Below are positions 1-29,344 of a DNA stretch of 29,344 nucleotides, in pieces (positions within the stretch are counted from its first letter, which is position 1; every line of letters starts with the position of its first letter). Source of the stretch: a virus; the IMG/VR virus record IMGVR_UViG_3300010211_000047, positions 1-29,344 of that record. One strand, given 5' to 3'. The notes beneath the pieces are model-generated. The model was given only the letters and a program-made list of their open reading frames with translations. It did no database searches and was not told the origin of the DNA. A program made the position numbers and the translations under genes.

Positions 1-1386
1 TCACCCTCCGTTCTTAGCCGCCGTCCACGCCTGGATGGCCTCATCGGCCAAGCCGACCCTCTCGCCTCCGGGCCATGGCAAATTGAATTCACGGCGCAAG
101 GCGGCTTGGACGTCGTCAGGGACCAGGCACATCGTCTTTGTCGCCGTCAGTTGCCAGCCTGTGCTGGTGCGGGTGAAACGCTGCACCGGGCCGATAAATG
201 TCTCGGCAAGACATCGGGCCTCGGCGGCGGAGTGGAATTTCTGGAAGGTCCACGCGGTCGGGGCGTCGTCCAGGTCTCCTCGATACAGCGCCAAGCGGCC
301 GGAGTCATCCAGGCTACCACTGTGATAGTACTGTTTGAGATTGGCTTGGGCTGTATTGCGGCGGATGGCGGTCAGACGCTCGCGCGGCCGGCCGGAAATG
401 TGAACGCGCCCGCCGGGACGGCACAGGGCGTTGAGGGTGATCATGACATCCCGCTCGGCGGTGACGCTGTCCACTGAGTTCAGGACCGAATCGCAAATCA
501 CCACATCCCATGGGCCGTGGGCCACCCAATCCCTGAGGGCATGGCGACACCAAGAGTGAGCTGTCTGCCGATCCAGGCGCGTGCCGTCGAGCGGGAAAAA
601 CTCCACCCAACAGACCGGATGACCCTGGTCGACCAGGGCGCGCGCATAATCCGCCTGTCCGGCGCCGAAGTCGATCAGGCGCTCGTCGCGGGTTAGGTGC
701 GGGAGCACGTGGCTTTCATAGAGCTGTGAGCGGCAAACACGCTTGCCATGCTTGCGCAGACGGGGCCGCTGGCAGGCGGATTGACGCCAGGTCTCTCCGT
801 GATCGGGAAAATGAAAAACACCGTAGTCGCGATGTAGCCAGCGCGCGGCATAGTCCGGGACCCGGATGGTGCGACAAGGAATCCCCATCACGGCGCAGGT
901 TAGGGCGTAGTTTATGCCGTCCACCACCCGGCCATCTCGGGTGGCGACGGCACAGCCCCAGGGCCCATACCGGCAGATCAGGTCACCGATGGTGGCTCGC
1001 GTGACGGCGTCCGGACCCCGGAAAGACCCGGCGATTTGGTCAGCCGGGACATCGACGAAAACCCCCATGCGGTCATCCGCCGGCACCGTGGCCCACAAGC
1101 CCGCGACATCTTCTGTGAGGTTGTGGAGCTGATTAAAGCGGACCTCATCCGTGGTCGTGAGTCCGGCTGCGAAGTAGACCGGGCCGAGTGTGCGACCGAG
1201 CGTATTGAGCTGTCGAAGCCGCTGGTGCCCGGCGATGACCGTGCCAGTGTCGCGGGCGATGATCGGTTTGACGACGCCGATGCGGCGGATGGACTGGCGT
1301 AGCGAAGCACAGGCCCGCGCGTCGATGACGCGGGGATTGTAGGGGGCCGGCCGCAACAGGCGAAGGGGATATCTAGCCCTGAACAT
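1..1386 (-). CDS. ParB-N domain fused to SAM-dependent methyltransferase (Mom-position protein)
   Basis: 461 residues, complete: TGA at 3-1, ATG at 1386-1384. Residues 1-65 look like a ParB/Srx N-terminal fold, with PYNPR (15-19), GVVKP (37-41) and AGHQR (52-56) in place of the usual GERR box. A central part (about 70-230) has no domain I can name. Residues 235-345 form a class I SAM-binding Rossmann domain: motif I LIDFGAGQAD (237-246), acidic Glu262 after strand 2, and VVICDSVLNS (295-304) at the motif IV position. That motif IV is not the DPPY/NPPY/NPPF of amino-methylating DNA methyltransferases nor the PC of cytosine-5 enzymes. The gene follows com and a 58-residue gene, overlapping the latter by 14 bases, so it sits where Mu has mom. 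A role in DNA modification is inferred from position and from the fusion; the acceptor is unknown. Partitioning is unlikely because no parA and no ParB helix-turn-helix or dimer domain is present. Confidence 0.85.
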   Translation of the reverse strand: MFRARYPLRLLRPAPYNPRVIDARACASLRQSIRRIGVVKPIIARDTGTVIAGHQRLRQLNTLGRTLGPVYFAAGLTTTDEVRFNQLHNLTEDVAGLWATVPADDRMGVFVDVPADQIAGSFRGPDAVTRATIGDLICRYGPWGCAVATRDGRVVDGINYALTCAVMGIPCRTIRVPDYAARWLHRDYGVFHFPDHGETWRQSACQRPRLRKHGKRVCRSQLYESHVLPHLTRDERLIDFGAGQADYARALVDQGHPVCWVEFFPLDGTRLDRQTAHSWCRHALRDWVAHGPWDVVICDSVLNSVDSVTAERDVMITLNALCRPGGRVHISGRPRERLTAIRRNTAQANLKQYYHSGSLDDSGRLALYRGDLDDAPTAWTFQKFHSAAEARCLAETFIGPVQRFTRTSTGWQLTATKTMCLVPDDVQAALRREFNLPWPGGERVGLADEAIQAWTAAKNGG

Positions 1387-1549
1387 CGAGCACCCCCCTT
1401 ACGAACCCATGCGGAATGCCTTTCTCTTCAATCCAGGCTTCAAGTCTTGCCTGCAGGCGTTCCGCTTCATCGTCGGTCATGGGTACCCGGTATTTACCGA
1501 TGCGCAGCTTGGCAATCGGTGTGCGAGGGGTGCGCTGAGTGTCCGCCAT
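1373..1549 (-). CDS. 58-residue small protein between com and the ParB-methyltransferase gene
   Basis: ATG at 1549-1547, TAG at 1375-1373. The protein starts MADTQRTPRTP and is basic at the N-terminus, with an acidic amphipathic helix in the middle (TDDEAERLQARLEAWIEEK). I do not recognise the family and see no cysteine pairs or membrane segment. It starts six bases after the com stop codon, with GGGAG upstream as a plausible ribosome binding site. Its 3' end overlaps the ParB-methyltransferase start by 14 bases and carries that gene's GGGGGG ribosome binding site. The three genes therefore look translationally linked. It may be a leader or accessory protein of the modification gene; this is inference from spacing only. 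Confidence 0.6.
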   Translation of the reverse strand: MADTQRTPRTPIAKLRIGKYRVPMTDDEAERLQARLEAWIEEKGIPHGFVRGVLDVQG

Positions 1550-1555
1550 CGCGGA

Positions 1556-1741
1556 TTACTCCCTGTCCGGCGCTCCCGGGCGCTCGGGCGGGGGGCTCGG
1601 TGGAGGCGACGGAGTCGCGGCCCTCATGGTGTTGAGTGCCCCGCATCGGGGGCATTTGATGGCGATTAAACCGCCATTGAAGCCTTTGATTTCCGCGAGC
1701 TTTTTGCTGCATTGCACGCAACGGATAGACTCTCCCGTCAT
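1556..1741 (-). CDS. com: Com-like zinc-finger translational regulator (Mu Com family)
   Basis: 61 residues from ATG at 1741-1739. Two CxxC knuckles (Cys8/Cys11 and Cys30/Cys33) flank a short strand-rich segment with the order RCVQCSKKL...IAIKCPRCG. This matches phage Mu Com, which binds a leader RNA and opens the mom translation start. The tail after residue 40 is a Pro/Ser/Ala-rich stretch that is poor in family features. The frame stays open upstream to 1888, but the conserved sequence begins at the chosen Met, and the extra 49 residues would cross strong palindromes, so the long form is unlikely. In Mu, com lies directly upstream of mom; here the neighbours are a 58-residue gene and a ParB-methyltransferase fusion, which makes the latter the likely Com target. 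Identification rests on the double CxxC pattern, its spacing and its position. Confidence 0.85.
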   Translation of the reverse strand: MTGESIRCVQCSKKLAEIKGFNGGLIAIKCPRCGALNTMRAATPSPPPSPPPERPGAPDRE

Positions 1742-1888
1742 TACAGGTCCCAAGTCAACCCCTCGCGCCGGCGCGAGGGCGGGCCGCGTTCCTGACGGCC
1801 GCATGGACGTGGGGGAGGTTTCGTCTCCCGGTTCGGGGTGTTGGCGCACCCCGGCCCCCGCCGGTCGACCGGCGGGGGCGTCGCTCAA
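1742..1888 (-). promoter_or_regulatory. Structured gap upstream of com (stem-loop cluster)
   Basis: This 147-base gap between the lectin-like tail gene and com holds four inverted repeats: a perfect 26-base palindrome (1854-1879), a 7-bp stem with a 6-base loop (1834-1853), a 5-bp stem with a 7-base loop (1813-1829) and a perfect 20-base palindrome (1760-1779). None is followed by a T-run on the minus strand. The position corresponds to the mom promoter and leader of Mu. I see no convincing -10/-35 pair, and the CCGGAA-N4-TTCCGG dyad found before the endolysin and protease genes is absent. The gap may separate com expression from the tail operon or form the com leader; the exact role is not visible. 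Confidence 0.5.
1834..1879 (-). terminator. Possible termination or processing hairpins after the tail genes
   Basis: Two adjacent stems begin 10 bases after the stop codon of the lectin-like tail gene. The first is a 26-base perfect palindrome (1854-1879) centred on GTCGAC; the second is CGGGGTG/CACCCCG around a 6-base loop (1834-1853). They would be very stable in RNA. No uridine tract follows, so this is not a textbook intrinsic terminator. The placement at an operon end supports a terminator, an RNA 3'-end stabiliser or a protein site. Confidence 0.35.
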
Positions 1889-2566
1889 TCACACCGCCCA
1901 TTTGGTTCGCAGATAGGCGATGATGTTGCCGCGCAATGCAGTGTCTGCTGTCAAATCAACGTCATAAAACAGAATTTCCGGGAAATGCCCGTTGAATTCA
2001 TGAGAGTTCCGGTCTCTTCCAAACCTATCGAAAGTCGGCAACGCGCCCGTCGCCGCTAAAATGAACACGTCTTGCTGCCCCCACCAAGGGGCTCTCTCTG
2101 TGCTGTTGGCAGTACCAACATACCCAGATAGTGAATAAACACTCGCATTCCTTACTTCGGCCCAACTCGCCGACCACGTGCAGTATCCTGATCCCCCTTG
2201 TGTGTAATCATTTCCGGCATATTCGTATGTAGAAGATGAACACAAGGCCATGAAGTTTTTATTACCAGATGACAATGGCGGCGTTGGTGTTGTCCCCCAG
2301 TACAAAGGCGTCGCAAAAGCCTTAAATCTTGGCATTGTGCCGCTGGTTATCTGCGAATAGTTCGTGTAGTCAAAATTTAGCCCTAGAGCGCCCACAGAGT
2401 GGGCCCCGTACAGGGTCATGACGACACCGCCCACGGTATCGGTCCAGGTGCCCGCGTCGAGGTCCAGCCCCTCCTCGACGGACCATCGCGCCACGAGCCC
2501 CTCTGTAGGCAGTGGCGGCCGGGGGCCGGCCGCCGCAGCTACCCGCATCGCGCCGCCGCCGATCAT
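1889..2566 (-). CDS. Lectin-like tail tip or receptor-binding protein
   Basis: 225 residues from ATG at 2566-2564, which overlaps the stop of the fibre gene (ATGA). The GTG nine bases upstream is also possible. After a Gly/Ala-rich start comes EGLVARWSVEEG, typical of the first strand of concanavalin A-like (LamG-type) domains. The C-terminus (FPEILFYDVDLTADTALR and then AYLRTKWAV) matches the usual end of such domains, an E-I-x-x-Y-D-x-x-L segment followed by a helix ending in KW. The likely job is binding a cell-surface glycan at the fibre tip. Much of the gene (about 1900-2400) is clearly less GC-rich than its surroundings and richer in Tyr, Ser and Asn codons, as expected for a recently exchanged receptor-binding module. 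Function is inferred from fold-like ends and position. Confidence 0.65.
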   Translation of the reverse strand: MIGGGAMRVAAAAGPRPPLPTEGLVARWSVEEGLDLDAGTWTDTVGGVVMTLYGAHSVGALGLNFDYTNYSQITSGTMPRFKAFATPLYWGTTPTPPLSSGNKNFMALCSSSTYEYAGNDYTQGGSGYCTWSASWAEVRNASVYSLSGYVGTANSTERAPWWGQQDVFILAATGALPTFDRFGRDRNSHEFNGHFPEILFYDVDLTADTALRGNIIAYLRTKWAV

Positions 2567-4140
2567 GCCGCCCACCCGCCGGCATGGGCGGCCAGCAGGC
2601 CGGCGGTGCCGTGCATCAGCACCACCACGTCCCGGGCGCCGGCCCCGGTTTGCCAGGGAGCCGGGATGTCGTAGGGCCAGCGCGCCGCCTTACCGCTGCT
2701 GTCCTGGAGGGTCGGGGTTCGCCCGCCCGTGGCGTCCTGGATCAGATGGAGCGTCACCGTATACCCCCGTCCGGCGGGCGGATCCGGCAGGGTCACGACG
2801 GTATCGGCGGTCAGGGTCAGGTGCTGCACCTCGCCCTCGGTCAGGGCCAGCGTGACGGCGGCGTCGGCCTCGCCGTGATCGGTCTCGGTGTAGCTGGCCT
2901 GGGTGTAGTGGACACGAGATGGCAGGGACAGGACCGCGTCGGCAAAGGTCAGCGCCGCCGACGTCTCGAAGCGCCGCGCCCCCACATTCCAATATCCGAT
3001 CCCGCCCCGCGTGGGGCTATCCTCGCGGGTGGCGACGGCCTGTTCGTCGCCGGCTTCGCCCAGCACCACGGTGTCATCCGACTCGCGGAACGTCAGTCGG
3101 TAGGCGGTCAGGGTGCCGCGCGCGATCTCTAGGCCGGCGGCGTCGGCGGTGACCCCGACGCCGACCTCGCCGTAGTTCAGGACCATCAAGTGGTCTGTGA
3201 CCTGGACGGTCTGCGCTTCCACGGAAAAGGTATCGCCGGCCACGGTCAGATTGCCGCCGACGGTGACGTCGCCGGCGATATTGGCGGACACCAAGGCCAC
3301 GTCGCCCAGGTTGTCCGGGATCTGGGATGCGATAATCTGGCCGTCCGCCCCCAGCGCCGCCACGCCGGACGCGGCACCGACAGCGGAGGCGGGGACGGCG
3401 CCCACGGCGGCGGCCGAGGGCAGCGGATGGACATGGTCGGCGCGGGCGGCAGCCGTGCCGGTGCCGACGGCGGCAGTCTCGGCCAGGGCGGCGGGGGCGG
3501 AGTCCGACAGGGGCGTATCTGGTGGGCCGGCGATGTTGCCGGCCGCTGTCCAGGTGCCATCGTCCTTGACCCACACCGTGCCGTGCTCGGCGCCGCCGGA
3601 GGCGTCCAAGGCCATGTCACCGTCGGTCCCCAATGCGGCGGAGGGCGTACCGACCACCGCCCACCATCGGCCGCCGATCTCGCCTTGGGGGCCCTGGTCG
3701 CCGGTCTCGCCTTGGGGGCCCTGGATGCCCCGGCGGCCGGACAGGCGGATGCGCCAGTCGCTGTACTCGCCACTGCCGGACACTCCATCCCCGGGTACAG
3801 TCACTTGCAGCGTGCCGGCGGCCGGGTCCGCCGCCGTCACTTGACCGACCATGGCGACGTCGGGGTCGGCCCCCGAATAGACCTCAACCCAACAGCCGGC
3901 GGTCAGCAGCGATCCACCGGTTATGGTCAGATCATGGACCCCGGCGCCGACCGTCAAGGCCGTGGCACTGCTGGCGGCATAGCTGGCGCCGATGCCCTGG
4001 ACCGCCAGGGCGCCGGCGTAATGCAGACCCACATAGCGCGGCACCCGCTGATCGTTGACCACCACCGTTTCCCCGGGGCCGAAGTCCCGCAGAAAATCCG
4101 CCGTATCGAAGGTGTAATCACCCAAAGCGAACGTTGTCAT
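2563..4140 (-). CDS. Tail fibre protein with collagen-like repeat
   Basis: 525 residues. An N-terminal beta-rich part (about 1-130) is followed by Gly-X-Y repeats at 135-157 (units such as GPQGETGDQ), then an ADHVHP motif (234-239) of a type common in phage fibres. A long alanine- and valine-rich region probably forms a trimeric beta-structure. The C-terminal part (about 400-525) carries beta-strand repeats ending in a Gly/Ala-rich tail. It probably trimerises and projects from the tail end to contact the host. The start ATG overlaps the stop of the preceding tail gene by four bases, and the next gene (lectin-like) starts within this gene's stop, so the fibre and tip are translated together. 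No chaperone domain is evident. The fibre role is well supported by the repeat and location; receptor specificity is unknown. Confidence 0.75.
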   Translation of the reverse strand: MTTFALGDYTFDTADFLRDFGPGETVVVNDQRVPRYVGLHYAGALAVQGIGASYAASSATALTVGAGVHDLTITGGSLLTAGCWVEVYSGADPDVAMVGQVTAADPAAGTLQVTVPGDGVSGSGEYSDWRIRLSGRRGIQGPQGETGDQGPQGEIGGRWWAVVGTPSAALGTDGDMALDASGGAEHGTVWVKDDGTWTAAGNIAGPPDTPLSDSAPAALAETAAVGTGTAAARADHVHPLPSAAAVGAVPASAVGAASGVAALGADGQIIASQIPDNLGDVALVSANIAGDVTVGGNLTVAGDTFSVEAQTVQVTDHLMVLNYGEVGVGVTADAAGLEIARGTLTAYRLTFRESDDTVVLGEAGDEQAVATREDSPTRGGIGYWNVGARRFETSAALTFADAVLSLPSRVHYTQASYTETDHGEADAAVTLALTEGEVQHLTLTADTVVTLPDPPAGRGYTVTLHLIQDATGGRTPTLQDSSGKAARWPYDIPAPWQTGAGARDVVVLMHGTAGLLAAHAGGWAA

Positions 4141-5036
4141 GCCACCTCCTCAATGAAGCGGAATCCGCCGTTGACCCAATCCCGCTGGGCCAGTTCCGGC
4201 GAGGCCATTGACCGCATGCGGCATAACCCGGACCGACGATGCCGATGCACAGTTTCAGTAGGATCCCAACTCACGTACATCTGACCGGTCAGACCACGTC
4301 GGCCGATCGCGTCGTATTGGCGCATGGCTTCCATCTCCGGCAGGCCCTCGATGGCCACATCCATGGTGCGGGCGGTCGGTCGCTTGTCGGCGTCGGTGCG
4401 GCCGGACAATGTGGTGCCGATGTCTGACGGATCCTCCCACCCCCAGGAGGCGCCGAATTCCACGCTTACCGATGTTTGCCAGCCGACGCCCGTCCATAGG
4501 CGCGACAGCCAGATATGGCCATCGGGGTTGCCTTCATCGGCGATGTAAAAGTGTTCGTACCGCGCCAGTACCGGCTCGGCGGCCATGTCGTGCCAGGGCA
4601 AGCGATACTGCCGTCGTTCGCGATCCGGGATGCGGCCATGACCGAAAGCGGGATCGGCGCGCGGCAACAGCCATGGATTGGTCACCTGAGGGCTGTAATC
4701 CTGGTCCCCGCTGTCGTGCAGGCGTTCGGTGTCGTTAGGATCCTCGCTGACGGTCCGGCGCACCGCGCCCAGGGGGCGAATGTTGCTATTGATGATGGCC
4801 CCGAACCGCAGATCGGTGGCCGCGCCGTAATCGATGGTCAGGCGGGTCGCCTCCGGGTCCGTGCTGGCCGATTGAGCCCGGACCAGAAGGCGCGCATCCA
4901 ACAGGTTGGCAAGGGGGCGCTCGGGGATCCAGGCACCGCCGGACAGGGTGGCCGGTGCACCCGTGCCGTGGGGATCGTCTATGCGGTTGTCCCAAACAAT
5001 CAGCAGATTACGGCTGGTGTCCGTCTGATCGCCCAT
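4137..5036 (-). CDS. Tail tip/hub-associated protein
   Basis: 299 residues from ATG at 5036, two bases after the preceding stop, with GGGGG five bases before the ATG. A GTG at 5048 would add four residues and is less likely. The protein is rich in Trp, Asp and Arg. It contains an early RPLANLLDARL segment and a beta-sandwich-like stretch that reads as a galactose-binding-type jelly roll (for example TRLTIDYGAATDLRFGA). Proteins of this type occur next to the fibre gene in siphovirus-type tails of alphaproteobacterial phages. Position, between a hub-type protein and the fibre, suggests a component of the tail tip or a fibre adaptor. I cannot assign a named family with confidence. Confidence 0.55.
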   Translation of the reverse strand: MGDQTDTSRNLLIVWDNRIDDPHGTGAPATLSGGAWIPERPLANLLDARLLVRAQSASTDPEATRLTIDYGAATDLRFGAIINSNIRPLGAVRRTVSEDPNDTERLHDSGDQDYSPQVTNPWLLPRADPAFGHGRIPDRERRQYRLPWHDMAAEPVLARYEHFYIADEGNPDGHIWLSRLWTGVGWQTSVSVEFGASWGWEDPSDIGTTLSGRTDADKRPTARTMDVAIEGLPEMEAMRQYDAIGRRGLTGQMYVSWDPTETVHRHRRSGLCRMRSMASPELAQRDWVNGGFRFIEEVA

Positions 5037-5038
5037 GG

Positions 5039-6547
5039 TCACCCCCACACCGTGAGTTCGGCCGCCGCGCGCTCCCGGCGCAGGCCCACCACCCAGGCGC
5101 GGGCCATCCCCAGGCGGGGCAGCGCCGACAGGTTGAGGCAGTCACCCAGATCCAACCCGCGCGCCGCGTCGCGGGTGACGGACAGGCGCCAGGCCCGGCG
5201 GGGCGCGGCGAACAAGGCTTCCAGGTTGGCGAGGCGCTCCTGGGCGGCGGCCTGGGTGGCCAGCACCGTTTGGCGCGCGACGGTCACATGGTTCGGCCAT
5301 CGGGCCTGGACAGCGTCCAGGTCGAGGCCTTCCAGGCGATATTCATCGAGCACCAAATCGCGATAGGCGAGGCGCTCGGCGATATCGTCCGGATCGCGCA
5401 GACGGTCTGACGTCAGCGTGGTCCAGGCGCGGCGGTACTCCACCTCAATGCGGCCGGCCGGGACCTCGGCGCCGGTGCTGACCAGGCGCGGCACGGCGGT
5501 CAGGTCATCGTCGGTCAGGGTCGCGGCGGCGGTGGCTAACTCAGGCGGCGGCGTCAGGCGGAAGGCGGTGATCTGGCCGGTCGCGGTGTCGTGCCACCAG
5601 GCGCCGGTGGCGCCGACGATGGCATCCAGGACCTCGCCCACCGTGGCGTCGTCGGTCCCCGTCCAATACCCGGCTTCCCAGGCCGGCAGGGCATCGACCG
5701 CCGCCAGGATATCGGCCGACGCCATGCCGCCCGGACCTTCGAGAATTGCCCGGGCCAGGGCGCCGGCGCTGCTGTCGGCGTGAAAGCGGGCGCTGACCGT
5801 AGCCGCGCCCTCGGGCACGCCATAGGGGCGGATGATACCCAGGGCCGAACAGCCGGCCACCTCGCCGGGCGCCAACTCGGCGGCAAGCAAGGCGCCCAAA
5901 TCCGCGTAATCGGTGCCATTCAGGGCCAGGATGGCGCCGCCGTCGGCGGCATGAGTCAGGGCGTCATAGGGGCCGATGCGCCACAGGTTGTCTGATGTAT
6001 TGGCCTCGACAGGGGTTACCGCCTCGCAAACTCCCCAACCGGTGGGCACCGGCCGCCCGGCCAGGGACTCGCCGCCCTCGGCGCCCAACCCGCCGCCGGT
6101 GGATGTGCCGGCCAGGGTCTCCTCGGTGATTGGGCGGTCGCGTAACTCGGCCAGGCGGTTGGTCAGGATCAGATCCACGCCCGACCACCCCACGTCGGCG
6201 CGGTCGACGACGCCCATCATGACCGGCGTGAATTGGGACGTGGGCTTGCCGGCGGGGCCCTCCAACACCGTGATCGCGCGGCCAAAGGCCCAGTCGCGCA
6301 GATGGTCCCATTGCCCGCCGCGATTGGCGAGGGTGATCGCCGACACACCCGTATCGGCCGGGCTGGCGGGATCCAGATCCGTGCCCATGGACCGCGTCAG
6401 GATGGGCGGGGACTCCAGGTCATCCAGCCAGTCCACATTGCCCTCGTCGGCGCCAGCGGCATAGCCTCGGTCGCTAATGGTCAGGGTGGCCGCCTCGCCA
6501 TCCCCGTCGAGGGCCTGGACGCGGATGCGGGTCTCGATCTCCCTCAT
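5039..6547 (-). CDS. Baseplate hub-type tail protein
   Basis: 502 residues; the ATG overlaps the tape-measure stop by four bases. The N-terminal 130 residues contain a pattern seen in siphovirus hub or distal tail proteins: a strand-rich segment, then SAITLANRGGQWDHLRDW and GRAITVLEG, in which a periodic surface is described as 'LaN-DG-hD-L'. The middle contains strand- and Gly-rich sequence, and residues 290-500 are mixed alpha/beta with an Arg-rich end. No peptidase (NlpC/P60) or lysozyme motif is visible, so it does not look like the cell-wall-degrading tail protein. Its place right after the tape measure suggests it closes the tail tube and anchors the tip proteins encoded next. Family assignment is tentative. 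Confidence 0.6.
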   Translation of the reverse strand: MREIETRIRVQALDGDGEAATLTISDRGYAAGADEGNVDWLDDLESPPILTRSMGTDLDPASPADTGVSAITLANRGGQWDHLRDWAFGRAITVLEGPAGKPTSQFTPVMMGVVDRADVGWSGVDLILTNRLAELRDRPITEETLAGTSTGGGLGAEGGESLAGRPVPTGWGVCEAVTPVEANTSDNLWRIGPYDALTHAADGGAILALNGTDYADLGALLAAELAPGEVAGCSALGIIRPYGVPEGAATVSARFHADSSAGALARAILEGPGGMASADILAAVDALPAWEAGYWTGTDDATVGEVLDAIVGATGAWWHDTATGQITAFRLTPPPELATAAATLTDDDLTAVPRLVSTGAEVPAGRIEVEYRRAWTTLTSDRLRDPDDIAERLAYRDLVLDEYRLEGLDLDAVQARWPNHVTVARQTVLATQAAAQERLANLEALFAAPRRAWRLSVTRDAARGLDLGDCLNLSALPRLGMARAWVVGLRRERAAAELTVWG

Positions 6548-9500
6548 CGGCGCCTCCCACCCACGGCGGCCCGGGCGGACAGGGCCGCGCGGTCGGTGCT
6601 GTCACGCAGATCACGGCGCAGGCCGCGCAGTTCGTCCACCAGGGCTTGGGTGAGGCCGCCGTCGGTGCGCCGCCCGGCGGAGGCTTCGGAATGGATGGCC
6701 TCGGCCACCGCATCCATGGCCGCCTCCAGGCGCTCGACGCGATCGATCAGGGCGTCTTCATCGCGGGCCGCGCCACCGCCGGCGAAGGGGACCACGTTCG
6801 GCGCCGGCGGGATATCCATGGACGACATGGACGGCGGCGGCAATGGCGCGATGGAAACCTGGTTGTCGTTCAACCCTTCCAACAATCCAGGCGCGGCGGT
6901 GGCAATGTAGGTCGCGGCGGCACCGCGCAACACGAACTCTTCGTTGGACAGATTGGCGGGAACCAGATCATCGGTCCAACCGCCCGGTCCCCGCACCCAT
7001 CCGCCCGCTGCGAAGTTCACGCGTTCGCTTTGGCCGTAAGCGTAGAGAATTTGCCGCGCCAGGTACTTGATTTCAGAACTCTGCTGCGCGATCCAGGCGT
7101 TCCACGCACCGCCGCCAAACTCGCCCGGGAAACCGGTCGCGGAAACCAGGGCGTCGTTGGCCGCCTCATAATCGTCGACGACCGTGCCGCTGCTCGAAGC
7201 CCAACTGATCCGATCCGCCTGCCCGTAGGTCAGGAGGATGTTGGCCGCTGCCATCTGGACATCACGGGACTGCTGGGCGATCCACGCCGCCCATCCACCG
7301 TCCCCGAAATCCCCCTCGTATCCGGTGCCCTGAGCCAGGGCATAGTTGGCGGGGATGTGCTCTTCATACCCCTCCGCCGCCCATTGGCGATCATCCCGCC
7401 AATCGTCATCCTCGGCCCGGGCTTCTTCCAGGAACTCCGCCATCAGGTTGGCGATTTCGTCGGTGTACTGCGCAACCATGTCCGACGAGGTCATGAGTTG
7501 GTACAGGTAGCTGGTCGACCCGGCGCCGCCGAAGATGACCGCGAGTTGATCGCTCAGTTGCTCGGCCTTGGCCAGCGGCCCCAACGCGCCGGTGTTCTCC
7601 CGAATTGACGCGAGCAACGCCGCCATCTCGGCGTCGCCCTCGGCCGGATCGGCGGCGCCCAGGGCATCGGCGACGCTGTTGAGGGCTTCCTGGATGAAGG
7701 CCAGGTTGACGTAATGCTGGCTTTGGGTACCCCAGTAGTCGCTGGACGCCTCCGCGTAGGCCCGGCCCCACTCGCCCAGATGATCCAGGGCCTGGCGGAC
7801 GGCGTCTTCGTCGTCGCTGTTGGCGATGGTTCCTAAGGCCCCGAGGAACAGCTCTTCGGCCGCGTCCAGCACGGCGCGATCGGTGCCGCCGTCCACCGCC
7901 GCCGAAAGCTGGATGTCCAGGGCGGCGTCACGGATGCTCTCGCCGACGGATCGCGCGTAGTCGGCCAGATCCTCCCAATAGGCGCGGGCCTCACGCAGGG
8001 CGGTCTCGCGCTCGGCGGCCTCGGCCTCGTAGTACTCTTCGATGGCACGCCGCCGTTCGGCTGCCAGCGTTTCTTCCAGAAGTGCCAAGTCCGCGTAAGG
8101 ATTGGCGGCGGCGTCGATCCACTCCTGTTGCGCCGCCGCGTCCCAGGCGGCCAGCACCGACTCCAGGCTATCGTTATCGTTGGCGGCCGCTAGACGCGCG
8201 GTCCACGACGCGGCCAGGGCGGCGGCGGCCTCCCGCGCGGCCACCTCGGCCTGATGGGCCGCCTCGCGCGCGGCGTCCTCCATCTGACGCAAGGCCAGCT
8301 CCAGACCCGCCATGACGGCGGCGGAGTCCTGGTACTCGGTCATCAGCGCGCGGATATCGGCCTCGGACAGGCCATCCACCGCCGCTGCCACCGCAAGGGC
8401 CGCTTCTTCCAGCACCAGGCCGGTGTCGGCGCCCAGAAGGCGCGCATCGGACAGACGTGTGTCGTAACCCTCGCCCAGGTCGTCCAGGTCGTTGCGATAC
8501 CCTTCGCCGGACAAGGACCGGATGGTGGCGCGGGTGGCATCGTCGAAGGCATCGGCCGTTTGCCCGACCAGCTCATCGCGAAGCTGATCGACGTAATCCC
8601 CGGCTTCCTCCGCCGACCAGCCCAGGTCCACCAGCACCTCGGCCAGGGCGGACAGCTGTGCGTCGACCGTCATCACGGCGGTTTCGACCGCCGTCAGACT
8701 GTCCTCGGCCTCTCCCATCCCCAAGAGGGCGCGGATCATGGCGTCGATGTCGGTCTTCGCCTGGCCGGTCTCCAGCTGGCCGGCGTCCTCCAGGATCTCG
8801 CCGACCTCGAGCGCGGGGCCGATAAACGCCTCGACCGAGGTCGCCCATTCGGCGGCGGACGCCTCGATGGCCGCCCTTTGCGCGGCGACTCCGTCGGTCA
8901 GACCGCCGACAAAATCGTCGATCGCGCCCCGCCAGTCGGCGGCGATGGCGAGATGCGTCGCCATCTCGGCGCCGGTCTCGGCCGTCGAGCCCTCCAGCAC
9001 CGCCATGACACCGGCCAGGTCGTCCAGGCTCTCCCCGGCCATCCGCGCCTGATGGATGGTGTCCTGGGCAATGCGCTGGACAATGTCGACCGACGCCGCG
9101 TCGAGATCGTCCTCGTCGTAATAGGTCTCGCCGGCCACGCCCCCGAAGACCCCGATCTGGCCGTGCTTGGCGTTCAGGGCATAGGGGTTTTCCGGAAAGT
9201 CCGGCGCAAACCCAATGCCGTCCAAGGCGTCGAAGACGCTTTGCATCGGGGCGATGACGGCGGCGCTGACCGCGTCGCCCCACTTCTGCCGGTCGGCTTC
9301 ATCGACCAGGCGTCCATCAATCTCGCCTTGTGAAAAGGTCCCATCTGACCAATCCAGCGTTTGCGAAATGTTCGGCAGCGCCTGACCGAACAAGCCGCCG
9401 ATCAGGTCCCCAAGGACCATCGACGCAAACGCGCCGACGATGGCGCCGATCGGCCCGCCGGCGGAGCCGGCGGCGATTCCCGCGCCAAGCATGCCGCCGC

Positions 9501-12500
9501 CGATGGCCCCGAGGCTCGACACGCCCATGTCGGCCAGCTGATGGCCGGTACTGAAACCGAGCATAGAGGCACCGATCGAGCCCACCGCCCCCCATGGCGC
9601 GGCATTAAGGCCGCCGGCAAGGGAAGCCCCGAAGTTCGTGGGCACGCCAGCGAGGCCGGTCAGGACCTGCGTGCCGCCCCCATTCCAAAAGATGGTCGCG
9701 GGCGTGGACAACCCCAGGGACTGCCCGATCGATCCGGTCACTAGCGACGTGCCCCAACCGGTGCCACCGCTGAACAGGGTGTCAGCCAGGCTGCCCAATC
9801 CCAGCAGATCGCCCAAGCCGCCACCGGCGCCGGCCTGGCCCGCCGATCCCCCGCCGCCGGCGGCGGTGCCACCCGCCCCGGTCAGCCCGAGGATCGAGCC
9901 GATCCCGCCGGCAATGGACGACACCATGGACCGTGCCGCGATGCGCGCGATCTCCGACAGCACCGCGTCGCCCAGGTCCTCGATCAAGGTCTTGGCCGAT
10001 TTGAAACTGAAATCGAACTCGGCCATGAAGTCGGTGAGGGAATCTTCCCAGGACCGGAACACGCCCGTGAAGGCGTCCTCGGTCACCGCCGCCGCGTCCA
10101 GGGCCGCCACCTGATAGGCATGGATGGCCTGGGTGGCGCCGTCGGCCCAATCGGTGGCGGCCGCGCGGGCGCGTTCCGTGGCCCGGGTCTGTTTGGCGAC
10201 GGCGTCGGCGAGGCGCAGTTCTTCCCGTGCCTGTTCGGAGGTCAGGGCAATGCCGCGCTCGGTCAGGGACTGGATGGTTTCCAGTTCGGCGCGGGAGAGT
10301 TTGCGCTGCTGGGTGACCTCCGCCAGCCCTTCGGCCTCGGCTTCCAGGGCCTTCAGGCGGTCCTTGGCCTCGCCCAGCGGCGCCGCCTTCTGTTGCGCTT
10401 CGATCCAGTCGTGCGTGGCCTGGACGCGGTCCCGGATCACCTGGGCCTCAGCGGTGCCGTCCTCGATCAGCAACCGCGTCAGGGTATCGGCGGCCTGGCG
10501 CTCGATGTTGGCGGCCTGGATGGCATCCCGGCCCAACAGGGACGCCGCCGCCAGGGCGCGTTCGGCGGCGATCTGCCGATCCAGATCGGCCACGGTTTGC
10601 GCCACCGCCAGGGCCTGCCGGGCGGCGGCTTCCTTCGTCAACAGCGCGATCGCCTCGGCGCGATGCTGGGCGCCATGTTGCAGGGCCACACTTTCGGCCT
10701 CGGCGGCGACCTGTGCCGCCTGGATGGCCCCCACGCCCTGGTCTTGCGCGGCCGCCAAGTCCAGCGCGGCCGCCGTGGCCAACCGGGTCTGGGCCACCCA
10801 CTGCGCCCAGGCGTCGGCGCCGCCCGGCAGGGTGGGCGGATCGGGGGGATCAGGGGGATCGGGCGGCTCGGGTGGTTTGGTATCGCCAGCGGCTGGCGGA
10901 TCAGGGGCGTTGAGGGAAGCCAGCTTATCCTGAAGACGTGCTATGTCACCTTCTAGCTTCTTTACTTCAGCTTGGTGGGCTGCAAGATTTTCATCTCGAC
11001 CGGCCTGATACCCGGGCGCTAGGCGGGCGCGCAGGCCGTTTGGGTCGTTCGCATCCCAAAACGCGATCTCCGCCTTGACGACTTCCAGACGGGCCTGGGC
11101 GTTGGCCAACAACGCACGCGTGCTTTCGCGGCTGGCGGCCGTCTCGGCGTCCGTGGACCTCCGGCTTTCGTCTGTCTTGTCTTTCAGGCGATCCAAGGCG
11201 GCATGGAGGTCCTCAATCGCCTGCCGTTGTTCGCGCGATTCTTCCGCCGCGTAATACGCTGCCACGCCCAGGGCGGTCGCGGCGGCGGCCGCCGCCAGGA
11301 GGGGATGGGCCAGGGCCGCCGCGCGCAGGACGCCCAGGCCATGGGCCAGGGCGGAGACGCCCTCGCTGACCTCGGCCAGCCAGGCCGCGAAATCCAACGC
11401 CTCCATGGCGGCGAAGGCGGCGATCAGCAGATCGGCGTGATCGGCCGCCCACATCGCCGCATCGGCGACGTCCACCAGCCGCTCGCCCAGCCACTCGGCC
11501 CACTCGGCCAGATCGCCGCTGTCCCGCGCCGCCTGGATCATGGCGGCGATATCCTGGGCGGCCGCCAGCAGCGCAGGAGTCAGCGCCTCGCCGATGGTGA
11601 CGCCCGTCTGCCAGATCACCTGCCCGAAGGCCCGGAACTGCGCGGCGGCGGTCTCGCCGGCACGCCCGGCCTCGTCCGTCAGGGCCGTGTTTTCGGCCCA
11701 GGCGCGGGCGGCGTCGGCCAGGGCCCGCGCCAGGGTGTCGCCGCCGGAGGCCAGGGCCCCAAGCACCCGCACATCCTCGCCGGCTTCCAAGCCGATGGCC
11801 TGCAGGGCGGCCGCCACATCGCCGCCCTCGGCACGGACACGGGCGAGACCTGTCACCAGGTCCTCGAACACCGACAGGGCGTCCGTGGCCCAGGCGGCGC
11901 GTAGGGCTTCGGCGGTGGCGCCGGTGATGGCCTCCAGGGCCCGCAATTCGGCGCCACCGTCACGCAGGGCCTCGGAGATGGCCAGCATGGCCCGGCCCAC
12001 GGCGCCGCCGGCCAGCTCGGCCTGGACACCCATGGCGGTGAGGGCCGTGGCCAACCCGGCGGCCTGGGCCGCGCCCACGTCGTAGATGGAGGTGGCCTGG
12101 GCGACGGTGGTGGTGGCGCGGGTGATTTCCGATTCTGTCGCGGCGTAGGAGTTGCCCAGCGCCACGATGGTCGACGCCAGGCGATCGACCACCGCCGTGC
12201 CTTCGTCGGTCACGGTCAGGATTCGAGCAAGCGCCGTGGCGCCCTCGGCGCCGACCAGGTCGGACGCACCCTGTAGCTGGGCAATCGTGGCGGTGAAATG
12301 TTCGATATTGGCGGCGCCGGCCACGCCGAGCTGACCGGCCGCCTGGGCGATGGACAAGAGTTCAAGGGTGGTGGCGCCCATTTCCGGGCGTACGGCCAGG
12401 GCGGAGACGGCCTCGCCCAAAGCGGTGAGCTCTGTGCCGACCACGTCGGCGGTCTTGCCGACGCCGACCAGGGCCGCCTCGTAGTCCACCCAGGATTCGA

Positions 12501-12882
12501 CCACCTCGCGGCCGAGGGCCACGACGCCCAGGGCCCCGGCGGTCAGCGCCAGCCCACCGAGGAGCCCCCGCACGGTGGACGCCGAGCGGCCGAGCGTGTC
12601 CACCTGACGCGCCGATTGCCGGGCGCGATCGCCCAGGGTATCGACCCGGCGTGCAGCGCGTTGGGTCTGGTCGCCTAGGGCGTCGGCGTGCCGGGCCGCG
12701 TCGGCCGCCTCGCGGCCCAGGGTATCCAGCCGCCGCCCGGTCTCGCGTGCCTGGGTATCGGCCTGATCGGCGGCGCGGCGCCAGGCCTCCCAGTCCTCGC
12801 GCGAGACCCGGAGCTGCTTTCGGAACCCCTCGGTTTCCGCGCGGAGTTCGACCGAGACTGTCTGATGGGCGTCACCGGCCAC
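6544..12882 (-). CDS. Tail tape measure protein
   Basis: 2112 residues from GTG at 12882-12880, overlapping the tail chaperone frame by 11 bases. It has the usual tape-measure plan. The N-terminus is a coiled coil with a 14-residue repeat (D-T/A-L-G at 53, 67, 81 and 95), followed by a hydrophobic segment near 101-125 and a TP901-type core (about 130-420). Long Ala/Glu-rich helices follow, then a second hydrophobic, Gly-rich stretch (about 960-1130), more helices, and a C-terminal tail with the common ...DDLVPANLSNEEFVLR motif (about 1965-1985). The last 200 residues contain a tandem duplication (see findings). The protein sets tail length; at 2112 residues the ratio of roughly 1.5 angstrom per residue known for siphoviruses would give a tail of around 300 nm. 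That figure is an estimate from the family rule. It confirms a long non-contractile tail. Confidence 0.93.
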   Translation of the reverse strand: MAGDAHQTVSVELRAETEGFRKQLRVSREDWEAWRRAADQADTQARETGRRLDTLGREAADAARHADALGDQTQRAARRVDTLGDRARQSARQVDTLGRSASTVRGLLGGLALTAGALGVVALGREVVESWVDYEAALVGVGKTADVVGTELTALGEAVSALAVRPEMGATTLELLSIAQAAGQLGVAGAANIEHFTATIAQLQGASDLVGAEGATALARILTVTDEGTAVVDRLASTIVALGNSYAATESEITRATTTVAQATSIYDVGAAQAAGLATALTAMGVQAELAGGAVGRAMLAISEALRDGGAELRALEAITGATAEALRAAWATDALSVFEDLVTGLARVRAEGGDVAAALQAIGLEAGEDVRVLGALASGGDTLARALADAARAWAENTALTDEAGRAGETAAAQFRAFGQVIWQTGVTIGEALTPALLAAAQDIAAMIQAARDSGDLAEWAEWLGERLVDVADAAMWAADHADLLIAAFAAMEALDFAAWLAEVSEGVSALAHGLGVLRAAALAHPLLAAAAAATALGVAAYYAAEESREQRQAIEDLHAALDRLKDKTDESRRSTDAETAASRESTRALLANAQARLEVVKAEIAFWDANDPNGLRARLAPGYQAGRDENLAAHQAEVKKLEGDIARLQDKLASLNAPDPPAAGDTKPPEPPDPPDPPDPPTLPGGADAWAQWVAQTRLATAAALDLAAAQDQGVGAIQAAQVAAEAESVALQHGAQHRAEAIALLTKEAAARQALAVAQTVADLDRQIAAERALAAASLLGRDAIQAANIERQAADTLTRLLIEDGTAEAQVIRDRVQATHDWIEAQQKAAPLGEAKDRLKALEAEAEGLAEVTQQRKLSRAELETIQSLTERGIALTSEQAREELRLADAVAKQTRATERARAAATDWADGATQAIHAYQVAALDAAAVTEDAFTGVFRSWEDSLTDFMAEFDFSFKSAKTLIEDLGDAVLSEIARIAARSMVSSIAGGIGSILGLTGAGGTAAGGGGSAGQAGAGGGLGDLLGLGSLADTLFSGGTGWGTSLVTGSIGQSLGLSTPATIFWNGGGTQVLTGLAGVPTNFGASLAGGLNAAPWGAVGSIGASMLGFSTGHQLADMGVSSLGAIGGGMLGAGIAAGSAGGPIGAIVGAFASMVLGDLIGGLFGQALPNISQTLDWSDGTFSQGEIDGRLVDEADRQKWGDAVSAAVIAPMQSVFDALDGIGFAPDFPENPYALNAKHGQIGVFGGVAGETYYDEDDLDAASVDIVQRIAQDTIHQARMAGESLDDLAGVMAVLEGSTAETGAEMATHLAIAADWRGAIDDFVGGLTDGVAAQRAAIEASAAEWATSVEAFIGPALEVGEILEDAGQLETGQAKTDIDAMIRALLGMGEAEDSLTAVETAVMTVDAQLSALAEVLVDLGWSAEEAGDYVDQLRDELVGQTADAFDDATRATIRSLSGEGYRNDLDDLGEGYDTRLSDARLLGADTGLVLEEAALAVAAAVDGLSEADIRALMTEYQDSAAVMAGLELALRQMEDAAREAAHQAEVAAREAAAALAASWTARLAAANDNDSLESVLAAWDAAAQQEWIDAAANPYADLALLEETLAAERRRAIEEYYEAEAAERETALREARAYWEDLADYARSVGESIRDAALDIQLSAAVDGGTDRAVLDAAEELFLGALGTIANSDDEDAVRQALDHLGEWGRAYAEASSDYWGTQSQHYVNLAFIQEALNSVADALGAADPAEGDAEMAALLASIRENTGALGPLAKAEQLSDQLAVIFGGAGSTSYLYQLMTSSDMVAQYTDEIANLMAEFLEEARAEDDDWRDDRQWAAEGYEEHIPANYALAQGTGYEGDFGDGGWAAWIAQQSRDVQMAAANILLTYGQADRISWASSSGTVVDDYEAANDALVSATGFPGEFGGGAWNAWIAQQSSEIKYLARQILYAYGQSERVNFAAGGWVRGPGGWTDDLVPANLSNEEFVLRGAAATYIATAAPGLLEGLNDNQVSIAPLPPPSMSSMDIPPAPNVVPFAGGGAARDEDALIDRVERLEAAMDAVAEAIHSEASAGRRTDGGLTQALVDELRGLRRDLRDSTDRAALSARAAVGGRRR

Positions 12883-13321
12883 GGCGCGATCCTCGGCCGG
12901 AGGATTGACGTGCGCGGCGATCCCGATCCTGGCGGGCGGAGATCAACCGGTTGGCCTCCGCCTGGGCGTGGGCGGCGATCATGCGCGCGCCGGCGATGGC
13001 GCCGGCGAGGCGCGGCGATCCCACCGGGATCCCCATCGTCCGCCACACCACCTCACAGGCGCACATGTCCCACCTCATCAGATGTCCGGTTTGTTGACTG
13101 ACCTCCCACTCGCGATCGGCGGCCAGGAACAGGGCCACCGCGTCGGCGTGGGCCGGATGGACCGACACCTCGTCTTCCGGCGGCGGAGGCGGTGCCGGGC
13201 GCGGCGCCGCGCGGCCACCGCTCAGGACGTGCCGGTCTTCTTCGAGGCTCGCCGGGTCTGACGATTGGGCGGCGGCGACGCCGTACCGGGCCCGCGCCCA
13301 GGCGCGGGCGACGGCGGCAAG
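12872..13321 (-). CDS. T part of tail assembly chaperone GT, read by -1 frameshift from the G gene
   Basis: This frame has no good start of its own and is best read as the downstream part of a fusion. Ribosomes translating the G frame slip one base back at 13327-13321 (GGGAAAC) and continue here, giving a protein of about 259 residues (110 from G, 149 from T). The T part contains VHPAHADAVALFLAADREWE and a helix ending WDMCACEVVWRTMGI. This resembles the small helical T/DUF1799-type domains that precede tape-measure genes. The C-terminus is very basic (SARQDRDRRARQSSGRG and beyond). By analogy with lambda gpGT, the fusion would bind the tape measure and recruit tail-tube subunits. The frame is open upstream to 13384. 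Its stop overlaps the tape-measure GTG. Confidence 0.75.
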   Translation of the reverse strand, partial: LAAVARAWARARYGVAAAQSSDPASLEEDRHVLSGGRAAPRPAPPPPPEDEVSVHPAHADAVALFLAADREWEVSQQTGHLMRWDMCACEVVWRTMGIPVGSPRLAGAIAGARMIAAHAQAEANRLISARQDRDRRARQSSGRGSRRGR

Positions 13322-13650
13322 TTTCCCGCGACGGCCGGCATGGTGGATTTGACGTAGGTGGCCAGGATGGGGCGCGAGACCCACGGCTGGGCGATCAGCG
13401 TTTCCGCCTCCGCACTATCCAGCGGCATGGGCGCGCCATCCTCCCAGGTCACATCCCAGGCAGTGGCCACGGCGCGGATCAGATCGACGTTGGAGATCTC
13501 ACCCCTCACGTTCGCGTCGAGCAACGCCGCAACATCCTCGACGGTGCGGAACGTCATGGTGACGGTCTGCGGATCGGCGCCCCCTGGCGGGGTGACTTCG
13601 ACGGCCTGATCCCAGGTCCAACCACCCTTTGATACGGTAAACTTGACCAT
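13222..13650 (-). CDS. Tail assembly chaperone, G-type
   Basis: 142 residues from ATG at 13650-13648, with GAGGAG nine bases upstream. An N-terminal strand-rich part (KFTVSKGGWTWDQAVEV) carries a helical domain to about residue 90. After the slippery site the zero-frame tail is Pro-, Gly- and Arg-rich and ends KKTGTS. The gene lies between the tail-tube gene and the tape measure, the standard place of the G chaperone in siphovirus-type tails, and its end overlaps the T frame by about 100 bases. Most ribosomes should make this short form and a minority the GT fusion. Sequence similarity to a named family is weak to my eye; the call relies on gene order plus the frameshift signal. Confidence 0.75.
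   Translation of the reverse strand: MVKFTVSKGGWTWDQAVEVTPPGGADPQTVTMTFRTVEDVAALLDANVRGEISNVDLIRAVATAWDVTWEDGAPMPLDSAEAETLIAQPWVSRPILATYVKSTMPAVAGNLPPSPAPGRGPGTASPPPNRQTRRASKKTGTS
13290..13327 (-). promoter_or_regulatory. Programmed -1 ribosomal frameshift site (GGGAAAC and stem-loop)
   Basis: On the minus strand the heptamer GGGAAAC (13327-13321) lies in the G frame as G GGA AAC, the X XXY YYZ form needed for tandem slippage. After an 11-base spacer comes a perfect 8-bp stem, GCCCGCGC/GCGCGGGC, with a CTGG loop (13309-13290). Slipping by -1 enters exactly the frame of the T part. Lambda uses the close relative GGGAAAG at the same place in its G-T genes. Confidence 0.85.
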
Positions 13651-13762
13651 TGATGACTCCTCAAAGGGCCGTTAAGGGGTGCGTACCGGGCCGACCGGCC
13701 CGGCGCCGCGAAGCGGCGGAGGCCCGCGAGGCCCGAAGGGCCGCGCTGGGCCGATCAAAAAC
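13651..13762 (-). other. Gap with three consecutive stem-loops after the tail-tube gene
   Basis: Between the tail-tube stop and the G chaperone there are three stems: GGCCC/GGGCC with a 3-base loop (13730-13742), GCCGC/GCGGC with a 3-base loop (13705-13717), and CCGGGCC/GGCCCGG with a 4-base loop (13686-13703). No T-run follows any of them. Such structures after a highly expressed structural gene may stabilise its mRNA end or reduce read-through to the chaperone and tape-measure genes. No gene fits in the gap. Confidence 0.5.
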
Positions 13763-15040
13763 TCAGAAAAACCGGAAACAGACCTCGTCGTCGCCGGCGC
13801 CCTTGGGAGACACGGCGCGCCCGGGAAGCGTGGCCAGCACATCGCCCTGATCGTCGGACAGGGTGATATTGCCAACCTGATACGCGGGCATGAGAATCTC
13901 GCATCGTTCACCCAGGCCGGTTCCGACCGTCATCCAGACGCGGTATTTCCGCCCCGCCATCGCGAAGACGTCCCGTTGATCCGGGTGCTCCATCTCGACC
14001 ACCAGGTCGCCCGTGGTGACATGATCGCCGACCTCCACTGTGTCGAGATTGACGCGAGACTTGGACCGCGCGTCGGCGCCGCCGGTGCTGCGGAAGGATT
14101 TCAGAACCGGCATCCACGGCGGCTCGCTCCGGTCCATGGGCTCGATGAACACCTGGGCGGAGTAAGCGTCGATGACTTCCGGTTCGCGGATGTGGCTGTA
14201 GTCCAAGTCGGGCAAGGCCTCGGCGGTGGGCGGCGCGTACAGCCCGGCCCCCTTGAAGGAGATCAGCGGCCACCCCTCCGCCTGCCAGTCCGCGGAAAGC
14301 TGGAAACGCGCGCCGAGCGCCTGGAACAGCACCCCATCCACGTTGTACTTGAACGCAGCGGACGCGAAGCTTTGGCGGTCGGAGCTAGGCCAGTATTCGA
14401 TGCCTGGCGGAGTCAACTCGATGACCCATTGGTCATCCACATCCCAATCCGCCGTCATAGTGGGCGTGATCTCGGCGCCGCCGGGCAGGGTGATGGCCGT
14501 CCCGTCGGTGATCGTGACGCCGGCGGCCTCGTAGGCCGCCTCGGCGGTTTCGCCTAAGCCGGTCGCGGGCGCGGCAATGGTGGCCTGGGCGGCGCCGCTG
14601 GCGCCGGCCGTGGTGCAGGTGACGGTGACACGGCGGCGGTTGTACCCGGTGTAGCCGGTGGCCACGACATAGGACCACCCGCCCGTCGGTGTGCCGACGG
14701 CGATCGGCGCGGCCTGCACCGTCGCGGTGCCGGTGCGCTGGATACGGGACCAGCCCGCCGCCTGAAACATCATGTCGAAAACCGGCGGTGTGGCCACATC
14801 GCCACTGCCCACGGCCTCGCAGCCCCAGTTCAGGGGCACCCGCTCCTGATAGCTTTGTTCCTCACGGGCGCCCAGACCGGGACGGACGGTGTCGCGCGTC
14901 TTGCGCTGCGCGTTCATGCCCGGCAAGTCGGCGCCAACCCCCAGCATCACGGCATACAGGGACGGACTGGAGACACCCTGACCGTAGCCCCGATCTTCCA
15001 GGGCGCCGGCGATATAGCGGTTGCTCGACGACATCGCCAT
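13763..15040 (-). CDS. Major tail tube protein
   Basis: 425 residues from ATG at 15040, with AGGAGG eight bases upstream. The N-terminus (SSSNRYIAGALEDRGYGQG) and the strand-rich body with an inserted Gly/Ala/Thr-rich region (about 110-200) fit the large tail-tube proteins of transposable siphoviruses. The inserted region may be an extra domain displayed on the tail surface. The C-terminus ends in EVCFRFF. No sheath gene precedes it, consistent with a flexible non-contractile tail. The neighbours are a tail-terminator-type gene upstream and the G/GT chaperone downstream, the standard order. Strong ribosome binding and the hairpins after its stop suggest high expression. The call depends on gene order and size more than on a motif. 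Confidence 0.75.
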   Translation of the reverse strand: MAMSSSNRYIAGALEDRGYGQGVSSPSLYAVMLGVGADLPGMNAQRKTRDTVRPGLGAREEQSYQERVPLNWGCEAVGSGDVATPPVFDMMFQAAGWSRIQRTGTATVQAAPIAVGTPTGGWSYVVATGYTGYNRRRVTVTCTTAGASGAAQATIAAPATGLGETAEAAYEAAGVTITDGTAITLPGGAEITPTMTADWDVDDQWVIELTPPGIEYWPSSDRQSFASAAFKYNVDGVLFQALGARFQLSADWQAEGWPLISFKGAGLYAPPTAEALPDLDYSHIREPEVIDAYSAQVFIEPMDRSEPPWMPVLKSFRSTGGADARSKSRVNLDTVEVGDHVTTGDLVVEMEHPDQRDVFAMAGRKYRVWMTVGTGLGERCEILMPAYQVGNITLSDDQGDVLATLPGRAVSPKGAGDDEVCFRFF

Positions 15041-15043
15041 GGA

Positions 15044-15211
15044 TCAGGCCTCCTTTTTCTTGGCAGGGCGCCCCTTGGCGCTGGTGTCCTCGGTCGGAAC
15101 CTCCGGCTCCGGGAGGCGAGCGGGGCGTGACGCGGGGGCGGCCCCCTTGGGGGCAATCGGGCGCGGAACCTCGCCCGCGCGGTCGTGAATGAACGTGCCG
15201 GCCTTGCGCAT
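15044..15211 (-). CDS. 55-residue basic small protein
   Basis: ATG at 15211-15209, TGA at 15046-15044. It is rich in Pro, Ala and Lys/Arg, begins MRKAGTFIHDRAGEVPRP and ends in GRPAKKKEA. The gene fills the space between the gp37-like gene and the tail-tube gene; its last codons provide the AGGAGG of the tail-tube gene. It occupies the place of the small Mu gp38 (DUF2635) gene, but I cannot see clear similarity. It looks largely disordered. The ATG follows an AGGAGG at a rather long 10-base spacing. Confidence 0.6.
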   Translation of the reverse strand: MRKAGTFIHDRAGEVPRPIAPKGAAPASRPARLPEPEVPTEDTSAKGRPAKKKEA

Positions 15212-15215
15212 GACC

Positions 15216-15653
15216 TCAGGCCCTCCTGGTTGTGGTGGTCTCGAAATGCAGGGTCAGAAACACGCCACCCTCAACACGCGGTCCGGCGGCGCGAACCTGC
15301 CGCCGTCCGCCGACATAGCCGAGGGCGCTCCAGCCCTGGGCAGGGACGACACCATCCAGAGCCTCGATGGTCGCGGGTCCCAGCCCTGCGAGCGGTCGCG
15401 CGGCGGACTCGCGATTAACGGGCTTTGTGACCAGGACCACCGTCATGATGGTGGTGAAGAGGGTGCGATGAATGGTGCGCTCGGCCTGTCGGCCGCCCTC
15501 GTCTGTGGCCAATACGAACGCGGCCGGCACGCGCTCCGGCAAGCGCTGAGTGGCGATCAACGCGGCCAGGTCTTCGGCGCATTGCGCCGTTTCAAGTCCC
15601 GACACGGCTTCGAGCCGGGCAATGATGGGATCGACGAGAGCATCACCCCACAT
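15216..15653 (-). CDS. gp37-like tail terminator/completion protein
   Basis: 145 residues from ATG at 15653-15651, which shares one base with the preceding stop (TGATG), favouring this start over one 21 bases upstream. The protein has an N-terminal helix (VDPIIARLEAV), then RVPAAFVLATDEGG, central strands (FTTIMTVVLVTKPVN) and a C-terminal strand pair (GGVFLTLHFETT). This matches the pattern of Mu gp37/DUF1834 and other tail-terminator proteins, which cap the tail tube and join it to the head. Gene order (after gpG-like, before tail tube) fits. Confidence is moderate because these proteins diverge strongly. Confidence 0.7.
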   Translation of the reverse strand: MWGDALVDPIIARLEAVSGLETAQCAEDLAALIATQRLPERVPAAFVLATDEGGRQAERTIHRTLFTTIMTVVLVTKPVNRESAARPLAGLGPATIEALDGVVPAQGWSALGYVGGRRQVRAAGPRVEGGVFLTLHFETTTTRRA

Positions 15654-16138
15654 CACCAGTCCCCCGTGATCCAATCGGCAATGATGTTCCGGGCTTGGGC
15701 GCGATCCTCGGCCGACACCCCCAGGTATGAGCGGCGCGGCATGGTGACCGACCGCCGTAGCACGGTGCGGCCGCCGGCGCGAAACGCCAGGGCGCGGCCG
15801 TTCCGAGGCCGGATGGTGCCGCCCAATTGATGGATGCGCGCATACACCAGATTGGTGCCCTGGCGCACACCCTCCGCCGATGCCTGATAGGTCACGCTAT
15901 CGCGTAGGTGGCCATGATCCACCAAGGTCCGGCCGCCCTCGGTCAGGGCGCGCAGGGACGGCGGCCAGGGGTTGCCGTCCGGGTCTTCGCCGACCTCAAA
16001 GCGGCGCCGCACGGACGTCTGCATCATCATGCCTACGCTTTCCATGGCCCGCGTCATGTCGGCCGACCGCGCCACGATCCCATCCAGGCCGGTGGCGACC
16101 AGGTCATCGGCGGTAACCTCAATCGAGATGCCGGCCAT
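15653..16138 (-). CDS. Phage virion morphogenesis protein (Mu gpG/tail completion family)
   Basis: 161 residues from ATG at 16138, two bases after the preceding stop. The N-terminal helix pair is followed by RRRFEVGEDPDGNPWPP, then HGHLRDSVTYQ and GTNLVYARIHQLGG. This is the signature order of the virion morphogenesis family (Mu gpG, P2 gpS): an 'F-DP-G-PW-P' segment, then 'G-L-S' and 'Y-IHQ-GG'. The C-terminus holds PRRSYLGVS, the usual 'PaRpfLG' motif. The family acts in head-tail or tail completion. In Mu the gene lies before the protease gene, but here it lies after gp36, next to the tail genes. The downstream gp37-like gene begins inside its stop codon. Confidence 0.88.
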   Translation of the reverse strand: MAGISIEVTADDLVATGLDGIVARSADMTRAMESVGMMMQTSVRRRFEVGEDPDGNPWPPSLRALTEGGRTLVDHGHLRDSVTYQASAEGVRQGTNLVYARIHQLGGTIRPRNGRALAFRAGGRTVLRRSVTMPRRSYLGVSAEDRAQARNIIADWITGDW

Positions 16139-16140
16139 GG

Positions 16141-16545
16141 TCAGTAGTCCCGCAAACTGGCGTCGGTGAACACGCGCCCCGGACCGACGGCCACCGGGCC
16201 ACCGCCGCCGGGACTGGTGGCTGCGTCCGTGGGGCGCAAGGCCGTCTTGCCCTGGGCGACGTCGCGCAAGTAGGCAATGGCGTGGTCGAAGTCCTGGCCG
16301 ATGCGTCCGTCGGGCGGGGCAGTGGCCGACAGCCGATACCGCGCGATGGCGATACAGGTGGATCGGGCCACGCCTTCGGGCAGGGCGTAGCGCCCCGCCA
16401 GATAGCCGTCGATTTCGTCACCGGCGGCACCCAAGGCGGCGGTCAGCGCCGCCTCGTCCACGCCGCCGCCGGCGGCGGGCGCGAGGTCCTCGGCCTCGTG
16501 CTCACCGATGACGGCGATCATCTCGGATGCGGTGGCATAAGGCAT
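16141..16545 (-). CDS. Mu gp36-like protein (DUF1320)
   Basis: 134 residues from ATG at 16545. The frame extends 60 bases upstream, but the conserved part begins MPYATASEMIAVIGEHEA. It shows the DUF1320 layout: a 'y-t-ddl---fGe-El--L' start, DEIDGYLAGRYALP near residues 60-73, ARYRL in the following helix and a helix with DFDHAIAYLRDVAQGK. Mu gp36 lies just after the head genes and is thought to act in head-tail joining. The C-terminal 30 residues are Gly/Pro-rich. The neighbours (gp35-like upstream, gpG-like downstream) agree with this. Confidence 0.82.
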   Translation of the reverse strand: MPYATASEMIAVIGEHEAEDLAPAAGGGVDEAALTAALGAAGDEIDGYLAGRYALPEGVARSTCIAIARYRLSATAPPDGRIGQDFDHAIAYLRDVAQGKTALRPTDAATSPGGGGPVAVGPGRVFTDASLRDY

Positions 16546-16695
16546 GATGGGGTCCCTGTGTTCGGGCTGGCCGGGGCCTCGCGACCCCGGCCAGCGGCCC
16601 GCCAATGCGCCGGGCGGGTCGGCCTACTCCCCGGGCTCCCCGGCCGGCTCCTTGATCTCCGGCCGGCCGGATCAGCACCCGGGTTTCGCGTGGCA
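16546..16695 (-). other. 150-base gap with palindromic CCGGCCGG stem
   Basis: The gap between the gp35-like and gp36-like genes has an inverted repeat CCGGCCGG (16640-16647 and 16659-16666) around an 11-base loop, with no T-run. A frame starting at 16696 in a TGATG overlap with the gp35-like stop is open for 64 codons and runs into the gp36-like gene. Its Arg/Gly/Pro-rich product looks like a translation of GC-rich non-coding DNA, so I do not call it. Nothing else is evident. Confidence 0.4.
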
Positions 16696-16881
16696 TCAGG
16701 AACCGGCGGATTTGTCGCCGGTGTTTTTTCCGCCACTCTTCGCGGTGGCGACGGCCGGTGTCGGCTGGGGCGCGGCTTCCGCCGCACCCCGGGCGATGAG
16801 CCCCTCGGCCTCGGCCTCGGTGGGAGGCTCGACGATCCAGCCGGCGGGGATCTTGACGGGCGTGGTTAGGACGATGCGCAT
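16696..16881 (-). CDS. gp35-like small head-region protein
   Basis: 61 residues from ATG at 16881. The N-terminal 35 residues (start MRIVLTTPVKIPAGW, then a helix ending EGLIARGAAE) form a short beta-beta-helix unit of the type found in small Mu gp35-like or neck-region proteins. The rest is a flexible Ala/Lys/Ser tail. A TAAGGGGGA sequence formed by the capsid gene's stop provides the ribosome binding site. It lies between the major capsid and gp36-like genes, as gp35 does in Mu. Function is unknown. Confidence 0.7.
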   Translation of the reverse strand: MRIVLTTPVKIPAGWIVEPPTEAEAEGLIARGAAEAAPQPTPAVATAKSGGKNTGDKSAGS

Positions 16882-16891
16882 CGCGTCCCCC

Positions 16892-17836
16892 TTACTGCGG
16901 TCCGTCGATCAGGAACCCGGACGTGATCCCGGTGAGGACCGGAGCGCGCTCGTAGGTCACCCCGTAGATCCAGCTCTTACTGTTCTTGTCGAAGTACGCT
17001 TCCTCGACCAGCGGATGCCCGGACATGGTATAGGTGTAGCCGTAGGACGGCTCTTCCTGCTGAGGCGACGGGCCCTGAGGCACGTAGCCCAACACCATGG
17101 CGTTGCCCCAGATGTCCGTGAACGCGCCCGCGTCGTCGGCCGTGATGGCCTCGCCGACCTCCAGCTTTTCCAGGCCGACCACGCGGCGGAACTGGTCCAG
17201 GGTGATGGGACCGAAGTCCTGGCCGTCGCCGTCCTTGTAGATGCGCGCCAGCACCTGGGGGTTGTTCTTCGCCGCCGTCCACGCATCCGGCCCCATGATG
17301 CCGACGTTCGGGCGCACGCCGCAGGACGCGCGCACGGCATCCTTGGCCTCGTCGATATCGGTCAGCGGCTTGCCGGTGTCGGCGGACCACTTGGTGCCGG
17401 CGGCCAGCGTGACCTTGTGGTTGGCGTCGTAGTTGCCGGCATCGGTGGCGATGGCGGCGCGCTCGCGCTCCAGGTTGAGCTTCAGCACGTTCATGGTCAG
17501 GTTGACGGCACGCTGGCCCAGGTCGATGCCGGGCACCTGACTGGCATCGCGCATCCATTCGCGCGGCACCGGGCTTTCCAGCGACTCCTGCACCAACGCG
17601 AACGGCTTGCCCTCGTAGCCGAAGGTGATCCGGCGCGTGGCCGCCCCGGGCGCGCGGCCGGCGGCGTACGACTTGAACGCCTCCTTGCCGAACTCCAGCA
17701 CCTTGCCGCCGGCGACGAAGACCGTCACCTCCGGGAACAGGAGGTGACCCACTTCCATGGGCGACCGATAGCCCTGGACGTGCGTGGTCAGGATCGGGTC
17801 CACGACCCGGACGTTCTGGTTGTTCAGATCGACCAT
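16892..17836 (-). CDS. Major capsid protein
   Basis: 314 residues, ATG at 17836. The protein starts MVDLNNQNVRVVDPIL and has an N-arm, a strand-rich segment with FPEVTVFVAGGKVLEFGKE, a long helix (QRAVNLTMNVLKLNLERERA, the 'spine'-like helix with an ALN/EK pattern), and GIMGPDAWTAAKNNPQV, common in HK97-fold capsid proteins of Mu-like and related phages. The C-terminal part carries WIYGVTYERAPVLTG, a strand typical of the A-domain end. It assembles the icosahedral shell. Upstream is the decoration protein and upstream of that the protease/scaffold, the normal head order. The protein is larger than Mu gpT (about 305 residues) by only a little. Confidence 0.88.
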   Translation of the reverse strand: MVDLNNQNVRVVDPILTTHVQGYRSPMEVGHLLFPEVTVFVAGGKVLEFGKEAFKSYAAGRAPGAATRRITFGYEGKPFALVQESLESPVPREWMRDASQVPGIDLGQRAVNLTMNVLKLNLERERAAIATDAGNYDANHKVTLAAGTKWSADTGKPLTDIDEAKDAVRASCGVRPNVGIMGPDAWTAAKNNPQVLARIYKDGDGQDFGPITLDQFRRVVGLEKLEVGEAITADDAGAFTDIWGNAMVLGYVPQGPSPQQEEPSYGYTYTMSGHPLVEEAYFDKNSKSWIYGVTYERAPVLTGITSGFLIDGPQ

Positions 17837-17842
17837 GGCCGA

Positions 17843-18193
17843 TTACCCCCGCAGCTTGATTTCGATGAAGGCGCCGGCCGCGCCGGCGGCCTGGAGTGCG
17901 TCGCCGAACACGTATTCGGCGGACCCGTCGTCCACCGCCGGCATGGCCCGGCCCTGCGCGTCGCAGATCAGGCTGTCGCCGATGTCGATTTCCGCGCCGG
18001 TCTCGACCACGGCCGTGCCGGCGACGGTGGCCGCGACGTCGGTGCCGGCCGGGGCGGCATACCGGCTGACCCCCAGAACCTTCTGGCCCTGTACGGTCGC
18101 CTGGGCGCCGTCGTATCCGACCGCCCGGTGTTCGGTGACCGCGCCGCTCGCGCGCACGGTCAGATCGAGAAGGGAAATGGCCTGGCGGCTCAT
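17843..18193 (-). CDS. Capsid decoration (cement) protein
   Basis: 116 residues from ATG at 18193-18191. AGGAGG eight bases upstream favours this start over GTG/ATG codons up to 18214. The protein is a small beta-rich domain with repeated 'A-t-V-x-G' strands: DLTVRASGAVTEHRAVGY, VLGVSRYAAPAGTDV and VETGAEIDIGDSL. This is the plan of DUF2190/capsid cement proteins, which bind the outside of HK97-type shells and are encoded next to the capsid gene. The C-terminus (AGAFIEIKLRG) ends in a strand. It lies six bases before the capsid gene and overlaps nothing, although its leader lies inside the end of the protease gene. Confidence 0.8.
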   Translation of the reverse strand: MSRQAISLLDLTVRASGAVTEHRAVGYDGAQATVQGQKVLGVSRYAAPAGTDVAATVAGTAVVETGAEIDIGDSLICDAQGRAMPAVDDGSAEYVFGDALQAAGAAGAFIEIKLRG

Positions 18194-18203
18194 GGCGGAC
18201 CTC

Positions 18204-19280
18204 CTACTTGCCACCGACGGCCCGGACGGCCGCCATGTACTCCGTGCCCGGATGCGCCCGCTGGTACGCCAGCGCCTTGGTGTGCAACTCCAGCCCGGTG
18301 GTGGAGATCGCGAAGCCGGGCGGTGCCGCGAACGTCACGTCGCCGGCGCCCGGGGTCGCGCGATCGGCGCCGGCCACCTCGCCGAACTCGACCAACGGCG
18401 GCAGCTCAGCCAGCCAGCGGCGGAACCAGCCGTCGGCGGTGTCGGTCTTGTCGCCCTCGGCGAAGGCCGCCACCTGGGTTTCGGCGTCGAGCGCGCCGAG
18501 GAACGCGACCAGGCCATCCTGATCGGCGCCACGCACGCGGCCGTCCTGGACCAAGCCTTCGACGAACGCCGCATCCTGGACGGCGCGATGCTGGCGCCGC
18601 TGTTCGGCGAATGCGACCTCCTGGGCTGCCAGCGCGTCCTCGCGCTGTTTCAGGGCCGCCTCACGGGCGGCGGCATCGGAATCGGGGATCACCGCAATCT
18701 CCTTGTCAGGCGCGGGGGTGGGGTCGGACTCCGCGAACTGCGGATCGCCGTTAGGGCTGTCGATGAGCTGGCGTAGCGTGCCGAGGATCCGGCGCAAACC
18801 ATCACGCAGGGGATCGCCCCCGCTGGCGTCACCGAAGGCCACGGTCACCTGAACCGTGCCGTCGCCGGCATCGGCGAACTGGACCGGGCGCAACCCCTTC
18901 ACAGACGGCGGATGGGCGCCGAGAAAGCCGACGTGGCGCAGCGACCAGACCCCGGGCTTGGGGTTGCTCGGGTGATCGGGGGGATAGAAGGCGGCGGAGA
19001 CCTTGCGGTAGGCGCCCGTCCGGACCTGTTCGGCGAACTGGGCGTTAACATCCTTCAGGGCAGCGAACAGGTCGCCGCCCTTCGCCGCCAGGCGGGACAC
19101 CCAGCCGTAGGCGGGAGCATCGTCGGCCGGGTGACCGACTACCACCGGGGCTTCGTGCACCGCCACGTCATAGGCTGAGGCCGTCGCCGCCAAGTCCGCC
19201 TCGCTGAAGGTCAGCGTAGCACCCTGGTTGGTCGTGTGCGTGCCGGCGGTGAAGATGTGAATGTCGGGCGTGCCCGTCAC
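18204..19280 (-). CDS. Mu gpI-like prohead protease with scaffold tail
   Basis: 358 residues from GTG at 19280-19278, preceded by GGGGGA seven bases upstream. The N-terminal 170 residues resemble the Mu-like protease: HEAPVVVGHPADDAPAYGWV, then AYRKVSAAFYPPDHP and WSLRHVGFLGAHPPSVKGL. The family has the pattern 'Y-x-yiSp-F... L--vaLt--P-v-gl', with a Ser in the VSAAF segment as probable nucleophile. Residues 185-250 are a helical, charged scaffold-like region (ALKQREDALAAQEVAFAEQ), and the C-terminus (about 330-358) is a short helix. In Mu one gene makes both protease (gpI) and scaffold (gpZ, from an internal start); an internal start is possible here but I see no strong one. The gene opens the second late block, just after a structured promoter-like gap. 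Confidence 0.83.
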   Translation of the reverse strand: MTGTPDIHIFTAGTHTTNQGATLTFSEADLAATASAYDVAVHEAPVVVGHPADDAPAYGWVSRLAAKGGDLFAALKDVNAQFAEQVRTGAYRKVSAAFYPPDHPSNPKPGVWSLRHVGFLGAHPPSVKGLRPVQFADAGDGTVQVTVAFGDASGGDPLRDGLRRILGTLRQLIDSPNGDPQFAESDPTPAPDKEIAVIPDSDAAAREAALKQREDALAAQEVAFAEQRRQHRAVQDAAFVEGLVQDGRVRGADQDGLVAFLGALDAETQVAAFAEGDKTDTADGWFRRWLAELPPLVEFGEVAGADRATPGAGDVTFAAPPGFAISTTGLELHTKALAYQRAHPGTEYMAAVRAVGGK

Positions 19281-19317
19281 GGTGATCCCCCACGGTGGTC
19301 TTGGTGTGGGGATGACC
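19281..19317 (-). repeat. Imperfect inverted repeat covering the protease ribosome binding site
   Basis: The arms GGTCATCCCCAC (19317-19306 on the minus strand) and GTGGGGGATCACC (19293-19281) pair with one mismatch and one bulge, around a 12-base loop. The 3' arm contains GGGGGA, the ribosome binding site of the GTG start at 19280. Folding would hide that site. Confidence 0.55.
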
Positions 19318-19338
19318 GTAGCGACACGGCGCGGCCGC

Positions 19339-19360
19339 CGATGCCCGGAAGGGTTTCCGG
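19339..19360 (-). promoter_or_regulatory. Dyad CCGGAA-N4-TTCCGG, candidate late-activator (C-type) site, copy 2
   Basis: Plus-strand CGATGCCCGGAAG (19339-19351) is identical to 27080-27092, and TTCCGG follows at the same offset. The inner edge of the dyad is 65 bases from the first base of the protease GTG, the same distance as copy 1 from the endolysin GTG. Mor/C proteins bind dyads just upstream of the late promoter core, so this is the best candidate site. The pairing could instead form an RNA hairpin or be a repeat. Confidence 0.5.
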
Positions 19361-19595
19361 ACAGGTCGAACGGGACTGGCGATCAAGGGAACGAAGCCAG
19401 CATTGCGCGCCCGCGATTGGGCGTCAATTGGGCAAGCGCGACCTGGGCGCGTCCAACCGCAGCCGAACGGCCCATTCCAACCCATTTAAACGGGGTATTA
19501 AACGCCGTCTCAAGGCGGGTGGCCCCTGAGGGGCGGCCCGGGATGGTGGCGCGTCCTGGCGCGCCTGACGGCGTTGTGCTATGTATAAGGCGTGG

Positions 19596-19665
19596 GTGGC
19601 CCGAACCGGGCACTGGTTTTCTAAGGCCCCACCAATGACGGCGGAGTGCCCCCGCCGTCATTTTT
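19596..19665 (+). terminator. Two stem-loops with T-runs, reading on the plus strand
   Basis: The first stem (19596-19613, one bulge) is followed by TGGTTTTCT. The second is a perfect 9-bp stem, TGACGGCGG/CCGCCGTCA (19636-19660), followed by TTTTT. In the plus direction both look like intrinsic terminators; in the minus direction no T-run follows either. The second overlaps the stop codon of the MuF gene. They may stop antisense transcription into the portal and terminase genes, or shape the 3' end of the packaging mRNA. Confidence 0.5.
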
Positions 19666-20932
19666 CGTCCCGGCGGTACAACAAGACGCCCCGCCGCTGC
19701 TTTGGCAGGTAGGGCTTGGTGCGCGGCTGGAACACCGTCACACCACGCCAGCCGGCCTCACTCCATTCGATCACCGCCAAAAGTCCGTGCCCCTTGCCAC
19801 CACCCGGGAGACGAGGCAATTGCAGCGCGGCGAGATAGGTGCGGCGCAACACGGGATGGCCTTTATCGTCGGCCGTCCAGGATAGCCAGATTTCATCCGG
19901 GTCCCTCAGGGCATCGGCCAGGATCGCCAGATACCGGTGCCGGCCCTGGTCATCGGCCTTCCAAGTCCCATCCCGCCGCCGGAACAGGTCGGCGTCAATT
20001 CCCAAAACGTAGCCGGCGGCATCGCGGACCACCGTACCCTGGTCGACCGTGGCCCCGAACTCGGACAGGAACGCGGCCGCGTACTCCTCCGGCGCCAAGC
20101 CCTCGGGCAGCACCTTCGCCGCGTCCACCGGGCGCGGCGCCGGCAGGGGCGGCAGATCCGCCGGCACGGGTAAATCGACGTCCGGCAGGTCGGGCAAGGG
20201 TGCACGCAATTCACGGGGCACGGCACCGGACAGCCACGACCGCCCGACGTTGTAGCCGAACCCGGTGTCGATGCCGGCCGGCGTTTCCCATTCCTCCGCT
20301 GACCCGTCGGCCAGGGTGACGGTGCGCCGCTCCATCTGGATCGGTGGGACCTTGTCCTCGGGGGTGACCATGTACCCGTACCGCGCCATGTCGCGCTCGG
20401 TCAAAGACACGACCGTGCACCGACAACCCCAGCCGTTCGGGGGATAGTGCGTGCGCCACCACGGATGACCGGCGGGCAAGACAGTGCCATGCCATGCGCG
20501 GTGCTCGGGGCGGGTCCGGCTATCCATGACGGCCGAATACCGCAGATAGAGCGTGCGACCGCGCGAGGCTTCCCGTTCCCGCGCCTGTTCGATTTGCTCC
20601 CAATGCCCGGCCGCGCGGGCCATGCGCATGTTGGTATCGAAGATGATGCGCGTCCGCCAGTTTCGCCCGCCCTTGTACGACCAGCCGTGTTTTTCGACGA
20701 TCTCGTCGAAATCGCGCCGAAACGTCTCCAGTGTCGTGCCGTTCTCGAGTGCACTGCGGATAGCGCGGTGGAAGTCGCACACCAGCGCATCGGTGGTGGC
20801 GCCGGCGACGACGAAGGACCGGGCGTGCGCGCCCTCCTTCAGGTCGGTCCAGGCGCGGGTCGGCAGGCGGGCCTTGCCGGCCAGGAAGTCGATGGCCTCG
20901 GCGAAAGGAAGCGGCGCGCCGTGCTCAGCCAT
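19658..20932 (-). CDS. MuF-type head morphogenesis protein with C-terminal PBECR2-like nuclease domain
   Basis: 424 residues; ATG at 20932 overlaps the portal stop by eight bases. Residues 40-185 are the MuF domain, with DSRTRPEHRAWHG (137-149) and PPNGWGCRC (164-172), the hallmark motifs of Mu gpF and SPP1 gp7, minor head proteins near the portal. A Pro-rich linker (about 246-270) leads to residues 285-422, which match phage BECR-fold nuclease type 2 (PBECR2): DADLFRRRDGTWK, ALRDPDEIWLSW, RRTYL and a closing QRRGVLLYR. PBECR domains are predicted RNase-like toxins carried on MuF proteins. The protein may be ejected into the host with the DNA. No convincing immunity gene is adjacent. Nuclease activity is inferred from the domain, and the catalytic residues cannot be named with certainty. 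Confidence 0.9.
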   Translation of the reverse strand: MAEHGAPLPFAEAIDFLAGKARLPTRAWTDLKEGAHARSFVVAGATTDALVCDFHRAIRSALENGTTLETFRRDFDEIVEKHGWSYKGGRNWRTRIIFDTNMRMARAAGHWEQIEQAREREASRGRTLYLRYSAVMDSRTRPEHRAWHGTVLPAGHPWWRTHYPPNGWGCRCTVVSLTERDMARYGYMVTPEDKVPPIQMERRTVTLADGSAEEWETPAGIDTGFGYNVGRSWLSGAVPRELRAPLPDLPDVDLPVPADLPPLPAPRPVDAAKVLPEGLAPEEYAAAFLSEFGATVDQGTVVRDAAGYVLGIDADLFRRRDGTWKADDQGRHRYLAILADALRDPDEIWLSWTADDKGHPVLRRTYLAALQLPRLPGGGKGHGLLAVIEWSEAGWRGVTVFQPRTKPYLPKQRRGVLLYRRDEK

Positions 20933-22385
20933 CGGCCGCGCCCCCGAGATAGGCCGCCATCAGACCCTGGCCCATCACCTCGGCCAAGGCGTCCGGTGCC
21001 AGATCCGGATACAGATCCAGCAAGCGGCGCTCCACGTCCGTCAGGTCGTCGGACGTGGCCAGCAACTCACGAAATCGTTCCATCACCCCCTCGATGGCCG
21101 GGGCCGCCGCCGCGTCCAGTTGATCCACCAGATCATCCACGGCGTCGCGCGGATGATCGCCCTCGGCAAACGCGGGATCGGCCGGGACCGTTGTCTTCGG
21201 GGACGGCGCGTTTTCGGATGCCGGGTCGGCGGGGGTCTTGCGCCGCCAGTCGCCGCCATAGGTGTCCTTGAGGTACGCTTCACTGGGTTCAAAGCCCATG
21301 TCGTGGATCGTCTTGTCCCGGTTCACCCGCGCGTCCAGGTCCTCGGGTTCCTCGAACACCCGCCAGACCTTCGGCGGTCGGGCGCCGGGCACGTTCAGTT
21401 CGCTGATCCAGGTGACCGGCCCCCGGTTCAGCACCGCGCATTGCAGGTCCGCGTCCCGTTTGGACAGTTCCTCGCGCACCTCGTTGTGGACGCTCGCGGC
21501 GGCCTTGCTGCCTACGGTACCGATGTTGGTGCTCAGGGTTTCGCCAAGCACACACTCCGACACCTGCTCATCCATGTAGCGGCACAGGCGTTCGTAACTG
21601 TCGATGGTGCCGGAGCGGGCGGCTTCCAGCAACTCAAGGGCCATGTCCTCGGGAATGACGACACCGGTATCGTGGGCCAGTGCCTGGACGACGTCGAGGA
21701 GTGCCGCCTTCTCGTCGTCCGGCGCGCCGCGCGCGTGCTTGCCCACGGCCGTCGGCGCGGCGAACTTGTCGCAGAACTGAAGCCAGAAGGTAATGCCCTG
21801 GCGCTTGAACCACACCGGCCAGAACAGCCGGGTTCCCTGCCCCAGGCCATAGGGTTGTTCATCGCTCGCGTCGTGCGTTTGTACGACGAACTTGCGGGCC
21901 GGCAGTTCGATTCCCGACAGCGGCGCCTCGGGCACCAGCAGGCGCGGGTTGCTCTTGGTATCGAAGACGAAGCGCCGCTGGTTGCGTTTCTTCAGTTCGG
22001 CCAGCCGGATCTCCGATCCGTCCCGGACCCACATGCACTCGGCGATACTGAACCCCTTGAGCACCGCGCCCATCAACAGGTCATGGCAGGCCAGATCGAA
22101 CAGCAGGTCGCCGAGTTGCGCCTCCACAATGTCGGCCGCCTTCTTGTCGGCGCGCCTCGACGAGGCCGGTTCGACCCGCCATTCCCGGTGCGTCACACCG
22201 CCGGCCCGTTTGTCCAGCACGCCGTAGACATGCAGGTCCCGCAACAGATCGTCATACAGCGCCAGGCCGCGCCCCTGGCCCTGGCTGATCAGGGTGGCGT
22301 CCTGGTTGCTCAACACCCCGCCGTATTGAGGGATGCGCGGATCGCGTTCGACGCTGGCGATTTCGCGGGTGAGTGCCCCGGCCAT
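20925..22385 (-). CDS. Portal protein, DUF935 (Mu gp29) family
   Basis: 486 residues from ATG at 22385, three bases after the terminase stop. Typical DUF935 features appear in order: an N-terminal segment with LYDDLLRDLHVYGVLDKR, then AVLKGFSIAECMWVRDG, LKKRNQRRFVFD (the 'F.fd' segment after a conserved basic run), PYGLGQGTRLFWPVWFKRQG, FCDKFAAPTAVGKH, and SKAAASVHNEVREE. The C-terminal 100 residues are acidic and variable. It forms the dodecameric channel at the capsid vertex, works with the terminase during packaging, and is the platform for the MuF protein encoded directly after it. Length is normal for Mu-like portals. Confidence 0.93.
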   Translation of the reverse strand: MAGALTREIASVERDPRIPQYGGVLSNQDATLISQGQGRGLALYDDLLRDLHVYGVLDKRAGGVTHREWRVEPASSRRADKKAADIVEAQLGDLLFDLACHDLLMGAVLKGFSIAECMWVRDGSEIRLAELKKRNQRRFVFDTKSNPRLLVPEAPLSGIELPARKFVVQTHDASDEQPYGLGQGTRLFWPVWFKRQGITFWLQFCDKFAAPTAVGKHARGAPDDEKAALLDVVQALAHDTGVVIPEDMALELLEAARSGTIDSYERLCRYMDEQVSECVLGETLSTNIGTVGSKAAASVHNEVREELSKRDADLQCAVLNRGPVTWISELNVPGARPPKVWRVFEEPEDLDARVNRDKTIHDMGFEPSEAYLKDTYGGDWRRKTPADPASENAPSPKTTVPADPAFAEGDHPRDAVDDLVDQLDAAAAPAIEGVMERFRELLATSDDLTDVERRLLDLYPDLAPDALAEVMGQGLMAAYLGGAADG

Positions 22386-22388
22386 GCC

Positions 22389-24074
22389 CTATCCTCCCGT
22401 CATGTAGCCGCGCGGGCCGCCGTCCGACCGCCCCAGATACCCGCCCAACATCCGGCTCACCGCGCGCCGGCCGGCCGAGCGGTGTTCCGGCCGGCCGGCC
22501 CCGCCCATGGCCAGCGACCACAGCATCTCCAGCGCGTCCGGCCCGTCGTCATGGTCGGCGTTCGGGAAGTGGGTGAGCTGTTCGATCAGCGTTGTTTGCG
22601 ATGGATGCAACAGGATCAACCCGCCGGTGACGTAGGGCTGCAGTGCTTCGATCCGCAGCGCCTTGTCCGTATGCGGGGTGACGGCCACCGCCGGCACCGG
22701 ACAGCCTTCCTTGACCGAGCGTTCGATCAGGACTTGCCTCAAAAACTCCTGGAACTGGACGGCCTCGACCGCCCAGCGGACGCATTTATAGGACCGTTGA
22801 AGGGCGATCACGTCGGTGATGATCTTGTCCGGCACCCGCCGCCGGATCTGGGCCTCGACCACCCACAGGCGGCCCGACCCTTCATCCTTGGCGCCCACCA
22901 GCAAGGCGGACGGATCCCGGGACCGGTTGTTCTTTCCAAGCGACGGATCGCAGGCCCCGTAGTACGCCCAGGTCCGGCCGATGGCGGCCCGGTCGGTCCA
23001 ATACTGGACGCTGTCGAAGGTCGCGTCCTCGGCCGTCGGATCGTTCTGATACTCGCTGGAAAACGCCGCCGTGCTGATGCGGGCGCGGATCATCATCAGC
23101 CGGTCGAAGGGCTGCACCTCCGGCCACAGCACCTCGGCGCCGGCCATCATGTCCGCCCGATGCGCGGCCAGGAAGACGGCCGCTGCGTCCTGGCCCTTGT
23201 TGTGCAACACGCCTTCCCACCGGTCCCACAGGTCCATGCGGTCGGGCCAGCGGATCACCGCCTTGAAGTGTGTCGCCCGCCACATGGGGTTCGCCAGCTT
23301 GCGCGACAGCACGCCGTCCACATGCAGCACGGTGCCGACATAGATCAGATCCATGGACCCGTCCGGCGGGCCGATTGGCTCCACGGCCCGGTCCACCCAT
23401 GTCTCGCGCTTGTCGCGTTGCTCGGGGCTGCGGACGTTCTCGTCGTTCTCGATGTCGTCCAGGATAGCCAAGTCCGGCCGCTGGCTGCCGTGCCGTGCAC
23501 CACGGATGCGCTTGCCCGCACCGCCGGCCTGCACCTTGGCGCCGCCGACGGTGACAATCACGCCCACCTGCCACGTCGGCCCCTGGCCCACCGCTTGCGG
23601 GAAGTCGTGCGCCAAGCGCGGGTTGACCTCCAGTTCCGTCTTGATGCCTTCCAGCATCATCGCGGCCACTTCGATCGCGTCCGACAGGATCAGGACGTAC
23701 CGCCGACGCCGGGTCAGGATGCACCACAGGGGAAACAGCTCGGTCCAGAAGGTGGACTTGGCGTTGCCGCGCGGGGCCGCGATCACCTCGCGGGCGCCGC
23801 CGGGGCCATCGGCGATCTCGCCCGCGCGGCGGAAAATCCAGCGGTGGAAGGCCGACGGTTCGGCCCGGCCCCGGTGGGGGAAATACGTCCGGCAGAAGGC
23901 CCCGAAATCGGCGGTCGTTTCGGCACGGCGGGTCTTGGTGGCCGACGGCCGCCGGTCGAAGTCGCCCAGTTCCGACGCCTGGGCGATCTCGTCGCGCAAG
24001 GCTTGCGTGAAATCCCGGATCTCGTCCAGGAACTCGCCGCTGCCATAGCGACCGACGGGGCGGCGACCGGCCAT
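22389..24074 (-). CDS. Terminase large subunit (Mu gp28 type)
   Basis: 561 residues from ATG at 24074, four bases after the small subunit stop. The ATPase domain contains EVIAAPRGNAKST (96-108) as a Walker A and DLAILDDIEN (201-210) as Walker B with the catalytic acidic residues. The nuclease domain begins near 371 with YYGACDPSLGK, giving its first metal-binding Asp, followed by RDPSALLVGAKD and later acidic residues near DHDDGPDALEML (D-GPDAL is typical of the last nuclease motif). It drives headful packaging of phage DNA and, for Mu-like phages, cuts in flanking host DNA. Gene order with the small subunit upstream and portal downstream is canonical. Confidence 0.93.
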   Translation of the reverse strand: MAGRRPVGRYGSGEFLDEIRDFTQALRDEIAQASELGDFDRRPSATKTRRAETTADFGAFCRTYFPHRGRAEPSAFHRWIFRRAGEIADGPGGAREVIAAPRGNAKSTFWTELFPLWCILTRRRRYVLILSDAIEVAAMMLEGIKTELEVNPRLAHDFPQAVGQGPTWQVGVIVTVGGAKVQAGGAGKRIRGARHGSQRPDLAILDDIENDENVRSPEQRDKRETWVDRAVEPIGPPDGSMDLIYVGTVLHVDGVLSRKLANPMWRATHFKAVIRWPDRMDLWDRWEGVLHNKGQDAAAVFLAAHRADMMAGAEVLWPEVQPFDRLMMIRARISTAAFSSEYQNDPTAEDATFDSVQYWTDRAAIGRTWAYYGACDPSLGKNNRSRDPSALLVGAKDEGSGRLWVVEAQIRRRVPDKIITDVIALQRSYKCVRWAVEAVQFQEFLRQVLIERSVKEGCPVPAVAVTPHTDKALRIEALQPYVTGGLILLHPSQTTLIEQLTHFPNADHDDGPDALEMLWSLAMGGAGRPEHRSAGRRAVSRMLGGYLGRSDGGPRGYMTGG

Positions 24075-24077
24075 GCG

Positions 24078-24578
24078 TCACCCGTACTTCTTCGCGACAT
24101 GGGTCGCGAACGGTTCCAGGATTTCCAACACGGCTTCGACATGCTCCGGGTGGTTCTCCCGCACGAACCCGGCCAGGTCGCGCAGCAACTCGGTGGCCAC
24201 GGCATAGCGCGCCAGATCGGGCGAGGCCTTGGCCACGGCGTTCATGGTCTTGGCGAAGGCGTCGGCCAAGCGCGACAGTGCCTCGGCGCGATCCATGGCC
24301 GGAATCTCCGGGCTATCGCGCAGATCACCGACGGTGCTTTGATACAAGGTCAGGAAGTCCGATAGCACCAACTGGGCAATGGTGCCGGCCCCTTCCGCCG
24401 ACAGACTTGCGGCGGCGCGCGCCTTGTCCCAGTCGTCGCCCGACGCCGCCGCCTGTGTGCGCCAGCGCCGCACGGTGGCCACGCCGATTCCGATATGATC
24501 GGCCACGCCGTCCAGGCTCATGCGCTGAAATACATAGGCAGCCCGCGCTGCCTGGCGCGTCTCCGGATCGTGGGCCAC
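24078..24578 (-). CDS. Terminase small subunit-type protein (DUF1804, Mu gp27 position)
   Basis: 166 residues from GTG at 24578, with GGGGG seven bases upstream. The first 45 residues form a helix-turn-helix: RAAYVFQRMSLDGVADHIGI and then ATVRRWRTQA, followed by DDWDKARAAA, the conserved 'G-dWdkaRaa' of DUF1804 proteins. The rest is helical, ending in HVAKKYG. Small terminase subunits bind the packaging start on DNA and regulate the large subunit. Position directly before the large subunit supports the call. Confidence 0.87.
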   Translation of the reverse strand: MAHDPETRQAARAAYVFQRMSLDGVADHIGIGVATVRRWRTQAAASGDDWDKARAAASLSAEGAGTIAQLVLSDFLTLYQSTVGDLRDSPEIPAMDRAEALSRLADAFAKTMNAVAKASPDLARYAVATELLRDLAGFVRENHPEHVEAVLEILEPFATHVAKKYG

Positions 24579-24581
24579 GGC

Positions 24582-25145
24582 TCAGCCCCCCAGGATGGCG
24601 CGGACACCCTCGCCGGCCAGGCGCATGACGGTTTCCGGGGATGGTGCGCGCACGCCCGGCACCGTTTCACGGCCCTGCGCGACCAGCCGGCCGCGCGCCG
24701 TGATGGTCCGATGACCGTCGACCAAATCCCGGTCATGCAGCCAGCCGAGTTGCTCGGTCACGTCCGACACGGTGACCTGCAGCGCCACGGTCGACAGGGC
24801 GGCCTGGATATGCTCCGCACTGGCCGCCGGCGGCGCCACGCCGTCCACGGTCGCGACGCCTTGCGCCACCTCCTGCCCCGGCGTCAAAAGCATGGCGCCC
24901 AACACCCCGCGTTCGCGGGTCTGTCGGATCAGCCCCTGATCGGCCAGCCACGCCAGATCGTCGATCACGGTGGCGCGCGGCAGGTGCAACACGTCCGCTA
25001 GAAGACTGGTGGTGGCGGCGTCCCCGGGGATATCGGCCAGGGCCCACAGCAGATGCGCCCGTCGCGTGGCATCCGGGGAGACCGAGGACAGGATAATCAG
25101 GATAGCGAGGCGCACATGCGCGAGCCATTGATCCCGGAAACTCAT
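24582..25145 (-). CDS. gp26-like (VpaChn25_0724 family) winged-helix protein with internal duplication
   Basis: 187 residues, about twice the roughly 100 residues of the family. ATG at 25145 overlaps the DUF2730 stop by four bases. Copy 1 (about 10-108) has a helix (LAILIILSSV), a winged-helix segment (ATVIDDLAWLADQGLI) and a signature end (LTPGQEVAQGVATVDGV). Copy 2 (about 110-175) repeats a shorter form: EQLGWLHDRDLV (131-142) and ITARGRLVAQGRETVPGV (148-165). The remainder is a short helix. In Mu-like phages this gene lies between gp25 and the terminase small subunit, and its exact function is unknown; a DNA-binding or packaging role is assumed. The duplicated signature ends argue for gene duplication and fusion. 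Confidence 0.8.
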   Translation of the reverse strand: MSFRDQWLAHVRLAILIILSSVSPDATRRAHLLWALADIPGDAATTSLLADVLHLPRATVIDDLAWLADQGLIRQTRERGVLGAMLLTPGQEVAQGVATVDGVAPPAASAEHIQAALSTVALQVTVSDVTEQLGWLHDRDLVDGHRTITARGRLVAQGRETVPGVRAPSPETVMRLAGEGVRAILGG

Positions 25146-25528
25146 CCGTTCCCCCCACCGTTCAGTTCGTGCCGCACCAAAAGCTGGACCTGTTCGCGGA
25201 GCCAGACGTTGGACTCCCGGAACCCCGCCAACTCGGCGCGCACGTCGGCCAGGGTGTCGCGCAAGGCCTGGATATCCCGCGCCGTCGGCAGGCTTTCGAT
25301 GTGAGTTTCAAGGGCATTAAACCGCGCTTCGCCCCGGTCCAGGCGCGCCGCGACCTGCTCGTGGCGCTTCTCATGGGCATCCAGGCGGGCGTGAAGGGCG
25401 GCCACGTCGGAGCGAGGCGCGAAGATGGGCCACAGCCGCCACAGCACGATTCCGCCCAGACCCACGATGGCCAGCGCAATCAAGGGCGAGGCCCGCCCGA
25501 TCCAGTCCGCCAAAACCCAGAGATCCAC
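25142..25528 (-). CDS. DUF2730 (Mu gp25-like) membrane-anchored coiled-coil protein
   Basis: 128 residues from GTG at 25528, preceded by GGGGGG at five bases. One hydrophobic segment (about 14-35, ASPLIALAIVGLGGIVLW) is followed by a long helix with heptad pattern (about 42-115): LHARLDAHEKRHEQVAARL, then ARDIQALRDTLADVRAEL. This is the standard DUF2730 plan in Mu-like phages, with an N-terminal membrane anchor and a coiled coil facing the cytoplasm or periplasm. It sits after the lysis genes, so a part in lysis or in membrane-associated assembly is possible. Its stop overlaps the gp26-like start. Confidence 0.85.
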   Translation of the reverse strand: MDLWVLADWIGRASPLIALAIVGLGGIVLWRLWPIFAPRSDVAALHARLDAHEKRHEQVAARLDRGEARFNALETHIESLPTARDIQALRDTLADVRAELAGFRESNVWLREQVQLLVRHELNGGGNG

Positions 25529-25529
25529 G

Positions 25530-26111
25530 TCAGCCCCCCACGTGCTCGACCAGACAATCGCGGGCCGCCTGGGCGGCGGCCATCACGTCGGCCCAGTCAT
25601 CGTCCGTGGGATCCCGGCCTTCAGCGACCATCAGGGCCAGGTCGCCCTTGAGGCCCGCCAGCGACGACCGTAAGTGCGCATACCCGACAGCGGCTTGGAG
25701 CGCGCGCTCGGTCGCGTATCCCGCCAGCCCGCCAGCATCCACGTTCGGCGCGTCCACGCTGACCTCCAGGGTCTGCGCCGCCAACCCGGTCAGGAGGCCG
25801 GACAGGGAGGCCAATCCGGCGATAGCGTCCTCACCAAACGCCGAATAGGCCCGGGCCTCGACCAGCGCCTGCCACGTGGCGTCGCCGGCTTGTGCCAGCC
25901 GGGCCGACGCCCCGGGCAGCGCCGTGGGCGTCTTGACGTACTCGCAGGCCAGGCCGGCGATCACGCCGTAGGCGCCGGCGGCGCGATAGACGCGCTGTTG
26001 CGTCGTCTCGACCGCGCCCAACCATTTGTCGGCCGGGGAACTGGTGCAGGCGATCACCCCGACGACCAGGCCCAGCAGCAGTCCCACGGCCATCATGTGC
26101 GTCCGTGCCAT
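25530..26111 (-). CDS. Lipoprotein of unknown function in the lysis region
   Basis: 193 residues from ATG at 26111-26109, with GGAGG seven bases upstream. The frame stays open to 26330, but the signal peptide begins at this Met. The first 21 residues are a hydrophobic signal sequence and VIAC (19-22) is a lipobox, so Cys22 should be lipidated after signal peptidase II cleavage. The mature part is mainly helical and Ala/Leu-rich, with repeated short helices (KWLGAVETTQQRVYRAAGAY, then DDDWADVMAAAQAARDCL). It has no C-terminal membrane segment, so it is not a unimolecular spanin, and it is longer and less Pro-rich than usual o-spanins. Its place between lysis-type genes and DUF2730 suggests an envelope role at lysis, or a surface protein of the lysogen. 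I do not recognise the family. Confidence 0.75.
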   Translation of the reverse strand: MARTHMMAVGLLLGLVVGVIACTSSPADKWLGAVETTQQRVYRAAGAYGVIAGLACEYVKTPTALPGASARLAQAGDATWQALVEARAYSAFGEDAIAGLASLSGLLTGLAAQTLEVSVDAPNVDAGGLAGYATERALQAAVGYAHLRSSLAGLKGDLALMVAEGRDPTDDDWADVMAAAQAARDCLVEHVGG

Positions 26112-26113
26112 CC

Positions 26114-26320
26114 TCAGCCCTCCATCATCCGGCGGGCCATTTGCCATAGCCCCTCGCAAAGCGTCGTCCAGGCCCCGACCGTGACCTCGTCCACCTCCAA
26201 ACCCAGCGTGCTCCGGGCCAGACCGTAGGAGACCAAGGCAAAGGCGGCTCCCAATCCCATCTGTGGGGCCAGCGCCGCGCGCTGCGCTTTGGAGGTCGAC
26301 GGCGTCGATTTGGTGGGCAC
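26114..26320 (-). CDS. 68-residue small protein, possible holin-like
   Basis: GTG at 26320, TGA at 26116-26114, two bases before the lipoprotein gene. After a Ser/Thr/Lys start there is a moderately hydrophobic segment (about 20-42, MGLGAAFALVSYGLARSTLG) and an amphipathic C-terminal helix ending WQMARRMMEG. One weak membrane segment in a small protein directly after an endolysin is compatible with a holin or pinholin, but the segment is short of the usual hydrophobicity, so this is a guess from location. The ribosome binding signals are AGGAG at nine bases and AAGGG at four. Confidence 0.65.
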   Translation of the reverse strand: MPTKSTPSTSKAQRAALAPQMGLGAAFALVSYGLARSTLGLEVDEVTVGAWTTLCEGLWQMARRMMEG

Positions 26321-26326
26321 GGCCCT

Positions 26327-26440
26327 TCACTCCTCAAACACCAGCCCTAAGGGGCCGATCCATAGGATTGCTTCGTTCGGTTCATGCCCGGCGGTCCACC
26401 GAATGCGCCAATGCGTGAAACAGACAGCCAGCCCGACCAT
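26327..26440 (-). CDS. 37-residue protein translated from the endolysin stop codon
   Basis: ATG at 26440-26438 shares one base with the endolysin TGA (TGATG). TGA at 26329-26327 lies seven bases before the 68-residue gene's GTG. The product begins MVGLAVCFTHWRIRWTAGHE and ends PLGLVFEE; it has two basic/aromatic beta-like segments and no clear membrane helix. Tiny genes of this sort occur at this spot in other phages. The coupling codon and complete use of the space between two genes favour a real gene. Confidence 0.55.
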   Translation of the reverse strand: MVGLAVCFTHWRIRWTAGHEPNEAILWIGPLGLVFEE

Positions 26441-27021
26441 CAATCCTCCTCGGGCCAGAAGGCGGCGCGTCGCTGCCAGCCGTTTTCGAACGCCTTAAAG
26501 GCGGATTTCATGCGGATCAGGCCGGCGTAATAACCGGCCTGAAGCCCACACAGGGCGAGGCGCAGATTGTGGGTGGGGATGGCATCCAGGGCACCGGCGG
26601 TGGCGGGTCCCAACACCCCGTCCACCGCCACCGCATGGCCGCACAGGACAGCGGCCCGTTGGGCCAGGGCGACCGCCTGCCCCATGCCCATGTTGACACC
26701 CGCATCGAAGAGTTTGGCCGCCGCCGGACCGGAATAGATCAGGCCCAGGCGGTAGCGGTTCCACCAATCGCGATAGAACACGGCGGCGTGGCCGGGAGTC
26801 AGCGCGCGGACATCGTCAGCGTCCACGTCACCGTCACCGTCCAAATCCCAGTCCAGCAGGCCATCGCCGCCCAGGTCGCCCTGGGCGCGCAGGGTCCGCA
26901 GGCTCATCCCGTACTTGGTGGCGCCGCCGGGATCGGACGCTTGGTCCACATACCCGCCCTCGTGGCGCAGGATATGCACCAAGGCTTCGGGGAAATGATC
27001 GTGTGGCTGGATATCGGGCAC
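26440..27021 (-). CDS. Endolysin, GH108 N-acetylmuramidase with EF-hand loop
   Basis: 193 residues from GTG at 27021-27019; GGGAGG lies seven bases upstream. The catalytic segment HILRHEGGYVDQASDPGGAT (residues 16-35) is the GH108 signature, with Glu21 as the general acid. Inserted after it is a textbook EF-hand calcium loop (Asp59, Asp61, Asp63, Gly64, Val66, Asp67, Asp70), of dockerin-like type. YRDWWNRYRLG and LFDAGVNMGMGQAVALAQRA follow, and the C-terminal part is a PG-binding-3-type region (VAVDGVLGPATAGAL...), which ends the usual GH108 plan. It cleaves peptidoglycan at lysis. No signal peptide or SAR anchor is visible, so it should need a holin. Gene order (after the late activator) equals Mu lys after C. 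Confidence 0.93.
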   Translation of the reverse strand: MPDIQPHDHFPEALVHILRHEGGYVDQASDPGGATKYGMSLRTLRAQGDLGGDGLLDWDLDGDGDVDADDVRALTPGHAAVFYRDWWNRYRLGLIYSGPAAAKLFDAGVNMGMGQAVALAQRAAVLCGHAVAVDGVLGPATAGALDAIPTHNLRLALCGLQAGYYAGLIRMKSAFKAFENGWQRRAAFWPEED

Positions 27022-27031
27022 GGCAGGGCCT

Positions 27032-27052
27032 CCCTCACACGGTGTGTGAGGG
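27032..27052 (-). repeat. Perfect stem-loop next to the endolysin ribosome binding site
   Basis: CCCTCACAC and GTGTGAGGG pair over nine bases with loop ACC on the minus strand. The 3' arm ends in GAGGG, which is the first part of GAGGGAGG, so folding would hide half the endolysin ribosome binding site. It could limit early endolysin synthesis or end the upstream transcript, although no T-run follows. Confidence 0.5.
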
Positions 27053-27079
27053 TCACGGTGCCATCATGATGGGGGGGAA

Positions 27080-27101
27080 CGATGCCCGGAAGCCCTTCCG
27101 G
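27080..27101 (-). promoter_or_regulatory. Dyad CCGGAA-N4-TTCCGG, candidate late-activator (C-type) site, copy 1
   Basis: CGATGCCCGGAAG (27080-27092) and TTCCGG (27096-27101) match copy 2 at 19339-19360. The dyad edge lies 65 bases from the endolysin GTG. The gene for the Mor/C-type activator ends only 74 bases upstream. The extended form CCCGGAAG-CC-CTTCCGGG (27085-27102) is also able to form a hairpin. Confidence 0.5.
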
Positions 27102-27174
27102 GTAGGCGGCGGTGGAGGGCGGCGGTCGGAAGCGAATATCCTACCCGTACCATCGCGCCGCGTAGGCAGGGGCG

Positions 27175-27564
27175 TCAATCCTGGCCGAACAAATCACCCT
27201 GGCGATCAACGCCGGCATTCAGCACCATGCGCACATAGCGTTCGGTCACCCCGAGTTCGCGAGCGATAGCGCGATGCGGCAGGTCCTGTTTCTTCAGGCC
27301 CGCCATGCGCGCCTTAGCGGATCGCGCCATGGCATTGCGCGGAATCGAAATCCGTCCACCGCCCCAGGCGGCGCACAGGTCGGCCCAGACCTGCGGTCCC
27401 AGCACCGCCGCCCAGGGGTGATCGGGGCGCGGCGTGTGGGGCACGTAAATGCCATCCTGCCCCCCCGCCACCTCGGCTAGGCGCAATGCCGCCGCCGGGC
27501 CGATGACCTCGGCGATCTCCATCAGCGTCTTGCAGACGATGGGGGTGGGCGCGGTCTCCGTCAT
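27175..27564 (-). CDS. Mor/C-family transcription activator of late genes
   Basis: 129 residues from ATG at 27564, overlapping the GemA-like stop by four bases (ATGA). A start 51 bases upstream is open but not conserved-looking. An N-terminal helical dimerisation part (LMEIAEVIGPAAALRLAEVA) leads to GGQDGIYVP (34-42), then GGGRISIPR (68-76, the 'GG-x-y/i-x-IP' hallmark of the family), and a C-terminal helix-turn-helix (about 95-116, LPHRAIARELGVTERYVRMV). In Mu, Mor turns on the middle gene C and C turns on late promoters Plys, PI, PP and Pmom. Only one such gene is in this window, and it lies just before the lysis gene, as C does. It should therefore activate the late operons here. Its binding site is likely the dyad at 27086 and 19345. 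Confidence 0.9.
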   Translation of the reverse strand: MTETAPTPIVCKTLMEIAEVIGPAAALRLAEVAGGQDGIYVPHTPRPDHPWAAVLGPQVWADLCAAWGGGRISIPRNAMARSAKARMAGLKKQDLPHRAIARELGVTERYVRMVLNAGVDRQGDLFGQD

Positions 27565-28037
27565 GAGCTTTCCCGCGCCGCCCGGGCCTCGGCCACATCC
27601 AAGCGGCCGATCCATTTCTTAAGGGATTCCACCAAGATCACTAGGTCGTCATCGTCTAGCAGGTCCGGGTCCAGCAACACGTTGGTTCCCGGTTGGAGCT
27701 GGCGCCCGCACCACGACCGCAGAGCTTGGCGCCGCTCGGCGGCCGATTTGGCACGGACGGCCCCACGCCGGCACAGATCGCCCCATTGCGCGTGGACCTT
27801 GCGCGCCAGGGGATTGGTAGCGGGCTTAAACCCGCGCCGCCCTGTGCCCGCGCGCCGCTTGCCGCCGCGCAGCCGGTCGTATTCCGCCAGCACCGCGCCC
27901 AACTGAGCGTCCGACATATCCTTGGTGGACCTCTGCCCCGTCACCCGCTCCATCAGGTCGCGGCGGGCGTCATCGTCCAGGCCCAGGCTCCGGGCGCCGG
28001 CATGAACGGCGCGCATCCGGGCGGCGCGGTCGGTCAT
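27561..28037 (-). CDS. GemA-like regulatory protein (Mu gp16, DUF1018)
   Basis: 158 residues from ATG at 28037, overlapping the next upstream gene's stop by four bases. It has the DUF1018 pattern: an N-terminal 'r-a-l-iH-ga--LGldDd-rR-l---vtG--S-kdms--el' (ARSLGLDDDARRDLMERVTG and the following STKDMSDAQL), a linker with basic residues (RRAGTGRRGFKP), then VHAQWGDLCRRGAV and RQALRSWCGRQLQPG, ending with VILVESLKKWIGRL. Mu GemA/gp16 modulates host gene expression and DNA gyrase-related functions in the early-to-middle phase. Here it directly precedes the late activator, as in many Mu-like phages. Confidence 0.87.
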   Translation of the reverse strand: MTDRAARMRAVHAGARSLGLDDDARRDLMERVTGQRSTKDMSDAQLGAVLAEYDRLRGGKRRAGTGRRGFKPATNPLARKVHAQWGDLCRRGAVRAKSAAERRQALRSWCGRQLQPGTNVLLDPDLLDDDDLVILVESLKKWIGRLDVAEARAARESS

Positions 28038-28291
28038 GTTTCGCGCCTCCCGTCCACGGACACCACATGGGTGATCGTCACGCTGGCGCTGTCGCTCCGG
28101 TGCCGGCATCGCCAAACCAGCCGGATGGACACCCGGCCATCCGCCCGCAGGTAGGGGCGGACGGTGTCCGTCAATTCGAACCCGTCGCCCAGCAGCCCGG
28201 CGTGCAGCGCCGGGCTCAGCCTTTGGGCCAAAGGCAGAGCGTCATGCGGCGGCAGATGCTTGCCGCGCCGAGGCATACGGCGGTGGCTCAT
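28034..28291 (-). CDS. 85-residue protein of unknown function
   Basis: ATG at 28291 overlaps the methyltransferase stop by four bases, and its own stop overlaps the GemA-like start. The product begins MSHRRMPRRGKHLPPHD, has a helix (ALPLAQRLSPALHAGLL) and a strand-rich C-terminal half (FELTDTVRPYLRADGRVSI, then VTITHVVSVDGR). It is basic and has no membrane segment or cysteine cluster. I do not recognise it. The tight overlaps on both sides make it a real gene. A frame open much further upstream lies across the methyltransferase gene and is not used. Confidence 0.68.
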   Translation of the reverse strand: MSHRRMPRRGKHLPPHDALPLAQRLSPALHAGLLGDGFELTDTVRPYLRADGRVSIRLVWRCRHRSDSASVTITHVVSVDGRRET

Positions 28292-28914
28292 CGTGCCGCC
28301 CTCCCGTCTTTCCAGAGGGTATGCATGGCCTCCAGGCCCCGGTGCCCTTGCTCCCACACGAACCAGGCGTGCGCCGTGGGCGCCCCTTCGCCGCGCGCTT
28401 CCGGAGGAATGGTGAACAGCCAGCAATGGGCGCGATTGCCGCACAGCCAGATGCGCGCCGGCGGATGGGCTTCCCACCAAGCCCGGCGGGCATCGGACTC
28501 CCGCCATGCCAAACGCTGAAAGCTCACCACCTTGCGGGCGCCCAAGGCGAGGGCACGGTCTACAAACCGCGTTGCCAAGGAGAACGGCGGGTTCATGAAG
28601 ACAGAGAAGGAGTCGAATAGGGCGCTGTCGGCGGTCAGGAAATCCACCTGGGCGGACTGGCCATCGAAGCCCCAATAATGCAGGTCGGTGGACCACACGG
28701 CGTAGCCCGCCGCGAAGGCCGCCTCGCTAAGGACACCGGTACCGCAACAGGGGTCCCAGACGTCCGGGGTTAGTAGTTCGACGTCCAGGATGGCGCGCGC
28801 CGCCCAGGCCGGCGTCTCGTAGCATTCCGCCGCCCGCGCCTGTGCCTCAAGCGTCGGATACTCCGGGGCCGCGACCGCGCCGGGCAGATGGTCCCACAGG
28901 GCTTGTTGCATCAT
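28288..28914 (-). CDS. N6-adenine-type DNA methyltransferase
   Basis: 208 residues from ATG at 28914 (a second ATG follows directly). It has YETP (32-35), typical of the start of small phage adenine methyltransferases, a SAM motif I DPCCGTG (54-60), Asp77 after strand 2, and NPPF (108-111), the catalytic motif IV of amino-methylating enzymes. The C-terminal part contains WRESDARRAWW and a closing ICGNRAHCW-like segment (residues about 150-165). The protein is short, without a clear target-recognition domain, so its sequence specificity is unknown. It sits in the early/middle block, in contrast to the ParB-methyltransferase in the late block. It probably protects phage DNA or alters host regulation. 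Confidence 0.85.
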   Translation of the reverse strand: MMQQALWDHLPGAVAAPEYPTLEAQARAAECYETPAWAARAILDVELLTPDVWDPCCGTGVLSEAAFAAGYAVWSTDLHYWGFDGQSAQVDFLTADSALFDSFSVFMNPPFSLATRFVDRALALGARKVVSFQRLAWRESDARRAWWEAHPPARIWLCGNRAHCWLFTIPPEARGEGAPTAHAWFVWEQGHRGLEAMHTLWKDGRAAR

Positions 28915-29150
28915 GACGCACCGTCCTGCGGGCACGCCGCCCAATGGTGGCAAGCCGCCGTCCCACCGGGGCAACGGCGCAGGTCGGACAGGGGGCGCCG
29001 GACCATCCCGGCCGCCTTCGCGCAGACGCGCGGGCCCAGAGGCATGCGCGGATCCTGCATCACCCAATGGGCACATTTAGCGCAGATTTTCCCGGACGGC
29101 CCGCCACCCGGGACGTGGGCATACGTGATCGCGCAGGGGGATCGGGACAT
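28911..29150 (-). CDS. Small cysteine-rich (probable zinc-binding) protein
   Basis: 79 residues from ATG at 29150, with AGGAGA eight bases upstream; this start is better than a codon six residues upstream. It contains CAKCAHW (a CxxC pair), VCAKAAG, RCPGGTAACHHW and a terminal cysteine, the Cys arrangement (CxxC-n-C-n-C) of tiny phage zinc-ribbon proteins. It overlaps the methyltransferase start by four bases and so may be expressed with it. Function is unknown. The cysteines suggest one bound zinc ion. Confidence 0.75.
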   Translation of the reverse strand: MSRSPCAITYAHVPGGGPSGKICAKCAHWVMQDPRMPLGPRVCAKAAGMVRRPLSDLRRCPGGTAACHHWAACPQDGAS

Positions 29151-29161
29151 GGTGATGTCTC

Positions 29162-29344
29162 CTACCAATCGGCCAGATCATCGGGACTCAGCCCGCGCAA
29201 CCGGGCGATCGCGGCCACCAGCGCCGCGTGCGTGCCGCCCATGGCCAAATACAGCCGGACCAGCCCCTCGGCGTCCGGCGGTGCATCGGCCGGCCGCGCC
29301 GCTGCGCGCTCCGGCGCCAGCGTCGCCATGGCGCGGCGCCAGGC
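29162..29344 (-). CDS. Partial gene, C-terminal 60 residues of unknown protein
   Basis: The frame enters from beyond 29344 and ends with TAG at 29164-29162. The visible part is Ala/Arg-rich and ends LRGLSPDDLADW, with helices (EGLVRLYLAMGGTHAALVAA) before it. An in-frame ATG at 29329 (MATLAPERAAA...) could be the true start, so the gene may be almost whole. No family is recognised. Eleven bases separate it from the cysteine-rich gene, which has its own ribosome binding site in that gap. Confidence 0.6.
   Translation of the reverse strand, partial: AWRRAMATLAPERAAARPADAPPDAEGLVRLYLAMGGTHAALVAAIARLRGLSPDDLADW

Follow-up and report, generated by a model that had tools for sequence, protein, structure and literature searches.

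The end of the late region of this prophage raises the question of what a Com translational regulator controls when the gene downstream is not mom, and on which substrate the controlled enzyme acts. The window, i.e. the whole stretch of DNA that was analysed, is an entire virus record of 29,344 bases. It holds a Mu/B3-like transposable prophage that encodes a terminase (22389-24074), a portal protein, a Mu F-like protein, a protease, a capsid protein, a tape measure protein and a late transcriptional activator (27175-27615). In its capsid protein, the prophage shares 49% identity with Chromohalobacter phage YPCBV-1 and 41% with RcapMu. The locus is composed of the following features.

1556-1741, minus strand: com, 61 residues, a double-CxxC zinc-ribbon translational regulator according to Pfam and PHROG profiles
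1569-1585, minus strand: predicted Com-binding site GAGCGCCCGGGAGCGCC, hairpin GCGC[CCGGGA]GCGC, in the 3' end of com
1537-1561, minus strand: start-codon hairpin GAGUaaUCCGC[GAUG]GCGGAcACUC with the start codon of the 58-residue gene in its loop, a candidate translation-inhibition structure
1373-1549, minus strand: 58-residue gene, encoding as a separate protein the C-terminal module of a ParB partner; its product is a predicted small subunit or activator
1-1386, minus strand: ParB-methyltransferase (ParB-MTase) gene, 461 residues, phrog_5475 family
1105-1386, minus strand: MTase domain 1 (residues 1-94), ParB nucleotide-binding fold with the P-motif GHQR
832-1065, minus strand: MTase domain 2 (residues 108-185), predicted second, degenerate ParB/Srx-like fold lacking the P-motif arginine
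127-807, minus strand: MTase domain 3 (residues 194-420), class I SAM MTase with the motifs DFGxG and DSVLNSV

The stop codon of com and the ATG of the 58-residue gene are separated by 6 nt, the 58-residue gene and the MTase gene, which also starts with ATG, overlap by 14 nt, and all three genes lie on the minus strand. This confirmed the tightly linked unit proposed in the preliminary description. The trio lies at the right end of the prophage, the stop codon of the MTase gene coincides with the exact end of the record, and the true prophage end is not visible in the sequence. The same trio was found in the IMG/VR contig L001, where the MTase is 78% identical, and com followed by the 58-residue gene was found in contig L130 (4001-4344), which originates from the same sampled genome as L001 and stops at the stop codon of the 58-residue gene. 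The arrangement is therefore not due to chance. The MTase gene of L130 may sit past the predicted contig boundary.

The com product matched the Pfam family Zn_ribbon_Com (PF10122) with an E value of 1.7e-9, above the gathering score, and phrog_6417, a PHROG translational regulator, with an E value of 1.1e-12. Its cysteines are spaced C8xxC11...C30xxC33, and all four belong to the 13 invariant columns of an alignment with phage Com proteins. Both the profile and the four-cysteine zinc ribbon place the protein in PF10122.

SELEX with the Com protein of a Mu-like phage yielded the binding motif NGAGNNCC(N)2-3GAGNNCCNN, and its site presents CC(N)2-3GAG in a six-base loop that is closed by a C-G pair and lies beside a structure hiding the mom start codon (PMC6483171). 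When both strands of the 29.3 kb were searched for this bipartite motif, a single match with a spacing of 3 was obtained, where 0.14 were expected. The match at 1569-1585 is located 20 nt ahead of the start codon of the 58-residue gene, and the minimum-energy fold at this site is the hexaloop hairpin GCGC[CCGGGA]GCGC with a C-G closing pair. The cognate CC(N)2-3GAG hairpin is thus found just upstream of the gene that would be controlled. No Rfam family matched the window locus with E values up to 1.

For comparison, 80 com loci from IMG/VR, together with those from isolate phages and the window, were reduced to 69 non-redundant loci, the independence of which is incomplete because some are near-identical. 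The hairpin with a perfect 4-bp stem was observed at 60 of 68 com loci and the near-strict motif at 39 of 69, compared to 0.16 in shuffled sequences. At 52 aligned sites, which had been chosen by their CC(N)GAG loop and not by the outer pair, the outer pair alternates between G-C, A-U and G-U. The covariation amounted to 17 two-sided changes (cells), and none of 500 shuffles was as high. As a covarying RNA element, the hairpin RCGC[C-N2-3-GA]GCGY is widespread. It lies within the 3' end of the com coding sequence (e.g. at 1569-1585 in the window, in L127 and in L132), and this location may explain the recurrent PERxGA tail of the Com proteins. L130 also has the hairpin. In L001, the strict motif is absent, with 6 nt separating the two GAG boxes.

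The start-codon hairpin at 1537-1561 adjoins the Com hairpin and has a folding energy of -12.7 kcal/mol, which is weakly better than shuffles (z -1.7). This is suggestive of a start codon of the 58-residue gene that is held shut. Over the com loci, the pairing of the start codon showed a weak excess, slightly above shuffles (mean z 0.46 +- 0.20), and sequestration of the start codon was not adopted as a general rule for com loci.

Taken together, the published SELEX site and the hairpin at the right place support the control by Com that had been proposed earlier, and we consider it very likely that Com binds this RNA and activates the 58-residue gene and the MTase gene. The opposing reading is a mosaic accident, in which Com is idle at the locus and the ParB-MTase pair is ordinary cargo that is expressed independently of it. 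The rarity of the com linkage in the MTase family and the departure of L001 from the strict motif would be compatible with such cargo. However, the single Com site is exactly placed, com is followed by the next gene as closely as at other com loci, and com, the 58-residue gene and the hairpin recur in the second viral contig of the L001 strain (L130), making an idle Com very unlikely.

The slot that follows com was then compared in the 69 viral loci. The first open reading frame encoded an N6_N4_Mtase in 29 cases, a MethyltransfD12 in 21 and a C5 DNA_methylase in 5, so that a recognisable DNA MTase gene is the first gene after com in at least 55 of 69 loci of other phages. In isolate phages, Dam-type, N6/N4-type or true Mom genes were found in this slot, exemplified by a D3112-like phage in which the gene behind com matched Mom (PF25680) with an E value of 4e-73. 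Neither the 461-residue nor the 58-residue protein of the window matched PF25680 with E values up to 1, and a Mom homologue was rejected. In the P2-like phages Mana (Burkholderia phage, L024) and AP3, com and a DNA MTase gene are located between tail genes, showing that com is not restricted to transposable phages. Judged from these gene orders, Com is a general leader of DNA-modification genes, and this favours DNA as the substrate in the window. The earlier proposal of a modification gene in a Com-controlled slot is in line with this survey.

An ABC-ATPase/GNAT fusion (phrog_11143) was observed behind com in 6 of the 69 loci (L021:3155-5030; also L128, L156, L159 and L203). In Komp_PAO1_1, a formyltransferase-like gene comes next, and the arrangement may be a further modification cassette under the control of com.

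The locus resembles com/mom of phage Mu in the Com zinc ribbon, the RNA hairpin beside a structured start codon, the position at the end of the late region and the modification gene downstream (PMC6483171), but the genes behind com encode a 58-residue helper and a SAM-dependent ParB-MTase, whereas that of Mu encodes the acyltransferase-like Mom. It shares the slot, the hairpin and the com gene immediately upstream with the com-led DNA MTases of Mu-like and P2-like phages (Dam/D12, N6_N4 and C5 types; B3 ORF47-48, TJ1, Mana). These are canonical enzymes encoded by single genes, whereas the class I MTase of the window is atypical, contains ParB domains and has a small partner.

Homologues of the MTase were found in phage-plasmids of E. 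coli and Salmonella (47-49 kb), in Bacteroides, Brochothrix and Gordonia phages and in many viral contigs. In loci without com, the two genes are located between ParB-type genes and the terminase gene, with portal genes nearby. A passage in PMC6536676, citing earlier work, describes this ParB-Tls (ParB-TerL) locus as a home of DNA-modification genes, and it has been suggested there that ParB guides the modification during packaging. The homologues thus occupy the ParB-TerL locus, whereas the pair of the window has moved to the right end, about 21 kb away from the terminase gene, and its partner has lost the ParB domain. The com gene next to a ParB-MTase gene was observed in one group only, consisting of the window and L001, with com and the 58-residue gene of L130 at the end of the contig. 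The preliminary description had asked how often com lies within two genes upstream of the homologues. It does so in the window and L001, but as a rule they occupy the ParB-terminase locus and have no com. By this comparison, the com linkage is therefore a local recruitment in this prophage group and not a rule of the family.

Several other arrangements were seen among the homologues. Contigs L102, L110 and L111 (Chloroflexota) carry tandem arrays of two or three ParB-MTase genes, and the partner is largely or entirely missing upstream of the individual copies. A stop codon between the ParB part and the remaining parts splits the homologue in L005 (5908-7392) and in L068. In L053 (16225) and L078 (8080), a Com-like zinc ribbon is encoded about 7 kb downstream of the ParB-MTase gene, in another context and with no sign of the GAG hairpin.

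Directly upstream of the MTase homologues, a ParB protein of about 200 residues is encoded that carries a short C-terminal module with the consensus LxFGxxKIPxTxxE...GFVxxLL. A profile HMM of this partner was built without the window and L001 and searched against 11,787 open reading frames. It matched the 58-residue protein of the window with an E value of 2e-8 and its counterpart in L001 with 4e-9. The alignment of the 58-residue protein covers positions 150-195 of the 198 model positions only, which implies that the 58-residue gene is a partner gene reduced to the part that encodes the C-terminal module. The module was also matched in L130 as well as in L001, and in the window prophage and L001 the module is all that is left of the partner. 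With tblastn, nothing convincing was found for the 58-residue protein in phages, the relation being visible with the partner HMM only. The preliminary description had given the 58-residue gene no role of its own, and this has to be corrected. The gene is no bystander, as its product is, by profile comparison, the C-terminal module of the partner protein of the family.

The partner or its module is encoded immediately upstream in 58 of 68 homologues and within 800 bp in 6 more, where the 68 are the non-redundant MTase members with upstream sequence, including the window and L001. The two genes mostly overlap by a few nucleotides. We therefore think it likely, from this gene pairing, that the 58-residue protein and the MTase form a two-subunit enzyme. 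The retention of the module suggests that it may be an essential subunit. The ParB domain of the partner matched ParB-MTase fusions of type II in their ParB part with an E value of 4.5e-37. A search with PADLOC yielded only this ParB part of type II MTases, and membership in a defence system was rejected.

The MTase protein matched phrog_5475, a PHROG of unknown function, over residues 3-455 with an E value of 1.7e-88, and this full-length match, together with the partner module upstream, places it in the phrog_5475 ParB-MTase family. The Pfam matches were Methyltransf_23 (E 3.2e-8) and ParB_N (E 5e-5, just under the gathering score). A structure model built from 70 aligned relatives reached a pLDDT of 92 and a pTM of 0.90. 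Domain 1 matched the CTP-bound ParB structure 7bnr with a Z score of 13.7 and an rmsd of 1.8 over 92 residues, and its GHQR motif, including Arg56, is conserved in 70 of 70 family members. Domain 1 thus has a ParB fold with the P-motif arginine.

The fold search with the whole protein was dominated by the MTase domain, and the middle segment was therefore modelled and searched alone. The model of residues 108-185 had a pLDDT of 92.5 and the best match was ParB 7bnk with a Z score of 7.5. Nearly all leading neighbours were of the ParB, Noc, Srx, SerK or SbnI type, whereas unrelated folds had Z scores of 2.4 or less. Comparison with the ParB profile of the partner by hhalign gave 85%. The position of the P-motif arginine is taken by Y160 (69 of 70) and A161 (61 of 70). 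According to the model, residues 108-185 are a second, degenerate ParB/Srx fold. The structure prediction thus returned the expected ParB and SAM MTase folds, and the middle segment that had been left unexplained is accounted for by this second fold.

Domain 3 matched 5ufm, 3sm3, METTL6 and Trm9 with Z scores of about 14, and E. coli CmoM was also among the closest folds. The residues D239, G241 and G243 of motif I (DFGxG) are present in all 70 members, and V301, N303, S304, W379, Q382 and E433 are invariant as well. Profile, motif and fold all assign the domain to the class I MTases of the UbiG/Methyltransf_23 type. A canonical amino-DNA (N6A/N4C) MTase was rejected, as motif IV reads ICDSVLNSV with N303 and S304 in 70 of 70 members and N6_N4_Mtase and D12 were not matched. 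The motifs GHQR and ICDSVLNS are present as described earlier (70 of 70 for GHQR and for the N and S of VLNS), and motif, profile and fold bear out that the enzyme is not a DPPY-type MTase.

In its fold, the MTase domain most resembles small-molecule and tRNA MTases (UbiG-like, Trm9, METTL6, CmoM), not DNA MTases. This raises the possibility that tRNA or another RNA is modified, as by Trm9 or CmoM, which would tune late translation or evade RNA-targeting defences. The closest folds include METTL6, Trm9-Trm112 and E. coli CmoM, and a small obligate partner would fit a role of the 58-residue protein like that of Trm112. However, UbiG-like folds serve many substrates, so that the rank of a fold is weak evidence, and the ParB and terminase neighbourhood as well as the com linkage point to DNA. 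Trm112, the partner of Trm9, binds zinc, but the 58-residue protein contains no cysteine. We regard RNA as quite an unlikely substrate.

The same difference from DNA MTases, and the terminase and portal genes adjoining the homologues, would be consistent with an enzyme that acts during packaging and methylates a protein, e.g. the terminase, the capsid or a host restriction factor, with the ParB domains docking it on DNA-protein complexes. This is unlikely, since at least 55 of the 69 loci compared have a DNA MTase gene behind com, and the gene of the window has moved from the neighbourhood of the terminase (22389-24074) to the mom slot. By guilt-by-association, DNA is the probable substrate of the MTase, although the target may instead be a protein, an RNA or a small molecule. 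On balance, we lean slightly towards reading the whole trio as a late, Com-switched two-gene modification cassette in the mom slot that acts on phage DNA.

In the proposed mechanism, the mRNA would fold such that a hairpin encloses the start codon of the 58-residue gene. Com produced late in infection would bind the CC(N)2-3GAG hexaloop and open the start-codon hairpin. Translation of the 58-residue gene would carry into the overlapping MTase gene, so that both proteins are made together, and the 58-residue protein would associate with the MTase as its obligate partner, in the role of a small subunit or an activator. ParB domain 1, with its P-motif arginine kept, would bind a nucleotide and load the enzyme on DNA, and domain 2, lacking this arginine, may have a structural role or contact DNA. 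The class I domain would then methylate the phage DNA, at a base or at a group already on the base, before packaging and thereby protect it from restriction. The Com switch is directly supported by the nucleotide sequence, and the comparative data strongly favour the pairing of the 58-residue protein with the MTase. A bolder reading, which we hold to be rather doubtful, goes further: a ParB-gated two-subunit UbiG-like enzyme, for which the 58-residue module alone suffices as partner, would write a Com-switched late DNA modification outside N6A, N4C and C5. If true, an undescribed DNA mark would be written by this enzyme family in many phages, in phage-plasmids and in the Chloroflexota arrays.

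In a 2025 PNAS survey, ParB-Methyltransf_23 fusions were enriched in phages with no function assigned, and a bacterial ParB-SAM-MTase fusion was found to bind ATP (PMC12704722). The protein of the window belongs to this family (phrog_5475), has the same fusion and has kept the P-motif arginine. Of the candidate novel operon, the com-led arrangement stands, but the fusion itself is an already reported phage architecture. Unlike the fusions merely listed in the survey, that of the window adds a second ParB-like fold, a two-gene partnership and control by Com. The window sets a fusion that is common in phages under a regulator that otherwise leads DNA-modification genes, and it identifies the partner of the fusion, shrunk there to a module of 58 residues. 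An annotation problem thereby becomes testable by a small reconstitution of three short genes and one RNA hairpin, and the Com hairpin can be used as a marker for finding further modification genes.

Near the early end of the window (28288-29076, minus strand), a second product, with no Pfam domain, matched phrog_799, a phage DNA methyltransferase family, with an E value of 2e-41.
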